Assembly (NCBI RefSeq): GCF_000313565.1
Contig: NZ_HE578923.1
Location: 371,445 to 435,444, forward strand
Source: Dielma fastidiosa
GTDB lineage: Bacteria > Bacillota_I > Bacilli_A > Erysipelotrichales > Erysipelotrichaceae
Length of the DNA stretch: 64,000 bases
Direction of reading: 5' to 3'
Shown here: positions 1-64,000 of the stretch, one piece after another
Layout of the letters: each line of letters opens with the position of its first letter
Position numbering within the stretch: the stretch's first letter is position 1
Program-made: the position numbers and the translations under genes
The notes under the pieces: model-generated
What the model saw: only the letters and a program-made list of their open reading frames with translations
The model's database searches: none
Told to the model about the DNA's origin: nothing

Positions 1-3
1 TTT

Positions 4-1248
4 TTATGCTTTATCACGCTGGGCGTTCACTCTCGCATTGCTCAACATCAGTTTCAGTCGGTTTTCCTGATTAATTTCTGTTGCGCCGGGATCGTAGTCA
101 ATGGCAACAATATTGGAATCAGGGTATTGATCCTTAATCTTTCGGGTCATGCCCTTCGCAACAATATGATTCGGCAGACAGCCAAAGGGCTGACAGCATA
201 CAATATTTTTTACGCCATGATCGATCAGATCAAGCATTTCGCAGGTCAGCAGCCAGCCTTCACCCATTTTAACACCGGTGGAGATATAGCCATCGGCATA
301 GGCAGGCAGCTTGGCAAAGGGTGTCGGCGCTTCAAAGCGGGATTGATTAATCATTTTAATCATCAGATTCTGATAACGCTGAAGCAGTGCCAAAACAGTT
401 TTATTCACCAATAAGGTTTTGGTAGAGAAACCATAGAAGCCGACATCGAGAATGTTGTTTTTTAAGCAGTACATGGCAAAATCCATGACTCCGGAAAGGA
501 CAGGCTCCATGCCTTCACGAATCAAGAAGTCTTCTAAATAGTTATTGCCGATCGGTGCGTATTTCATATAAATCTCGCCGACGATACCAACCTTGATTTT
601 CTTTTCACCGCTGACTGGAATCGCTTCAAAATCTTGAATCATCCTTTTGATATTCTTTTTAAAATGTAAAAAGCGAGTTGAATCAAACTGTCTGACCATT
701 TCCTCACACCATTGATCAAGCAGCTTTTGAGTATCTTGACTATTGATTTCATAAGGCTTTACCTGATTGGCAAGACACATCAAAGCATCACCGTACATGG
801 CAGCATAGAGCACATGCATAATCAGGTTGGGGGTCAGTTTAAAACCCGGGTTGGATTCAAGATTGCTGGTGTTGACGGAAATTACTGGCACCTGTGGAAA
901 ACCACTCTGCTTTAATGCTTTGCGCAGCAGGAAAATATAATTACTGGCACGGCAGCCGCCGCCTGTCTGAGTGATCATCAAGGCTGTTTTATCAGGGTCA
1001 TACTGGCCGCTTTTAAGCGCGTCAAGCATCTGGCCGATAACTAACAGGGCAGGATAACACGTATCATTATGGACGCTGCGAAGTCCCTCATCAACAATTC
1101 TGCGCCCGCTGGTTTTTAGTAATTCTACTTTATAGCCCTCTTTGCGCAGACATTGGGCAATCATTTCAAAATGAATCGGCAGCATATAAGGAATCAGAAT
1201 TGTATGCGTTGCCTTCATTTCTTCAGTAAACTTTACAACCTCACTCAT
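4..1248 (-). CDS. 2-hydroxyacyl-CoA dehydratase-like (CoA protein activase C-terminal module, COG3581 type)
   Basis: 414 aa, complete. This is the C-terminal module of the activase/2-hydroxyacyl-CoA dehydratase-related proteins. Cysteines that could bind a cluster sit in NDTCYPA, GGGCRAS and CCQPFGC motifs. In many Firmicutes, as I recall, this region is fused to the activase and DUF2229 modules in one protein of about 1,400 aa. Here it is separate and overlaps the upstream gene by ATGA (1245-1248), so the two are translationally coupled and probably form one complex. The family uses ATP-driven electron injection into Fe-S clusters for difficult reductions or dehydrations. The substrate cannot be told from the sequence. 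Confidence 0.8.
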   Translation of the reverse strand: MSEVVKFTEEMKATHTILIPYMLPIHFEMIAQCLRKEGYKVELLKTSGRRIVDEGLRSVHNDTCYPALLVIGQMLDALKSGQYDPDKTALMITQTGGGCRASNYIFLLRKALKQSGFPQVPVISVNTSNLESNPGFKLTPNLIMHVLYAAMYGDALMCLANQVKPYEINSQDTQKLLDQWCEEMVRQFDSTRFLHFKKNIKRMIQDFEAIPVSGEKKIKVGIVGEIYMKYAPIGNNYLEDFLIREGMEPVLSGVMDFAMYCLKNNILDVGFYGFSTKTLLVNKTVLALLQRYQNLMIKMINQSRFEAPTPFAKLPAYADGYISTGVKMGEGWLLTCEMLDLIDHGVKNIVCCQPFGCLPNHIVAKGMTRKIKDQYPDSNIVAIDYDPGATEINQENRLKLMLSNARVNAQRDKA

Positions 1249-4181
1249 GAATCACGCTTCCTTTCTTCCATTGCCGCCAGCAGTGATCGAACACGGATGC
1301 GCACGGCGCCGAGATTGTCGATTTCATCGATTTTGATTCCGGTATATAATTTATGGCGTTTCCGCAGCTGATCGCGCAGCTCATCACCGGTAATGGCATC
1401 AATACCGCAGCCAAAGCTGATCAGCTGAATGCATTCTGTTTCATCAAGCTCACCGGCAATGATGGCAGCGTTATACATCCGGGCGTGATATGTCCATTGA
1501 TTCAGCACATTCACTTCCATCCTTTCCCTTGGCCGCAGGCTGTCTTCAGAAACAACAACCAGATCTAAACTGCTTAAAAGCTGAGGGATACCATGATTTA
1601 TTTCCGGATCAATGTGATAAGGACGACCGCAGAGAATGATGGTTTTCAGGTGATTCTCCTTGGCATAAGCCAATGCCTTTTCACCTTGCTGATAGATATC
1701 TTCCTTATATGCATAATAAGATGCATAAGCTGCTGCGCTGGCTGCTTTGATTTCTTTTTTTGTGCAGTCAAAACCAGTTGCTTTTAAATATTTATAAATC
1801 TTTTTTTCAAATACTTTTGGGTCCTGCATGCCGATAAAGAACGACAGCAGCGGGATATTGGCAAGCTCCATATTATTCTGAATAACTTCTGGATAATAAG
1901 CAACCACCGGACAGTTATAATTATTATCAGAAATCTTTTCATCGAAGTTATAAGACATACAAGGATAGAATATCTTATCTACCTTATGATTAATAATGGT
2001 TTGAATATGACCGTGAACAAGTTTTGCCGGGTAACAGATCGTATCCGAAGGTATTGTATTTTGACCGCGGATATATAAGGCCCGGCTGCTGCGTCCTGAC
2101 AATACGACTGAATAACCAAGGTGTTTAAAGAATGGCTGCCAGAAAGGAATATTTTCATACATATTTAAAACCATCGGGATGCCGATTGTACCCTTTGTGC
2201 CATCGGTATTCTGATACGTCAGCAGCTTATTAAACTTATAGGTATATAAATCAGGCAGCGGTTTCTTAGCCATCTTACCTTTATTTAAAGGCCGTTCACA
2301 CTTATTGCCGGCAATCTGCTGGCTGCCGTCATTAAATGTATTGATCGTCAGGTTGCAGTGATTGGCGCAGAAGCGGCAGTGTTCAGCCTTTGTGGAATGG
2401 GAGAAGTTTATTAACTGTTCACCCGTATAGAGCGCTGATTCCTTGGGCGCGTGAGCTTTCGCGTATAATGCGGCGCCATAAGCCCCCATCAAACCAGCAA
2501 TCGTCGGTCTGATGACATGATGGCCGCATTCCTTTTCAAAAGCGGCAAGCACAGCGTCATTGGCAAAGGTTCCGCCCTGGACAACGATATTTTCACCCAG
2601 ATCTTCAGAGCTTCGTGCCCGAATTACCTTGTATAAGGCATTCTTAACGACACTAATGGCTAAACCGGCAGAGATATCCTCAATCGTAGCACCATTTTTT
2701 TGCGCCTGCTTCACTGATGAATTCATGAAAACCGTACAGCGTGTACCGAGGTTGACTGGATTTTTTGATTTCAAGCCGAGCTTTGAAAATTCATCAATTT
2801 TATAACCAAGTGATGAAGCAAAGGATTCAAGGAATGAACCGCAGCCTGATGAACATGCTTCATTCAGCAAGATATCATCAATGCTGTTGTCTTTAATTCG
2901 GAAGCATTTCATATCCTGTCCGCCAATATCCAAAATGAAATCAACATTTGGATTGAAATAACGGGCGGCATTGAAGTGGGCAATAGTTTCCACGATGCCG
3001 TGATCTACATGAAAAGCACTCTTGATTAAATCTTCGCCATAACCGGTCACACAGCTGCTTTGAATCTTCATGTCTTTATTGGCAGCCGCATAAATCACTT
3101 TCAGCTGATCTAATACAACATCAACAGGATTACCAAGATTGCTTGTATAATGTGAATAGAGAATGCGGTTTGCTTCATCAATTAAAACCAGCTTTGTTGT
3201 CGTCGATCCAGCGTCAATACCGAGATAGGCATTACCCTTATAGGTGTTTAAATCATTGGCAGCAACGGCTTGCTGATTATGCCGGGCAACAAATTGCTGA
3301 TAGTCATCTTCATCCTTAAACAAAGGTTCACAGCCCTGATGTTCAGAAACCGTGTTCTTAATCTTTTCAAACAGTTCCAGCAATTCATCATAGGTATAGG
3401 TTTCAGTTTCCGCCTTGGCATAGGTAGCAGCCCCTAAGGCTACAAAATAAGGCCCGATTTCCGGGAATACCGCCTGATCACGGCTGAGCTTTAAGGTTTC
3501 CACAAAGCGCTGCTGCAGTCCCTTTAAGAAGGACAGTGGGCCGCCGAGGAATAAAACGTTGCCTTCAATTTTACGGCCTTGGGCAAGTCCGGTAATTGTC
3601 TGATCAACAACGGATTGAAAAATACTCGCTGCCAGATTGCCTTTATCGGCTCCTTGATTAATCAGCGGCTGTAAGTCAGTCTTCGCAAACACCCCGCAGC
3701 GTGAGGCAATCGGATAAATCATCGTATGCTCTAGCGATAAGCGGTCAAACGTCTCCAAATCAAGATTTAATAAAGCAGCCATTTGGTCGATGAAAGCCCC
3801 GGTACCGCCGGCACAGGTAGAATTCATGCGTTCCTCAATAGCACCCTTTAAAAACAGAATTTTGGCATCCTCGCCGCCCAGTTCAATGACGACATCACAT
3901 TGTGGCTCATATTTTTTTACGGCCTCACCGCAGGCAAAAACTTCCTGCACAAAAGGCAAATTGCCAAGATGCGCAAAACCGAGTCCGGCTGAACCGGTAA
4001 TCGCCAACGCGATTTCTTCATTGGCTAATAAAGACTTTAAGCTTTTGAATTTATCATAGACCATCTCTTTTGCTTTTGATTTATGACGGTCATAACTCTT
4101 ATAGAGAATTTCATTATGCTCGTTGAGGATCACAAACTTGACAGTTGTCGATCCCATGTCGATTCCTACAGTAATAGACAT
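1245..4181 (-). CDS. double BcrAD/BadFG ATPase activase with DUF2229 domain
   Basis: 978 aa. Two consecutive ASKHA-type activase domains (about residues 1-260 and 315-580) are followed by a DUF2229 region (about 625-860). Each ATPase half keeps the two cysteines that in HgdC-type activators bridge a [4Fe-4S] cluster between monomers: about C122 and C161 in the first half, about C442 and C481 in the second. The fusion may therefore form the cluster site within one chain. The start is the ATG at 4181, preceded by AAGGAGGGGG at 4197-4188; an upstream in-frame ATG at 4229 lacks such a site. First gene of a two-gene operon with the dehydratase-like gene. Role: ATP-dependent one-electron activation of the partner; substrate unknown. 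Confidence 0.85.
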   Translation of the reverse strand: MSITVGIDMGSTTVKFVILNEHNEILYKSYDRHKSKAKEMVYDKFKSLKSLLANEEIALAITGSAGLGFAHLGNLPFVQEVFACGEAVKKYEPQCDVVIELGGEDAKILFLKGAIEERMNSTCAGGTGAFIDQMAALLNLDLETFDRLSLEHTMIYPIASRCGVFAKTDLQPLINQGADKGNLAASIFQSVVDQTITGLAQGRKIEGNVLFLGGPLSFLKGLQQRFVETLKLSRDQAVFPEIGPYFVALGAATYAKAETETYTYDELLELFEKIKNTVSEHQGCEPLFKDEDDYQQFVARHNQQAVAANDLNTYKGNAYLGIDAGSTTTKLVLIDEANRILYSHYTSNLGNPVDVVLDQLKVIYAAANKDMKIQSSCVTGYGEDLIKSAFHVDHGIVETIAHFNAARYFNPNVDFILDIGGQDMKCFRIKDNSIDDILLNEACSSGCGSFLESFASSLGYKIDEFSKLGLKSKNPVNLGTRCTVFMNSSVKQAQKNGATIEDISAGLAISVVKNALYKVIRARSSEDLGENIVVQGGTFANDAVLAAFEKECGHHVIRPTIAGLMGAYGAALYAKAHAPKESALYTGEQLINFSHSTKAEHCRFCANHCNLTINTFNDGSQQIAGNKCERPLNKGKMAKKPLPDLYTYKFNKLLTYQNTDGTKGTIGIPMVLNMYENIPFWQPFFKHLGYSVVLSGRSSRALYIRGQNTIPSDTICYPAKLVHGHIQTIINHKVDKIFYPCMSYNFDEKISDNNYNCPVVAYYPEVIQNNMELANIPLLSFFIGMQDPKVFEKKIYKYLKATGFDCTKKEIKAASAAAYASYYAYKEDIYQQGEKALAYAKENHLKTIILCGRPYHIDPEINHGIPQLLSSLDLVVVSEDSLRPRERMEVNVLNQWTYHARMYNAAIIAGELDETECIQLISFGCGIDAITGDELRDQLRKRHKLYTGIKIDEIDNLGAVRIRVRSLLAAMEERKRDS

Positions 4182-4307
4182 CGTGTACCCCCTCCTTAAG
4201 CATATGTACAATTGTAGCGCACGGTTCATTAATTTTCAACTTTAAACCCTTAACAAATAGATGAATGCGGGCTATATGTATCATTAGTTCGCCGACTTAC
4301 TATTGTT

Positions 4308-4336
4308 AGTTTAATGGTTCTTTTTTCAAATGTCAA
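4308..4336 (-). promoter_or_regulatory. promoter of the activase/dehydratase operon
   Basis: On the minus strand TTGACA (4336-4331), a 17-bp spacer and TAAACT (4313-4308) form a good sigma-A type promoter about 130 bp upstream of the gene. Confidence 0.55.
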
Positions 4337-4358
4337 TCAAACCGTTTATGAATTATTT

Positions 4359-4372
4359 TGATTGCGTTTTCA
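4359..4372. promoter_or_regulatory. candidate CcpA cre site
   Basis: The minus strand reads TGAAAACGCAATCA, a full match to the cre consensus TGNAANCGNNNNCA. It overlaps the -35 of the plus-strand promoter (4362-4367) and lies just upstream of the minus-strand promoter. Binding would most directly repress the ABC exporter transcript. Confidence 0.45.
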
Positions 4373-4390
4373 TTTTCATTATGCTTTAAT
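4362..4390 (+). promoter_or_regulatory. promoter of the leader/ABC exporter transcript
   Basis: TTGCGT (4362-4367), a 17-bp spacer and TTTAAT (4385-4390). The predicted transcript begins near 4397, just before the structured leader. Confidence 0.5.
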
Positions 4391-4404
4391 AGAAATAGAA
4401 AATA

Positions 4405-4496
4405 ACCAGTTATCAAGAGTTGGGTTAGAGAGTTAGCTCGTTTGATCCCACACCAACCTGCATGCGTAAGGTGGTCCAGCTAACATCGATACTTAT
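4405..4496 (+). ncRNA. S-box-like (SAM-I clan) riboswitch candidate
   Basis: The leader follows the SAM-I layout. P1 is AGTTATC (4408-4414) with GATACT (4488-4493), and P1 is followed by TATCAAGAG. P2 is TGGG (4421-4424) with CCCA (4447-4450). P2b is GAG (4430-4432) with CTC (4437-4439). P3 is CCAACCT (4453-4459) with AGGTGG (4469-4474). The P2b loop TTAG (4433-4436) can pair with CTAA (4480-4483) where S-boxes pair CUGG with CCAG, so the pseudoknot appears to have covaried. P4 is missing, as in SAM-IV-like variants. Ligand identity is inference; the class is a likeness, not a database hit. Confidence 0.55.
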
Positions 4497-4506
4497 GATG
4501 TTTAAT

Positions 4507-4535
4507 AAACACAGCGTATCGGCTGTGTTTTCTTT
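4507..4535 (+). terminator. leader terminator (attenuator) before the ABC exporter
   Basis: AAACACAGC (4507-4515) pairs with GCTGTGTTT (4522-4530), followed by TCTTTT. It ends only a few bases before the ribosome binding site AGGGGG (4537-4542), so it must be read through for expression. Confidence 0.75.
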
Positions 4536-4549
4536 TAGGGGGTATGAAA

Positions 4550-6178
4550 ATGTATTTTACGAGTCCGCAGCAGAAGCAAGAATTAAAAAGCTATATCAAG
4601 CAGATTCGCATGCCGCTGCTGTTAAGCGGTCTTGGCGGTCTGCCTTATAATTGCTTGTCAGCATTGGTGCCCATCATTCAGGGCTGGTGTATTGATCAGG
4701 TACTGAGCGGCAGCTATGACGATGTTGTTTATGCGGTTATTATTTTAGCCGCGGTAACGATCGCTTATCAGTTTTTTCGTTTCTTTAAGCGTTATTCAGT
4801 AAGAGTGATGGCAAATCGGTTAAGTGCTAATCTGCGTTATTCATTAATGGAAGCTCTGTTTCATACAAAAAATGATGAGCTTGAATTAAAAGGCAGCGGT
4901 GATGTGCTGAATACATGTGTCAAGGATGTTGATCTGTTGGTTGAAGCAATTCGTAAAACGGTGACTGAAATCTGGGATACATGGGTGCTGATGCTTGCTT
5001 ATCTGGCAGCTTTGGCAATGCTTGACTGGAAGCTGACACTGCTTGGCTGTATTCCGCTGCCGTTTGCTATTTTATGTGCCAACGCAATGAAGAAAAAAGT
5101 GGTGGCTAAAAATGAACTAGCAGTAAAGGCAAACAGTGAGGCAAGTGTTAAATTGAAGAAGACATTGGATGAGCTGACATTCGCGCGTATGAGCGGCTGT
5201 GAAGAATTAAATCTGGAGGCTTTGCGTGAAGCTTTTCAAAAGCAGGGCGATACTAATGGCTTGGCTTCCTTCATGAAAAACGGCTTGGCACCCATTTATC
5301 TGGGCATCGCGTCTTTATCCGTGGTTGTTGTTGTCGGATTGGGCAGCTTAAAGGTTGTCAATCGCGGCATGAGCGTTGGCGCATTGCTTTCAATGATTTC
5401 GCTGATGGGAACCTTAGCTCAGCGTTCAACGGTAGCCAGCAAGGTATTCAATGTCCAGCAAGGAGCTATTGCCAGCTGGCATAATATATCTGCCTTGCTT
5501 GAGCGGGAACAGGATGGCAGCGGCGAATCATTGAGCGCACCTGTAAATACTTTAGAATTAGCTCATGTATCTTATATGTATCCGCAGGCAAGGCATACGG
5601 CCTTCTGTGATTTTAATCTGAAGGTGACCAAGCCTTCGCTAATCGGTATCCGCGGGGCGGTAGGCAGCGGCAAAAGCGCGCTGGCGAGAACCTTGTGTGG
5701 TTTTTATGATTATGAAGGCAGTTATAAAATTAATGATTGTGAAGTGAAGGCACTCTCTGAAGCAAGCAAAGCGGCTCTCCTTAAATATATGCCGCATCAA
5801 TTATCTTGTGTAAATGGTACGCTGTGTGAGGTGATAACCTGGGGCAGTCAGCGGGATAACGATTATAAGGAAAGCAAGCGTCAGGCATGTCTTGATGAAT
5901 TGAATGATGATAAAGAAATCGGTGAAAACGGAAGTCAGTGTTCAAGCGGTCAGCAGCAGCGTATCAGCTTGGCCCGTGTTTTATATTCAGACGCAGAAAT
6001 ATTGATCCTCGATGATCCGTTTGCTAATGTGGATCATAAAACTGAAATCCAGCTGATTGACATGATTCGTGAGTTAGCAAATAGAAAAATTATTTTTGTA
6101 TTCTCTCACCGGCCATTGATTTTTGATGTCTGCGACCAGGTGATTCAATTAGAAGGCGGTGAATGTGATGAAGCATAA
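4550..6178 (+). CDS. heterodimeric ABC exporter, subunit with degenerate ATP site
   Basis: 542 aa: an N-terminal ABC exporter membrane domain (about residues 20-300, six predicted segments), then a nucleotide-binding domain. Walker A is GAVGSGKSA near residue 370 and the signature is SSGQQQR near 464. Walker B is ILILDDP near 483, where the catalytic glutamate is replaced by aspartate. The switch region has SHR. The start at 4550 is preferred because AGGGGG (4537-4542) is 7 nt away; the ATG at 4544 is almost on top of it. The next gene overlaps by 11 nt. Together they look like an asymmetric exporter of the BmrCD/TM287-288 type; the substrate is unknown, possibly a drug given the Vat gene downstream. 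Confidence 0.85.
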   Translation: MYFTSPQQKQELKSYIKQIRMPLLLSGLGGLPYNCLSALVPIIQGWCIDQVLSGSYDDVVYAVIILAAVTIAYQFFRFFKRYSVRVMANRLSANLRYSLMEALFHTKNDELELKGSGDVLNTCVKDVDLLVEAIRKTVTEIWDTWVLMLAYLAALAMLDWKLTLLGCIPLPFAILCANAMKKKVVAKNELAVKANSEASVKLKKTLDELTFARMSGCEELNLEALREAFQKQGDTNGLASFMKNGLAPIYLGIASLSVVVVVGLGSLKVVNRGMSVGALLSMISLMGTLAQRSTVASKVFNVQQGAIASWHNISALLEREQDGSGESLSAPVNTLELAHVSYMYPQARHTAFCDFNLKVTKPSLIGIRGAVGSGKSALARTLCGFYDYEGSYKINDCEVKALSEASKAALLKYMPHQLSCVNGTLCEVITWGSQRDNDYKESKRQACLDELNDDKEIGENGSQCSSGQQQRISLARVLYSDAEILILDDPFANVDHKTEIQLIDMIRELANRKIIFVFSHRPLIFDVCDQVIQLEGGECDEA

Positions 6179-7826
6179 AATATTAGTACCCTCAATATTA
6201 TCAGGATTCAAAGCAAAGAAGCTGATATCTTTTTTCTGCTTCTTATCCATTGCTGCCGGTATTTATCTGCAGCTGCTGCCTTCTTTGCTCTTGAAACAGA
6301 TTACCGATGAGCATATTGTGCCTGGTATCGCGCAAGGTGTACTGTCTTTAGCTTTTGTCTATTTAGGTGCTGTATTGCTGAGTGGTGCAGCTGATTTAAT
6401 TAAACAATATACGCTGAGCAGGCTGACCCAGTCAGTTATTGTGGAAATTAAGATCCGCATGAGTGAAAAGCTGCGGCATCTGTCTATTTTTACGATTCAG
6501 TCGAAGACCAGCGGTGAATGGATGTCTTATTTCAGTAATGATGTAGATACGATTGCTACTTTATTTACCGATGATATCTTAACATTAATTGCTAATCTTG
6601 GCAGTATGGCGGCTATCAGCTTTACAATCTATACGCTGAATCCTGCCGTGGCTTTCTTTGTAGCGGCGGCGCTGCCGATTCTGGTGCTGATTTCATATCG
6701 GTTTAATATTTTAACCTTCCGCAATCAGCTCAAGGCCAGAGTTTCGCTCTCACGGCTGAATGGCTGGCTAAATTCACGGATACAAAATACGCCCACTTTA
6801 CGCTTTTTTCATCAAGAGGCAGATCAGTTAGAGAAGATGCAGGCACCGCTTGATGAGAATTATCGAATATTAAATAAGACTAATTTTTATGATTCACTTT
6901 TCCCATGTATTATGAATATATTCCGAGGCTTGGTTTTGATCTGCTTCTTACTTTATGCGAAACAGGATATCGATTCAGGCGGTTTATTAAGCAGCGGCAG
7001 TGTTGTTGCCTGTGTGAACTTGCTGCTTCAGCTGTTAGCGCCGGTAGAGGCAATCGCAATGCAGCTGCAGACCATTCAGGAAGCGGCCAGCGGTGTTAAA
7101 CGCATTAAAGATTTTGAAAACCTCGAAGAGGAAGAACGAGCTGAAAGAGAAATTAATGGCGGCGGCGCAGTGATTCGCTGTGATGATTTAACTTTTGCTT
7201 ATCCGAATCAGAAACCAATATTTGATGGGTTATCATTAACAATCCGTCAAGGTGAACGAATTGTGATTCAAGGAAAGACCGGCGAGGGAAAGTCAACGCT
7301 GATGAATCTTTTAACGGGGCTGTACGCGCCGGATAAAGGAACCGTTTCCTTATTAAATAAGGATCCCTTTGGTATGAGTGAAGAAGAACGCCGTCAGTCC
7401 GTGGGTGTGATTTCTCAGCTGTTTCTGACAAGACAGGGAACCATTAGGGAATTAATTACCTTAAATGATCCTGCGATCACTGATGAACAGCTGAAAAAAT
7501 GCTGCAAGCTGGTGAAAATGGATGAGGTCATAGAAAAGCTGCCGAATGGCTATGACAGTCTGCTGGCGCCGGGCAGCAACGCGCTTTCAAATGGACAAAT
7601 GCAGCTGCTGGCTTTGGCTTGCGCCCTAATTCATGAACCGCCCGTCCTCTTTTTAGATGAGATGACCTCAGGACTGGATGCCGAAAGTGAAAATGAAGTT
7701 TTTGAGGTAATCCGCCAGCTAAGTCAAGACCGCACGATTTTTACTATTTCACACCGTTATTCTGACGCATTGAATCCTACCCGTATTCTAAAGCTGCAAA
7801 ATGGCAGGCTGGTAACCGCTGAGTGA
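6168..7826 (+). CDS. heterodimeric ABC exporter, subunit with consensus ATPase site
   Basis: 552 aa: exporter membrane domain, then a nucleotide-binding domain with Walker A GKTGEGKST (about 369), a deviant signature LSNGQ (about 473) and a canonical Walker B VLFLDEMTS (about 493). The intact Walker B here plus the deviant signature complement the previous subunit: the consensus ATP site uses this Walker motif with the partner's SSGQ, and the degenerate site uses the other pair. This is the known pattern of heterodimeric exporters. Start ATG 6168 has AAGGCGG at 6153-6159; the in-frame GTG at 6159 overlaps that site and is less likely. Confidence 0.85.
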   Translation: MKHKILVPSILSGFKAKKLISFFCFLSIAAGIYLQLLPSLLLKQITDEHIVPGIAQGVLSLAFVYLGAVLLSGAADLIKQYTLSRLTQSVIVEIKIRMSEKLRHLSIFTIQSKTSGEWMSYFSNDVDTIATLFTDDILTLIANLGSMAAISFTIYTLNPAVAFFVAAALPILVLISYRFNILTFRNQLKARVSLSRLNGWLNSRIQNTPTLRFFHQEADQLEKMQAPLDENYRILNKTNFYDSLFPCIMNIFRGLVLICFLLYAKQDIDSGGLLSSGSVVACVNLLLQLLAPVEAIAMQLQTIQEAASGVKRIKDFENLEEEERAEREINGGGAVIRCDDLTFAYPNQKPIFDGLSLTIRQGERIVIQGKTGEGKSTLMNLLTGLYAPDKGTVSLLNKDPFGMSEEERRQSVGVISQLFLTRQGTIRELITLNDPAITDEQLKKCCKLVKMDEVIEKLPNGYDSLLAPGSNALSNGQMQLLALACALIHEPPVLFLDEMTSGLDAESENEVFEVIRQLSQDRTIFTISHRYSDALNPTRILKLQNGRLVTAE

Positions 7827-7860
7827 TAAATATTTAGTTATGAAGTAAAGGAGGTGCAGC

Positions 7861-7971
7861 CATGAGGCTCTGCATTGCATTGACTGGAATAGTTAATCAT
7901 TATAAATTAAAGAAAGAAGGGTACTATTATGACTATTCCAGAAAAATTAATTTATCCCCGCACCGGCGATA
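7861..7971 (+). CDS. 36-aa upstream ORF overlapping the vat start
   Basis: ATG at 7861 follows a near-perfect ribosome binding site AAAGGAGGT (7846-7854), stronger than that of the vat gene. The peptide begins MRLCIALTGIV and ends SRKINLSPHRR. It runs 43 nt into the acetyltransferase gene in another frame, so it can only be a leader peptide or a chance ORF. GCAGCC and GGCTCTGC can fold around its start codon. Translational control of vat is a hypothesis; no similar leader is known to me for vat genes. Confidence 0.4.
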
Positions 7972-8558
7972 AACAAACCGTATATTTAAAGTATTGCATC
8001 ACTGATCCTGCGATTCAGGTAGGTGATTACACGATGTATAATGATTTTGTGAATGATCCTTGTGAGTTTGAAAAAAACAATGTGCTGTATCATTATCCAA
8101 TCAATCATGATCAACTGATCATCGGCAAATTCTGTTCGATTGCCTGCGGCGCTCGTTTCCTATTCAACAGTGCTAATCACTCCATGCAGTCTTTATCAAC
8201 CTATCCCTTTCCATTATTTTATGAAGCATGGCAGCGTTCAATCAAGGATGTGGCTTCATCATGGGACAATAAAGGTGATATTCGTATCGGCAATGATGTA
8301 TGGATCGGGTATGAAGCGATCATAATGGCCGGCGTTACGATTGGTGATGGAGCCATCATCGCTTCAAGAGCGGTTGTCACAAAAGATGTTGAGCCGTATA
8401 CGATTGTCGGCGGTGTACCTGCGAAAATGATAAAGCGGCGTTTTTCTGACTCAACGATTTCGGCTTTGCTGGAAATCAAATGGTGGGATTGGCCGCAAGA
8501 TAGAATCATGCGAAATATTGACGCGATTCAATCAGGTCAGCTTGAAAAATTAAAATAA
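7929..8558 (+). CDS. Vat-type xenobiotic O-acetyltransferase
   Basis: 209 aa, the usual length of streptogramin A acetyltransferases (VatA/VatD). It is a left-handed beta-helix hexapeptide-repeat enzyme: IGKFCSIACGA, IGNDVWIGYEAIIMAGVTIGDGA. The catalytic histidine is in NSANHSM (H84), and the C-terminal IKWWDWP motif is typical of the Vat/CatB group. It would transfer acetyl from acetyl-CoA to a drug hydroxyl in the cytoplasm. It lies 102 bp behind the ABC exporter and may share its transcript. Whether streptogramin A is the real substrate is not shown by sequence; other xenobiotic acceptors are possible. Confidence 0.82.
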   Translation: MTIPEKLIYPRTGDKQTVYLKYCITDPAIQVGDYTMYNDFVNDPCEFEKNNVLYHYPINHDQLIIGKFCSIACGARFLFNSANHSMQSLSTYPFPLFYEAWQRSIKDVASSWDNKGDIRIGNDVWIGYEAIIMAGVTIGDGAIIASRAVVTKDVEPYTIVGGVPAKMIKRRFSDSTISALLEIKWWDWPQDRIMRNIDAIQSGQLEKLK

Positions 8559-8572
8559 TATTAGGGCGGTTA

Positions 8573-9065
8573 ATGCAGTTGCATTGGCTCGGTGTCGGTG
8601 AACCAAGTGCATATCAGTGGGAAGGGAGATACTTCCAGTCAGCGAATGTCTTGAGGGTTGAAAAAGAAAATGGCTTCAACTTGAATACAGATAAATACAC
8701 CTGGGAAGAACATGACCACTTTATCAAAGAAAACTGCACCAAGGATATTGATTTTGGTGAAGGCAAGAAAAATATCTTTGCATTGAAAGGTACAACCATT
8801 TTACGCCAGATTGACAAAGAAGTTCAATTAGTGTCAATGATTTTGGCAAAGGGCGCAGTGTTTATATCAGGCTCACGTTGAGGAGAGTTTACATAAATGG
8901 TTCAGCTCTAACTTCAATGTCGAAGTGCGTGCCTATGTGAAAAACGGCAACTATTGTGTCATTAATAACACGTATGAGCCACAGTTTACTACTGTTTATA
9001 AGGGTGATGGCACTAGCTTTGATTTGGATTTGGAAGCAAACGAAATCATCTGGTATGAAATTTAG
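8573..9065 (+). pseudogene. C-terminal remnant of 1,3-beta-galactosyl-N-acetylhexosamine phosphorylase
   Basis: The first part (8573-8881) encodes a stretch with DFGEGKKNIFALKGTTIL, recognised as the C-terminal region of GH112 phosphorylases. After a stop at 8879-8881 the homology resumes in the +1 frame (8883-9065) with HKWFSSNFNVEV and NNTYEPQ, ending EIIWYEI. About 20 residues that normally lie between the two parts are missing, and the N-terminal ~570 residues are absent. It is therefore a decayed fragment with an internal deletion and frameshift. Family recognition is from memory of the conserved C-terminus. Confidence 0.7.
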
Positions 9066-9069
9066 TGAT

Positions 9070-9100
9070 GACGGAGGGGAAACCTTCCGTTTTTCTTTTT
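9070..9100 (+). terminator. terminator after the phosphorylase remnant
   Basis: ACGGAGG (9071-9077) and CCTTCCGT (9083-9090) form a hairpin followed by TTTTTCTTTTT. Confidence 0.65.
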
Positions 9101-9240
9101 ACAAAATATCCATGAAAAAATTGAATATTCATATTAAATCATTTGAAAATTTCAAAAAAAATACTGCATGGAAATGTATGAGTTATTGAAGAGTAATGAT
9201 GTATAATAAGAGTAATTAGAAAAGACTTGAGGTACTTAAA

Positions 9241-11157
9241 ATGGACAATATTTATTTGAGAAATTATATTGAAGTATGTTACATCATAATCAATGAAAAT
9301 GTCCAAGTGCAGAAATTCATTTCTTACTTTTATTTAAGTAATTACGAATATAATTTGGATGTTGAAAGAATTCATGAAATTGATTCATCTTTTGGTATTA
9401 GAATCCATTTTCAAACAGATACTATTCATTACGACATTTTAGATGAAGAATTATTTCGTGTTAAATATTGTCATTACAGAGCTTTTTATTATCGTCATAG
9501 GTACACATTTCATACACAAAGCGGAGCTTTGTTAGAGGCATATATTGGCAGAAGGTGTTTATGGTCTAGTGATTTCATAAAGGTGAACGATATTGCAAAT
9601 GATTTGTGTTACTCTCGTTCAAATATAAGGAATTCTATGAAGACCGCACGAGAATTTCTTCAAGCTTTTGACATACGTGTAGATAATGTTCCATACTATG
9701 GACTTGCTACTTCTGGAAATGAGTTTAATATTCGCAGGTGTTTGCTTTCTTTATATAGTATTTTCGATATTAATGTTATGCCTATTGAAGATAATTATCA
9801 TATGATGAGAGGGTATAAAGCAGAGGTATATGATGAAATAGTTATGATAGTATCAAGAAAAATATCTTCTTACTGTTTCCCAATAGTGAATGTTGAAAAG
9901 AGGCGAATAGTTAACTATTTAATTGTTCAAAATGCTAGAATAAAATCAGGTTATAACATTGATGTAATCCCACAAATATATACAATGGATTTAAAAAGCA
10001 ATCAGATTTTAAATTTAGCAGATTCAATTACGAAGGAGTTACAGGAAAATTTAGAATATGGACCCTACTCAGAAGCGGAAATACAGACAGTTGCGATATT
10101 ATTGCTTATTGCTTATACAAATGTAAAAGATGTCCTCAAAATAACTGAAAAAAATTACGATAAAGAAATAACAATCATCAGAAATGAATTTTTACGGTAT
10201 ACAAAAAAAAGTTTGCATCTTGATTTCAAAAAAGATATAGATTTTATGACATATTTAGACTATACGATTTGTATATTGCTTTTAAAACATAATTATCATA
10301 TTTTAAAAAATGAAGCAACCGATTTAGGCGGAGGATTTTCTCTTACCAATGAATATCCTTTACTTGGAAAAATACGGCAGGATATATCAGGGATGTTAGA
10401 AAATTATTTTAAATATGCGATTCCATTAGCTCAATTAGATGATTTAACTCTACTAGTTTCATATTTTATCTCTACTTTAGATTTTACATATAAGAAACTT
10501 AAAATAGCTATTATTTCGAGAAGCAGTTTATTTGAACCCGTTTTCCTAAAAAAAGTAATAGAAAAAAATGTAAATCCTAATTATTATCAAAAATTAGATT
10601 GTTTACTCTACAATGAGGCATTAGAAGAAATGAATATTGAGTATGATCTTGTAATTAGTGATACAGTTCCACAAAGATTTGAAGCTAGAGTTTATCCATA
10701 TAATGGGCTTAAATATCAACTGAATAGTTTGAATGACTACATTCGAACCAACAGAGATCTTTGCAGCTGTACTTTAAACCAAGTTATCTCTAAATCAATC
10801 AATGATATATCGGAAATTTTAGATATAGTAAACACTATTTTTTCAGTAAGTAAACAATTTCTCAATGAGGTATTTGAATCTGCAAATCAATATAATCGAA
10901 ACATTGTATTGATTATGAACGACAAAAGTGTAAATAAAAATACGCTGATTATTGGGGACTTAAAGAAAAAGATAGTGCGTGATGGTATGAAGTGTTCTTC
11001 GTATATTTTATTGATAGCAAATTTGGATTCAACTAATTTATCTTTCTTTAATATCTTACTGCATGAGCTAGCATATGATTATGCTTTTCTAGAGCGTCTT
11101 ATTCGGTATCCGGAATTATGTCTTATCAATGATCAAATGAATGCAGTTATTGTCTAA
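9241..11157 (+). CDS. PRD/BglG-Mga type PTS regulator
   Basis: 638 aa. The N-terminal part has helix-turn-helix regions (LWSSDFIKVNDIANDLCYSR around residues 107-126 looks like the recognition region). The middle resembles PRD regulatory domains with scattered histidines (GPYSEAEIQTVAILL near 280), followed by a less recognisable C-terminal half. It is directly upstream of, and codirectional with, a mannose-family PTS, so it is probably that operon's phosphorylation-controlled activator. Start ATG follows TTGAGGTACTTAAA. The gene is clearly more AT-rich than the flanking regions at 4-8 kb, which suggests the PTS locus was acquired as a block. I see no clear EIIA domain in it. Confidence 0.6.
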   Translation: MDNIYLRNYIEVCYIIINENVQVQKFISYFYLSNYEYNLDVERIHEIDSSFGIRIHFQTDTIHYDILDEELFRVKYCHYRAFYYRHRYTFHTQSGALLEAYIGRRCLWSSDFIKVNDIANDLCYSRSNIRNSMKTAREFLQAFDIRVDNVPYYGLATSGNEFNIRRCLLSLYSIFDINVMPIEDNYHMMRGYKAEVYDEIVMIVSRKISSYCFPIVNVEKRRIVNYLIVQNARIKSGYNIDVIPQIYTMDLKSNQILNLADSITKELQENLEYGPYSEAEIQTVAILLLIAYTNVKDVLKITEKNYDKEITIIRNEFLRYTKKSLHLDFKKDIDFMTYLDYTICILLLKHNYHILKNEATDLGGGFSLTNEYPLLGKIRQDISGMLENYFKYAIPLAQLDDLTLLVSYFISTLDFTYKKLKIAIISRSSLFEPVFLKKVIEKNVNPNYYQKLDCLLYNEALEEMNIEYDLVISDTVPQRFEARVYPYNGLKYQLNSLNDYIRTNRDLCSCTLNQVISKSINDISEILDIVNTIFSVSKQFLNEVFESANQYNRNIVLIMNDKSVNKNTLIIGDLKKKIVRDGMKCSSYILLIANLDSTNLSFFNILLHELAYDYAFLERLIRYPELCLINDQMNAVIV

Positions 11158-11183
11158 TGCACAAATTATTGTGCATTTTTTTT
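11157..11183 (+). terminator. terminator of the PTS regulator gene
   Basis: TGCACAA (11158-11164) pairs with TTGTGCA (11169-11175), followed by eight T. It overlaps the stop codon. Confidence 0.8.
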
Positions 11184-11307
11184 AATCTAAAATAAAAAAA
11201 ATAATGAATTTATATATACAATAATATTGTTAAAATAAAATTATAAAGCGCTTACAATTATGACTGGCCAGAATAATTGCAGTGTTTTAAAGGGAGGAAA
11301 AAATCAA

Positions 11308-11796
11308 ATGATTGTACAATTAAGACTGGATGAAAGACTAATTCATGGTCAAGTAGTTACTGCTTGGGCACGAGCTTTAGACATTAATACCATTTTAGTG
11401 GCAAACGATGAAGCGGCAAATGATCCAATTAAGAAAAGTGTTTTGTTAATGACAGTTCCAACTGGAAAAAAGGTGCATGTAAAAGGAGTAGAAGAAACGA
11501 TTCGTTTACTAAGTGATCCTAGGGCAGATAAGATGAATATTCTGTTAATTGTAGATAATCCGGATGATGCATTGAATTTGATTGAACATTTGCCAATTAC
11601 AGATATTAATATTGCCAATTATCAAAAGAAAAAATCTGAAGATAAAATTATTATTCATACATACTGTACGGCGGATCAAAATGATTTAAAAACATTTGAG
11701 AAAATTGCACAAAAGGGGAAACATGTATATTCACAAATGTTGCCATCTATGAATGCAGAAGATTTTTCTGAATTGTTAAAAAAAGCAAAAAAGTAA
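11308..11796 (+). CDS. PTS mannose/fructose/sorbose family EIIB
   Basis: 162 aa, the usual length for a free IIB of the mannose (man/sor) family. The N-terminus IVQLRLDERLIHGQV carries the phosphorylated histidine, H13, in the IHGQ motif. The protein takes phosphate from EIIA and passes it to the sugar through IIC/IID. The start is the ATG at 11308 with GGGAGG (11292-11297); the ATG at 11260 has no site. First gene of a IIB-IIC-IID-ChbG operon. No EIIA gene or domain is found in the operon, so IIA must be supplied from elsewhere. Confidence 0.9.
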   Translation: MIVQLRLDERLIHGQVVTAWARALDINTILVANDEAANDPIKKSVLLMTVPTGKKVHVKGVEETIRLLSDPRADKMNILLIVDNPDDALNLIEHLPITDINIANYQKKKSEDKIIIHTYCTADQNDLKTFEKIAQKGKHVYSQMLPSMNAEDFSELLKKAKK

Positions 11797-11809
11797 AGGA
11801 GATAAAATT

Positions 11810-12592
11810 ATGTTAAATGCTTTAATCATTGCATTGACATACTATGTGTGTCAAATAATTGATGCAATACTTGGATTCCAAGCAATGACACGACCAATTG
11901 TTATGGGAAGTGTAGTTGGCTTAGTTTGTGGTGATTTGGAAACTGGAGTTATATTAGGGGCAGCAATTGAAGCCTTATATATGGGTATTTCAGGAATTGG
12001 TGGAATACAACCTGCTGATTATCGAAGTGCTGTTGTTGTGGCTGTTGGGTTAACTATTTTATCAGGTATTTCTGTTGAACAAGGATTAACAATTGCTGTT
12101 ACAATTGGAGTTCTTGGAAATACTGTTGATCCAATTACCGCATTAGTTGTAAATTCAATTCAACCAATTTCGATTCGTTATGCCGAAGAAGGAAATTATA
12201 AGAAATTTAGATTTATGATGATTTTTGAAATGTTATTTATTAAGAATACATTATCACCAATTCTAGTCTTCTTATGCTGCGCTTTTGGCACAGAGGCTGT
12301 AAGCACTCTATTTAGTGTGATTCCAGCTTGGGTATTGGCCGGATTAAGCGCAGCAGGAGGAATGTTAATTGTTATTGGTCTTTGTTTAACGACTCAAGCA
12401 ATTTATTCAAAATCAACACCGATTTATGTTTTACTAGGATTTGTATTAGTTAAATATTTAGGACTTACAACACTGCCCATTGCTATTATAGGTATAATTA
12501 TTGCTTTCATTGGATTTAACAGAGATTATAAATTGAAAGAATTAGAAAACAAATTAGCATTAAGTGGAGAAGGAGATGATTTTTATGAGTAG
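11810..12592 (+). CDS. PTS mannose/sorbose family EIIC
   Basis: 260 aa integral membrane protein of the man-family IIC type: many hydrophobic segments and the motif GAAIEALYMGISGIGG near residues 50-65. It forms the sugar channel with IID. AAGGAGATAAAATT precedes the ATG. It starts 13 nt after IIB and overlaps IID by 8 nt. Substrate not readable, but the ChbG-type deacetylase at the operon end hints at N-acetylated di- or oligosaccharides. Confidence 0.9.
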   Translation: MLNALIIALTYYVCQIIDAILGFQAMTRPIVMGSVVGLVCGDLETGVILGAAIEALYMGISGIGGIQPADYRSAVVVAVGLTILSGISVEQGLTIAVTIGVLGNTVDPITALVVNSIQPISIRYAEEGNYKKFRFMMIFEMLFIKNTLSPILVFLCCAFGTEAVSTLFSVIPAWVLAGLSAAGGMLIVIGLCLTTQAIYSKSTPIYVLLGFVLVKYLGLTTLPIAIIGIIIAFIGFNRDYKLKELENKLALSGEGDDFYE

Positions 12593-13406
12593 ACCAGAAA
12601 TTAGCCAAGAAGATAAAAAAATACTGAATAAATGTTACTATTATTCATTGAATACATATATGTGTTTTAACAATGTAGTCATGCAAGGAAAAGCATTTGG
12701 AATGTCAGTTTTGCCGGCTATTCAGGCCTATTATAAAACAGAAGAAGAAAAAAGAAAGGCTTTTGCAAGAAATGCTAATGAAGTATTCAATAGTCATGGA
12801 GTAATGCATGGCTTAATTGCTGGAATTGTCGCCGCGATGGAAAAAGAGCGTGCTGAAAAAGGCAATATTGATGAAAAGGCAATATCTAGCTTAAAGGCTT
12901 CTTTGATGGGTCCTCTTGCAGGTATTGGAGATTCATTTTTCTTCAATTGCTATCGTGTTATAATTGCGGGTATTTGTATAGGGTTAGCATCAGATGGAAA
13001 TGCCTTAGCACCAATTTTATTTCTTTTGTTATATGGAGGAGGTCTATTGGCTATAAAGTATGTTTTCTTGATAGAGGGTTTCCGTTATGGAGCGAAACTT
13101 GTTAGTGAAGCATTTGAAAGAGGAATTATACCAATGATTATGGATGCTTGTGGTATTGTGGGAGCTATCATGGTTGGAACATTAGTTGCTTCTAATGTCA
13201 AAATTAAGATTGCACTGGAGCCAATAATTAATGGTGCAACAATATCCGTTCAAGGTATTTTAGATAGTGTTATGCCAGGAATTCTCTCATTAATTTTATG
13301 GTGGATAGTGTTTAAATGGATTCGAAAAGGAATTACTCCAACTAAAATGATTTTTATTATTATTGGCTCATGTTTGGTTCTTGCATTCTTTGGCGTATTT
13401 GCGTAG
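12585..13406 (+). CDS. PTS mannose/sorbose family EIID
   Basis: 273 aa. Typical IID features: an amphipathic N-terminus with NNVVMQGKAFGMSVLPAI near residues 25-45, the motif KASLMGPLAGIGDSFFF near 103-120, and a hydrophobic C-terminal half. It completes the IIC-IID membrane complex. The start chosen is ATG 12585, with GGAGAAGGAG at 12566-12575. Translationally coupled to IIC through an 8-nt overlap. Confidence 0.9.
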   Translation: MSRPEISQEDKKILNKCYYYSLNTYMCFNNVVMQGKAFGMSVLPAIQAYYKTEEEKRKAFARNANEVFNSHGVMHGLIAGIVAAMEKERAEKGNIDEKAISSLKASLMGPLAGIGDSFFFNCYRVIIAGICIGLASDGNALAPILFLLLYGGGLLAIKYVFLIEGFRYGAKLVSEAFERGIIPMIMDACGIVGAIMVGTLVASNVKIKIALEPIINGATISVQGILDSVMPGILSLILWWIVFKWIRKGITPTKMIFIIIGSCLVLAFFGVFA

Positions 13407-13416
13407 GAGAACTAGT

Positions 13417-14196
13417 ATGAAACTTTTGGTTCAATCTGATGATTTTGGTTTTACAAAAGGAATCACTGACGGAATATGTGATGCTCTTCAAAATGGTATT
13501 GTTACTTGTACAGGACTTTTTGTTAATATGCCTGCCAGTGCATATGCTGCATCAAAAATAAAAGATTTTTCAAATGTTTGTTTTGGTATTGATTTTAATA
13601 TCGTATCAGGACATCCTGTTGCTGATATAAACATGATTCCTCATCTAGTTGATGAGAATGGATTATTTATTCGTTCTACAGAAAAGTATAAAGATCCAAA
13701 TTTTGGAATCAAGGAATTGTGGCCTTATGATGAGGTAATGATTGAATTAAGGGCTCAATTAAATAAATTTAAAGAATTAACAGGAAGAATGCCAGAATAT
13801 TTACATCCTCATTCTATAACAGATGCTAGTAAAGCTTATATTCAGGCAATTCGTGATCTTGCCGAGGAGTTTCACATTCCATATTCAGCAGATATAAGAA
13901 AAGAATTTAATTTTGGGTCTCTAAAAAAGGGATGGGCACAAAAACCTTTTACAATTGAAAATCAATTAAAAGCAGATGCACTTTGTTATATGAAAGAACA
14001 TGCAAATGAACTTTTAGAATTTGAGTATGCTTATTTAAGTGGACATGCTGGATTTGTTGATAATGATATTTTTCGGTGGAGTAGCTGTAACATTTTAAGA
14101 TGTAAGGATCATGAAATGATGACTTCAGTTTTTATGAAAAAATGGATAGAGGAGAATCAAATTCAGCTTATTTCATATCGAGATTTAAATAAATAG
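13417..14196 (+). CDS. ChbG/YdjC-family carbohydrate deacetylase
   Basis: 259 aa. It has the family's metal-binding aspartates in LVQSDDFGFTKGITDG and the histidine motif YLHPHSI near residues 128-134, plus SGHAGFVD near 209. ChbG removes an acetyl group from phosphorylated chitobiose-type disaccharides, giving the inducer or substrate for later steps. It starts 10 nt after IID with TAGGAGAACTAGT. Its place behind a PTS supports action on an imported phosphosugar in the cytoplasm. No glycosidase is present in this operon. Confidence 0.8.
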   Translation: MKLLVQSDDFGFTKGITDGICDALQNGIVTCTGLFVNMPASAYAASKIKDFSNVCFGIDFNIVSGHPVADINMIPHLVDENGLFIRSTEKYKDPNFGIKELWPYDEVMIELRAQLNKFKELTGRMPEYLHPHSITDASKAYIQAIRDLAEEFHIPYSADIRKEFNFGSLKKGWAQKPFTIENQLKADALCYMKEHANELLEFEYAYLSGHAGFVDNDIFRWSSCNILRCKDHEMMTSVFMKKWIEENQIQLISYRDLNK

Positions 14197-14202
14197 AAAA
14201 TA

Positions 14203-14238
14203 AGGTGGAAAATCAGTGTTGCACTGTACCACCTTTTT
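14203..14238 (+). terminator. terminator of the PTS/ChbG operon
   Basis: GGTGG (14204-14208) pairs with CCACC (14229-14233), with an inner AGTG/CACT stem, then TTTTT. Confidence 0.7.
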
Positions 14239-14269
14239 GTTATTCAAATAATGGAATATTCTTATAAAA

Positions 14270-14456
14270 AAGGGGCTGTAACGAAATAAAAAGTCCCTAA
14301 AATAAAAAAGACAATGAAATCTGGCATTTGATAAAGTAGAAGGGGCATTTGGAGTAATCAAGGAGAATATGAAATTCACGTTTCACCAAAACGGCAAAGA
14401 AAAAAGAGCTAAAACGCTCATGACTTTATAAATGAGTCATTTCGTTACAGCCCCTT
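14270..14456. mobile_element. 187-bp internally deleted IS1182-family relic
   Basis: Perfect 18-bp terminal inverted repeats, AAGGGGCTGTAACGAAAT at 14270-14287 and its complement at 14439-14456. Inside, 14329-14430 on the plus strand reads FDKVEGAFGVIKENMKFTF and ends with a stop, matching the VEG-FG-IKEN region near the C-terminus of IS1182-type transposases. The remaining transposase and any target duplication are absent. The relic is MITE-sized and would fold into a strong hairpin if transcribed. Confidence 0.75.
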
Positions 14457-14467
14457 CACTAAGCATG

Positions 14468-15955
<1,488 letters not shown>

Positions 15956-15979
15956 TTATTCATTTGCTCTTATAAGGCC

Positions 15980-16007
15980 ATTATAGCATGAAAAAAATAA
16001 AATACAA
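15980..16007 (-). promoter_or_regulatory. promoter of the phospho-beta-glucosidase gene
   Basis: Minus strand TTGTAT (16007-16002), a 16-bp spacer and TATAAT (15985-15980). Confidence 0.5.
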
Positions 16008-16021
16008 TGAAAAATATGCTA

Positions 16022-16050
16022 TTGACTAAAATAAATTTAAGTGATATATT
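16022..16050 (+). promoter_or_regulatory. promoter of the ridA-PTS-aminotransferase operon
   Basis: TTGACT (16022-16027), a 17-bp spacer and TATATT (16045-16050), back to back with the glucosidase promoter. Confidence 0.6.
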
Positions 16051-16091
16051 GTCTTTAGTGAAAAATATTTTATCAAGAAAGGGTGATTGAA

Positions 16092-16469
16092 ATGGATCGA
16101 ATTATTTCCACTGAGAAAGCACCAGCAGCAATTGGTCCTTATTCTCAAGCAATGAAGGTAGGTAATATGTTGTTTGCCTCTGGACAGATTCCAGTAGATC
16201 CAGCTACCAATGAAATAGCTGGTACAACGATTGAGGAACAGGCACAGCAAGTAATGAAAAATGTTTGTGCGATTCTTGAAGCATCAGCGATGAGCGTAGA
16301 GGATGTCGTTAAAACAACTTGTTTCTTAGCCGATATGAAAGATTTCGCGGCATTTAATAAGATTTATGGGGATACGTTTACGAGTTGGCCGGCACGTTCC
16401 TGCGTTGCTGTAAGAGAAATTCCAAAAGGTGTTTTATGTGAGGTAGAAATCATCGCAGTTAAGCGATAG
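16092..16469 (+). CDS. ridA: RidA family enamine/imine deaminase
   Basis: 125 aa, standard RidA/YjgF length. Conserved N-terminal APAAIGPYSQA, FASGQIP and the substrate-carboxylate arginine in WPARSCVAV (R102). RidA hydrolyses reactive enamines and imines released by PLP enzymes. The ATG at 16092 has AAAGGGTG at 16078-16085; a GTG at 16083 is inside that site. It is the first gene of an operon with a PTS permease and a PLP aminotransferase, so it may be a pathway-specific RidA rather than the housekeeping copy. Confidence 0.9.
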   Translation: MDRIISTEKAPAAIGPYSQAMKVGNMLFASGQIPVDPATNEIAGTTIEEQAQQVMKNVCAILEASAMSVEDVVKTTCFLADMKDFAAFNKIYGDTFTSWPARSCVAVREIPKGVLCEVEIIAVKR

Positions 16470-16480
16470 AAAGGATAGTT

Positions 16481-17854
16481 ATGAAATACGAAAAGATGAT
16501 TAAGGATATTTTAGGGGCGATTGGCGGCAAAGAAAATATTGAAAGTGCAGCCCATTGTATGACACGTTTACGTCTTACTCTAAAAGATGACAGTAAGGTT
16601 GAAGAAGAAACGATTAAGAATATTGATGGGGTTATGGGATTAGTTAATAATGGTCAGCAAACACAGATTGTTATTGGTCCTAATGTTGCTAATGTGTATA
16701 AAGAATTCATTGAAATGACGGGTTTGGCTGAAGAAGCATCGATTGATGAAAATATCGATGATTTAAAGAAAGACTTAAAAAACAAAAAGGGTAATTTAAT
16801 GACTTCTTTCTTTGAAACCATCGCTGGCATCTTTAATCCGATTGTTCCTGCTTTGGCGGGTGCTGGTTTAGTCCGTGCCGTATTAACCATCGCTGTTGTC
16901 TGCGGATTAGATAATTCAAGTAATACTTATTATGTAATTAATACTATTGCGAATGGCGTATTTACTTTCTTACCGTTCTTGCTTGCTGCATCTGCTGCCA
17001 AACAATTTAAAATGAATCAATATGTTGCTTTAACGATCTGCGCGGCGATGATGTCCAGTAATTGGGCAGCGTTGCTTGCTGAAGGAACTACAACATTCTC
17101 TTTCCTTGCTATTCCATTTACTGTAGTGAATTATGCATCCAGTGTATTGCCGATGGTATTTGCTATTTGGTTTGCATCAATTATTGAAAAATATGTTGAC
17201 AAGATTATCCCTGGTGCGTTAAAAATTATCTTAGTACCATGCTTAGTAATGTTAATTGCTACGCCGATTGCTTTAATTACCATTGGACCGATCGCGACTT
17301 GGGTAGGTAATCAATTAGCGGTTGTTGTAACACTCTTGTTTGAAAAAGGCGGTGTTTTTGCCGGTATAATTTATGGCGGTATCTATTCTTCAATGGTTGT
17401 ACTTGGTATTCATCATGGTATGGTTCCAGTATTGGTACAGGGTATTACGACACAAGGCTTTAACTATATTTCACCAACGTCAGGTGCTGCTAACATGGGA
17501 CAAGCAGGCGCAGCCTTCGGTGTATGGTTAAAAGCAAAGAATCCTAAAATGAAAGCAATTGCTGGTTCAGCTGCCATTTCAGCGATTACGGGTGTAACTG
17601 AGCCTGCTATTTATGGTGTAAACTTCAAATATAAGAAGCCTTTCTTAGCTGCCTCAATCGGCGGTGCTGTGGGCGGCGGATTTGCATCATTCTTCGCACT
17701 AAAAGCCTATGCTATGGGTGGCCCTTCATTCTTAAACTTTGCGATGTTTATGGGTGATGATCCAATGAATATGTGGTTAGTCATGATTGGCTTTGCCATT
17801 GCCTTTATCATTGCGGCGGTATTAACTGTAGTGATGGGGTTTGAAGAAAACTAA
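16481..17854 (+). CDS. PTS glucose/beta-glucoside superfamily EIIBC
   Basis: 457 aa. The N-terminal IIB domain (about 1-85) has the phosphorylated cysteine in AAHCMTRLRL (C26). A hydrophobic IIC domain follows (about 105-450) with GVTEPAIYGVN, a motif of the beta-glucoside branch. No IIA domain follows, so an external EIIA is needed. Together with the divergent 6-phospho-beta-glucosidase it defines a beta-glucoside uptake route. The specific aglycone is unknown, but the RidA and aminotransferase neighbours hint at a nitrogen-containing aglycone or amino-glycoside. Confidence 0.88.
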   Translation: MKYEKMIKDILGAIGGKENIESAAHCMTRLRLTLKDDSKVEEETIKNIDGVMGLVNNGQQTQIVIGPNVANVYKEFIEMTGLAEEASIDENIDDLKKDLKNKKGNLMTSFFETIAGIFNPIVPALAGAGLVRAVLTIAVVCGLDNSSNTYYVINTIANGVFTFLPFLLAASAAKQFKMNQYVALTICAAMMSSNWAALLAEGTTTFSFLAIPFTVVNYASSVLPMVFAIWFASIIEKYVDKIIPGALKIILVPCLVMLIATPIALITIGPIATWVGNQLAVVVTLLFEKGGVFAGIIYGGIYSSMVVLGIHHGMVPVLVQGITTQGFNYISPTSGAANMGQAGAAFGVWLKAKNPKMKAIAGSAAISAITGVTEPAIYGVNFKYKKPFLAASIGGAVGGGFASFFALKAYAMGGPSFLNFAMFMGDDPMNMWLVMIGFAIAFIIAAVLTVVMGFEEN

Positions 17855-17908
17855 CACGAATCCTAGAGGGTACAGCCGTATCCTCTTTTATCAGAGAGGA
17901 AGAGGAAA

Positions 17909-19111
17909 ATGAAAGAAAAAATGATTAAAGCATTCCGCAATGCCAATGGCGGATTGTTCTCAAGTGTTGAAAAGGCGGATGTCGGCGGTTCATATCAAGA
18001 ACTTGAAAAACAAGGAGTCGCATTAATGGGCTGGGCAGATCCATTTATGCCTGACTTTTCACTTCCTGAACATGTGAAAAAGGCAACTATTCAAGCCATC
18101 GAAGCAGCAGCAGCCCCTCACTATACAGCACCCATCGGCAATCAAGTATTGAAAAATAAAATTGCTGAAAAATTAAAGAAGCAAAATGGTTTGACGGTAG
18201 ACCCTCAGCGGAATATATTAATTACACCAGGCTCTGATTCCGGCTTGTATTTTGCTATGCTGCCTTTTATAGAAGCGGGGGATGAGGTGCTTATTCCAGC
18301 GCCTAGCTATCCTAACAATTTCTTAAATGTTGAAATCATGGGCGGCCGCACGGTACCTGTACCCTTAAAGGAAAGCAATCAGTTTCAAATTGAAATCGAT
18401 GAATTTGAAAAACGAGTGAGTGAGCATACGAAAATGGTTGTATTAACGCATCCGAATAATCCAACAACAACGGTATTTAATCGTTCTTCATTGGAAGCTT
18501 TAGCCGATTTTGTCATTCGTCATGATTTGATTTTAGTTTGTGATCAGGCTTTTGAAGATTTCTGTTACGAGAATGAAATGATTACACCAGCCTCTTTACC
18601 GGGGATGTTTGAGAGAACCATCACTGTATTCTCATTCTCAAAAGGGATGGGGCTCAGCGGATATCGGGTTGCCTATTTAGTATGCAGTGATGTGATCATG
18701 GATACGATGTTTGCCAACGCTGTTTCTGTGCTTGGCGCGACAAATACGGTCAGTCAGTTAGCAATTCTCGCGGCTCTTGAAGATCCTTCATTTATGAAAG
18801 AATTTGAGACAGCCTTTGATTATCGAAGGAAAAAAGCATATGAAATTATCAACTCCATTCCTCATGTCAGCATGCTGATGCCTGAATCGGGCTTCTTATG
18901 TTGGGTCAATGTATCAGAATTAGGCAAATCCAGTGATATTGTTAGTTATTTAGTCAAAGAAGCAAAGGTATCGGTGAACGATGGCATTAACTATGGTATT
19001 GGCGGCGAGGGTCATTTACGCATTGTATTAGGCGTATATCGTGATAATCAAAGAGTCGTTGACGCGTTATTAAGAATAAAAGAAGCACTGGAGAAATATC
19101 AGCAACAATAA
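17909..19111 (+). CDS. PLP-dependent aminotransferase, class I/II
   Basis: 400 aa fold-type I aminotransferase. The catalytic lysine is in FSFSKGMGLSGYR near residue 246. THPNNPTTTVF near 178 and CDQAFEDF near 211 carry the usual cofactor-contacting Asn and Asp. It follows the PTS gene by 54 nt with AGAGGAAGAGGAAA. Its operon position with RidA suggests transamination of an amine or amino acid derived from the imported glucoside. The substrate cannot be named. Alternative: a cystathionine beta-lyase-like activity, though the sequence reads more like a classical aminotransferase. Confidence 0.85.
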   Translation: MKEKMIKAFRNANGGLFSSVEKADVGGSYQELEKQGVALMGWADPFMPDFSLPEHVKKATIQAIEAAAAPHYTAPIGNQVLKNKIAEKLKKQNGLTVDPQRNILITPGSDSGLYFAMLPFIEAGDEVLIPAPSYPNNFLNVEIMGGRTVPVPLKESNQFQIEIDEFEKRVSEHTKMVVLTHPNNPTTTVFNRSSLEALADFVIRHDLILVCDQAFEDFCYENEMITPASLPGMFERTITVFSFSKGMGLSGYRVAYLVCSDVIMDTMFANAVSVLGATNTVSQLAILAALEDPSFMKEFETAFDYRRKKAYEIINSIPHVSMLMPESGFLCWVNVSELGKSSDIVSYLVKEAKVSVNDGINYGIGGEGHLRIVLGVYRDNQRVVDALLRIKEALEKYQQQ

Positions 19112-19233
19112 AAATTATTTTAGTGAAATACAGAAATTCATCATTGATTGAACGAAATTTCAGCGATATACTATATATAGCATGGAAAGGGAACACCGCA
19201 CAGTTTAACAAGCGTTGTTGAAAAGGGAAGAAT

Positions 19234-19896
19234 ATGGCACATCAACCAATAAAATTAACTAAAGTCGATCGAGAAATCTTAAATTCCTATATTACGATGA
19301 TTCAAGGCTTAGCCTTTTATCTGGGTAATGGTTATGAAATGGTTTTACATAGTCTCGAGAGCTTTGAACATTCAGTTATTTGTATTATCAATGGTGAACA
19401 TACAGGCCGTAAAGTAGGCGCGCCAATCACGGACTTAGCATTAAATATGCTTGATGAGATATCAAAAGGGCAAGAGGATTATATTACATATTTTAGTAAA
19501 AATCGTAAAGGTGAACCTCTAAAATCAACCACAATTGCTATTCGTGGTGATAAAGGCAGAATTGTCGGCCTGTTCTGTATCAATTTTTATATGAATACGC
19601 CTATTCATGATATTCTTCAAACGATGCTGCCGGTGTCAGCGCCGCCGGTGAATACCCCTAAGGAAAACTTTGCGGAGAATTCTGATGAATTGATTGAAAC
19701 CGCGTTAGAAGCCGTAAAGAATGAAATCTATGCGGATCAGTCAATCAGTGCGAGCAATAAAAATAAACATATTGTTTATCAGCTAGATGAACGGGGGATT
19801 TTCAATATCAAGGATGCTGTTGTGAAAGTAGCGAATTTACTGGGAATTTCTAAAAATACTGTTTATATGCATATCCGCAATAAAGCAAAGAAATAA
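19234..19896 (+). CDS. YheO/DauR-type transcriptional regulator
   Basis: 220 aa. The N-terminal PAS-like YheO domain (about 10-120; NGYEMVLHSLESFEHSVI, then RGDKGRIVGLFCINFYMN) is followed by a C-terminal helix-turn-helix of the DauR type (VKVANLLGISKNTVYMHI). DauR-like proteins control amino-acid catabolic genes and often sit with RidA and PLP enzymes. It is 122 bp behind the aminotransferase and likely regulates this operon. GAAAAGGGAAGAAT precedes the ATG. Confidence 0.8.
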   Translation: MAHQPIKLTKVDREILNSYITMIQGLAFYLGNGYEMVLHSLESFEHSVICIINGEHTGRKVGAPITDLALNMLDEISKGQEDYITYFSKNRKGEPLKSTTIAIRGDKGRIVGLFCINFYMNTPIHDILQTMLPVSAPPVNTPKENFAENSDELIETALEAVKNEIYADQSISASNKNKHIVYQLDERGIFNIKDAVVKVANLLGISKNTVYMHIRNKAKK

Positions 19897-19987
19897 GTTC
19901 GAATGTTAATCAGTAAGCTGTATGGATAATATTTGATTCACTGTTCTGCTGCAGCGAATGGAATTATTTACATGTAGGATAACAAAC

Positions 19988-20030
19988 AAAGCCAGCCATC
20001 GGGTCAAGCGTCCAATGTGCTGGCTTTTTC
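19988..20030 (+). terminator. terminator after the YheO-type gene
   Basis: AAAGCCAGC (19988-19996) pairs with GCTGGCTTT (20019-20027), followed by further T. Confidence 0.7.
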
Positions 20031-20040
20031 TTGCTTGCTC

Positions 20041-20099
20041 TTGCTGAAATGTTAAAACTATGCTATATTGATAGTAGATATAGCGAGTATCGATAGTAG
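20041..20099 (+). promoter_or_regulatory. padR promoter with direct-repeat operator
   Basis: TTGCTG (20041-20046), 17 bp and TATATT (20064-20069). TATTGATAGTAG (20066-20077) and TATCGATAGTAG (20088-20099) are 12-bp direct repeats 22 bp apart, covering the -10 and the region just before the GTG start. Such repeats would suit autorepression by two dimers of the PadR protein. Confidence 0.5.
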
Positions 20100-20107
20100 G
20101 TGGTAAA

Positions 20108-20419
20108 GTGGCAAGAAATCAGTTTCAGACATTAAGTGAACCCATGTATTATATTTTGCTGGCCTTGCTGACGCCTTGTTATGGTTATGAAATCATGCAG
20201 AAGATAACTGAGATTTCTAAAGGCAGGGTGCAGGTTGGCGCTGGTACATTATATGCACTCTTGGCACGTTTTGAAAATGAAGGAATAATTAATCAAATAG
20301 CGGATGACGGCAGACGGAAAACCTATGTAGCCACCGATCTGGGGAAGGAGTTGCTCAGACAGGAAATAAAACGTCTAAAAAGCATGAGTGAGGAAGGAGA
20401 GGCATTATTGGATCAGTAA
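20108..20419 (+). CDS. PadR family transcriptional regulator
   Basis: 103 aa winged-helix PadR protein: EPMYYILLALLTPCYGYEI, GAGTLYALLARFENEGII, and a short dimerisation helix at the C-terminus. Start is GTG 20108 with AGGTGGT. It is the first gene of a three-gene operon with two DUF2812 membrane proteins, a common PadR partner. It probably represses its own operon through the direct repeats upstream. Confidence 0.88.
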   Translation: MARNQFQTLSEPMYYILLALLTPCYGYEIMQKITEISKGRVQVGAGTLYALLARFENEGIINQIADDGRRKTYVATDLGKELLRQEIKRLKSMSEEGEALLDQ

Positions 20420-20435
20420 AAGGGAGGTGAATCCA

Positions 20436-21710
20436 GTGAAAAAATTGTGGATTCCATTAAGCTATGGCGTCAATGATACGCGGGCTATGAGTGAATTATT
20501 TGAACGTTTTGCTAAAAAAGGCTGGCATTTCGATAAGCTCTATGGCACCGGGGTTTTGTTTATTAAAGGGGAGAAGCAGGCATGCGCTTATGCTGTGGAC
20601 TTGTTTTCACTTAAACGTAAGAATAATGATGATGAACAGCTACAGGAATATTATGATTTTTGTGCGCAAAGCGGCTGGGAATTTGCAGACGGGTATGACC
20701 AGTATCAGGTATTTAAGGCGGCTGAAGGTGCAGAACCAATTCCTTTGCAGAGTGATGATGAGGTAGCTTTCGATATTCTCTATCAGCAGCGAATAAGGGA
20801 AATAGGCCATAGTGTTTATGAAGCATTCTCTACGATACTGCTTTTGTTTCTTGCCTATTGCTTATTTCCGCTGGACTTTTATACCGATGATTTATTTTTA
20901 ATGATTGGCATTTTGACACCGGTATTGGATTGTCTGATACTCTTGCGGCAAGCTTTCCGCTATGTGAAAATGCGTCAAGTGAAGAAAGCTGTGGCGCAGG
21001 GAGAGCCGTATATATTTACTAATCATTTATTAAGCCGTTCAATCCGTGATTTCACGGTCTTACTTTTATGCATTGGATTTTTGGCTGGTTATATGCTGTT
21101 TAAGTATCTTCGTCATGAACAGCTGCCGGGGACAATCTATTATGTGATTGCTTTGGTAAATCTGCTGTTAATCGGCAGATATGTAAAGCGCAATGGAGGG
21201 CGGACACTGAAACCTAAAACGTATGTGAAAATCTTTTGCATTAGTTTTATAGGCTGTTCATTGTTGTTTGGCATCCTTGATCATGAATTTGCGGCTTCAT
21301 CTCATGTTGAACCATCACGGGTGATTCGCATGACCAATGTGGATGAGCAGGGAAAGTTTACTAAAAACAGCAGTTATTTTGTTCCTTATCAGTGTCAATA
21401 TGAAGCGTTGGAGAATGATTATCAGTATCGTCTATATGTTGCCAGAGATTTAAAGAGCAGCGAAACCCTTTTTGATGAACTTCTAAAAGAGACAACTAGA
21501 GGGTTTAAAGATGCGCAGAGTATAAAAGCAGCTTTGAGTAAATTGAATGATGAGTTTACAGTGTCAGGCTATTATCTCAATGATGAGCATACTGATATAA
21601 TTGTTCATGATAATACAAGCATAATCATAATTGAAAGTAATTTAAGCTTTGATGATCCATATGTTATTCGACAATTCAACGAACAGTTGAGTAAACTTGA
21701 TTTATCATGA
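20436..21710 (+). CDS. DUF2812 membrane protein, copy 1
   Basis: 424 aa. An N-terminal DUF2812 region (KKLWIPLSYGVNDTRAMSE, GWEFADGYDQYQVFKA, residues 1-95) is followed by a membrane part with several hydrophobic segments (about 130-290) and a soluble C-terminal domain. The GTG start at 20436 has GGGAGGTGAATCCA; it begins 16 nt after padR. The next gene is a paralog of identical length with the same layout. Function unknown; the family is repeatedly found next to PadR regulators and is thought to be membrane-stress related. Confidence 0.75.
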   Translation: MKKLWIPLSYGVNDTRAMSELFERFAKKGWHFDKLYGTGVLFIKGEKQACAYAVDLFSLKRKNNDDEQLQEYYDFCAQSGWEFADGYDQYQVFKAAEGAEPIPLQSDDEVAFDILYQQRIREIGHSVYEAFSTILLLFLAYCLFPLDFYTDDLFLMIGILTPVLDCLILLRQAFRYVKMRQVKKAVAQGEPYIFTNHLLSRSIRDFTVLLLCIGFLAGYMLFKYLRHEQLPGTIYYVIALVNLLLIGRYVKRNGGRTLKPKTYVKIFCISFIGCSLLFGILDHEFAASSHVEPSRVIRMTNVDEQGKFTKNSSYFVPYQCQYEALENDYQYRLYVARDLKSSETLFDELLKETTRGFKDAQSIKAALSKLNDEFTVSGYYLNDEHTDIIVHDNTSIIIIESNLSFDDPYVIRQFNEQLSKLDLS

Positions 21711-21723
21711 AAGGAGGATCCTT

Positions 21724-22998
21724 ATGAAAAAATGTTGGCTGCCATTAAAGTTTAATTATGAGGATTGTCAAAGCATGGCCTTGCTGTTTAATCAAATGGC
21801 GGCAAAGGGCTGGTATGTGCAAAAGCTGAATGCTGAGAGTGTGTGGTTTGTGAAGGGGGAGAAAGCTGACGTTTCTTATATCGTTGACTTATTCCCCAAT
21901 GAACGAAATCAGCACGATGATCGTGAAATCAAGGAGTATCATGAGTTATTTGCAAATACAGGCTGGGAATTTGTCGATGGGTATAATCAGTTTCAGGTAT
22001 TTAAGGCAATGGGTGAGTGTCTGCCAGTCCATACGGATGCGGAACTTCAACTGGCGATTTATAATCAGTTTAAGACGGAAGGAATTAGCACTTATCTGCT
22101 TCTTGCATTGTTTGTGATGATTGTTGTAGGTTTTACACTACTTTATCCGCAAAGTATTTTAGGGGATGATTTGTATCTGTTTACCAGTGTACTGTTTGTG
22201 TTGGTGATTTTGAAACAAATCCTTGCGTCTATTCATGCTCAGCGTCTGATTAAACAGTACCGGCAATCGTTATTGTCAAAGGGAGAAATGAACTGGCAGG
22301 GGAATGCGAAGCAGTTGATGATCAAATCAATAATCAATTTGCTTTATAAGCTTGGCTTAAATATGCTTCTGATTATTTTAGTGCTGCGGGCGTTGTGGAA
22401 TAACGGCGGCAATAGTGAAAATATGTCGATGATAACCTTACTTGTCAGTGCTGTCTTTATTTCAGCATTGACTAAGCAAAATCAAGGCCGCAGATTATCA
22501 ATAGGTAAATCGGTGGGTGTTTATTTCGCATGCTTCTTGTTGCTGCAAATGGTGTTAACACCATTCAAGGGTGAAAGCATGATTGATGAAGGGGCGGTTA
22601 TCACTATTAATCAAGGTTCCGATTATAAATACAGTCATTCGCAGAGTTTGTTTATCCCAGAGCAGTACACCTTTGAAACAGAAGGTTATCGATATGAGTT
22701 GTACACTGCACGGAATGAAAAGATAGCAGGGCTGCTGTTTGATGCTTACCTTAGACAATATGCAGGTCTTTTCACCTATCCGACAGAATTAAAAACCATG
22801 CTTATACCAATCAGCGATTCAGCATTTGATGAAGGTTATTATGTTGATGAGAATAAAACGGGTTTGATTGGCAGAATGAATCAATCGGTAATTATTATTG
22901 AATATAATGGAAGTTTAGATACACCACAGATTATTGATACCATCAATACACAATTAGCAATGATAAATGTGCATAATGGTGGCGCAAATCATTCTTAA
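21724..22998 (+). CDS. DUF2812 membrane protein, copy 2
   Basis: 424 aa, same domain order as its upstream neighbour: KKCWLPLKFNYEDCQSMA and GWEFVDGYNQFQVFKAM in the DUF2812 region, membrane segments about 130-290, extracytoplasmic-looking tail. Start ATG 21724 follows AAAGGAGGATCCTT. The two paralogs likely arose by tandem duplication and have since diverged, the N-terminal 95 residues remaining most similar. A heteromer is possible. Confidence 0.75.
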   Translation: MKKCWLPLKFNYEDCQSMALLFNQMAAKGWYVQKLNAESVWFVKGEKADVSYIVDLFPNERNQHDDREIKEYHELFANTGWEFVDGYNQFQVFKAMGECLPVHTDAELQLAIYNQFKTEGISTYLLLALFVMIVVGFTLLYPQSILGDDLYLFTSVLFVLVILKQILASIHAQRLIKQYRQSLLSKGEMNWQGNAKQLMIKSIINLLYKLGLNMLLIILVLRALWNNGGNSENMSMITLLVSAVFISALTKQNQGRRLSIGKSVGVYFACFLLLQMVLTPFKGESMIDEGAVITINQGSDYKYSHSQSLFIPEQYTFETEGYRYELYTARNEKIAGLLFDAYLRQYAGLFTYPTELKTMLIPISDSAFDEGYYVDENKTGLIGRMNQSVIIIEYNGSLDTPQIIDTINTQLAMINVHNGGANHS

Positions 22999-23045
22999 TA
23001 TAAAAATGTAGCTGCTTAATTAATTAAAGTTTATGGAAAATTGTA

Positions 23046-23101
23046 AAAAAGCTATGATTTTTAGAGAAATCTCTATTTTCTCTTACTAATCATAGCTTTT
23101 A
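23046..23101. terminator. bidirectional terminator between the DUF2812 operon and membrane gene A
   Basis: AAAAGCTATGATT pairs with AATCATAGCTTTT around 23047-23100, with an inner AGAGAAAT/ATTTTCTCT stem. It overlaps the stop codon of the minus-strand gene. Confidence 0.65.
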
Positions 23102-23555
23102 CATTTGTATAAAACTTTTTAATTGATTCATAAATAATATCAAACAATGAGGGTTCATTGGTTTTGAAAACATATATCTGCAATAAGATACCGATAATCG
23201 TGAAACCGAAAAGAGTAAACACCCAAATAATAAAACCATTATGCTGATTCACCAAGCCAGGATGAAAATTAATTAATTCTTCGTATGTATACTGAAGCCG
23301 AATATTCGCTCTTTGAAGATCACCAATATATTGTCCTAAAAATAATCCTGCCATGTGACCAATCGCTAAAGTGAGAGCAAGCGCATATTTATCAAAAGCA
23401 ACCCAAATTATAGGTATGATCCATACAAGAAAATATTGTCTAAAGACGCGGGAAGTCCACCCAAATATGTATACTTCTTCCAGATATAGAGTGGAAATCA
23501 AATATATAAATACATATATGCATAAGATTGATAATACTTTAAATAATCTTTTCAT
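23073..23555 (-). CDS. small membrane protein, duplicated unit A
   Basis: 160 aa with a hydrophobic N-terminus and about four predicted membrane segments. Conserved with its paralog at 24351-24839: VYIF-WTSR near residue 30, IGHMAGLFLGQY near 65, and YVFKTNEPS near 130. I do not recognise the family. Its ribosome binding site GGAGG is followed first by an out-of-frame ATG AAA TGA (23560-23552), a two-codon ORF overlapping the true ATG at 23555, unlike the paralog where the ATG sits directly 7 nt after GGAGG. It forms a unit with the hydrophobic peptide gene on the other strand. Confidence 0.65.
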   Translation of the reverse strand: MKRLFKVLSILCIYVFIYLISTLYLEEVYIFGWTSRVFRQYFLVWIIPIIWVAFDKYALALTLAIGHMAGLFLGQYIGDLQRANIRLQYTYEELINFHPGLVNQHNGFIIWVFTLFGFTIIGILLQIYVFKTNEPSLFDIIYESIKKFYTNVKAMISKRK

Positions 23556-23894
23556 TTCATTCTATTGCCTCCTTTTAAAAATAGCTGTTTTTGATTTTAT
23601 GTGTGATGACTATTCTATAAAGCAAGAAGAGTTTTCATAGATATGTACTTTAATAAACATATGTAAGTTGTTTTTCACTTTCAGGATAACTGCCTGTGAT
23701 TTTTATGTCAAGGCAAATTTTGCTTAATAAGACTAATATTAATTTTAAGGATATATCAGAATGAGATATAATTTTATATTTCAAAAATAGTGTTGATATG
23801 ATAAAATTATAGAGAAGAAAACATCTAACAGAGTGACTGCCGATAAGCTCCTCTCTCTTTTTTCCTTTTGGGATTGGAAGGGGGGATAAACGGT

Positions 23895-24014
23895 ATGGAC
23901 TTATCACTTATAATTGCTGTTATAGCATCGGTTTTGTCTGGTGTAGCGATAGTGATTGATTTGATCCGCCTTTGTTTTTACATCCTCTTTGAAAGTTCAA
24001 AGAAGGAAAAATAA
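23895..24014 (+). CDS. predicted type I toxin peptide A (39 aa)
   Basis: One membrane-spanning helix (residues 4-32, starts MDLSLIIAVIASVLSG) followed by a charged tail ESSKKEK, the plan of TxpA/Fst/BsrG-type toxins. The strong site GGAAGGGGGG (23876-23885) can be masked by TTTTTTCC (23858-23865). A bidirectional terminator follows at 24023-24059. A convergent antisense promoter (24115-24143) makes an RNA overlapping the 3' end. Only 5 of 120 bases differ from copy B, two changing residues (V17A, F28I). Toxicity is inferred from architecture. Confidence 0.7.
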   Translation: MDLSLIIAVIASVLSGVAIVIDLIRLCFYILFESSKKEK

Positions 24015-24108
24015 AAACAAAACACTCTGTTTTCTAAATTTGACCGTTTAGACAGAGTGCTTGTTTTTAAAGTGATTTAAGGCAGACACCTGAAAGATGT
24101 CTTTCTTC
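24010..24108 (-). ncRNA. predicted antisense antitoxin RNA A
   Basis: Minus-strand promoter TTGATT (24143-24138), 17-bp spacer, TATAAT (24120-24115). Transcription from about 24108 runs through the 3' end of the toxin message and ends in the shared hairpin (CACTCTGT 24023-24030 with ACAGAGTG 24052-24059; inner CTAAA/TTTAG), followed by TTTTGTTTTTATTTTT. This is the RatA-TxpA arrangement. Confidence 0.6.
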
Positions 24109-24350
24109 ACTATTATTATAAGTAAATCTAAGAAATAAATCAAGCAATCTGTGAAATACAAGACAGCTTTTATATAGAAATTTTTTTAAGAAATCGCTTT
24201 TTTTACTTACTCATCAAACTATTTAATCATAGACTAATACATTAACGGTCGGAAATCATAACATATATAGCATATAAAACTTATGTGGTATGGAATTTAA
24301 ACTAAGCAGAAATTGCTTTCCATTGTAATTGCTTAACTTATAAAGCTAAT

Positions 24351-24839
24351 TTATTCAATAATACCCATTTTGTGTTTAATCCATTCCTTGAATGAATTAA
24401 ACAGTGTTTTTATTATTGATGGCTCATTTGTTTTAAAAACATATTTCTGTAAAATAATACCGATAATCATGAAAATTAAAATGGTATAAAACCATGTATA
24501 AGCTGCTTTAGACTGCAGCAATTCATATTTAGCACCAGTTAATTCAGATATATCATAATGAAGAAGAACGTCTGCAATTCTGCGTTCATCTAAGTAAAGA
24601 CCAAGAAATAGACCTACAATGTGACCGACTGCCATAGAAAGAGCTACTGTATATTTGTTGAAAATCACCCAAATCAATGCTATCAGCCATGGGAAAATAA
24701 AATCATACCTTGAGGTCCATTCAAAGATATAAACATCTTGCAAATACATTTTGGAAATTAAATGAATAGATAAGAATATGAGATGGATGGAAATCAATTT
24801 AATTAAAAACTTAATTATTTGACTGAATATTCTATTCAT
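24351..24839 (-). CDS. small membrane protein, duplicated unit B
   Basis: 162 aa paralog of 23073-23555: VYIFEWTSR, VGHIVGLFLGLY and YVFKTNEPS are kept, other parts diverge. About four predicted membrane segments. Start ATG 24839 with GGAGG 7 nt upstream. Function unknown. Gene pair with predicted toxin B on the opposite strand, as for copy A. Confidence 0.65.
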   Translation of the reverse strand: MNRIFSQIIKFLIKLISIHLIFLSIHLISKMYLQDVYIFEWTSRYDFIFPWLIALIWVIFNKYTVALSMAVGHIVGLFLGLYLDERRIADVLLHYDISELTGAKYELLQSKAAYTWFYTILIFMIIGIILQKYVFKTNEPSIIKTLFNSFKEWIKHKMGIIE

Positions 24840-25173
24840 TCTATTGCCTCCTTTTAAAAATAGCTGTTTTTGATTTTATGTGTGATGACTATTCTATAAA
24901 GCAAGTAGAGTTTTCATAGATATGTACTTTCATAAACATATGTAAGTTGTTTTTCACTTTCAGGATAACTGCCTGTGATTTTTATGTCAAGGCAAATTTT
25001 GCTTAATAAGACTAATATTAATTTTAGGAATATATCAGAATGAGATATAATTTTATATTTCGAAAATGGTGTTGATATGTTAAAATTATAGAGAAGAAAA
25101 CATCTAACAGAGTGACTGCCGATAAGCTCCTCTCTCTTTTTTCCTTTTGGGATTGGAAGGGAGGATAAACGGT

Positions 25174-25293
25174 ATGGATTTATCACTTATAATTGCTGTT
25201 ATAGCATCGGTTTTGTCTGGTGCAGCGATAGTGATTGACTTGATCCGTCTTTGTATTTACATCCTCTTTGAAAGTTCAAAGAAGGAAAAATAA
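25174..25293 (+). CDS. predicted type I toxin peptide B (39 aa)
   Basis: Same architecture as copy A: membrane helix then ESSKKEK tail. GGAAGGGAGG precedes the start and the masking TTTTTTCC stretch is kept. Three of the five differences from copy A are silent, which suggests that the peptide is under some constraint. Confidence 0.7.
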   Translation: MDLSLIIAVIASVLSGAAIVIDLIRLCIYILFESSKKEK

Positions 25294-25386
25294 AACAAAA
25301 CACTCTGTTTTCTAAATTTGACCGTTTAGACAGAGTGCTTGTTTTTAAAGTGATTTAAGGCAGACACCTGAAAGATGTCTTTCTTC
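25292..25386 (-). ncRNA. predicted antisense antitoxin RNA B
   Basis: Promoter TTGATT (25421-25416), exactly 17 bp, TATAAT (25398-25393), as in copy A. The terminator hairpin CACTCTGT (25301-25308) / ACAGAGTG (25330-25337) is shared with the toxin message. Confidence 0.6.
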
Positions 25387-25500
25387 ACTATTATTATAAG
25401 TAAATCTAAGAAATAAATCAAGCAATCTGTGAAATACAAAGCAGCTTTTATATATAAAATTTTAAAAAAATTACCATTTTCATACTCATCAAACTATTTA

Positions 25501-25680
25501 TCCTTAAAATTCTTTGAAGATCAATAGGCTGTTTATAATAATTGTGCGTTTAGTCTTTTGATATGATAAAATATAAATATATAGCACATTCATTTATTTG
25601 ATTTTCTTGCTTATTGTTTTCAATTTTCATCACCTATGATTTTTCTGTTTTGACAATGATTAAATTACAAATCGGTTGAA
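25501..25680. other. AT-rich intergenic stretch before the lipoprotein gene
   Basis: After the end of repeat copy B nothing structured is evident up to the ribosome binding site AGGAGG at 25680-25685. Confidence 0.4.
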
Positions 25681-25692
25681 GGAGGGGTGAAA

Positions 25693-26634
25693 ATGCAAAA
25701 AAAGACTCGTTTAATATTATGTTTAAGTTTAATGCTGACCATGCTGAGTGGCTGTTCAATCATTGATATACTAGTCCAATCAGTCAGTACAAAAACGAGT
25801 ATCTTGTTGGATGTCGCAAAGGTTTATCGTGATTATGCCATTGCTTATCCAGTAGGCAGAGTGATGCGCAGTATAGAACCCTCTGAGCCAATTATCATCC
25901 CGCATAAGCAAGAAACTGCTTATCCTATGGAATTTGGCTTTGTTCCTGATGTATTGGTCTATCCAGAGAATCTGGATGAACCTTTATCAGGGTATGTATA
26001 CTGTGTAGAAAATAACTATCTTGATGTATCCGCAATCAAGAATTTTGATGATACAGCTTTACAAGTAGGTGATCAATTAACAGTTGCTTTTGATGAAGGG
26101 GATATGAATTTAGAGAATAATACGATTATTGCGAAAAGTATCAATGTTAAATCCGTGAATGATATGGATTTCAATGAGTTGGAAAGTGATGACCTTATAT
26201 TAGGTGATCCATACAAATATAATGTGGATTGTAATGATATGTCTGTTTATAGTTTAATATCCATATTAATGGAATATGGAACTGTACATTGCACAGAAGG
26301 GAATAATGAACTTTGGTTATTCAAAGGATATGAAACAAGTATAACTGTATTTTTTGAGAATAGAACTCATGCGGGCATATCCATATATCAATATCCATCA
26401 AATGCTGAGATGATGATTGATGCTTATAATATGAATAAGGATGGTGAATATAATGGTAAAGCGTATCCTCTACAAGAATACTATTTTAAGATAGGGAAAA
26501 TCATATTAGAGGTGAGAGATTCAAATGAAGCAAGTGATTATGATGCGGGAAAATTATTAGAGATTCTAAAAACACATATAGGAGATCCATATGCACGAAC
26601 CTTTCCAAAAGATAATTTTATTGAGAATGAATAA
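25693..26634 (+). CDS. secreted lipoprotein of unknown function
   Basis: 313 aa. Signal peptide with lipobox LSGC near residues 20-23 (cleavage before the cysteine). The mature part has an OB-like stretch (GYVYCVENNYLDVSA, VGDQLTVAFDEG) and then a mixed region ending DPYARTFPKDNFIENE. No family recognised. Start ATG 25693 has AGGAGG at 7 nt; a GTG at 25687 is too close to it. Single gene between the duplicated toxin region and the ZTP riboswitch. Confidence 0.65.
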   Translation: MQKKTRLILCLSLMLTMLSGCSIIDILVQSVSTKTSILLDVAKVYRDYAIAYPVGRVMRSIEPSEPIIIPHKQETAYPMEFGFVPDVLVYPENLDEPLSGYVYCVENNYLDVSAIKNFDDTALQVGDQLTVAFDEGDMNLENNTIIAKSINVKSVNDMDFNELESDDLILGDPYKYNVDCNDMSVYSLISILMEYGTVHCTEGNNELWLFKGYETSITVFFENRTHAGISIYQYPSNAEMMIDAYNMNKDGEYNGKAYPLQEYYFKIGKIILEVRDSNEASDYDAGKLLEILKTHIGDPYARTFPKDNFIENE

Positions 26635-26682
26635 TGTAACCGCTTAACTATGTAAACTTTATTTATTCGTTCATATCCATGC

Positions 26683-26711
26683 TTGACAAAGCCTTTGGTC
26701 AATGCTATTTT
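26683..26711 (+). promoter_or_regulatory. promoter of the ZTP-pfl transcript
   Basis: TTGACA (26683-26688), 17 bp, TATTTT (26706-26711); predicted transcript start near 26718, just before the aptamer. Confidence 0.65.
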
Positions 26712-26720
26712 ATTAATAGT

Positions 26721-26790
26721 TATACGACTGACGGAAGTGGAATTAACCACATGAAGTATGACAGTGCAGCGCCGACCGTCTGGGCAATTC
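26721..26790 (+). ncRNA. ZTP (pfl motif) riboswitch
   Basis: The sequence has the two conserved ZTP domains: ACGACTGACGGAAGTGG with its CCAC partner, and the 3' pseudoknot CCGACCGTCTGGGCA (26772-26786). The pfl motif was named for its position ahead of pyruvate formate-lyase genes, as here. Ligand: ZTP/ZMP, a signal of 10-formyl-tetrahydrofolate shortage, linking formate production to one-carbon supply. Confidence 0.88.
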
Positions 26791-26813
26791 AGTCCGGATG
26801 AGTCGGCTTTTTT
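26771..26813 (+). terminator. ZTP riboswitch terminator
   Basis: GCCGAC (26771-26776), part of the aptamer's 3' domain, pairs with GTCGGC (26802-26807) followed by six T. Ligand binding would occupy the first strand and allow read-through. Confidence 0.85.
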
Positions 26814-26892
26814 GTATCAATTTTTAAGTGGTTTTACTTTACAGATCGGCTGACTTTCGATAGACTAAATGTACGTTACGGAGGGATGATCA

Positions 26893-27627
26893 TTGACTCA
26901 GGGAAGAATTCATTCAATTGAAACATTTGGAACCGTCGATGGTCCGGGAATCCGTTTCGTATTGTTTATGCAGGGCTGTCCAATGCGCTGTCTTTATTGT
27001 CACAATCCAGATACATGGAATCTTGAGAACGGTGTTTTGAAAACACCTGATGAGATTCTTCATGAAATATTAAAGTATCGCCCTTATTACAAGGATACTG
27101 GCGGCTTGACAATCAGCGGCGGCGAGGCGTGTCTGCAGTTAGATTTTGTACTTGAATTATTTGCTTTATGTAAAAAAGAGGGGATTCACACTTGTTTAGA
27201 TACGTCGGGAATCACTTTTAATCAAAAGGATGATCGCTATCTCAAGCTTTGTGAGTTGTGTGATTTAGTTCTTCTTGATATGAAGCAAATGAACAGTGCC
27301 AAGCACAAGAAATTATGTGGTTTTGAGAATGATCGGGTATTCGCTTTCGCATCTTTCTTAGCTCAGCACCACGTACCCGTTTGGATTCGTCATGTTCTGG
27401 TGCCGGGACTGACGGATGATGCTGAGCATTTAATGGCCATGCGGAAATGGATCGATACCTTATCAAATGTAGAGAAGGTTGAGGTTCTCCCTTATCACAC
27501 GATGGGGATTGTGAAGTATCAAAGTCTTGGTCTTGATTATCCGCTGGCTGGGGTAAACGCGCCAAGTGCTGAAAAGGTTATAATGGCCAGAGAAATATTA
27601 TGTGGAGATCAGCATGAAAAAATTTAA
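26893..27627 (+). CDS. pflA: pyruvate formate-lyase activating enzyme
   Basis: 244 aa radical SAM enzyme. The CX3CX2C cluster motif is CPMRCLYC (C29, C33, C36). N-terminal GRIHSIETFGTVDGPGIRFV is typical of PFL activases. It removes a hydrogen from the glycyl-radical subunit encoded at 29924. The start is TTG 26893 with GGAGGG at 26880-26885; the ATG at 26886 is out of frame. First gene of the operon under the ZTP riboswitch; overlaps the next gene by 14 nt. Confidence 0.92.
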   Translation: MTQGRIHSIETFGTVDGPGIRFVLFMQGCPMRCLYCHNPDTWNLENGVLKTPDEILHEILKYRPYYKDTGGLTISGGEACLQLDFVLELFALCKKEGIHTCLDTSGITFNQKDDRYLKLCELCDLVLLDMKQMNSAKHKKLCGFENDRVFAFASFLAQHHVPVWIRHVLVPGLTDDAEHLMAMRKWIDTLSNVEKVEVLPYHTMGIVKYQSLGLDYPLAGVNAPSAEKVIMAREILCGDQHEKI

Positions 27628-27913
27628 ACTTATACAGCTGAATGGCGATGTTTGTGCCGGCTGTGCGCAGAATCTGCCGGTGGTTCGCCAGGTGCTTGCA
27701 AATCGCGATGACTGTGATTTTGTAGAAATTGGTGAACTGGAGGAAATCGCAAAGATTGTCCGACGTTATGGTTTGACACATCTGCCGGCACTTGTTTTGC
27801 TTGGCAATAATGAATTTATTGGCGAGGTTCACGGCTATCAGCCTGAAGAAATCCTCGCTGTGTGGCTGGATGCCAAAATCGAACAATTTAATCGACAAGG
27901 AGAAAGAGCATGA
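27614..27913 (+). CDS. thioredoxin-like protein with CAGC motif
   Basis: 99 aa thioredoxin-fold protein with a C14-A-G-C17 redox motif near the N-terminus and a cis-proline loop in THLPALVLL (about residues 55-63). It lies between pflA and pflB, overlapping both, so it is co-translated. A role in reducing cysteines of PFL or its activase is plausible but not shown. Start ATG 27614 with GGAG 6 nt upstream. Confidence 0.7.
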
Positions 27914-29913
27914 TGAGAGAAGAATGGACAGGGTTTAAAGAAGGTAAGTGGATCAAGGAAATTAATGTCCGTGATTTCATACAGAAGAATTATACGCCTT
28001 ACACAGGTGATGAAACTTTTCTTGCCGGGCCTAGTGATGCGACAACGGCTTTATGGCAGCAGGTACTGTCACTGAATGAGCAGGAAAGAGCGGCAGGCGG
28101 TGTATTAGATGCTGATACCAGTGTAGTATCAACGTTAACTTCCCATGCGGCGGGATATTTAAACAAAGAATTAGAAAAGATTGTTGGTTTTCAAACCGAT
28201 AAGCCATTTAAACGTGCGCTGCAGCCTTTTGGCGGTATTCGTATGAGTGAAAGTGCTTTAGAGGCTTATGGTTATGAGCTTGATCCGGAAATTAAGAAAA
28301 TCTTTACGCAATATCGCAAAACCCATAATCAGGGAGTATTTGATGCTTATACGCCTGAAATGAGGGCTGCCCGTACTTGTGGTATCATTACCGGTCTGCC
28401 TGATGCTTATGGCCGCGGCCGCATTGTTGGCGATTATCGCCGCATTGCCCTGTATGGTGTTGACGCGTTAATTGAAGATAAAAAAGAAGTGATGCGGATT
28501 CGCTTGAATGGCAGTATGTATGAAGATAAGATTCGTGATCGTGAAGAGGTTGCGGAACAGATCCGTGCATTAGGTGAATTAAAGAAAATGGCGGCAATTT
28601 ATGGCTGTGATATTGCCAAGCCTGCCAAGAGCGCGCAGGAAGCGATTCAGGCGGTTTATTTTGGTTATCTGGCTGCGGTTAAGGATCAAAATGGTGCAGC
28701 CATGTCATTAGGACGTACTTCCACTTTCTTAGATATTTATATTCAGCGTGATCTAGAAAATGGTACCTTAACAGAAGCTGAGGCACAGGAATTGATGGAT
28801 CATTTCATCATGAAGCTGCGTCTGGTTAAATTCATGAGAACACCGGAATACAATGATTTATTTTCAGGAGATCCAACTTGGGTTACTGAATCGGTCGGCG
28901 GTGTTGGCATTGACGGACGTCCTTTAGTAACAAAAAATTCCTTCCGTGTACTGCATACACTGGAAAACTTAGGACCAGCGCCAGAACCAAATCTGACCGT
29001 TTTATGGTCCAAGCAGCTGCCTGATGGCTTTAAGAAATACTGTGCGAAGCTTTCCATTGAAACTTCTTCTTTACAGTATGAGAATGATGATCTGATGCGT
29101 GTGGAAATGGGTGATGATTATTGCATCGCCTGCTGTGTAAGCTGCATGCGTGTGGGTAAGGATATGCAGTTCTTCGGTGCTCGTGCTAATCTTGCGAAAG
29201 CATTGCTTTATGCGATTAACGGCGGTATTGATGAAAAGAAAAAAATTCAGGTATCACCGCGTTTTGAACCAATCACCTCGGAATATCTTGACTTTGATGA
29301 GGTAATGGCTAAATATGATCAAACCTTAGATTGGCTGGCTGGTCTATATATCAATACATTAAATGTAATTCATTATATGCATGATAAATATTGTTATGAA
29401 GCGATTGAAATGGCTCTGCATGACTATGATGTGCGCCGGTTGTTTGCGACGGGTGTAGCTGGTTTATCAGTGGTTGCCGATTCATTATCCGCTATTAAAT
29501 ATGCTCATGTTAAAACCGTGCGTGATGAAAATGGCATTGTCGTAGATTATGAGATTGAAGGCGATTTCCCTAAATATGGCAACAATGATGATCGGGTTGA
29601 CCAATTAGCGGCTGATTTAGTTAAGAATTTCATGGATAAGCTCAGACAGCATCATACATACCGCGGCGGAATTCATTCCATGAGTATCTTAACTATTACA
29701 AGTAATGTTGTTTATGGTAAGAAGACAGGCAATACACCGGATGGCCGTAAAGCCGGTGAACCTTTTGCACCAGGTGCTAATCCGATGCATGGCCGTGATA
29801 CAAGCGGCGCATTGGCGTCTTTAGCATCAGTGGCAAAATTAAATTATGATGACGCTCGTGACGGTATATCAAATACCTTCTCAATCGTGCCGGAATCATT
29901 AGGAAAGGACTAA
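27910..29913 (+). CDS. pflB: pyruvate formate-lyase catalytic chain lacking the glycyl-radical domain
   Basis: 667 aa against about 750 for normal PFL. All catalytic-core motifs are present, including the C408-C409 pair in YCIACCVS and [10 protein letters not shown]. The chain stops after [13 protein letters not shown], exactly where normal PFLs continue into the glycyl-radical domain, which is encoded by the next gene. The stop codon is part of TAAGGAGG, the ribosome binding site of that gene. The reaction is pyruvate + CoA to acetyl-CoA + formate. The enzyme should be inactive without the small subunit. Overlaps the thioredoxin-like gene by ATGA. Confidence 0.92.
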
Positions 29914-29923
29914 GGAGGAACTT

Positions 29924-30157
29924 ATGAGTCAGCGTGTAGATAATCTAGTAAATTTGATCGACGGTTATGTGGAAAGCGGCGGTCATCATCTGAATGTAAA
30001 TGTATTTAACCGAGAAACATTGTTAGATGCTCAAAAGCATCCTGAATTATATCCGCAGTTAACCATTCGAGTATCCGGTTATGCTGTTAATTTTAATAAA
30101 TTGACAAAGGAACAGCAGGACGAGGTAATATCTCGTACAATGCACGAAAAAATGTAA
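29924..30157 (+). CDS. grcA: separate glycyl-radical subunit of PFL (GrcA/YfiD-like)
   Basis: 77 aa. It begins [23 protein letters not shown], aligning with the start of the C-terminal PFL domain, and holds the radical motif RVSGYAV (G52). In E. coli the similar YfiD is a spare part for oxygen-damaged PFL; here it is the only glycyl-radical domain in the operon, so it should be an obligate subunit. AAGGAGG lies 6-7 nt before its ATG, giving strong independent translation. The terminator follows within 30 nt. Confidence 0.88.
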
Positions 30158-30160
30158 GCG

Positions 30161-30185
30161 AGGTCTGGTGAAAACCAGACTTTTC
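30161..30185 (+). terminator. terminator of the pfl operon
   Basis: GTCTGGT (30163-30169), loop GAAA, ACCAGAC (30174-30180), then TTTTC. Confidence 0.8.
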
Positions 30186-30241
30186 ATTTACTTCTCATGC
30201 ATCAAAAGGTAAAATAGAATGAAAGACAGGAGGCTTAATTT

Positions 30242-31414
30242 ATGGAATATATAAAAGCTGGAAGATTAATTGATGGCTGCGGGAATGTCAGTGAGAACAT
30301 GATCCTGTGCATTGATGAGGGAAAGATTAAGGGAATATTAAAAGCAGAACAAATGGCTAAGGAAGTAGAATTTATTGATTATTCTGATTTTACGATACTG
30401 CCGGGACTGATTAACGCGCATATTCATGCTTTTTCACCTTGTGATATGAGGGCAGAAGAAGAGCAGGCACGCACGCCTTTGCAGAAGGCTTATGATGGGG
30501 AACGTTTCATGCATGATTTGCTTTACAGCGGTGTTACCGCTGCCCGTTCTCTGGGTTCTGAGGGAACCAGTGAGCAGCAGCTTCGCGATTGTATCAATAA
30601 TGGTACGGTAATTGGACCGGATCTTGTCGTATGCGGCCGTGTGATCACAATGAGCGGCGGTCACGGATGGAGTGACGGCATGCAGTCTGATGGTGTTGAT
30701 GAATGCCGTAAGAATACGCGCATTCTGCTTCGTGAGGGAGCGGATGTGATCAAAATAATGGCTACCGGCGGGGTTATGACGAAAGGCGTAGAACCGGGCA
30801 GCGCGCAGCTTACGATGGAAGAAATGAAGGTCTGCGTGGAAGAGGCTCATAAGGCAGGCAAGAAAACAGCGACCCATGCCCAGGGGAATCAGGGTATCCG
30901 CAACGCGCTGAATGCCGGTATTGATTCCATTGAACATGGCATCTACCTTGATGATGAAGTAATCGCCCAAATGCTGCGTCAGGGGACTTATCTGGTACCT
31001 ACACTTGCAGCGCCAAAATGTATCGTCGATCATGGCGAAGGAATACTGCCTGATTATGTGATGCGTAAATCAAAGCTGGTAATTGATGCTCATGTGGAAA
31101 GCTTTAAACGGGCTTATGCTGCTGGAGTGAAAATTGCGGTTGGCACAGATGCCGGTACACCTTATAACTTCCATGATAAAACAGCCTATGAATTAGAATT
31201 AATGGTTAAGTATGGTGTTGCGCCGATGGAGGCTATTACTTTTGCGACACATAACAGCGCTGAATGTCTAGGCATCGAAGCTGACCACGGTACAATTGAA
31301 GTCGGTAAGTTTGCTGACTTAATTGTTCTTGAAAAAAATCCTTTAGACGATATCACTGCTTTACAAAATGTCAACAAAGTCTATAAACATGGTGTTTTAG
31401 TACTCAACCGATAG
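30242..31414 (+). CDS. amidohydrolase family metal-dependent hydrolase
   Basis: 390 aa, imidazolonepropionase/Xaa-Pro dipeptidase-like branch of the amidohydrolase superfamily. Metal ligands are seen in INAHIHAF, VIKIMATGG (carbamylated lysine), ATHAQG, SIEHG and VGTDAGTPYN. A C-terminal beta-sandwich segment (GTIEVGKFADLIVLEKNPL) is standard. Cytoplasmic; substrate unknown, often a cyclic dipeptide or N-acyl amino acid. AGGAGGCTTAATTT precedes the ATG. It appears monocistronic. Confidence 0.85.
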   Translation: MEYIKAGRLIDGCGNVSENMILCIDEGKIKGILKAEQMAKEVEFIDYSDFTILPGLINAHIHAFSPCDMRAEEEQARTPLQKAYDGERFMHDLLYSGVTAARSLGSEGTSEQQLRDCINNGTVIGPDLVVCGRVITMSGGHGWSDGMQSDGVDECRKNTRILLREGADVIKIMATGGVMTKGVEPGSAQLTMEEMKVCVEEAHKAGKKTATHAQGNQGIRNALNAGIDSIEHGIYLDDEVIAQMLRQGTYLVPTLAAPKCIVDHGEGILPDYVMRKSKLVIDAHVESFKRAYAAGVKIAVGTDAGTPYNFHDKTAYELELMVKYGVAPMEAITFATHNSAECLGIEADHGTIEVGKFADLIVLEKNPLDDITALQNVNKVYKHGVLVLNR

Positions 31415-31497
31415 TTGAAAACAGCAATTCAACGAACGGGTTATTGTTAGAATCAAGTTTCTTCTCTATGATGAAGGTGTCAAGGGAAGGTGATAAC

Positions 31498-31614
31498 ATG
31501 AGACAATCAAAACAGAAATTCTATTATCCGCAGGAGCAAAAAGCATTTGCTAAAAAAGCCTTAAGCGCAAAAGCTTGGTTTTGGATACACAGTCTTATGA
31601 ACCCTAACCGATAA
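31498..31614 (+). CDS. small basic ORF (38 aa)
   Basis: The ATG follows GGAAGGTGATAAC, a fair ribosome binding site. The peptide is rich in Lys, Gln and aromatics (starts MRQSKQKFYYPQEQK, ends HSLMNPNR). It ends 16 nt before the XRE gene, whose own site AAAGGAGAACC follows. It could be a small protein cotranscribed with the regulator. No family recognised. Confidence 0.45.
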   Translation: MRQSKQKFYYPQEQKAFAKKALSAKAWFWIHSLMNPNR

Positions 31615-31630
31615 CCTAAAGGAGAACCAT

Positions 31631-32572
31631 ATGAACATTGGAAAAACGATCGCTGATTATCGTAAAGCAGCAAATATGACGCAGTCAGAAGTCGCAGACC
31701 AGCTGGGCGTTACTTATCAGGCAGTATCTAAATGGGAACGTGATGAAAGTCTTCCGGATATAACGATGCTGCCAAAGATTGCTGATCTCTTTAATATCAG
31801 TATTGATACTTTATTAAGAGGAAGTTTTGAAATGAAGGAAGAAAAAGAAGTTGCGACAGCCCGTCAGATCATTGAAGAAGTCACTGAGGCGGAACAGGAT
31901 GAAACGGCTGAAACGATTGAGCCTATAAAAAAACAGGATCAGGATGAAACGCCTAAAGCCGCTGACAAACCTGTTGATGATGAAAAAACAGAATCAGATG
32001 AAAACGATAATGATGCCTTTATCAACATCAACTTAGGCGGCCTGCTGGAACAGCTTGCACCGCTGATGAAGCCTAACCAGTTGGATCGGGTAGTCGGCAA
32101 GCTTGGCCGGATGAATAAAAAATTAAGCAGCATCTATCCGTTCCTAAAGCGTGAACGAATGAGTGAACTGATTGCCAAGACCCCCTTGGATGAGCTGGAA
32201 ATTGATGAACTGCTGCCGTTCTTAAACAGTGCGCAGCGTGATCTGCTGATTGAAAAAATCGTGCAATATGAAAATGTACCTAACTTTTTAGATCTTGATG
32301 ATCTTTATCCTTTCCTTAACTCAGCCCAGAAAACAGTTTTGCTTTCATGGCTGCTGGCATATGATCGTTTTGATCTGCTTGATGACTTTATGCCATTTTC
32401 CAACTCAGAACATCGTGAAAAGATCATTGATGAAATGCTTGAAACTGGCAATTTAGAGTATGTCAGTGAAACCTATCCTTTCATTAATAATGAGTTAAAA
32501 AATCGGCTGCTTACTTATTTTATAGAAAATCGAATGACTGAAGAGCTTTCTGAACTGATGGATTTTATGTAA
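31631..32572 (+). CDS. XRE-family HTH protein with C-terminal ~28-aa repeats
   Basis: 313 aa. The helix-turn-helix is at residues 4-60 (MTQSEVADQLGVTYQAVSKWE). An acidic linker rich in Glu/Asp/Lys (about 78-130) follows. From about residue 165 there are five repeats starting P-F, namely PFLKRERM, PFLNSAQRD, PFLNSAQKT, PFSNSEHRE and PFINNELKN, each 26-31 residues, helical and spaced like a solenoid. The repeats probably bind a partner or sense a signal. No nearby target is evident; the next gene is a membrane protein. Confidence 0.75.
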   Translation: MNIGKTIADYRKAANMTQSEVADQLGVTYQAVSKWERDESLPDITMLPKIADLFNISIDTLLRGSFEMKEEKEVATARQIIEEVTEAEQDETAETIEPIKKQDQDETPKAADKPVDDEKTESDENDNDAFININLGGLLEQLAPLMKPNQLDRVVGKLGRMNKKLSSIYPFLKRERMSELIAKTPLDELEIDELLPFLNSAQRDLLIEKIVQYENVPNFLDLDDLYPFLNSAQKTVLLSWLLAYDRFDLLDDFMPFSNSEHREKIIDEMLETGNLEYVSETYPFINNELKNRLLTYFIENRMTEELSELMDFM

Positions 32573-32685
32573 TCTATCAGTTTTCTTTTCGGTGACAGTT
32601 TATATAGTTTGTGTAAATTTGACTGTCTTTTTGAAAGAAAGTGATATAATAATGATGATTATTTTAAATTTGGAAAGGAAAATCT

Positions 32686-33411
32686 ATGAAAAAATTCAAC
32701 TGGCGTAAATTTATTAACCGTTTTGTCTTTTTTTCTTTACTTATATCGGCAATCTTTTTGATTATTCGATTATTTCTGGCACCGGCGGGCAACGATGTTC
32801 CTTATGGACGCGTTAAAAGTGATTATGTTTTAATGCTTGTGCAATGTATTCTAGGCTTATTTGCCATGACTTTACCGGGCTTGCTTTCACATCGTTTTCA
32901 AATCGAGATTCCTTCCGGCATGCTGGTACTTTATGCGATCTTCCTATACGGGGCGATCTTTCTTGGCGAGGTGCGTTCATTTTATTACACGGTACCGCAT
33001 TGGGATACGATTCTGCATACCTTTTCCGGCGGTATGCTGGGGGCATTAGGCTTCTCCTTTGTGACATTGCTGAATAAAACCGATAAGATACCATTAAATC
33101 TATCACCGCTTTTCATTGCGATTTTTGCGTTCTGCTTTGCAGTAACACTAGGTGTATTCTGGGAAATTTATGAATTTACCTTTGATGGTGTTCTGGGCTT
33201 AAATATGCAGAAGTTTGCTCTTGAATCCGGTGAGCAGCTGATGGGCAGGGCCGCGCTTCAGGATACGATGAAGGATTTGATCGTTGACTGCTTAGGTGCC
33301 TTCATCATGGCATTAGTAGGTTATATTTCATTGAAATATAAGACTGGTTTTATTGAAAAGCTGACGCTGCGCAAGAAAAAGAATCATCATGATAAGCGCT
33401 TATCCGCTTAG
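32686..33411 (+). CDS. membrane protein, DUF2238/YjdF-like
   Basis: 241 aa with about six predicted membrane segments. HWDTILHTFSGGMLGALGF (about 105-123) and FWEIYEFTFDG (about 162) resemble the DUF2238 family of unknown function. TTGGAAAGGAAAATCT precedes the ATG. The TetR-type gene starts 5 nt after it, suggesting cotranscription. Confidence 0.65.
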   Translation: MKKFNWRKFINRFVFFSLLISAIFLIIRLFLAPAGNDVPYGRVKSDYVLMLVQCILGLFAMTLPGLLSHRFQIEIPSGMLVLYAIFLYGAIFLGEVRSFYYTVPHWDTILHTFSGGMLGALGFSFVTLLNKTDKIPLNLSPLFIAIFAFCFAVTLGVFWEIYEFTFDGVLGLNMQKFALESGEQLMGRAALQDTMKDLIVDCLGAFIMALVGYISLKYKTGFIEKLTLRKKKNHHDKRLSA

Positions 33412-33416
33412 TTATT

Positions 33417-33977
33417 ATGTCACAGACAACTAAAAAGGCATTAGCGGCCTCTTTGAAACAGCTGCTGAAGGAGAAACCGCTTGATAAAATAACGGTGACA
33501 GACTTGGTTGAGGATTGTGAGGTAAACCGTCAAACGTTCTATTATCATTTTCAGGATATCTATGATCTGATTGAATGGATCTATGTCAGTGAAGCGGCAC
33601 GTATTCTTGGCGATAAAAAAACGGCGGCAACTTGGCAGCAGGGCTTTCAGAATATTTTTGACTATCTGATAGAAAACAGCTCTTTTGTATTAAATACCTT
33701 TCATTCATTAAACCGTGAGCACCTTGAACGATTCCTTTATGAACAAACCTATCATCTGCTTTATGATGTTGTTGATGAGGAGGCGGTAGCCTATTCAGTA
33801 TCAGAAGCGGATAAAGCATTTATTGCTGATTTTTATAAATATGGTTTTGTCGGCATTGTGCTTGACTGGATCAGCAAGGGAATGAGGGAAGAACCGCAGA
33901 CAATTATTCAGCGTCTTTATGTAATGATTCACGGCAATATCACAAAAGCGCTTCATGATTTTGAAAAGGAACACTGA
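33417..33977 (+). CDS. TetR family regulator (DhaS-like)
   Basis: 186 aa. N-terminal TetR helix-turn-helix (LKEKPLDKITVTDLVEDCEVNRQTFYYHF) with the short DhaS-type ligand domain. It has no good ribosome binding site of its own and starts 5 nt after the membrane gene, so coupling is likely. It lies directly upstream of oleate hydratase and may sense fatty acids and control that gene. Confidence 0.8.
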   Translation: MSQTTKKALAASLKQLLKEKPLDKITVTDLVEDCEVNRQTFYYHFQDIYDLIEWIYVSEAARILGDKKTAATWQQGFQNIFDYLIENSSFVLNTFHSLNREHLERFLYEQTYHLLYDVVDEEAVAYSVSEADKAFIADFYKYGFVGIVLDWISKGMREEPQTIIQRLYVMIHGNITKALHDFEKEH

Positions 33978-33998
33978 TTTATACAAGTCAGTGTTTTT
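33970..33998 (+). terminator. terminator of the TetR gene
   Basis: AACACTGA (33970-33977) pairs with TCAGTGTT (33988-33995), then T run; overlaps the stop codon. Confidence 0.75.
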
Positions 33999-34120
33999 GT
34001 ATGAAATTTTGTCAAGGTTAAGGCAGTGTTGAAAGATTGGACAGGCAGGATGTAATGTCTATGGCAGTTCTTTTAAATATTGAGTATTCTATGGGTGTAA
34101 AACAAATGGAGGTACTTAAT

Positions 34121-35926
34121 ATGTATTATAGCAGTGGTAATTATGAAGCGTTTGCACGTCCAAAGAAACCGGCTGACGTTGACCGCAAATCAGCTTATGT
34201 GATTGGTTCAGGTCTTGCCGCTCTGACAGCAGCATTCTATCTTGTTCGTGATGGACAGATGAAAGGTGAACGAATTCATATTTTAGAAAAATTAGATTTG
34301 GCCGGCGGCAGCTGTGATGGCCGTAAAGATATTACAAAAGGCTATTATATGCGCGGCGGCCGTGAAATGGATAATCACTTTGAGGTTATGTGGGATGTAT
34401 ACCGTGATGTTCCATCTATTGAAACGCCGGGAGTAACTGTACTTGATGAATATTATTGGTTAAATAAAGAAGATCCGAATTACTCTTTATGCCGTGCATC
34501 AACTAATTGCGGCGAGGATGCGCATACAGATAAGAAGTTTACGTTAGATAAAGAGTCTGCATTAGCAATGTCCAAGTTATTTATCACTCCTGAAAAGGAT
34601 TTAGAAGATAAAAAAATATCAGATGTGCTGCCGGAATCATTCTGGTCAACAAATTTCTGGCTCTATTGGCAGACGATGTTTGCTTTCCAGCGCTGGTCAA
34701 GTGCTTTGGAAATGAAGCGTTATCTTTGCCGTTATGTTCATCATATTGATGGCTTGCCTGATTTTAGTGCTTTGCGTTTCACTAAGTACAATCAATATGA
34801 AAGTATGATTCTGCCGCTGGTGAAATATCTGGAAGCTCATGGTGTTACATTAGAATTTGGCATGAATGTAAAAAATGTTGTTATTGAAAATAAAAATGGT
34901 GAACGTGTAGCTAAGCAAATTGTTTATATTAAAGATGATGTTGAACAGACCATTGATTTAACAGCTGATGATTTAGTATTTATTACAAATGGCTGCTGCA
35001 CGGATACCTCTTGCTACGGCGATCAGAATACCGTCCCAGATTTATCATGTGTAAAGAATGGTACCGGTGAAAGCTGGGATCTGTGGAAGAATATTGCCGC
35101 GCAGGCAGAGCATGGTGAATATGGCAACCCGGATCATTATTGTGATGATTTTGAAGCTACAAACTGGATGAGTGCTACGGTTGCGACTGCGAATGAGGAT
35201 ATCATTCAGCATATCATGAAAATCTGTAAACGTGATCCTCGTAAAGGAAAGGTTACGACCGGCGGTATTGTTACGGTTAAGGATAGTACAGAAAATTGGT
35301 ACATGTCTTGGACCATTAATCGTCAGCCGCAGTTTAAGGCTCAGGATAAAGATACTGTATTGATTTGGGTTTATGGTTTAACGACCAATAAAGAGGGTAA
35401 TTTTGTTAAAAAGGCAATGCGTGATTGCACCGGTGAGGAAATTTGTCAGGAATGGCTCTATCATATCGGTGTGCCTGTTGATCAAATTGAAGATTTAGCG
35501 AAGAATGCCTGCAACACAACCACTTGCTTCATGCCGTTCATTAATTCATTCTTCCAGCCAAGAAAAGAAAGTGACCGTCCAAAGGTTGTACCTGAAGGTG
35601 CTGTAAACTTTGCCTTCATCGGTCAGTTTGCGGAAACACCGAGAGACACTATTTTCACTACGGAATATTCAATGCGTACAGGTATGGAATCAGTTTATAC
35701 ATTATTAAATGTTGACCGCGGTGTGCCGGAAGTATGGGGCAGTAAATATGATGTACGTGAATTGCTGAGAGCTTGCTACTATGCAATTGATAAGCAGCCG
35801 ATTACTAATATTAAGCTGTCATTTAAGGAAAGAGAAATGATTAAGATAGCGATGCGGTTTGTGAAGGGAACTGATGTAGAAATTTTATTGAAGGAATCAG
35901 GATTGATTCCGGATACAGAGGAATAG
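34121..35926 (+). CDS. ohyA: oleate hydratase
   Basis: 601 aa, typical of FAD-dependent oleate hydratases. The FAD-binding glycines are in VIGSGLAALTAAF (about 27-39), with MRGGREMDNHFE near 75 and QPRKESDRPKVVPEGAVNFAFIGQF in the C-terminal half. It adds water to cis-9 double bonds, making 10-hydroxystearate from oleate, and may detoxify host fatty acids. ATG 34121 has GGAGGT 7 nt upstream; the in-frame ATG at 34037 has none. Own transcript likely, after the TetR terminator. Confidence 0.92.
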   Translation: MYYSSGNYEAFARPKKPADVDRKSAYVIGSGLAALTAAFYLVRDGQMKGERIHILEKLDLAGGSCDGRKDITKGYYMRGGREMDNHFEVMWDVYRDVPSIETPGVTVLDEYYWLNKEDPNYSLCRASTNCGEDAHTDKKFTLDKESALAMSKLFITPEKDLEDKKISDVLPESFWSTNFWLYWQTMFAFQRWSSALEMKRYLCRYVHHIDGLPDFSALRFTKYNQYESMILPLVKYLEAHGVTLEFGMNVKNVVIENKNGERVAKQIVYIKDDVEQTIDLTADDLVFITNGCCTDTSCYGDQNTVPDLSCVKNGTGESWDLWKNIAAQAEHGEYGNPDHYCDDFEATNWMSATVATANEDIIQHIMKICKRDPRKGKVTTGGIVTVKDSTENWYMSWTINRQPQFKAQDKDTVLIWVYGLTTNKEGNFVKKAMRDCTGEEICQEWLYHIGVPVDQIEDLAKNACNTTTCFMPFINSFFQPRKESDRPKVVPEGAVNFAFIGQFAETPRDTIFTTEYSMRTGMESVYTLLNVDRGVPEVWGSKYDVRELLRACYYAIDKQPITNIKLSFKEREMIKIAMRFVKGTDVEILLKESGLIPDTEE

Positions 35927-35935
35927 TTTGTTTAA

Positions 35936-35963
35936 GGGTACTGCTAAAAGCGGTACCTTTTCA
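35936..35963 (+). terminator. terminator of ohyA
   Basis: GGTAC-T-GCT (from 35937), loop AAA, AGC-G-GTACC (to 35957), then TTTTC. Confidence 0.75.
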
Positions 35964-36025
35964 TGTGTCATGGCAAATGATATAATACGGATATAAAGGC
36001 TTATAAAAGAAAAAGCAGGCAGATT

Positions 36026-36199
36026 ATGAAGAAATTATTTTGACCAGTCTTATTTGATGAATTTAATAGACTAATTATCTTTTTAGTGGTTACTGTCTGC
36101 TTTGTATTTTTGCCGGCTAAAATTCGGATAAAAGGATTATCTCTGTACAATATTCTAATGGTTGTAATTACGTCATCACTGACAGTAAATGGCATATAA
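36026..36199 (+). pseudogene. possible broken small membrane protein ORF
   Basis: ATG AAG AAA TTA TTT is followed by an in-frame TGA (36041-36043), then 51 open codons with a hydrophobic stretch (RLIIFLVVTVCFVFLPAK) and a stop at 36197-36199. It looks like a small membrane protein interrupted at codon 6. It fills most of the gap between ohyA and the GNAT gene. It could be chance. Confidence 0.3.
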
Positions 36200-36243
36200 A
36201 GCAATACGATGGTTAGGGCTTGATATATAAGGGGTGATAGAGC

Positions 36244-36690
36244 ATGCAAAAGGTTGAAATTAGATATTTAAAGGCTGCTGATAAGCAGTTTTGGTTTTGT
36301 CTTGATAAACACTTGCCAGAGAAAGAATTTGAAAATAAATTGCATACAAAAAGAGCTTATGTTTTATTGCTTTCTGATAAACCGATAGGGCTTTTAAGAT
36401 ATAATTTATTTTGGGATAATACCCCATTCTGTACAATGCTAATCATTGATGAAGAGTATCGAGGAAAAGGGTATGGCAAACAGTTAATGACTTATTGGGA
36501 AAAAGATATGAAAGAACAAGGATATGGTATGCTGTTGACATCTACTCAGGTAGATGAAGATGCTCAGCATTTTTATCGAAAGCTGGGCTATAAAGACTGC
36601 GGCGGCTTCATAATTGACATTCCTAAATATGCTCAGCCAATGGAACTGCTGCTTATCAAGGAAATTAAGCAGGAATCAGTCAAAGTATAA
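36244..36690 (+). CDS. GNAT family N-acetyltransferase
   Basis: 148 aa single GNAT domain; acetyl-CoA pyrophosphate loop in EEYRGKGYGKQLM (about 76-88) and the late motif AQHFYRKLGYKDCGGF. AAGGGGTGATAGAGC precedes the ATG. It is 16 nt upstream of the MGMT-like gene and likely in one operon. Substrate unknown. Confidence 0.85.
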   Translation: MQKVEIRYLKAADKQFWFCLDKHLPEKEFENKLHTKRAYVLLLSDKPIGLLRYNLFWDNTPFCTMLIIDEEYRGKGYGKQLMTYWEKDMKEQGYGMLLTSTQVDEDAQHFYRKLGYKDCGGFIIDIPKYAQPMELLLIKEIKQESVKV

Positions 36691-36706
36691 AAAAGGAGGT
36701 TCTTCT

Positions 36707-37003
36707 ATGAATGAAGATTTCGCCTATATGGTCTTAGAAATCGTGCGTGAAATACCTAAAGGCAAGGTTGCCAGCTACTCCCAGATTGCTGCCTTATCCG
36801 GCTATCCAAAACGGGCGCGGATGGTTGGCAAGATTCTCTCACAGGCTGAATATTTTGGCCGTTATCCCTGTCATCGGGTACTGCACAGCGATGGCCGCTT
36901 AGTCACGGGCTGGGAGGAACAGCGCGAATTATTGGCAAGTGAAGGTGTTTTCTGCACAGCCTCAGGGAAAATTGACATGGCCAGTTATCAATGGGAAAAT
37001 TAA
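36707..37003 (+). CDS. MGMT/alkyltransferase-like DNA-binding protein
   Basis: 98 aa, only the C-terminal DNA-binding domain of O6-alkylguanine transferases. The alkyl-acceptor cysteine is kept in YPCHRV (C55), unlike ATL proteins with PWHRV, so it could still act as a suicide alkyltransferase. The arginine finger is in YPKRARMVGKIL. AAAGGAGGTTCTTCT precedes ATG 36707. No N-terminal domain, which is common in this short group. Confidence 0.82.
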   Translation: MNEDFAYMVLEIVREIPKGKVASYSQIAALSGYPKRARMVGKILSQAEYFGRYPCHRVLHSDGRLVTGWEEQRELLASEGVFCTASGKIDMASYQWEN

Positions 37004-37097
37004 AAAAATGAATAATTTAATCTTCTTTTTATCTTTTTTAGATAATTTTTAAGACAAAATCGGTACTTTGATACTTAAAATAAAATTTCTACATAAT

Positions 37098-37138
37098 AAA
37101 AAATGTACTTATCCAATTATGGTATAAGTACATTTTAC
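37098..37138. terminator. bidirectional terminator
   Basis: AATGTACTTAT and ATAAGTACATT form a long perfect stem flanked by A and T runs, between the convergent MGMT-like and cytidylate-kinase-like genes. Confidence 0.75.
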
Positions 37139-37139
37139 A

Positions 37140-37730
37140 TTATTCAGCATTATAAAGATGGGTAATCAATTCGACACATTGATCAATGCCCAGTTCACCG
37201 CTGTCTAAAGAAATGTGATAATTATGCACATCTCCCCAGTTCATGTCTGTATAGAACTGATAATAAGCGGCACGGCGTTTATCCTTGTCTTTTAAGCGCT
37301 TCATTGGTGAATCATCTCTTTCACCATATTGTTCGACAATCCGTTGTGCGCGTTTTTCCATACTGGCATGAATAAATACCTTTAAACAATCGTGTTCTTT
37401 TAATATATAATCAGCACAGCGGCCAACGATCACACACGGGCCTTTCTCTGCCAGTTCAAGTATGATTTTTCTTTGAATGAACCAAATATAATCCTGATTG
37501 GAGTAGCCGTCCACTGAACGATCCGCAAAAGCATTGGCTAACCAGCCGCCATGACTGGCATATTCACTTTTCTCGGCAATATATTCCTTTGTGAAGCCGC
37601 TTTTCGCAGATAATTCCTCAATCAATGATTGATCATAACACGCGATACCCAATTTTTCTGCCGTAAGCTTTCCGACAGTTCGGCCGCCGCTGCCAAATTC
37701 ACGGCTGATAGTAATAATTTTTTTGTTCAT
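37140..37730 (-). CDS. cytidylate kinase-like protein
   Basis: 196 aa with a P-loop variant ISREFGSGGRTVGKLTAEKLG and the AAYYQFYTDMNWGD segment of the Cytidylate_kin2 group, which is distinct from housekeeping CMP kinase. Such proteins are often next to MATE or other transporters; their substrate is unknown. The start overlaps the MATE stop by 4 nt (37727-37730), so it is cotranslated and would share the structured leader at 39163-39313. Confidence 0.82.
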   Translation of the reverse strand: MNKKIITISREFGSGGRTVGKLTAEKLGIACYDQSLIEELSAKSGFTKEYIAEKSEYASHGGWLANAFADRSVDGYSNQDYIWFIQRKIILELAEKGPCVIVGRCADYILKEHDCLKVFIHASMEKRAQRIVEQYGERDDSPMKRLKDKDKRRAAYYQFYTDMNWGDVHNYHISLDSGELGIDQCVELITHLYNAE

Positions 37731-39142
37731 GATAGGATCTCCTTTTTCTGTTCTGAATCTAAATACTTATAAGTGCTGAAGATAACGGCTGCGGATATTA
37801 AGAAGGTTAAAATATCAGATACCGGCATGGAATAAAGGACGCCGTCTAAACCAAAGAACAGCGGCAGGATTAAGGCAAAGCCAACACCAAATACTACTTC
37901 ACGCAGCATCGAAAGCAGCGTAGATACGAGTGCCTTTCCTAACGCTTGAAGGTAGATGAAGGTTGCCTTATTGACACAGGCAAAAATCATCATACATAAA
38001 TAGATGCGGAAGGAACGCACAGCAAATTCTGTATAATAAATACTTTCATTCGCAGCACCAAAAACAGTGATTAACTGATGTGGGAAGCATTCTGCGATGA
38101 GTAGTGCAACCGCACCGACAATGGCCTCCCATATTAAAAGATGAGTAAACAGACTGCGCGCTCGATCTTGACGTCCGGCACCGATATTGTAACCAATAAT
38201 AGGGATGCAGCCAGCTGCCATACCGACGGCAATTGATATTACGATCTGAAAGAATTTCATGACAATACCAACGACGGCCATAGGTATCTGTGCATACTGA
38301 GCCTGTGAAAAAATAGGATCAAGCGCACCGTACTTGGTAATCATATTGTTGATTGCCGCCATCGCTGCTACCAATGAAATCTGCGAAAGGAAGCTGCAGA
38401 TGCCTAAAGACAAAAAGCGCAGAGTCAGTTTTGGCTGAATCGTAAAACTATTTTTATTCAGTGTGACGGCTTTCATATGACAAAGGTACCAGATTGCAAG
38501 AACGGCAGTTAGAACTTGTCCGATTACGGTCGCTGCTGCTGCCCCCATCATACCCCATTTGAAGATAAAAATAAAGATGGGATCTAAAATAATATTGACT
38601 GCGGCGCCAGCCAGCGTAGAAATCATCGCAAATTTTGGACTCCCGTCAGAGCGGATAATGGGATTCATTGCCTGTCCAAACATATAGAAGGGAATACCAA
38701 GGGTAATAGTGAAAAAATATGATTTACTCAAGGCAAATGTTTCCGCATTTACCTGACCGCCAAACATCGTCAGGATTGCATCTTGAAAAAGTAAATAAAT
38801 CGCCGTAAGCAGCAGGGAAGCAGTCAGGCATAACAGAATGGCATTGCCGATGCTTTGATGAGCCTTCGTTTTATCATTGGCTCCTAGTGATAAGCTCACA
38901 AAGGCACAGCAGCCATCGCCAATCATGACGGCAGCGGCGAGTGCGACCACGGTCAATGGAAATACAACGGTATTAGCGGCATTGCCATAAGAGCCCAGAT
39001 AACTGGCATTGGCGATGAATATTTGATCTACGATATTGTATAATGCCGCTACCAGCAAGGATATAATGCAGGGCAGGGCATACTTGCGCATCAGTGTTTG
39101 AATGGCCTCTGTTTCTAAAAAATGATTCGATTTTTGTTCCAT
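37727..39142 (-). CDS. MATE family efflux transporter
   Basis: 471 aa with 12 predicted membrane segments; NATM-like MATE features include VDQIFIANASYLG near residue 38, PFYMFGQAMNPIIRSDGSPKFA near 150 and the mirrored second half. Likely a cation-coupled drug or metabolite exporter. The start chosen is ATG 39142 with GGAGGAAATTT; a longer in-frame ORF to 39271 runs through the leader hairpins and is not credible. Expression is probably controlled by the two hairpins upstream. Confidence 0.88.
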   Translation of the reverse strand: MEQKSNHFLETEAIQTLMRKYALPCIISLLVAALYNIVDQIFIANASYLGSYGNAANTVVFPLTVVALAAAVMIGDGCCAFVSLSLGANDKTKAHQSIGNAILLCLTASLLLTAIYLLFQDAILTMFGGQVNAETFALSKSYFFTITLGIPFYMFGQAMNPIIRSDGSPKFAMISTLAGAAVNIILDPIFIFIFKWGMMGAAAATVIGQVLTAVLAIWYLCHMKAVTLNKNSFTIQPKLTLRFLSLGICSFLSQISLVAAMAAINNMITKYGALDPIFSQAQYAQIPMAVVGIVMKFFQIVISIAVGMAAGCIPIIGYNIGAGRQDRARSLFTHLLIWEAIVGAVALLIAECFPHQLITVFGAANESIYYTEFAVRSFRIYLCMMIFACVNKATFIYLQALGKALVSTLLSMLREVVFGVGFALILPLFFGLDGVLYSMPVSDILTFLISAAVIFSTYKYLDSEQKKEILS

Positions 39143-39162
39143 AAATTTCCTCCTTGTTAAAC

Positions 39163-39313
39163 AAAAAAGCGAGCGGCAAAAGGAGCTGGATTTATGCCCT
39201 TGGCCACACGCTAAAAACTTAAATATACAATTTTGGTTTTGATTATATATTGAAAACCACATAAAAAGCAACCCGTAGTGCCAACTGGTTTTACGCCGAA
39301 AGCTACGCGTTGC
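39163..39313 (-). ncRNA. tandem-hairpin regulatory leader of the MATE operon
   Basis: Hairpin 1 (39313-39268): GCAAC-CGTAG with CTACG-GTTGC, then TTTTTAT. Hairpin 2 (39212-39168): AGCG-G-GGC-AAGG with CCTT-GCC-C-CGCT, then TTTTTTG, 20 nt before the MATE start. Both loops share GGCRTAAAWCCAGYT (minus strand), 12 of 15 bases identical. Hairpin 2 is therefore a terminator or attenuator carrying the same loop as hairpin 1. I cannot match it to a known riboswitch class. Confidence 0.6.
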
Positions 39314-39420
39314 ATGGTTTAATTATAATCGGAATCAAAAATAATTTCAAAGTGAAATTTCAAAAAATAAAATTTTATTTATAAAGTTTGTCCCAGTATA
39401 AAAATTTATAATAAAATCAT

Positions 39421-39449
39421 TTGACAAAAGAAAGCGTAGTTGATAGAAT
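39421..39449 (+). promoter_or_regulatory. promoter of the siderophore transporter operon
   Basis: TTGACA (39421-39426), 17 bp, TAGAAT (39444-39449). Confidence 0.75.
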
Positions 39450-39456
39450 GAACAGG

Positions 39457-39512
39457 CAGTTAGTTAAAGCTAACTGTATTCTTTAAAAGATAAAGTTAGA
39501 AATATCTAACTT
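39457..39512 (+). promoter_or_regulatory. two dyad operators, probably metal-dependent (DtxR/IdeR-like)
   Basis: Perfect inverted repeats CAGTTAG-N6-CTAACTG (39457-39476) and AAGTTAG-N6-CTAACTT (39493-39512), centres 36 bp apart. The first starts at the predicted +1 of the TTGACA promoter. The TTAG/CTAA half-sites resemble DtxR/IdeR boxes, fitting iron control of the operon. Confidence 0.6.
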
Positions 39513-39527
39513 GTTAGGAGGGGTATC

Positions 39528-40565
39528 ATTAAAAAGGTAAAAATAACCTTTCTGCTGGCAGCGGCATTATTTGTTTTATCAATGATGTCTTTATTTATCG
39601 GTGTTTCAGATGTAACGCTGAGCGGTGTTCTAAGCGGTAATCATGAACAGCTGCAGCTGCTTTTGATTTCACGGATACCAAGACTGCTGGCGATTCTTTG
39701 TACAGGCATCGGCATGAGTGTGGCGGGTCTGATCATGCAGAAATTATGTATGAATAAATTTGTATCCCCAACAACTGGGGCAACGCTTTCTTCGGCTCAG
39801 CTGGGAATCCTGATTGCATTGTTATTTATGCCTGGATCAACGCTTTGGAGCCGGGCAATCTTTGCGTTTATTACAGCTATCTTAGGAACGTGGCTTTTTG
39901 TCTATTTTATTCAAAAAATACAGTTCAAGGATGTTGTGATGGTTCCCTTAGTAGGCATTATGTTTGGTAATGTAATTGGCGGCATAACAAATTTTCTCGC
40001 TTATAAATATGAGGCGACGCAAGCCCTTTCTTCATGGCTGGTTGGTCATTTCTCCTTAGTGCTGCGCGGCCGATATGAGATTGTTTACCTGGTTGTGCCC
40101 TTAGTTTTCATCGCCTTTCTCTATGCCAATCATTTTAATATCGTCGGCATGGGAAAAGATTTTTCTAAAAACCTGGGTGTGAATTATAACCTAGTGTTAT
40201 TTCTGGGGTTATCGATTGCGGCAATGATTAGTGCGAGTATTGTTGTTGTCGTTGGCAGCATCTCCTATATCGGTTTAATCGTACCTAATTTGGTAGCGAT
40301 GTTTAAGGGGGATAAGATCCGCGGAACAATGGCTGACACCGCTTTATTCGGCGCCTTGTTTGTGCTGGTTTGCGACATGATCGGCAGAATAGTGATTTAT
40401 CCCTATGAGCTGCCGATTGAATTGATTGTCGGCATTATCGGCAGCCTGCTGTTTATCGGCTTGTTATTTTATCGTTTAAATCATGGCACCCGCAGCATTC
40501 AGCTTTCCATTTTTGGCAGCGGCTGTGCGAGTCAGCCGGTAATTGAAGAGGAGGCAAAGCCGTGA
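39528..40565 (+). CDS. iron-siderophore ABC permease, YclN-like
   Basis: 345 aa FecCD-family permease with about ten membrane segments. Close in plan to B. subtilis YclN (petrobactin uptake): SRIPRLLAILCTGIGMSVAGLIMQ, NKFVSPTTGATL, GLIVPN. The start proposed is an ATT codon at 39528, 5 nt after AGGAGGGG; it restores the first membrane helix (KKVKITFLLAAALFVLSMMS) that YclN has. The first in-frame ATG, at 39582, would cut this helix and has no ribosome binding site. First gene of a four-gene operon. Confidence 0.85.
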   Translation: MKKVKITFLLAAALFVLSMMSLFIGVSDVTLSGVLSGNHEQLQLLLISRIPRLLAILCTGIGMSVAGLIMQKLCMNKFVSPTTGATLSSAQLGILIALLFMPGSTLWSRAIFAFITAILGTWLFVYFIQKIQFKDVVMVPLVGIMFGNVIGGITNFLAYKYEATQALSSWLVGHFSLVLRGRYEIVYLVVPLVFIAFLYANHFNIVGMGKDFSKNLGVNYNLVLFLGLSIAAMISASIVVVVGSISYIGLIVPNLVAMFKGDKIRGTMADTALFGALFVLVCDMIGRIVIYPYELPIELIVGIIGSLLFIGLLFYRLNHGTRSIQLSIFGSGCASQPVIEEEAKP

Positions 40566-41530
40566 AGGAGCGTTCAACCAATAAAAGAAAGATGTGCTGG
40601 CTGATTCTGCTGTCTATTGCAGCGGCGCTGATTTATCTGTTCCTGTTTATGAATATGAAGTATTTTGATTATTTCATGAGTCTGCGTGTTCCTAAACTTG
40701 TTGTCATGATCATTGTAGCATTCGCAATCGGCGGTGCCTCCATCGTCTTTCAGTCAATTATCAACAATACAATTGTAACCCCCTGTCTTTTGGGCATGAA
40801 CTCACTTTATACGCTGATCCATACGGCGGTTGTCTTTTTTCTTGGTTCAGGCAGTATCTTTGTGGTTCAGGCAAATCTGTCTTTTGGTTTAGATCTGATC
40901 CTGATGGGCGTTATTGCGACGCTGATCTACAGTTATCTGTTTAAGAAAACCAAGCATAATGTGCTGTATGTACTTTTGAGCGGTACGATTATGACAACCT
41001 TTTTTTCAAGCATTCAGACGACACTGACCCGTATTATGGATCCCAATGAGTATGATACATTGTTATCCTCATTAGTTGCCAGCTTCAGCAATATTAATAC
41101 TAGTATTATCGTTTTTTCAGTATTGCTGATGGCAGCCATTATCTTTGGTTTAAGAAAAGAACTGGCCCTGCTTGATGTGATTACGTTGGGTAAGGATCAG
41201 GCCATTAATTTAGGTGTTGACTATGACCGTACGATCCGCAGGCTGCTGCTTGGTGTAACACTGTTTATCGCCATTGCTACTGCGATGGTTGGCCCCATTT
41301 CATTTCTGGGTTTGATTATTGCCAATTTGTCCCGGGAGTTTTTCAAGACATACCGGCACACTACTTTAATCATCGGGTCATTTTTAATCGGTATCATCAT
41401 TCTGGTTGGCGGCCAGATCGTTGTGGAACGTGTCTATAACTACGGCATACCAATTTCAGTCTTTATTACTGTGGGTGGCGGCATTTATTTCTTATACTTG
41501 CTGCTTAGACAAAGGAGGGTCAATGGATGA
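40562..41530 (+). CDS. iron-siderophore ABC permease, YclO-like
   Basis: 322 aa second FecCD permease, with MSLRVPKLVVMIIVAFAIGGASIVFQ, NNTIVTPCLLGMNSLY and VGPISFLGLIIANLSRE. GTG start at 40562 with GAGGAGGCAAAGCC, overlapping the upstream stop by 4 nt. It forms the heterodimeric membrane channel with the YclN-like protein. Confidence 0.87.
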   Translation: MKERSTNKRKMCWLILLSIAAALIYLFLFMNMKYFDYFMSLRVPKLVVMIIVAFAIGGASIVFQSIINNTIVTPCLLGMNSLYTLIHTAVVFFLGSGSIFVVQANLSFGLDLILMGVIATLIYSYLFKKTKHNVLYVLLSGTIMTTFFSSIQTTLTRIMDPNEYDTLLSSLVASFSNINTSIIVFSVLLMAAIIFGLRKELALLDVITLGKDQAINLGVDYDRTIRRLLLGVTLFIAIATAMVGPISFLGLIIANLSREFFKTYRHTTLIIGSFLIGIIILVGGQIVVERVYNYGIPISVFITVGGGIYFLYLLLRQRRVNG

Positions 41531-42279
41531 AGGCAAAGCAATTAACAAAAGCCTATGACGGCAAAAAAGCGGTGGATGAGGTAAGCTTCTCAATACCTAA
41601 GGGGAAGGTTACTTCACTTATCGGACCCAACGGCGCCGGCAAGTCTACCGTTATGGGGATGATCTCACGATTAATTGCGAGTGACAGCGGCTGTATCGAC
41701 TTTGAAGAGAAGGATATTAAGCAATGGAAAAGCCGTGAATTAGCAAAAAAGCTGGCAATCCTGACGCAGTCCAATGCAATCCAGATGAAACTGACAGTGA
41801 AGGAGCTGGTCAGCTTTGGCCGCTTTCCATACAGCGGTTCACATATCAATGAAACGGATAAAAAAATTATTGACCGGGCGATCAGTTATATGGAATTATG
41901 CGAGCTTGAAAATCGATTTATTGACGAGCTGTCAGGCGGTCAGCGCCAGCGGGCATATATTGCTATGGTTATTGCGCAAGATACTGATTATATCCTGCTT
42001 GATGAGCCGACGAATAATCTGGATATTTATCATGCGACCAATATGATGAAAATTGTCCGCCGGTTATGTGATGAATTAGGTAAAACGGTCGTCATGGTGC
42101 TGCATGAAATTAATTACGCGGCTTTTTACTCTGATTATATCTGCGCGTTTAAGGATGGCAGAATAGCAAAATTCGGCACTGTCAGAGAAGTGATGACCAA
42201 AGAGGTGCTGAGTGATATTTATCGGGTAGATTTTGAGATTCAGGAGATTGAGGGCAAACCTCTTTCGATTTATTATTAA
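41527..42279 (+). CDS. iron-siderophore ABC ATPase, YclP-like
   Basis: 250 aa. Walker A GPNGAGKST (about 35-43), signature LSGGQRQRAYIA (about 137), Walker B YILLDEPTNNLD (about 157), switch histidine in MVLHEINYA. Cytoplasmic energy subunit of the permease pair. It overlaps the preceding stop by 4 nt and has AAAGGAGGGTCAATGG upstream. Confidence 0.92.
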   Translation: MKAKQLTKAYDGKKAVDEVSFSIPKGKVTSLIGPNGAGKSTVMGMISRLIASDSGCIDFEEKDIKQWKSRELAKKLAILTQSNAIQMKLTVKELVSFGRFPYSGSHINETDKKIIDRAISYMELCELENRFIDELSGGQRQRAYIAMVIAQDTDYILLDEPTNNLDIYHATNMMKIVRRLCDELGKTVVMVLHEINYAAFYSDYICAFKDGRIAKFGTVREVMTKEVLSDIYRVDFEIQEIEGKPLSIYY

Positions 42280-42294
42280 TAAAGGAGAAGCAAG

Positions 42295-43257
42295 ATGCTA
42301 AAGAAAATGTTAAGTATTTTATGCTGTTCAGCTTTGCTGCTGAGCGGCTGCGCGCAAGCAAGCAAGCAGGAAGATGGAAAAAATGAGCGTGCCACGTTAA
42401 GCGTGACAACGCTGAATGGCAATCAGGAAAGTGTTGAACTTGAGGTTCCCTATGACCCGCAGCGAATCGCGATCCTCGATATGGCAGTTTTAGATATGCT
42501 TGATAATTGGGGATTGGGAAACCGGGTAGTCGGTATGCCAAAATCCAGCAAAATCGATTATTTACTTGCTTATAATGATAACGCCGATATTGCCGATTTA
42601 GGGACTCTAAAAGAAGTTGATATGGAAGCGTTAATGGCTAGTGAGCCGGATATTATTTTCATCGGCGGCCGTTTGAGCGCGCAATACGATGCCCTATCTA
42701 AGATTGCCCCGGTAGTTTATACGGCGGTTGATAACAGTAAGGGTCTGATACAAAGTATTAAGGATAATGCGCAGATGATTGCTTCTATTTTTGGTAAAGA
42801 AGCCTTGGCTTTAGAACAGACGGAAGCATTTGACGCGCGAATTGATGTTTTAAAGAAAGCAGCTGCGGGAAAATCAGCGATTATCGGTATGGTTACCAGC
42901 TCCAACTTTAATACTTTAGGAAATGGCAGCCGCTGTTCATTGATTGGCAATGAAATCGGTTTTACCAATCTTGCTGATGATGTAGATACAACCCATGGCA
43001 ATGAGTCATCTTTTGAGTTACTGGTAGATAAAAATCCTGATTATATTTTTGTTTTAGACCGTGATTCAGCAATTAATGCTGAGGGTGCTAAGCTGGCACA
43101 GGAGGTCATGAATAATGAACTTGTCCAACAGACAGCAGCTTATCAAAACGATCATATTGTCTATTTGACACCCACCGTTTGGTATCTGGCAGAAGGCGGC
43201 ATAAGCGCTCTTGATACGATGCTGAAAGACTTAGAAGCTGGTTTATTAGCACAATAA
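42295..43257 (+). CDS. siderophore-binding lipoprotein, YclQ-like
   Basis: 320 aa. Signal peptide with lipobox LLSGC (cysteine at about 19), then a class III (helical backbone) binding protein: VPYDPQRIAILDMAVLDMLDNWG, LMASEPDIIFIGGR, and a C-terminal YLTPTVWYLAEGG. It captures ferric siderophore at the cell surface. By analogy with YclQ, the ligand may be a catecholate such as petrobactin; this is inference. Last gene before a terminator. Confidence 0.88.
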   Translation: MLKKMLSILCCSALLLSGCAQASKQEDGKNERATLSVTTLNGNQESVELEVPYDPQRIAILDMAVLDMLDNWGLGNRVVGMPKSSKIDYLLAYNDNADIADLGTLKEVDMEALMASEPDIIFIGGRLSAQYDALSKIAPVVYTAVDNSKGLIQSIKDNAQMIASIFGKEALALEQTEAFDARIDVLKKAAAGKSAIIGMVTSSNFNTLGNGSRCSLIGNEIGFTNLADDVDTTHGNESSFELLVDKNPDYIFVLDRDSAINAEGAKLAQEVMNNELVQQTAAYQNDHIVYLTPTVWYLAEGGISALDTMLKDLEAGLLAQ

Positions 43258-43263
43258 TCATAT

Positions 43264-43290
43264 GCACACAGGGTAAACTGTGTGCTTTTT
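43264..43290 (+). terminator. terminator of the siderophore operon
   Basis: GCACACAG (43264-43271) pairs with CTGTGTGC (43278-43285), then TTTTT. Confidence 0.85.
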
Positions 43291-43344
43291 GAATGTGATT
43301 ATTCAAGTTAACTAAAAATTAACAAAAATTTAACAAAGCCTTTC

Positions 43345-43373
43345 TTGACGTCTGCGCAAACTCTCCCTATAAT
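43345..43373 (+). promoter_or_regulatory. promoter of the Na/Pi transporter gene
   Basis: TTGACG (43345-43350), 17 bp, TATAAT (43368-43373). Confidence 0.75.
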
Positions 43374-43403
43374 CATTATGAATAGCTAAATGAGAGGGAC
43401 AAT

Positions 43404-45041
43404 ATGGATATCAAGGGGTTTTTGACTTTATTTGGAGGTTTGGCATTGTTTTTGTATGGTATGAAGATGATGTCTGATGGATTGGAGGCAGCCGCGGGTG
43501 ATCGTCTTCAGCTGATTCTTGAGAAGCTGACATCAAACCGCATTGTCGGTGTTTTGGTAGGCGCTGGCATCACGGCTGTAATTCAAAGCTCTTCCGCGAC
43601 AACGGTAATGGTTGTCGGCTTTGTGAATGCCGGTATGATGACATTGAAACAGGCGGTTTGGATTATCATGGGTGCCAATATTGGTACAACGGTAACCGGT
43701 CTGCTGATTGCGCTGGACATTGGCGCGATAGCACCGCTGTTTGCTTTTATCGGTGTCGTTTTAATAACCTTTATTAAAAAAGAAAAGGTACAGGATATCG
43801 GTGAGATCATCGCCGGTCTTGGTATCTTATTTATTGGTATGGATATGATGGGAGCAGCCATGCTGCCGCTTCGAGAATCACCATCTTTTATCGCGTTGAT
43901 GACTACCGTAGAAAATCCATTGCTGGGAATTTTGATCGGCCTTGTATTTACCGCTGTAATTCAAAGCTCATCAGCATCGATTGGCATCCTGCAGGCATTG
44001 GCAGCCAGCGGTTTAATTCCTTTGCATAGCGCGGCCTTTATTCTGTTCGGTCAGAATATCGGTACTTGTATTACTGCCTTTCTCGCATCCTTAAGCGCGA
44101 ATCGCAATGCGAAACGCACAACGATCGTTCACTTATTGTTTAATGTGATTGGTACGGTGATCTTTGTGCTGCTTTGTCTGGCAACGCCGCTGATATCAAT
44201 TATTGGCCGCTTGACGCCGGATAATCCAATGGCCCAGATCGCCAATCTGCATATTTTATTTAATGTCACAACGACGCTGATCCTGCTGCCATTTGGTGTG
44301 AAACTGGCAGAGTTGGCTATGGTGATCCTGCCGGTACACAATGACGAAAAAGAGGATCTGCTGAAGCCGCTTTATCTGGATGATCAGCATCTTGGCTCGG
44401 TAGCGATTGCCACAGCTCAGCTGAAGAAAGAAATAGTACATATGTTTGAAATCGTGCGCCGCAATGTGGATTATATTTTTGAGGCACTGGATCCGAAGGT
44501 TCGTTTCCAAAAGGAAAAAATTGAACGCAACGAAGCTAAAATCAACGCGCTGAATATTGAAATTACTGATTTTGTAGCAAAGGCATGTACATTAGAGATG
44601 TCAGCGGCTGATTCAATTAAAATCAACAGTTATTTTAAAATCAGCAATGATCTTGAACGCATTGATGATCATGTGATGAATTTAAAAGAATACATGGAAT
44701 TTTATCTGAATAAAGAGGTTGATTTTGATGAGGAAATACAGGCTCAGCTGAAGGAATTGTATTTACTGCTTAAGGAATGTTTAATGAAGCTTGGTGAAGA
44801 GTCTTTCTTTGACTATGAAGATAAGTATGAACTGATTGAACGTGATGAACAAAAGATGGATGATCTGACGTTCTATTACCGGGAGAAGCAGGTCAATGAT
44901 TTACGCAGCAAGCAGTGCAGTGCTAAAACGGTTGTTACTTATTCAGAGATGCTGACGGATATTGAAAGAATGTCTGATCATTTATTAAATATTGCCCAGG
45001 AATGCAACGGTTCACGGATATCATTAAAAATAGATGATTAA
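43404..45041 (+). CDS. Na/Pi cotransporter family protein with PhoU-like domain
   Basis: 545 aa. Two inverted transporter repeats carry the QSSSA motifs: AVIQSSSATTVMVVGF near 59 and AVIQSSSASIGILQAL near 190. A helical PhoU-like C-terminal domain follows (about 345-540). Imports phosphate with sodium, or acts in phosphate or anion homeostasis. TGAGAGGGACAAT precedes the ATG. Monocistronic with promoter and terminator. Confidence 0.9.
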   Translation: MDIKGFLTLFGGLALFLYGMKMMSDGLEAAAGDRLQLILEKLTSNRIVGVLVGAGITAVIQSSSATTVMVVGFVNAGMMTLKQAVWIIMGANIGTTVTGLLIALDIGAIAPLFAFIGVVLITFIKKEKVQDIGEIIAGLGILFIGMDMMGAAMLPLRESPSFIALMTTVENPLLGILIGLVFTAVIQSSSASIGILQALAASGLIPLHSAAFILFGQNIGTCITAFLASLSANRNAKRTTIVHLLFNVIGTVIFVLLCLATPLISIIGRLTPDNPMAQIANLHILFNVTTTLILLPFGVKLAELAMVILPVHNDEKEDLLKPLYLDDQHLGSVAIATAQLKKEIVHMFEIVRRNVDYIFEALDPKVRFQKEKIERNEAKINALNIEITDFVAKACTLEMSAADSIKINSYFKISNDLERIDDHVMNLKEYMEFYLNKEVDFDEEIQAQLKELYLLLKECLMKLGEESFFDYEDKYELIERDEQKMDDLTFYYREKQVNDLRSKQCSAKTVVTYSEMLTDIERMSDHLLNIAQECNGSRISLKIDD

Positions 45042-45070
45042 AAAAATGCGGTTTCTACGCATTTTTATTT
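45042..45070. terminator. bidirectional terminator
   Basis: AAAAATGCG (45042-45050) pairs with CGCATTTTT (45058-45066), shared by the convergent Na/Pi and CmpB-like genes. Confidence 0.75.
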
Positions 45071-45859
45071 TTGCCGTTCTTTTAGATAAGAACTAATTGT
45101 ATTCAGTTTTTGAGAAGAGATTTTCATTTGTGGAAATGCATTCTTTAAACGGCTGTGAAAGCCTTCCTGATTAGCTAGTTTTTCATAACGGGCATTTAGG
45201 TGCTGTTTTACCTCATTGATTCGCTCATCCTTTAATTCCATGAAGCCATTAAACTGCTCCCTTAATTCAAGCTGACTGAAAGCCGGTGCATATTCATTCA
45301 ATTTTATTTTAAGCTCTTGGACCGCATTTTCAAATTTGCGGATATCCTGATCATAAGCCTTCAGTTCATCTAATGAAGAAAGTAAATCGATAAGGAATGC
45401 CATAAACAGTGCGGCAGCCATCAAGCATTGCGCAGAGTAGGGAATGAGCATTAATATTCCTTGAATCTGAGGATTGAGCACATAGAGAACAAAAATTGAC
45501 ATGATACCAAACATCATGCTGAAAAGCAGACAGATGCGGCCATTCAGATTGAGAAAGAATTGTGAGTAATCCCACCAGCGGGTGTGAAACAATACTTCCA
45601 TGATCCATGAGGTAAAATATTCAAGGGCACTGGTCAGCACGACACCTAAGATAAAAACTAGGATGGGATATGATTGAACGGGCTGCAGCAATAGAATCAC
45701 AAACATCGCGCCAAAGCCATAGATTGGGCAGATTGGCCCATTTAGAAAACCGGAATTCACTGCCTTGCGCTGCATCGCGGTGACTAAAAGTGATTCACAC
45801 AGCCAGCCTAAAAAGCTGTAAATCATCAGCAGGATATAATTAGTTACAAAACTTGCCAT
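45065..45859 (-). CDS. CmpB-family membrane protein (putative ABC permease)
   Basis: 264 aa. Five predicted membrane segments with FLGWLCESL, NSGFLNGPICPIYGFGA, LEYFTSWIMEVLFHTRWWDYSQ and LNGRICL, the hallmarks of the PF06541 family annotated as putative ABC transporter permease. A soluble helical tail is at the C-terminus (about 165-264). No ATPase partner is adjacent, so the transport role is uncertain. GGGAGGTCTTT precedes the start. Confidence 0.8.
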   Translation of the reverse strand: MASFVTNYILLMIYSFLGWLCESLLVTAMQRKAVNSGFLNGPICPIYGFGAMFVILLLQPVQSYPILVFILGVVLTSALEYFTSWIMEVLFHTRWWDYSQFFLNLNGRICLLFSMMFGIMSIFVLYVLNPQIQGILMLIPYSAQCLMAAALFMAFLIDLLSSLDELKAYDQDIRKFENAVQELKIKLNEYAPAFSQLELREQFNGFMELKDERINEVKQHLNARYEKLANQEGFHSRLKNAFPQMKISSQKLNTISSYLKERQK

Positions 45860-46009
45860 AAAGACCTCCCAATATAAGTGTACCTATTCTATCGTACAGG
45901 CAAGGATGTGTCATTAGACAATCTTTGCTATTTGTAGTATGGATAAATGGCTTATGAATATCCGCTGATGAAGTTTTGTTGTATAATAAATATAAATCGG
46001 AGGTATTCT

Positions 46010-47368
46010 ATGCGTGAAACAGTGGAAGCTTTAAGGAATGGATTTAAAAAAGGCAAAATGCAGTCAGTAGAAGCGAGACAGAAAAATTTATTAAAATTAA
46101 AACATGCTTTGTTAAGCTATGAGCATGAATTATATAATGCTTTATATGAGGATTTAGGTAAATCTGAATTTGAAAGCTTTGAAACTGAGTTTGGTATTTT
46201 AATGATGGAAATTAATGAGGCGGTGAAGCATTGCAAAGCGTGGAGCCGCTGTAAACGGGTAGGTACGCCGTTAATGCTTATGCCATCAAGCAGCATGATT
46301 CAGCCGGAGCCTTTGGGTGTTGTTTTAGTAATGTCACCATGGAATTATCCGCTTCAGCTCTCTATTGCGCCGTTAGTTGCATCGATGAGTGCCGGCAACT
46401 GTACGCTGATTAAGCCAAGCAGTTACTCGCCTTCAGTATCGGCAGTGCTGAAAAAAATGATTAATGAAAACTTTGATTTTGAGATTGTCAGAGTCATCGA
46501 AGGCGGCCGCGAGGTGAATGAGGCAGTCCTGAAGGAACGCTTTGACCATATCTTTTTTACTGGCAGTGTTCATGTGGGAAAAGTTGTTATGCGCGCGGCA
46601 GCGGAAACATTAACGCCGCTGACCCTTGAATTGGGCGGGAAGAGTCCGTGTATCGTAGCGGCTGATGCCGATTTGAAAATGGCTGCCAAGCGCATCATCT
46701 GGGGTAAGGCAATGAACTGCGGACAGACATGTGTGGCGCCGGATACCTTGTTTGTTCATGAATCAGTGAAGGATCAATTGATTGAAGCAATGAAACAAAG
46801 CATTCACGAATTCTATCCGCAGGGCTGTCTAGCTTCACCTATCTATGGCAAAATTGTTAATCAGAAGCATTTTGACCGTTTGTGCGGTTATTTAAAAGAA
46901 GGACGTATTCTAACCGGCGGTCATATAGACCGTGAGGCACATAAGATTGAACTGACCTTAATCGATGGCTTAAGTGAAAATGATGAGCTTTTAAAAGAGG
47001 AAATCTTTGGCCCGATACTGCCTGTTCTGACGTATCAGGATATTGAGGAAGTATTCGATTATGTAAGAGCGCATGAAAAACCGCTGGCAGCATATCTGTT
47101 TACTAATGACCGTGATCTTCAAAAGCATTTCCGCAAAGATCTGAGCTTTGGCGGCGGCTGTATCAATACGACCTTATTGCACCTTTCCAACTCGAAGCTG
47201 GGCTTTGGCGGGGTAGGCAGCAGCGGCATGGGACAATATCATGGTTATCGCGGCTTCTGTGAGCTCTCTCATTTTAAGAGTATCCTGAAAAAAAGCCGGT
47301 TAGAAGCACCGGTACAATATCCGCCTTACGGCAATAAGCTTAAACTGATGAAATTCTTTATGAAATAG
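46010..47368 (+). CDS. aldehyde dehydrogenase (class 3-like)
   Basis: 452 aa NAD(P)-dependent aldehyde dehydrogenase of the membrane-associated/short class. It has WNYPLQLSIAPLVASMSAGN, the general-base glutamate in LELGGKSP and the catalytic cysteine in NCGQTCVAPD (about 238). The C-terminus is SSGMGQYHGYRGFCELSH. CGGAGGTATTCT precedes ATG 46010; an in-frame upstream ATG at 45947 has no site. Substrate probably a medium- or long-chain aldehyde. Confidence 0.9.
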   Translation: MRETVEALRNGFKKGKMQSVEARQKNLLKLKHALLSYEHELYNALYEDLGKSEFESFETEFGILMMEINEAVKHCKAWSRCKRVGTPLMLMPSSSMIQPEPLGVVLVMSPWNYPLQLSIAPLVASMSAGNCTLIKPSSYSPSVSAVLKKMINENFDFEIVRVIEGGREVNEAVLKERFDHIFFTGSVHVGKVVMRAAAETLTPLTLELGGKSPCIVAADADLKMAAKRIIWGKAMNCGQTCVAPDTLFVHESVKDQLIEAMKQSIHEFYPQGCLASPIYGKIVNQKHFDRLCGYLKEGRILTGGHIDREAHKIELTLIDGLSENDELLKEEIFGPILPVLTYQDIEEVFDYVRAHEKPLAAYLFTNDRDLQKHFRKDLSFGGGCINTTLLHLSNSKLGFGGVGSSGMGQYHGYRGFCELSHFKSILKKSRLEAPVQYPPYGNKLKLMKFFMK

Positions 47369-47458
47369 AAAAGCGTCCTGCGACGCTTAAGCCTTTTATA
47401 TAAAAGGAGAGAGAATTGAATTACTTAATAGTAATGGGGCAGCTTCTATCTCTGCCTT
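47368..47458 (-). ncRNA. small RNA family, member 0
   Basis: Minus strand: -10 TATGAT (47470-47465). Hairpin CTGCC (47452-47456) with GGCAG (47438-47442). CCCC. Hairpin ATTACT (47420-47425) with AGTAAT (47430-47435). Linker TTCTCTCTCCTTTTATATAA. Final hairpin AAGCGTC/GACGCTT (47371-47388), then TTTTC. TTATGTGA (47511-47518) lies at the same distance from the -10 as in members 1 and 2. More divergent than the three members at 49-50 kb. Confidence 0.5.
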
Positions 47459-47536
47459 GCACTTATCATATCAAAAAGTTGTCGGTAACTCACAGTATAA
47501 AATTGGAAAATTATGTGAATTAGAAAAGAGGCATTT

Positions 47537-48514
47537 ATGAATATAAACTACTTGGCATACGATCCCTTTCTGGACAGTATTGAATATCTGCATATGCTTC
47601 AGGAACAGCAGGATTATCAAAAAGTCGCTCAATCAATTAAAAATAAATATGGGGTACATGATGAAGCGGTTGATATGGTTTTTAATCAGCTGCATAAGCT
47701 CAGTGCCCAGATTCAATTGGAGCTGAATGTTGATGAGCATCTGCTGCAGACTTATTTTGATAGTGATATGCCGCTGGCTTCAATGATGGTGCTCAATGCT
47801 GATCAGATTGAGGCGGAGAATGCAGATGCATACCGAGCGCAAATGGATGCCAATCTGAAATTATTCTCACAGGAAAAAGCCGATCGGCTTGAGCTTTTGG
47901 AAATGGCGGCACAGAGTAACGCAGTGCGCTGGCAATGGCTGAAAGTCTATCATGATCCGCTGCCTTATTATCATGAATTAAAAGGATTGCTGAATGAAAC
48001 AGCAGCCCTTATTATTAAACACATGGCAGATATAGAACCCCTGCTTGAACTGTATCAAGCTCACATTAACCCGCAGCGTTTCTATCAGATTGGCATCAAA
48101 TATGAAGAAAATTCAACACTAAATATCAGACCCTCGGTTTTTTCATGCAATCGAATCACCATATTCAATGACAGTGAGCGTAATGTCTATGATGTCCGTG
48201 ATGGGATTGCGATGATTTGGATCAAGCTGAATCAGCAGTGTTTTAATAAGGAAGAAGTTTTATTGGCCGCGAAGGCTATGGCTGATCCTTCTAAATTAGA
48301 AATATTAAGTGTATTAAAACAGGGACGCAGTTATGGACAGAAACTGGCTTGCAGATTAAATCTGACCACGGCTACGGTATCTTATCATATGAGCGCTTTG
48401 ATTAATGCTAACTTAATCACGATGGAAAAAGAAGGAACCCGCATCTATTACAGCATCAATGAGGAATCCGTGCGGGCTTATCTGAATGGTATTGAAGAAC
48501 TGCTTCTAAAATAG
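47537..48514 (+). CDS. ArsR-family regulator with large N-terminal domain
   Basis: 325 aa. The winged helix is C-terminal (about 243-320): LAAKAMADPSKLEILSVLKQG and NLTTATVSYHMSALINANLITME. The N-terminal 240 residues form a helical domain of unknown ligand. The start follows AAAAGAGGCATTT. It converges with the radical SAM gene and overlaps its end by 9 nt. Target unknown; the ALDH gene upstream is one candidate. Confidence 0.78.
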   Translation: MNINYLAYDPFLDSIEYLHMLQEQQDYQKVAQSIKNKYGVHDEAVDMVFNQLHKLSAQIQLELNVDEHLLQTYFDSDMPLASMMVLNADQIEAENADAYRAQMDANLKLFSQEKADRLELLEMAAQSNAVRWQWLKVYHDPLPYYHELKGLLNETAALIIKHMADIEPLLELYQAHINPQRFYQIGIKYEENSTLNIRPSVFSCNRITIFNDSERNVYDVRDGIAMIWIKLNQQCFNKEEVLLAAKAMADPSKLEILSVLKQGRSYGQKLACRLNLTTATVSYHMSALINANLITMEKEGTRIYYSINEESVRAYLNGIEELLLK

Positions 48515-49360
48515 TGAAAGCTGTTCATTCATGATCAAAAACTGCTGATAATCGGTATTGATATCTTTCATCCGCGGACGCAGCCATGAATATAACTGCT
48601 TTTTATACTCCTTATCAAGAGAACCTTTGGCGTAGAGCTGCATAAAGGTTCTTTTTAAATGCGGATATTGGCGTTCGATAAATGCCATAAACGCTTTTCT
48701 TGTTTCGCCTCTAAGATACATCGTACCGCAGGTAAAATAGTCAGCCTCATGAGCTAGCTGTAAGAGCGCTTCAAGATTTTCACGGCTGTCTGTCAGCATT
48801 GGAATGATCGGTATTGTGTGCAGTCCGGTTTTAACTTTTGAATCCCTGAAGGCACGCAGGGCCATGATTCGTCCCTGGATAGGTGACGCGTTAGGTTCCA
48901 TGATTTTGCGCAGCTCTTCATCAACGGTGTTGATAGAAAAAGCAACAATGACCGGTACTTTTTCAGCAAGCTCATCAAGCAGTGCCTTGTCTCGTAAAAT
49001 CAAGGCTGATTTAGTGGAAATGACACAGGGTGTAGCAGTTTCAATTAAAAGCTTCAATATTTCCGGCATCAGCTTCATTTCTGCCTCGATTGGCTGATAA
49101 GCATCACAGACGGTACCGATACCAATGATTTTATGCTTCCAGCTAGGGGCGGTTAGCTGAGAACGCAGCGCTTCAACAATATTGCTTTTCACATGCACAT
49201 GATCAAAAAAATGTCCGTCATCCTCTAAATAGCGGTGTGTGTACATGGCATAACAATACTGGCAGTGATGCGCACAGCCTCGATATGGATTCAATTCATA
49301 ATCATAGGGAAATCTACCCTTCGATTTAGTTAATGCATTGCGGCAGTGTATTTCATTCAT
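48506..49360 (-). CDS. SPL-related radical SAM protein
   Basis: 284 aa. The radical SAM cluster motif is CAHHCQYC (about C31, C35, C38) after YELNPYRGC, typical of the spore-photoproduct-lyase-related family of unknown substrate. GIGTVCDAYQPIE and STKSALILRD follow. The ATG at 49360 has AGGAGATTGCTT upstream; a TTG at 49366 overlaps this site. Monocistronic. Confidence 0.85.
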   Translation of the reverse strand: MNEIHCRNALTKSKGRFPYDYELNPYRGCAHHCQYCYAMYTHRYLEDDGHFFDHVHVKSNIVEALRSQLTAPSWKHKIIGIGTVCDAYQPIEAEMKLMPEILKLLIETATPCVISTKSALILRDKALLDELAEKVPVIVAFSINTVDEELRKIMEPNASPIQGRIMALRAFRDSKVKTGLHTIPIIPMLTDSRENLEALLQLAHEADYFTCGTMYLRGETRKAFMAFIERQYPHLKRTFMQLYAKGSLDKEYKKQLYSWLRPRMKDINTDYQQFLIMNEQLSLF

Positions 49361-49391
49361 AAGCAATCTCCTGATACCTTTAGTATAACAG

Positions 49392-49510
49392 AAAAAAGCA
49401 TCGCAGGGGAACGATGCTTTTTCAAATACTATTTATAAAAGGGATAGAATATGATTGAACATTATGGATAGGGATTGTCCATGTTCATCAGCAAGCTATT
49501 ATCCTTGCCT
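49392..49510 (-). ncRNA. small RNA family, member 1 (LhrC-like architecture)
   Basis: Minus strand: -10 TATACT (49522-49517), then hairpin CTTGC (49504-49508)/GCAAG (49491-49495). Hairpin GAACAT/ATGTTC with TGAT/ATCA extension (49452-49490) and a loop with ATCCC. Single-stranded TTCTATCCCTTTTATAAAT. Terminator GCATCG (49398-49403)/CGATGC (49412-49417) with loop TTCCCCTG and six T. Three C-rich exposed motifs could pair with AAGGGGA-type ribosome binding sites. Confidence 0.65.
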
Positions 49511-49550
49511 GAATATAGTATAGCCGAATTGTGTCAAAAGAAAACGTATG

Positions 49551-49570
49551 TATTTCGTGAAATTATGTGA
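49551..49570 (-). promoter_or_regulatory. activator box of small RNA member 1
   Basis: Plus strand TTTCGTGA (49553-49560) and TTATGTGA (49563-49570), 10 bp apart, starting 31 bases from the -10 edge (49522). Same placement at members 2 and 3. The phased direct repeat suggests an OmpR/PhoB-type response regulator. Confidence 0.55.
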
Positions 49571-49574
49571 TGAT

Positions 49575-49690
49575 GAATATAATGGGAAAAGCCTTGTGGG
49601 ATAGGCTTTTCCTCCAATAAAGAAACATGAAAGGGATAGAAATATGAATGAAACAGCAGTACAGCGAGGAATTACTGACTGCCTATTACC
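49575..49690 (-). ncRNA. degenerate small RNA family copy
   Basis: Keeps the linker TTCTATCCCTTTCATG (complement of 49630-49641), the distal hairpin GGAAAAGCCT/AGGCTTTTCC (49584-49612) with a TATCCCAC loop, a CAGTA/TACTG hairpin (49657-49677), and a CATACT -10-like box (49696-49691). It lacks the TTATGTGA box and a terminal T run, so it may be decayed. Confidence 0.35.
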
Positions 49691-49728
49691 AGTATGAACA
49701 ATAAAATTTGTTTTATACTATAAATATA

Positions 49729-49838
49729 CAAAAAACAACGGTTCATCACGCCGTTGTTCTTTGTTAAAATGAAAGGGATTAGAAAATGTTTTGAACATTC
49801 ATATTTGGGGTTGACTGTTCAAGCAGGTATTTCCTGCT
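49729..49838 (-). ncRNA. small RNA family, member 3
   Basis: Minus strand: -10 TATACT (49850-49845). Hairpin CCTGCT (49833-49838)/AGCAGG (49822-49827). Hairpin TTGAACA (49791-49797)/TGTTCAA (49816-49822) with a CAACCCC loop. Linker TTCTAATCCCTTTCATTTT. Terminator AACAACGG/CCGTTGTT (49734-49758), then six T. Repeats TTATGG at 49881 and 49891 stand at the family's activator position. The stems differ in sequence from members 1 and 2 but keep pairing. Confidence 0.6.
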
Positions 49839-49919
49839 ACTATTAGTATAAAAGATTTATTTCGTTGCAATATGCCAGAATTATGGTTTATTATGGGAAT
49901 TAGATAAAGGAGAGTAATC

Positions 49920-50360
49920 ATGGAATGGAAAATACCAAAAGCTGCTAAAGTATATGAAGCCTATTCAGCAATTGCTGATGAGCGGATCACAATGCATGAG
50001 AATTGGGCCGAAGCTGTCTCTAGTGATGGTTCAAAAAAGTATGAGATTGTATGGGATCAAAACACCTATGCCAGTTCAGACAATGCCTCTTACTGGCAGA
50101 AAACGCTGGGATATCCTCTGCTTGCGGTTTTGATGCTGCAGGGAAGACTCACTTATGATCCAGCGATTGCTGAACAATTCAAGGGTATCCCCTGGAAAAA
50201 GATTAATAAGGAATATAAGAATGATTATGATCTGGCAGCCGCTTCAGTTTTGCAAACGATGCAAGATCCGCAGCGTCTTCAAGAAAGCGCAGAACAGATT
50301 ATCAAGCAGTGTGAGCAGTTAGATTTAAACTATAAAAGAAAGCTGAATAAAGCAAAGTGA
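49920..50360 (+). CDS. conserved hypothetical protein
   Basis: 146 aa, soluble, rich in aromatic and charged residues (EWKIPKAAKVYEAYSAIAD, YWQKTLGYPLLAVLMLQGRL). No catalytic motif recognised. AAAGGAGAGTAATC gives a strong start. It lies between two small RNA genes that run antisense to its transcript direction: member 3's activator box is in its 5' region and member 2's terminator overlaps its stop. Confidence 0.65.
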   Translation: MEWKIPKAAKVYEAYSAIADERITMHENWAEAVSSDGSKKYEIVWDQNTYASSDNASYWQKTLGYPLLAVLMLQGRLTYDPAIAEQFKGIPWKKINKEYKNDYDLAAASVLQTMQDPQRLQESAEQIIKQCEQLDLNYKRKLNKAK

Positions 50361-50480
50361 GCGTCAGGGGAAACGCTCACTTTGTTGTTTTAGGATTATT
50401 TATAAGGGGATAGAATTTGAATTTCAATTAGGGATGATTGAAATTCATGCAAGATTTAAATTATATTGTACCTCTTGCAT
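50346..50480 (-). ncRNA. small RNA family, member 2
   Basis: Minus strand: -10 TATACT (50492-50487). Hairpin CTTGCAT (50474-50480)/ATGCAAG (50447-50453). Perfect 10-bp hairpin GAATTTCAAT/ATTGAAATTC (50419-50446) with loop CATCCCTA. Linker TTCTATCCCCTTATAA. Terminator hairpin GTGAGCG/CGCTCAC with loop TTTCCCCTGA (50352-50385). ATATGTGA (50523-50530) and TTATGTGA (50533-50540) form the activator box at the same 31-base distance as member 1. Confidence 0.65.
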
Positions 50481-50633
50481 GATTAAAGTATAGGATAAAG
50501 ATACCGCAGCACTATCATAAAAATATGTGAAGTTATGTGAGCTCTAAAAAATAAAATTCATTTACCTATGATTGTTACATAAATAGTGTTACAATCAATG
50601 ATATAGTAAGTTCACAAAGGAAAGGTGAACACT

Positions 50634-50978
50634 ATGACAGAAAATAAATTAGCAAAAAAATTATTAAACGCAGTTTGGGAGGAAGACCTAAACGCAGCTG
50701 AACTGGCCATTTATGAGGGAGCCGATCCAAGCTGGATCTTTAACGGCTATCCGCTGTTGATTCATGCTGTATTTACAAGAAATGAGGCAATGGTTACGCT
50801 GCTGATCGATCATGGCGCAAATCAATGTGCAGAGGCGCTGGGCTTTGCACTGGAACAGGGCATCGGCTGTGTTGTCGGCGCACTTGCATATCGCGGTATC
50901 ATTCCTAAAACATATGAGACACCGGAAGCATTTGGACCGCTGCCGCATCGATATGCGCCATTAGATCTTTTTTGCTGA
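50634..50978 (+). CDS. ankyrin-repeat protein
   Basis: 114 aa with about two ankyrin repeats: LNAAELAIYEGADPSWIFNGYPLLIHAVF and NEAMVTLLIDHGANQ. Likely a protein-protein interaction module. The ATG at 50634 follows AAAGGTGAACACT; a GTG at 50625 is inside this site. It is 17 nt upstream of the WYL regulator, likely cotranscribed. Confidence 0.7.
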   Translation: MTENKLAKKLLNAVWEEDLNAAELAIYEGADPSWIFNGYPLLIHAVFTRNEAMVTLLIDHGANQCAEALGFALEQGIGCVVGALAYRGIIPKTYETPEAFGPLPHRYAPLDLFC

Positions 50979-50995
50979 AGAAAGGAAGCATTTCT

Positions 50996-51943
50996 ATGAA
51001 TCGTACCGCTTTATGTATCCGTATGCTGACGTATCTTAACTCACGGGGACTGCTCTCTAAAGCTGAACTGGCAGAATTGCTGGAAACCAATGTCCGCAAT
51101 ATTTCGGAGTTTAAGCATGAGCTTGAAATTGCCGGCTATACGATAGAAAGTATACCAGGTAGATATGGCGGTTATCAGCTGATGCAGGAATCAGTGCTGC
51201 CCTTGCTGCCGCTTAGTGATGAAGAAAAGGACGCGATCAGTGAGAGTGTCAGCTATTTAAGCTCGCACAGCGATTTTCTGCCGCTTGATGATTATCTGCA
51301 TGCGGTGGATAAAATCAGAGGCGCGGCACATTCCACTGTCAATACATCATCAATTCTCTTTAAAAGCAATACCGCAGCCTTATCTTCTCAGATGCGGGAA
51401 ATGATTACGCTGAGTGAAACATGCCGTGATACGCTGCACACAATGGCGGTTGTATATAAATCAATGCGCAGTGATAATTATAAAAAAATACGGCTTCAGC
51501 CGTATGAGTTATTGAATATTAAGGGTTCGTATTATGTATTAGGTTATAATGCTGATATTCATGAATTCAGAGTCTATAAATTCTCAGAAGCCCGTATGCA
51601 GTCATGTACGATGTTAGAGGAACGATTTACCAGGGATCTTGATTTTGATATTAAGGAGCATATCGGTCAGACAGGATTGATGAAGGATGATCTGCATGAA
51701 ATTGACTGTGTGATCAGCGGTGATCTGGCATTGCTGATATATGAAAGTGAAGTTGGCATTAATTCACAGAAGGAATGGCTTGATGAAAAGGTACTGCATT
51801 TAAAAACCATTATTGAAGGGAAGATGGAGGCTGTCCGTTTTCTGCTCTCATTAGGTGCCGCCTGTCAGGTGCTGGAACCAGTTGAATTAAAGAAAGAGAT
51901 TAATGATCAGCTTGTCACGATGTGCGAACACTATCAGTTATAA
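50996..51943 (+). CDS. HTH-WYL domain transcriptional regulator
   Basis: 315 aa. Winged helix at the N-terminus (residues 1-60; LSKAELAELLETNVRNISEFKHEL), GRYGGYQL, a WYL ligand-binding domain around 150-230 (RLQPYELLNIKGSYYVLGYN), and a C-terminal extension. WYL proteins respond to small ligands or nucleic-acid signals. AAAGGAAGCATTTCT precedes the start. Its target may include the ankyrin gene. Confidence 0.82.
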   Translation: MNRTALCIRMLTYLNSRGLLSKAELAELLETNVRNISEFKHELEIAGYTIESIPGRYGGYQLMQESVLPLLPLSDEEKDAISESVSYLSSHSDFLPLDDYLHAVDKIRGAAHSTVNTSSILFKSNTAALSSQMREMITLSETCRDTLHTMAVVYKSMRSDNYKKIRLQPYELLNIKGSYYVLGYNADIHEFRVYKFSEARMQSCTMLEERFTRDLDFDIKEHIGQTGLMKDDLHEIDCVISGDLALLIYESEVGINSQKEWLDEKVLHLKTIIEGKMEAVRFLLSLGAACQVLEPVELKKEINDQLVTMCEHYQL

Positions 51944-51955
51944 TTGAAAATAAAT

Positions 51956-52001
51956 AAAGCTGTGATCTATTGAAAATTTTCTTTACTGATCACAGCTTTT
52001 T
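51956..52001 (+). terminator. terminator of the WYL gene
   Basis: AAAGCTGTGATC (51956-51967) pairs with GATCACAGCTTT (51988-51999), followed by T. Confidence 0.75.
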
Positions 52002-52079
52002 AGTAAACTTTTTAATTGATTCAGGCATGTTAATTATGAGATCATTAATAAGAGAACCAAGTGAGCAGCTCATAAACAT
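51989..52079 (-). pseudogene. possible C-terminal relic of the duplicated small membrane protein
   Basis: The minus strand reads ...GSLINDLIINMPESIKKFTKKL then stop. The ESIKKF and preceding SL-I pattern match the end of the protein at 23073-23555 (EPSLFDIIYESIKKFYTN). It could be a third, truncated copy of that family. Short, so uncertain. Confidence 0.3.
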
Positions 52080-52084
52080 AAATT

Positions 52085-52658
52085 AAAGTCGCCAGTTATC
52101 GTATCAATTTCCAATAACTGGCGACTTATGAATGAGTTGGTTCCATCAATATCTCCTTACATCTCCTTTACTAGTATTCTTTCTTTTACTTTTGGGTTGA
52201 CTTAATCGAAAGGATTACTAATATTACTAACCTTGAACAACTTACTTTTTTTACTATTTACTGACTATTCTTTTGTAGTCTATCTGCTTAAGAGCAATTC
52301 CTTAAAGTATTTTTATTCTCAGTTAATCTTTTGCAACTATACCATTTGCAAATCTGGTTCCGTCTTTTACTTCTTATTCACGTTTGCTTACCTTTAAAAA
52401 TAAAATTCGGATAATTCAATTATCATAAATCGTAATCATGTTTCAAAAGCTTTTTCATCTTTTATACTTCACCAATACAATTTATTTTCACGACTTGTTA
52501 ATTTTTTTGATTTTATCCTAAAGATATCATACTTTCTGTATCTTTCAATAAAATCTTAAGTTCATACGATCTGTCGATCAATTATCAGCGTGAATTTATA
52601 ATTGATTAATCAGACCGTGGATTGAGTTGTCCATTGGTCTCACCCTTCCTCTTTTGTC
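52085..52658 (-). ncRNA. candidate large structured RNA (~570 nt)
   Basis: Minus-strand promoter-like TGTTATAAT (extended -10, 52673-52665) and a perfect 13-bp terminal hairpin AGTCGCCAGTTAT/ATAACTGGCGACT (52087-52126) bound a 570-nt stretch without a long ORF. Between them are paired segments: AGACC/GGTCT (52612-52640), ATCAATTAT/ATAATTGAT (52577-52606), a compound hairpin GATTTTAT..AAAGATA/TATCTTT..ATAAAATC (52509-52555), GATAAT/ATTATC (52410-52424), TTTGCAA/TTGCAAA (52330-52352), GACTA/TAGTC (52263-52280). Size is in the range of ROOL, GOLLD or OLE RNAs; class not assigned. Confidence 0.45.
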
Positions 52659-52716
52659 ACCTTTATTATAACAATTACTAAATGAATGAATAGTCTTTTT
52701 TTAATTTTTTCTATGC

Positions 52717-52760
52717 TATAATTAATATGTTGAGAGCGCTTACAGAATGGCGCTTTTTTT
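52717..52760 (+). promoter_or_regulatory. -10 box, cre-like site and short terminator
   Basis: TATAAT (52717-52722) is followed at once by AGCGC/GCGCT (52735-52754) with seven T. TGAGAGCGCTTACA (52731-52744) matches the cre consensus except one base. This could be the end of an early-terminated transcript upstream of the DUF2779 gene, whose own promoter TTCACT-17-TATAAT is at 52840-52868. Confidence 0.35.
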
Positions 52761-52890
52761 GCTGATTTAAAGTTTGAATAGGACAATACTAATTGAAGCC
52801 TTGAAGCAGCTGGTTATATTTTCTGATTTTCAGATAAACTTCACTTTTATATATAACTTTGCTATAATAAACAAGTTAGAGGTGATGGGT

Positions 52891-54357
52891 ATGTTTCATA
52901 TTTCAGATATAAAAAAATACAATCGGTGTGACCGCTATTTTTATTTGAATCAGCTGGCGCCCAAACCGTATTTTCCTTTTGCTACATGTAATGAAAGTAC
53001 CCTGGAATTAGCCAAGCAATTTTTAAACTGTACAGAGTATTATGAAGGGAAAAGCGGCGATGCGGGTGAATTGGTTCTGGCTCAGCTGGATCATTATGAT
53101 ACATTTGTAGCCGCGCGTTTTACTTATCAGGATTTACGGGTTACGATTCCTTTCCTGCGTAAACAGCAGGATGGCTATCAGGTGATTTTCACAAATAATC
53201 AATGTTTTCCTAAGGAAAGTGAAGCTGCCTATCTGGCAATTGCATGCTGGGTATTAAAACAAAACGGCATTCAGGTAAATGATGTGAAAATGATTCATTT
53301 GGCGGCAGATTATGTGCGTGAAGAAACGCTGGATGTCTTTAAGGTGCTGATGCTTGATGATTATTTGTATCATGACAAGAAACAGACGCATAAAACGATA
53401 TTTGAAATTATATCTGAACAAAAGCTTGATGTAGATAATCTGCTTATCGGTATGCGCAGCGCGCTGGCAGAGTATCCTGAGGGTAAGCAGCGCAGTTCAG
53501 TCTGTACCCATCGCGGTAAGTGTGATTATTTCGACCGTTGTTTTAATCAGGAAGAAAAACCCGATTCTGTCTATAATTTAGTTCAGTCAGGGATGAAATA
53601 TGATTTAGTCGATGCCGGCAAAACCGAGCTGGGAATGCTTGACGGTGATGATATAGAGGGCACTCGTCATCAATATGCGCAGATTATGGCTGCCCGCAGT
53701 GAATCCGGTCTTTATTTTGATGTGTTTGCGATGCGCGATTGGGTAAAACGGCGGATTCAGTATCCGATTACCTATCTCGATTTTGAATGGGAAACGTATG
53801 TCTATCCGCCCTATCAGGGAATGAAGCCGTATGATGTGCTGGTTTTCCAATATTCAATGCATGTTGAAAATACACCGGGAGCACCTTTGCTGCATGAACA
53901 ATTTATCGGCACTGGTGATTGCCGTGTTGCCTTTATTGAAGATCTCTTGGCAAAGATACCCGCTGAAGGTTCGGTTATGGTTTATAATGCCGTAGGTGCC
54001 GAAATGCTGCGCTTGAAGCAGTTAGCTGTCCAGTTTCCTCAATACAGTGAACGCTTAAAAGCTATCTGGGAACGCATGGTTGATTTGTCACTGCCATTTT
54101 CAACCGGCAATATCTATGATGTGCGAATGGCGGGTGCATACAGCTTAAAGAAGCTTGTGGAAATCTTTACTGACTATGATTATCATGATCTTTCAATCAG
54201 TCACGGTATGGAGGCGGTTGCTAACTGGCGAAGTCTGCAGGCCGATGAGATCAATGATGAGATTCGTGAACAGCTTTATGAATACTGTGGTATGGATACA
54301 TATTCAATGGTACTGGTTTATCACATGATTCTTGATGTATTAAAAAAATATGAATGA
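52891..54357 (+). CDS. Cas4-like Fe-S nuclease domain fused to DUF2779
   Basis: 488 aa. Cysteines 13, 205, 211 and 217 (C13 near the N-terminus; CTHRGKCDYFDRC later) have the spacing of the [4Fe-4S] site of Cas4/AddB-type PD-(D/E)XK nucleases. The C-terminal half is DUF2779, with acidic motifs YLDFEWE (about 297) and YCGMDTYSM (about 470) that resemble a DEDD exonuclease fold. Likely a DNA or RNA processing enzyme of unknown role; no CRISPR genes are nearby. ATG 52891 with AGAGGTG is preferred over longer starts. Confidence 0.7.
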   Translation: MFHISDIKKYNRCDRYFYLNQLAPKPYFPFATCNESTLELAKQFLNCTEYYEGKSGDAGELVLAQLDHYDTFVAARFTYQDLRVTIPFLRKQQDGYQVIFTNNQCFPKESEAAYLAIACWVLKQNGIQVNDVKMIHLAADYVREETLDVFKVLMLDDYLYHDKKQTHKTIFEIISEQKLDVDNLLIGMRSALAEYPEGKQRSSVCTHRGKCDYFDRCFNQEEKPDSVYNLVQSGMKYDLVDAGKTELGMLDGDDIEGTRHQYAQIMAARSESGLYFDVFAMRDWVKRRIQYPITYLDFEWETYVYPPYQGMKPYDVLVFQYSMHVENTPGAPLLHEQFIGTGDCRVAFIEDLLAKIPAEGSVMVYNAVGAEMLRLKQLAVQFPQYSERLKAIWERMVDLSLPFSTGNIYDVRMAGAYSLKKLVEIFTDYDYHDLSISHGMEAVANWRSLQADEINDEIREQLYEYCGMDTYSMVLVYHMILDVLKKYE

Positions 54358-54466
54358 GCGCAGGCTCATTTTCTTTTCCTTACAAAAATGAAAGATAACT
54401 GTTAGCTAAATCCATGGCGTCAGTCATGACAAAATCTTAAAATAGAATTGTCAAGGAGGCATCGTT

Positions 54467-56458
54467 ATGAAACCTGTTTATCTGAAGATAGCGGTGGGGA
54501 ATGTAAAGAAAAGCTATCGGGATTTTATGATTTATTTTATGACATTGACATTTTCAGTCTGTCTGTTTTATGTGTTTAACTCTTTTGATGCCCAGCAGAA
54601 GATTATGATGCTGAGTACCGATCAAGAGTATTATATAAATCTGGTTGCGACCTTTATGCTGATCCTGTCATTTTTTGTAGTATTTGTTTTTGGCTTTTTG
54701 ATCCTTTATGCAAATAATTTTTTAATTAAGCGGCGTAAAAAGGAATTTGGTTTGTATATGCTGATGGGGATGCCGAAAAAGAAAATCTCCCGAATCTTAA
54801 TCTATGAAACCTTGTTTATCGGTTTAATTTCATTAATTTCTGGCTTGCTGCTCGGTTTGGCTGTCTCACAGCTGACAGCGATTCTGGTTGCTGCTTTGTT
54901 TAAGGTTGAGGTTAATTTTCATTTTGTTTATTCGTCCTTGGCAATGCTGATGACAGTTCTTTGCTTTGCGTTGATTTTTGTGGTGATCATGCTGTTTAAT
55001 ACCCGTATCTTAAATCATTATAAGCTGATTCAGCTGCTGAACGCAGAAAAGGCGAATGAGAAACAGCGCTTGATGTCACTGCCGGTTTCTATTGTGCTTT
55101 TTATAGTCAGCCTGCTGTTTTTAGGTGCTGCCTATTTTCTGGCATCTTATTCGACGGTTACGTTTGTTGAATTCTTTGGTCAGATATTAATCTTGGGAAT
55201 CATCGGAACGATGCTGTTCTTTTTCTCACTTTCGGGTTTCCTGCTGTTTTTTATTAAACGCAGCCGCAAGTTCTATTTTCATAATTTAAATATGTTTGTA
55301 CTGAAACAGATTAATGCAAAAATCAATACTAATTTTATATCAATGGGCATTATATGCCTCATGCTGCTTTTAAGCATTGGTGCCTTGGCTACCGGATTAA
55401 ACCTGAATGAAGCGTTCAGTAATGATTTGACGCTGCGGACACCTTATGATACTTCAATTGTTATGTATGAGCATGATCTGAAGCAGGAAGATATGTATCG
55501 GCTGAGCAGCGGCTTAGATATTGAATCATCAGACTGGGTTGAGCTGATCCGTTCCGATGTTGATGAGTCTGTGATTTTTCCAATGCTGCCGGAAAAGTCT
55601 AAGAATGTATTTGCCAATGCGACAGCTTCGATTGTTTTAATCAGCGTCAGTGATTACAATAAGCTGATGCACAATCTTGGTCAGCGTGAAATTCATTTGG
55701 CGGCTGATGAGGCGCTGATTACATGTGATATGGAATTAATTCAGACCTCGCTGCAGGGTGGGAAGTATGCCGGTGAAACGGTAACTGTCTTCGGCAGAGA
55801 TTTACATTTAATCAATGATCAAATAGATGTTTTATATCCTTATACGATGAGTCAGGGCGGCAATTATGGCATATTCTTCATCGTCAATGATGAATTGACC
55901 GCTAATGAAGTAGCGATGACTTCAATATGGAACATTAATTTCAGCGGTAATGCTGATGAACAGAGTGATGAATTAAGTCAGCGGCTGAGTGCGCTGCGTC
56001 AGGAAAACAGTGAGATTTTAGGCAGTTATCAGCTTTATACACGAACCGTTATTATGATGAGTGATACCAGCTTCGGCATGATATTCACATTTATCGGCTT
56101 ATATCTGGGTATTGTATTTGCGATGGCAAGTACCGTCATTTTAGCTCTTCAGCAATTATCGGATGCAAGTGACAACCGTCAGCGTTATCAGGTTTTAAGC
56201 AAGCTGGGCGCCGATCGTTCACAAATTAATCACGCGGTGTATCTGCAGATCGGCTTGTATTTTATTTTACCGCTGGGACTGGCGGTGCTGCATTCTTATA
56301 TCGGCATTAATGCGGTCTGCAATGCGTTTTCCTTTTTAGGTATCGGCAATGTTACTAAATCAGCATTGATTACAGCGGCTTTGTTTATGCTTGTCTATGG
56401 CTTGTATTATTGGATTACGGTTCAGGGTGTCAAGTCAATTTTAAGAAAAGCAAATTAG
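54467..56458 (+). CDS. BceB-type ABC transporter permease (FtsX-like)
   Basis: 663 aa: ten predicted membrane segments, with a first helix pair at about 20-75, FtsX-like domain (KKEFGLYMLMGMPKKKISRILIYE near 95), a large extracellular loop (about 310-510) and a final FtsX domain. This is the plan of bacitracin/antimicrobial-peptide permeases. The BceA ATPase and BceRS two-component genes usually next to it are absent here. CAAGGAGGCATCGTT precedes the ATG. Confidence 0.82.
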   Translation: MKPVYLKIAVGNVKKSYRDFMIYFMTLTFSVCLFYVFNSFDAQQKIMMLSTDQEYYINLVATFMLILSFFVVFVFGFLILYANNFLIKRRKKEFGLYMLMGMPKKKISRILIYETLFIGLISLISGLLLGLAVSQLTAILVAALFKVEVNFHFVYSSLAMLMTVLCFALIFVVIMLFNTRILNHYKLIQLLNAEKANEKQRLMSLPVSIVLFIVSLLFLGAAYFLASYSTVTFVEFFGQILILGIIGTMLFFFSLSGFLLFFIKRSRKFYFHNLNMFVLKQINAKINTNFISMGIICLMLLLSIGALATGLNLNEAFSNDLTLRTPYDTSIVMYEHDLKQEDMYRLSSGLDIESSDWVELIRSDVDESVIFPMLPEKSKNVFANATASIVLISVSDYNKLMHNLGQREIHLAADEALITCDMELIQTSLQGGKYAGETVTVFGRDLHLINDQIDVLYPYTMSQGGNYGIFFIVNDELTANEVAMTSIWNINFSGNADEQSDELSQRLSALRQENSEILGSYQLYTRTVIMMSDTSFGMIFTFIGLYLGIVFAMASTVILALQQLSDASDNRQRYQVLSKLGADRSQINHAVYLQIGLYFILPLGLAVLHSYIGINAVCNAFSFLGIGNVTKSALITAALFMLVYGLYYWITVQGVKSILRKAN

Positions 56459-56462
56459 AGAA

Positions 56463-56489
56463 AAGGTCATACCGGTTGGTATGGCCTTG
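56463..56489. terminator. hairpin between the BceB-like and PG-binding genes
   Basis: AAGGTCATACC, loop GGTT, GGTATGGCCTT; convergent genes on both sides. Confidence 0.55.
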
Positions 56490-56492
56490 TTG

Positions 56493-58601
56493 TTAGTTGG
56501 CTAATTCATTATACATCTGCATGATTTTATCCCATGTCTGCAAGCCGACAATGCCATCGACACTGAGTCCCAGCATGATTTGGAAGGCTCTTACTGAATT
56601 TGTGGTGAGCGGTCCATAGATGCCGTCGGCAACAATGGTAGGAATATTTTTATAATACATTGCAATGAAATTTAAACGCTCCTGTATCAGTCTGACATCT
56701 GTACCGCGGGAACCGCTTTGCAGCAGCGTGCCCGGGAAGGTAGGGAAGGTTGGTGAAGGCCGTGAACCCTGCTGGATTGCCTTGCTGACTTCAAACAGCT
56801 TATTCCATGTGTTGACACCGACAATGCCGTCAACATCGAGATTAAACAGTTCCTGGAAGCGGCGTACCGCTCTTTCTGTTTCAGCGCCAAAGACACCATC
56901 TTCAACTAATACCGGAATGCCCGTATATTCCTGCCCGACAATGTTGAGCGCCTGCTGAATCTGCTGGACACTGGTGCCGCTGGCTCCGTTTTTAATGGCG
57001 ATGCCCGGATATTGCGGAGCTAAATCGTCTGGAGTTACCGTTGTGTTGAATCTTGAATACGCGGCATAAATCGCATTCCATGTCGCCTGTCCAACGATCC
57101 CGTCAACAATCAGTCCATAGGCGCGCTGGAAGGACATAACAGCGCGTTCAGTTTGCAGTCCAAAGCGTGAATCAATCGTCGATATTGTAGAAACCTGCGG
57201 CTGGAAGGTCGCTATTACACTCAAATAATATTGAAGCTGCTGAACATCGACACCCTTGCTGCCCTCTCGAAGCACCGTGCCTGGCCATTCACCGCTCTTA
57301 GTGTTTTCAATTCGGCCGATTGAAGTCAGTTCAGCGAGCTTGCGCACTGCTAAATAAATATAATTAATCTTATACCAGGTTGTTTTGCCGATAATGCCGT
57401 CTGCCGTCAGATTGAACTGCCGCTGGAAGACCTTTACCGCCGCTTCTGTATCGGCACCGAAAATACCGTCAACCGGATAAATCGGTTTAATATTTGGATA
57501 ATTAACCGCGATCGCATTTAACTGTTCCTGAATCAAAGTGACATTGTCACCGGTACTGCCGACTCTTAGGACACCATCATAGGAGCCCTTGACATCCTCA
57601 ACCCGCTCTGTGGTTACTAAACGCACATCAGTTGTGTAATAACGCTGAAGAATCTGAATCGCGCTTAACCCTTGATTGGCTAAGGTAAGCGTACCCCATT
57701 GCTTCATGCCTGGACATTGAGCAATCTTGCCGTCGCAGTATTCTGAATAAAAAGGCTCCGCAAAATTACGTTTGCGCAGATATTGATTAAATACCTCATC
57801 TACCAGTACACTCATGCTTTCATAGATATTGCGGTTTTTTACGAAAGCCTGATCAAAGGCTGTCGAGTTGGTAATATCATAATTGTAGCCCTTGCTTGGA
57901 TACCATTCGGTATATACACGATTCAAAGCCAAAGAAACCTGAGCATGGATATTGGCCAGCAGCGCTTCCCGCGGCCAAGTTGGATATACCTCTGAGGAGC
58001 AGACATTTTTAATATAATAGATAAAATCAACGGTCACATTTTCAGCACTGGCGGTCGGTCGTCCTAGATGCACTCTGATCTTACGGGGAATGACAACTCC
58101 CTTTAAAACAAATACATCACGATGCGGCGGATTGATTTCACCTTCCTCAACCATGCGGTAATCATTAACACAGCGGCGGTTTGCCGGTGATTGATTGATA
58201 TTGTCACCACCGTAATTTGTCAGCAAATGATGATCAGGAATTAAATCCACCTCGTCGCTGGCAGGCGCTGTGCCGTCGGTTGGAACCATTGAAACCGGCA
58301 GTACGCTGAGTTCATCGGCAAAAATCTGAACGCCCTGAATAATCTGGGTTTGATAACCAGCCAGCATAATTTCTACACTGTAAATTTCATAGGGACGGGT
58401 GCGGTTGTTTTCATTAAGCGACAGCGAGCGCGCCGGCGCTTCCAGCTGCAGAACTTCTGTTTTACCCTCATCATCAGTAATCAAATAATCTTCAAAAACT
58501 ATTTCATTGTTTAGGTCTTTATAAACACGCACAATAGCATTGCCGACAGCAATTGCCTGATCCGCCATTGTCGTGATCACCTGTAAAGTACCTTTTGCCA
58601 T
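56493..58601 (-). CDS. peptidoglycan-binding protein with four PG_binding_1 repeats (SleC-like N-terminus)
   Basis: 702 aa, no signal peptide. The N-terminal ~110 residues look like a carboxypeptidase-regulatory-like beta domain (GTLQVITTMADQAIAVGNA), followed by a region like that preceding the spore cortex-lytic enzyme SleC. Then four peptidoglycan-binding repeats at about 345-415, 445-515, 535-605 and 620-695, each with G-x-D-V-x-x-I/L-Q and VDGIVG-x-x-TW. A cell-wall or spore-cortex role is likely. No catalytic domain recognised with confidence. AGGAGGTGAAGT precedes the start. Confidence 0.78.
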   Translation of the reverse strand: MAKGTLQVITTMADQAIAVGNAIVRVYKDLNNEIVFEDYLITDDEGKTEVLQLEAPARSLSLNENNRTRPYEIYSVEIMLAGYQTQIIQGVQIFADELSVLPVSMVPTDGTAPASDEVDLIPDHHLLTNYGGDNINQSPANRRCVNDYRMVEEGEINPPHRDVFVLKGVVIPRKIRVHLGRPTASAENVTVDFIYYIKNVCSSEVYPTWPREALLANIHAQVSLALNRVYTEWYPSKGYNYDITNSTAFDQAFVKNRNIYESMSVLVDEVFNQYLRKRNFAEPFYSEYCDGKIAQCPGMKQWGTLTLANQGLSAIQILQRYYTTDVRLVTTERVEDVKGSYDGVLRVGSTGDNVTLIQEQLNAIAVNYPNIKPIYPVDGIFGADTEAAVKVFQRQFNLTADGIIGKTTWYKINYIYLAVRKLAELTSIGRIENTKSGEWPGTVLREGSKGVDVQQLQYYLSVIATFQPQVSTISTIDSRFGLQTERAVMSFQRAYGLIVDGIVGQATWNAIYAAYSRFNTTVTPDDLAPQYPGIAIKNGASGTSVQQIQQALNIVGQEYTGIPVLVEDGVFGAETERAVRRFQELFNLDVDGIVGVNTWNKLFEVSKAIQQGSRPSPTFPTFPGTLLQSGSRGTDVRLIQERLNFIAMYYKNIPTIVADGIYGPLTTNSVRAFQIMLGLSVDGIVGLQTWDKIMQMYNELAN

Positions 58602-58720
58602 ACTTCACCTCCTGTATTAAGCTATGTATCATTCAACATTTGATAAAGGTAAATGCCTAAACGATGAAAATTGTATACAAAAGGTACGCAAATGGAGTAG
58701 AATGGATGCGAGGTGAAACT

Positions 58721-59680
58721 ATGCCTAATATCATAACGCATTATTTATTTGCGGAAAGTGTGAAACAGGAAATAAATGATTCCGCAACGCTTTCTGCAAT
58801 CAAAGAATACCCAAATGAATATATTATCGGCAGCAATGGGCCGGATTTCTTTTTCTTTTACCATTTTTTCAGCCAGAAGCATGAAGATGTGCGCTTTCGC
58901 AGTTACGGCAATGTACTGCATAGCTCGCATGTCAATGATTTTTATCAAATGGCAATTGATGCGATGAAAGCGGAAAGCGATCCTGATGTAAAGGAAGCGA
59001 TGCGCTCATACATAGCCGGTCATCTGTGTCATTGGGCCCTTGACAGTACCACGCATCCGTATATTTTTTATCGAACCGGTAATTATACGGGAAACAGTGC
59101 CAGCATGCATCATCGGTTTGAATCAATGATGGATACGATGATGCTGAAAAAATTACTTGATACGGATATCAGAAAATTTCATTTTCCATCACTTACCCGG
59201 CCGGGATTAATCAGTGACCGGGTTATTGCTAATGTGTACCGGCCAATTATTAAAGCGGTTTTTAATGATGACATTACACAGCAGGATATTAAGGACGCAT
59301 TAGCTGACTGGGAGAAGCTGCAGCGCTGGCTGTATGATCCAAAGGGCTGGAAAACAAGGGTTGTCAAGCAGTATGAAAAGCTGAAACATCAGCCATGGCT
59401 TTACAGCGGCAATATTGTTCCCGCCAAGCTTGACAGCCGTTACGATGTATTGAATGAACAGCATCGTTTATGGAAATATCCGGCTGAGCCAAGCCGTGAG
59501 AGTACGGAATCCTTCATGGATTTGTTTGAAAAGGCAAAGAAGCTGGCTGGTAAAGTGATACAGGCAATGGACAATGTGAATGAGTGCCTATTGATTCTTG
59601 ATGATAGGACATATGATAGCGGTGTTAAACCAGGAATCGCAATGACTGCGTTCGATTTGATTTATGAGGAGGAAGCATGA
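58721..59680 (+). CDS. zinc-dependent phospholipase C-like protein
   Basis: 319 aa. Histidine-rich N-terminal half: MPNIITHYLFAE, GSNGPDFFFFYHFF, YIAGHLCHWALDSTTHPYI and MHHRFESMMD, the ligands typical of the PF00882 zinc phospholipase C family. No signal peptide, so a cytoplasmic phosphoester hydrolase is possible. Start ATG 58721 has GAGGTGAAACT. Overlaps the dipeptidase gene by ATGA. Confidence 0.8.
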   Translation: MPNIITHYLFAESVKQEINDSATLSAIKEYPNEYIIGSNGPDFFFFYHFFSQKHEDVRFRSYGNVLHSSHVNDFYQMAIDAMKAESDPDVKEAMRSYIAGHLCHWALDSTTHPYIFYRTGNYTGNSASMHHRFESMMDTMMLKKLLDTDIRKFHFPSLTRPGLISDRVIANVYRPIIKAVFNDDITQQDIKDALADWEKLQRWLYDPKGWKTRVVKQYEKLKHQPWLYSGNIVPAKLDSRYDVLNEQHRLWKYPAEPSRESTESFMDLFEKAKKLAGKVIQAMDNVNECLLILDDRTYDSGVKPGIAMTAFDLIYEEEA

Positions 59681-60609
59681 AATTTTTTGACCTGCATGCC
59701 GATATCGGCGATGATGTAGTAAAGAAGCATTTGAATCATGAAACCCATGTATTAAAGCGATACCATTTAGATAAGCTGAGACAGGGTGGTTTTGAGGGAG
59801 TCTGCATGGCCAGCTTTTTTGATGGTCATGAAACATGGCAGGATATGCAGCTGGAAATCCTTGCCTTGGAAGCAGAGCTGAATGAATCAAATGATTTTGT
59901 GAGAGTTTTGAATGCAGAGGATCTGTGTTCAAATAAAATAAAAGCATTAATGTCGGTAGAAGGCATGTGCGGAATTCTTGATGATGAAGTTAATAAAATA
60001 CAATGGCTCTATGATCATGGTATCCGCTTGGCAACGCTGACGTGGAATGAAGGCAATGCATTGGCAAACGGAGTTAAGGGACAAGCAGATAAAGGCTTGA
60101 GTGCAAAGGGTAAAAATGTTATCCACAAAATGAATCAGCTGCATATGATCGCAGATGTATCACATGCCAATGAAAAAACTTTTTGGGATATCATGAATCT
60201 GAGTGACGGCTTAGTTATTGCTTCGCATTCCAATTGCCGCACCCTCTGCAACCATCCGCGTAATCTTGATGATGAGCAATGTCTGGCCATTAAAGCTAAG
60301 GGCGGTCTGATCGGGATGAATTCAGCCCGTTATTTTGTGGATCAAAATGAAGCAAATCAAACGGTGGCTAAACTTGCAGAACATGCGGCTTATTTAAAGA
60401 CATTGGTGGGTGTTGAAACTATCGCCTGCGGTTTTGACTTTATGGACTTCTTTGAAGATGGCATTGGTACAGCAGCCAAGGGAATTGAAACGGCTCTTGA
60501 CGCCCCGCGTTTTGCGCTGGCTTTAGCGGATGCCGGCTTTAGTGAGCTTGAAATTGAAAAGATTTGTTATACGAATGTTATTGAAAAATTCAGCAGCTAT
60601 CTGAAATGA
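59677..60609 (+). CDS. membrane dipeptidase family (M19) peptidase
   Basis: 310 aa. Metal ligands in DLHADIGDD (HxD), SVEGM, VSHANEKTFWDI and ASHSNCRTLCNHPRNLDDEQ fit the renal dipeptidase family, which splits Xaa-D/L dipeptides. It has no signal peptide. Translationally coupled (ATGA) to the phospholipase-like gene; the biological link between the two is unclear. Confidence 0.85.
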   Translation: MKFFDLHADIGDDVVKKHLNHETHVLKRYHLDKLRQGGFEGVCMASFFDGHETWQDMQLEILALEAELNESNDFVRVLNAEDLCSNKIKALMSVEGMCGILDDEVNKIQWLYDHGIRLATLTWNEGNALANGVKGQADKGLSAKGKNVIHKMNQLHMIADVSHANEKTFWDIMNLSDGLVIASHSNCRTLCNHPRNLDDEQCLAIKAKGGLIGMNSARYFVDQNEANQTVAKLAEHAAYLKTLVGVETIACGFDFMDFFEDGIGTAAKGIETALDAPRFALALADAGFSELEIEKICYTNVIEKFSSYLK

Positions 60610-60638
60610 CAGCTGCTTTCTGTTTAGAATTTACATTT

Positions 60639-61259
60639 TTATAATTGATAGTCATAAATAAAGAAATTCATTTTTGCTTGTTGATTCTTAATATTAAAAA
60701 GATGCTCTCGCTCACAGCGGCGAACCAATCCCTGATGCTCATAAAATCCATAATTACAGCTTGTATCTGTAAACAAGTAAAATTCATTAAGTTTTTGTTC
60801 TTTTAAATATTCAAGGGCAGCGTTAAAGAGTTGTTTGCCGATACCTTTGCCGCGGCATGAGCAATCAACCGCAAATAGGGAAAGCTCAGCTGGATATGAT
60901 TTATTCACATCGGCTAAAAGCTGCTTATCGATACCGTTTACGCTGCCAAATATTTTAGATACTTTTCGCCCCTCTTTTGAAAGATACAAGGATAGAATAG
61001 ATTTTATTTGTTTTAATCTATATTTTACGGGACATTTATGAATTGCTCTATTTTTGACTAAGATGATACCAACCGGTTTGTTGTTTAATAAGGCAATACG
61101 GGAAAAAGTATGATTTGTTAAGCAGCTGCTTAAAAATACACCAGCTAATTTTGCGGCGGTTTTAGGACTGCAGAATTCATCATAATGCCATGTTTTGCGA
61201 ACAATGGCTTGTAATTCTTTAAAATCTTCTTTTTGATAATCTCTTAATGTGATTTGCAT
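60639..61259 (-). CDS. GNAT family N-acetyltransferase
   Basis: 206 aa GNAT protein; acetyl-CoA loop in VDCSCRGKGIGKQLFNAAL (about 133-151), late motif FYLFTDTSCNYGFYEHQGL. Start ATG 61259 with AAGGAGAATTAAA; a longer start at 61277 lacks a site. It is divergent from a MerR-type regulator, with a shared operator in between, so it is the likely regulated target. Confidence 0.85.
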   Translation of the reverse strand: MQITLRDYQKEDFKELQAIVRKTWHYDEFCSPKTAAKLAGVFLSSCLTNHTFSRIALLNNKPVGIILVKNRAIHKCPVKYRLKQIKSILSLYLSKEGRKVSKIFGSVNGIDKQLLADVNKSYPAELSLFAVDCSCRGKGIGKQLFNAALEYLKEQKLNEFYLFTDTSCNYGFYEHQGLVRRCEREHLFNIKNQQAKMNFFIYDYQL

Positions 61260-61270
61260 TTTAATTCTCC

Positions 61271-61321
61271 TTGTCATATCTATTTACAATTTGTATAATA
61301 ATCTTTACAGTAACTGTAAAG
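61271..61321. promoter_or_regulatory. divergent promoters with MerR-type dyad operator
   Basis: The perfect dyad CTTTACAGT-A-ACTGTAAAG covers 61303-61321. Plus promoter: TTGTCA (61271-61276), 17 bp, TATAAT (61294-61299). Minus promoter: TTTACA (61320-61315), 17 bp, TATACA (61297-61292). The dyad holds the minus -35 and the plus start site, so one regulator can act on both genes. Confidence 0.6.
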
Positions 61322-61341
61322 TCAATGAGGAAAGTTAAATT

Positions 61342-62157
61342 ATGAAAAAAAGCAATATTCAATTAACCACCGCGCAATTTGCGAAACTGCATGAAGTAAA
61401 TAAACGCACCTTGCATTATTATGATGATATCGGCCTTTTTTCTCCTAATACAAAAGGGGAGAATGGGTACAGATATTATGATTTATCACAGAGTGTTGAT
61501 TTTGAGTATATTCGGATGCTGAAAGAATTGAATATGAGTATTGAGGAAATTGAAGCCTATTATAAAAATCCTAACGCTGATAGTTTTCTTAAAATCGCAG
61601 ATTCAAAAATAAAGGAAATCGATGCAAAGATCCAAAAAATGAAAGCAATTAAAAGGATTTTGAATGCCAAGATAGAGAATTTAATCTTTTGTGAAAACTT
61701 GCGGGAACAAATGATAAAGGTTGAAGAACACCCTTCTGAGACTCTATTGATCACGGCTTATGATTTTTCAGAGGACGATGTTTCAGAAGTGTTTGGTTAT
61801 CTGAAGGACACATGGAGCATTGAACAAATTCGTATGGGAATTGGCGGATTTATTTCCCTTGATAAAGTTATTGATGAAAATTTTGAAAAATATGACGGTC
61901 TTTATACACTGGCTCTAAGCAGTAATTCATCAGCTAAGAAGACAATTAAACCGAAAGGTAAATATTTGTGCGGTTACCAAAAAGGAGCATGGGATCAGCT
62001 GCCTGGTATGTATAAGAAAATGCTTGCTTATGCCAAACAAAATAAGCTGACGCTTACAGGTTATGCTTATGAGATCGGCTTGAATGAGTTTGCCATCTCT
62101 GATCCGATGGAATATGTTACAAAGATCATGATTATGATTGAAGATACTATTTATTGA
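61342..62157 (+). CDS. MerR family regulator with effector-binding domain
   Basis: 271 aa. N-terminal MerR winged helix (TTAQFAKLHEVNKRTLHYYDDIGLFSPN), coiled-coil (about 85-120; KIADSKIKEIDAKIQKMKAIKRI), and a GyrI-like C-terminal ligand domain (about 130-270). No metal-binding cysteines, so it is a drug- or metabolite-responsive type. It probably binds the dyad at 61303-61321. Confidence 0.87.
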   Translation: MKKSNIQLTTAQFAKLHEVNKRTLHYYDDIGLFSPNTKGENGYRYYDLSQSVDFEYIRMLKELNMSIEEIEAYYKNPNADSFLKIADSKIKEIDAKIQKMKAIKRILNAKIENLIFCENLREQMIKVEEHPSETLLITAYDFSEDDVSEVFGYLKDTWSIEQIRMGIGGFISLDKVIDENFEKYDGLYTLALSSNSSAKKTIKPKGKYLCGYQKGAWDQLPGMYKKMLAYAKQNKLTLTGYAYEIGLNEFAISDPMEYVTKIMIMIEDTIY

Positions 62158-62184
62158 CTGCAGATATTAAAGCAACTAATTATA

Positions 62185-62208
62185 AAAAGGACGCTGGTTA
62201 GGCGTCCG
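62185..62208 (-). terminator. terminator of the adenosine deaminase gene
   Basis: On the minus strand GGACGC, loop, GCGTCC, then TTTTTATA. Confidence 0.7.
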
Positions 62209-62234
62209 TAAGTTTTTATATCTGTCTTAATAGC

Positions 62235-63167
62235 TTATTTGATGAAGGAAGCGCGGTAAGCTGTTTCATTCATCTGTTTGATTTCCTCATCGGTGAAATG
62301 ATAATGCTTTTTGATAAATTCGTATTCCTTTTTCAGATTTGTGTTTGACATTGTCATGTTGTCAGTGTTGATTGTAACGAGGATGCCATAATCAAATAAT
62401 TTTCTTAATGGATAGTCCTTCATGTCATCCACCACTTTTGTATGCAGATTGCTGATTGGGCATACTTCAAGGACGATTTTCTCATCGCGAACCCGTTTCA
62501 TTAATTCAGGATCTTCATATACACGGATACCATGACCCAATCGTTTGGCACCGAAATCCAAAGCAGCTTTAATGCTTTCAGGGCCGTCGCCTTCACCGGC
62601 ATGAATTGTATATGGAACACCTAAAGCACGTGCTTTGGCAAATAAATCAGCATATAGATGTGTTTTAAACACAATTTCAGCACCGGCAATATCAAAGGCA
62701 ATTACACCTTTGCCAAGATATTCCTTCACTAGCAGCAGGGTTTCCATATTGTCTTCAAATGAATTGCCGCGCATCGCACAAAGAATCAAGCCTGCCTTCA
62801 TACCAGTTTCCTGAATACCGCGGTTTAAACCACGGATCGCGGCTTCCACAATTTCCTTTTGATCGGCAGTTCCGGCACATGATTTAGGGGCGAAACGCAA
62901 TTCAGCCTGATCCAATCCCTGGGCTGCCAGATCAATCAATAATTCATAAGTAACCCGTTCAACAGCGGCCGGTGTGCGGATTACCTGCAGCGGCAGTGTG
63001 AAGCGTTCAAGATATTCTTCCAGACTGCGGCAGTCTTCAGGAACTTGAATAAAAGGCAGCAGCCCTTCTACACTATCAGCCGGCAGCGAAATATTCATTT
63101 CTTTAGCTAATTCATAAATAGTCTGCGGTCTAAATGACCCATCGATATGTAAGTGTAAATCTATCAT
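62235..63167 (-). CDS. add: adenosine deaminase
   Basis: 310 aa. Zinc ligands in IDLHLHIDGS (H5, H7), the catalytic HAGEGDG (about 188-194) and GHGIRV, ending with NTDN where most enzymes have a DDP motif. It would convert adenosine to inosine in purine salvage. The altered last aspartate region is common in some bacterial paralogs and leaves room for another adenine or adenosine derivative. AAGGAGATACT precedes ATG 63167. Confidence 0.85.
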   Translation of the reverse strand: MIDLHLHIDGSFRPQTIYELAKEMNISLPADSVEGLLPFIQVPEDCRSLEEYLERFTLPLQVIRTPAAVERVTYELLIDLAAQGLDQAELRFAPKSCAGTADQKEIVEAAIRGLNRGIQETGMKAGLILCAMRGNSFEDNMETLLLVKEYLGKGVIAFDIAGAEIVFKTHLYADLFAKARALGVPYTIHAGEGDGPESIKAALDFGAKRLGHGIRVYEDPELMKRVRDEKIVLEVCPISNLHTKVVDDMKDYPLRKLFDYGILVTINTDNMTMSNTNLKKEYEFIKKHYHFTDEEIKQMNETAYRASFIK

Positions 63168-63331
63168 AGTATCTCCTTGCAATTGACAGTTTTCGTCAGT
63201 GATTTAATTCATTATACATGAAAACAATTAAAATAGGTAGTCATTCATCAAATTAATTAAACGGAATAAGCCCTTCAATAAAAAGCTTACAAAATAGACT
63301 CTTTGCGGTTATATTTGAGAGTGGGAAAGGC

Positions 63332-63412
63332 ATGGATTTAAATTTTAAAAAAACCAGTTTCTTTGACTGGTTCAGCTTATTGATGATGGCTTCAATTGCC
63401 TTTATTTGGTAA
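63332..63412 (+). CDS. 26-aa hydrophobic ORF opposite an antisense RNA
   Basis: MDLNFKKTSFFDW followed by a hydrophobic stretch ending AFIW. The preceding GGGAAAGGC is a weak ribosome binding site. Its whole length is covered by a predicted minus-strand RNA with promoter and terminator, suggesting a type I toxin-like pair or a lone small RNA. It shares no sequence with the peptides at 24-25 kb. Confidence 0.3.
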   Translation: MDLNFKKTSFFDWFSLLMMASIAFIW

Positions 63413-63439
63413 TCGGGAAACAGTGGTTTTTCCCCTTAC
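63345..63439 (-). ncRNA. candidate small antisense RNA
   Basis: Minus strand: -10 TATAAT (63451-63446), hairpin GTAAGGGGAAA/TTTCCC-GATTAC (63438-63408), and terminator ACCAG (63371-63367)/CTGGT (63357-63353) followed by seven T. Length about 95 nt. The -35 is weak. Confidence 0.45.
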
Positions 63440-63533
63440 GCTTCCATTATACACGATTTGAAAATAAAAGAACAGACTGTTAGTTAGAAAAAGATAACGT
63501 ATAATATTAAGTATAGATAAGGAGGGATTTTAG

Positions 63534-64000
63534 ATGAAAGTCCAAATCTACGGTAAGAATGTTACAATTACTCCTGGTATGCAGGAAAAGGTTGAGACAA
63601 AGCTGAAATTCTTAGAGAAATATTTTATTATTGATGATAGTGTCACAGCTAATGTGTTGGTGAAAATCCACAAAAAGGATATTAAAATTGAAATTACAAT
63701 CCCAACAAAGATGGCTGTTTTAAGAGCTGAGGTCGCCCACCCTGATTATTATGCGGCGGTGGATCTGGCAATAGATAAATTAGAGGATCAGATCAGAAGA
63801 CAAAAGACACGCCTTGAAAGAAAGCATAAGGATAAATTAGCGATGGCCTTTATCGGTGAAGCATTAGAAGATGAAGAAGAGGATGTATTAGTTAAGACGA
63901 AGACGATTGCTCCTTCTGTAATGGATCTTGAAGAAGCTATCATGCGTATGGAAATGCTGGGTCATTCATTCTTTATTTATCGTGATGAAGAAAGTGAAAC
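63534..64000 (+). CDS. hpf: long-form ribosome hibernation promoting factor (3' end beyond window)
   Basis: 155 codons are visible. The N-terminal HPF domain (MKVQIYGKNVTITPGMQEK; DLAIDKLEDQIRRQKTRLERK near 80-100) is followed by an acidic linker and the start of the C-terminal dimerisation domain (PSVMDLEEAIMRMEMLGHSFF), as in long HPF of Firmicutes, which joins 70S ribosomes into 100S dimers. AAGGAGGGATTTTAG precedes the ATG; TATAAT at 63500-63505 may be its -10. Truncated only by the window edge. Confidence 0.92.
   Translation, partial: MKVQIYGKNVTITPGMQEKVETKLKFLEKYFIIDDSVTANVLVKIHKKDIKIEITIPTKMAVLRAEVAHPDYYAAVDLAIDKLEDQIRRQKTRLERKHKDKLAMAFIGEALEDEEEDVLVKTKTIAPSVMDLEEAIMRMEMLGHSFFIYRDEESE

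Follow-up and report, generated by a model that had tools for sequence, protein, structure and literature searches.

A multicopy small RNA family with repeated C-rich motifs and a fixed-spacing promoter box, likely controlled by a CssR-like regulator, in Dielma fastidiosa and its relatives

Four minus-strand units and one degenerate copy in a 64-kb stretch of the Dielma fastidiosa genome (the window, i.e., the whole stretch of DNA analyzed) belong to a multicopy sRNA family that recurs in most sampled genera of the bacterial family. Sequence comparison establishes the predicted genes, their covarying structure, and a promoter with a box at fixed spacing, and it supports control by an OmpR-type response regulator; it suggests less firmly that this regulator is CssR, that the signal is stress, and that the RNAs block translation. 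On balance, we consider it probable that these are trans-acting sRNAs, which would be driven by an OmpR-family regulator, most likely the CssR-like one, and would occlude Shine-Dalgarno (SD) regions under secretion or envelope stress.

Four sRNA genes and a remnant in the window

The sequence-only reading of this DNA had placed four sRNA units on the minus strand, together with a degenerate fifth copy; the four units were recovered where it had put them, and the fifth copy was recovered as well. Two covariance models were used: R1, built from U2 to U4 on an N-padded alignment in which loops and linkers were partly shortened to keep the stems in register, and R2, built from 46 matches. The predicted features are as follows.

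47365..47458, minus strand: U1 sRNA, divergent member with CU-rich core UUCUCUCUCC (R2 E=6.3e-5; fold z -1.9)
47465..47470, minus strand: U1 -10 TATGAT, 49 nt from the box start
47504..47519, minus strand: U1 activator box TTCACATAATTTTCCA (ungapped promoter alignment)
49390..49510, minus strand: U2 sRNA (R1/R2 match; fold z -3.8)
49517..49522, minus strand: U2 -10 TATACT
49556..49571, minus strand: U2 activator box ATCACATAATTTCACG (ungapped promoter alignment)
49581..49720, minus strand: degenerate fifth copy, core TTTCTATCCC and terminator retained (R2 E=8.2e-5)
49728..49838, minus strand: U3 sRNA (R1/R2 match; fold z -4.8)
49845..49850, minus strand: U3 -10 TATACT
49884..49899, minus strand: U3 activator box TTCCCATAATAAACCA (ungapped promoter alignment)
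50351..50480, minus strand: U4 sRNA (R1/R2 match; fold z -9.4)
50487..50492, minus strand: U4 -10 TATACT
50526..50541, minus strand: U4 activator box CTCACATAACTTCACA (ungapped promoter alignment)

U1 to U4 share one layout, in which box and -10 are followed by a pair of hairpins, by UUCUAUCCC(C)UU as a single strand, and by a terminator, and in all four the predicted +1 is an A (47458, 49510, 49838, and 50480) 7 nt past the -10. The parts of U2 run in the order hairpin 1, hairpin 2 with a CCC loop, core UUCUAUCCC, and a terminator with a CCCC loop. The exposure of CCC stretches in the loops of members 1 to 3, also claimed earlier, was borne out only in part: the CCCC of U1 lies between its two hairpins rather than in a loop, and the terminator loop of U3 is not C-rich. 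U4 too has CCC, in its second-hairpin and terminator loops.

Compared with shuffles, U2 to U4 fold clearly better and U1 modestly so. In the window search, R2 returned E-values of 2e-18, 4e-12, and 5e-15 for U2, U3, and U4, which are not independent because these units were in its training, and of 6e-5 and 8e-5 for U1 and the remnant, both outside the training. The sequence read upstream of the degenerate copy holds no box of its own. U1 and U4 are both convergent with opposite-strand genes, the terminator of U4 meeting the plus-strand ORF 49920-50360 at its 3' end, and a radical SAM gene begins about 24 nt past the end of U2. An Rfam 15 scan of the window left U1 to U4 without a match above threshold; its sole match was a ZMP/ZTP riboswitch (RF01750, 26714-26792, 55 bits).

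Covarying stems around a conserved unpaired core

When 46 members, 40 of them distinct, are aligned, compensatory changes occur in each of the 21 modeled pairs, which upholds the earlier claim that the stems differ in sequence and still pair. Shuffling lowers the share of paired cells from 95.4% to 60% and the covariation score from 0.84 to 0.21; fitting the alignment to the model favors the structure, but slid versions of the structure still score only 0.05-0.14. RNAalifold recovered the same three helices from this alignment. Across 71 distinct members, the stems vary freely and each position of the unpaired core TTCTATCCCCTT is 92-100% conserved, a figure that is somewhat overstated for the nine bases TTCTATCCC because the search motif that gathered the members tolerated one mismatch there. 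Two to four CCC runs occur in 70 of these 71 members, and the predicted RNA lengths are 90-135 nt. Two further features were considered and rejected: a pseudoknot linking the loop of hairpin 1 to the core (no excess over composition; p<0.05 for 0 of 53 unique loops) and an encoded peptide (SD-preceded ORF in only 10 of 71 members).

Distribution across the bacterial family

Covariance searches, the check proposed along with the sequence-only reading, found many homologues in addition to this strong covariation. R1 matched 107 of 196 same-family genomes at E<=1 (59 at E<=0.01), spanning 45 of 60 genera and often in several tandem copies. In D. fastidiosa itself, R2 recognized seven copies at E<=0.005, i.e., U2, U3, U4, the degenerate copy, two further copies in tandem on contig 2, and one on contig 7 that has no recognizable box; U1, recognized in the window-only search, brings the genome total to eight. 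R2 was also run on 395 genomes sampled across the class, where 30 of the 36 same-family genomes matched at E<=0.01; spread beyond the bacterial family was rejected, since matches elsewhere in this sample are weak and, where read, box-less. A box-less sRNA-like locus outside the family (L204 in genome G438), with a hairpin, a CCCCUA loop, a CU-rich single strand, and a terminator, is possibly a distant relative or an analogue.

As to gene neighborhoods, a HIT-family (histidine triad) gene lies directly downstream of a type-A unit in at least eight genomes of several genera (L220, L236, L238-L242, and L245). The cell-wall genes murF-ddl-alr are found near sRNA loci L063, L064, L066, L070, L072, L073, and L075, in some of them with a Na/Pi cotransporter gene in between; the window holds such a gene at 43404-45041. 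Synteny via the radical SAM neighbor was discarded, this gene being poorly conserved and unlinked to the units.

A promoter box at fixed spacing

The promoters of U1 to U4 align ungapped, with a TTCACATAATTTCACA-type box that starts exactly 49 nt upstream of the -10, and the identical placement of the activator box, first proposed for the window, extends across many genera. With spacings of 48-50 scanned, 69 of 71 distinct members have 49 and two have 50; an earlier, wider scan (46-53 allowed) gave 49 in 39 of 41. In the logo of 39 promoters, TCACATAATT and TTCACA stand out as strong half-sites, and a third, weaker one follows them; a G is seen two bases ahead of the -10, and a -35 consensus is absent.

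The promoter-only pattern (box plus -10) returned 70 sites in the 196 genomes versus a single one in the reversed control. When the loci picked by the RNA model were left out and promoter-only sites were counted, a terminator was found within 200 nt downstream of 38 of 49 distinct sites, versus 151 of 2,000 random positions (7.6%; p=1.5e-31). The RNAs behind these 38 sites are nearly all CU-rich sRNAs, many of type A and the rest with other cores, e.g., CTTTCTCCCTTTC and CCTTCCTTCCTT. A second sRNA type with the same box has UUUUCCCCUC in hairpin 2 and an unpaired CAUACUUUCUCCCUUUC and is often in tandem (L221, L250, L251, and L264 in G051, G042, G014, and G087), and a third type carries CCUUCCUUCCUUGUAG ahead of the terminator (L233, L234, and L246 in G064, G009, and G008).

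A few promoter sites head protein genes, namely that of a zinc-ribbon membrane protein in D. fastidiosa and ftsH in another genome. The former, with a perfectly spaced box and -10 (G000 C5:65500-65552; L002/L235), is the clearest protein-coding site in D. fastidiosa; ftsH (L095, G125 C1:481662) is preceded by a box 50 nt from the -10, adjoining a CIRCE-like repeat (TTAGCACTC...). A strong box also lies upstream of a Ppx/GppA gene.

A CssR-like protein as the likely regulator

The D. fastidiosa genome encodes about 16 OmpR-type regulators. One of them, encoded at C5:178882-179538 next to a histidine kinase with HAMP, HisKA, and HATPase domains, is 51% identical to what we take to be the Bacillus subtilis CssR sequence, versus at most 35% for the other OmpR-type regulators of this genome. 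Of the 196 genomes, 179 encode an orthologue, almost always a single one, and the recognition helix RVVDDTLRRLRKKLP is invariant in 30 of 30. A box or half-site (TCACATAAT/TTCACATA) was found within 160 nt before the CssR-like gene in 7 of 30 genomes, which come from about five genera only and thus are not independent, versus 3 of 857 control genes; the D. fastidiosa gene has no box upstream. For B. subtilis, the CssR box has been published as TTTTCACA (PMC6749698), and a box of this type is present in the logo of the family promoters. Taken together, the single-copy spread, the invariant helix, the own-gene boxes, the published CssR box, and the identity to CssR make it likely that the CssR-like regulator controls the sRNA promoters. 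The LhrC-type, response-regulator-driven sRNA regulon proposed earlier is thus supported by the homologues, the covariation, and the constant box spacing, and its reading as an envelope-stress response gains some support because the CssR-like gene carries the same box in several genomes and this box is of the type published for CssR. The classic CssR target htrA has weak, degenerate box-like sites only, the enrichment of which is biased because the controls include in-operon upstreams, and we do not count it as a clear regulon member.

The same sRNA family and mechanism might instead serve another OmpR-family regulator, e.g., a PhoP/PhoB-like one responding to phosphate limitation. PhoP boxes are TTAACA/TTCACA repeats, which resemble the sRNA box; a Na/Pi cotransporter is encoded near an sRNA in the window and in three other genomes, the Ppx/GppA gene is headed by one strong box, and about 16 candidate regulators are at hand in D. 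fastidiosa. However, it is the CssR-like gene that is near-universal and single-copy, has an invariant helix, and carries a box of its own in several genera, whereas no convincing box was found upstream of the other regulator genes of D. fastidiosa, and all seven of its regulators tested fall below the PhoB curated cutoff. We regard such a substitution as unlikely, if worth keeping in mind.

Proposed mechanism and targets

In the model we favor, an OmpR-family response regulator, most likely the CssR-like protein with its adjacent kinase, would bind direct TTCACAT(AAT) half-sites 10 bp apart, at about -61 to -46, and activate promoters that have a -10 and lack a recognizable -35. The resulting 90-135-nt RNAs would expose two to four C-rich stretches, i.e., the near-invariant UUCUAUCCCCUU and usually the loops of the second hairpin and the terminator, which may pair with SD regions (complement AAGGGGAUAGAA) to block translation during secretion or envelope stress. 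Occlusion of the ribosome-binding site is the most likely action because the near-invariant core complements AAGGGGAUAGAA. Target binding by LhrC, RNAIII, RsaE, SprD, and FsrA involves a UCCC motif (PMC4132741), and the csRNAs carry an unpaired anti-SD plus anti-start-codon stretch (PMC3091779). In the present family, an anti-start codon 4-11 nt from the anti-SD core occurs in 41 of 71 members, and its universal presence as in csRNAs was rejected on this count. A target scan of 653 genes (0.9 Mb of D. fastidiosa) proposed candidates such as a lactose/cellobiose-type PTS IIB gene with AAAGGGGATGGAATTTATG; it delivered no clear functional class and no significant enrichment for exported proteins, and neither these nor PTS genes were retained as a target class.

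The repetition of the motif within each RNA, the nearly invariant core family-wide, and target scans that gave no class would also suit RNAs that mainly titrate an RNA-binding protein via repeated C-rich or purine-loop motifs instead of base pairing. We know of no candidate RNA-binding protein for such a role here. Titration appears improbable, given that, in low-GC Gram-positives, those C-rich sRNAs that have been characterized pair with translation initiation regions (PMC4132741, PMC3091779). It is hardly probable either that the units serve as riboswitch-like, cis-acting leaders or attenuators for downstream genes, e.g., the HIT-family gene, which directly follows a type-A unit in at least eight genomes, or the radical SAM gene close to the end of U2: each tandem copy has its own promoter and terminator, downstream genes vary between genomes, U1 and U4 face opposite-strand genes, and what is conserved is a short single-stranded core rather than an aptamer. 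A chance assembly of unrelated terminators and CU-rich sequence, for which low-complexity, AT-rich intergenic DNA and the modest fold of U1 alone could be invoked, is refuted by the R1 matches, the covariation, the promoter-only sites, the 49-nt spacing, and the terminator excess.

Tentatively, the CssR-type secretion-stress regulator might act mainly via RNA across the bacterial family, its strongest and nearly exclusive sites driving diverse CU-rich sRNAs (type A and several others); if true, the CssR-type stress response would be post-transcriptional rather than protease-based. A multicopy family found in most sampled genera under one regulator box is a concrete Rfam candidate, and the box-based promoter pattern offers a ready route to other sRNA types.

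Comparison with known systems

The csRNAs of streptococci (CiaRH dependent, RF02379) likewise come in several copies per genome, have promoters that are the strongest under their OmpR-family regulator and carry direct-repeat boxes, and consist of a hairpin, an unpaired anti-SD stretch, and a terminator (PMC3091779). Their model has no match in the window, and the best homologue scores 35.4 bits versus a cutoff of 57 (E 0.63). The csRNA box TTTAAG-N5-TTTAAG (NTTAAG-N5-TTTAAG) ends 10 nt upstream of the -10, a distance at which the family promoters show no such repeat; their TTCACATAATTTCACA box starts 49 nt away, and its TTCACAT half-sites have a 10-bp period, the second ending about 33 nt upstream of the -10. 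Unlike the csRNAs, the family has an extra C-loop hairpin, and its anti-start codon is not constant.

LhrC1-5 of Listeria (LisRK dependent, RF00616) are also multicopy. Their response-regulator element is located upstream of about -53, loops and single strand carry UCCC at three sites, and the RNAs are linked to envelope stress (PMC4132741). Several copies, repeated exposed C-rich sites, and a shared regulator element, the hallmarks of this functional kind, are all present in our family; core sequence and layout differ, and the LhrC model matched neither the window nor 20 homologue loci. The Listeria parallel of the sequence-only reading therefore stands as an analogy, not as homology. A genome-wide RF00616 search, run without a positive control, carries less weight than the window and 20-locus searches. 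RsaE/RoxS (RF01820) resembles the family as an sRNA with C-rich anti-SD motifs under a two-component regulator; it is not tandem, and its model reached 29.1 bits versus a cutoff of 79.

The known CssRS regulon of B. subtilis comprises htrA, htrB, and cssRS, and to our knowledge no sRNA, whereas the strongest sites of the present family are almost all sRNA genes. What the two have in common is a CssR box of the TTTTCACA type (PMC6749698), alongside the 51% identity of the regulators given above. Neither the open-access literature nor Rfam 15 yielded a described sRNA family for these bacteria, and we view the present one as an RNA family in its own right, whose functional kind is known and whose regulator link is likely new. 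The csRNAs under CiaR, LhrC under LisR, and the D. fastidiosa family would then exemplify a testable convergence on repeated anti-SD sRNAs under an envelope-linked response regulator.
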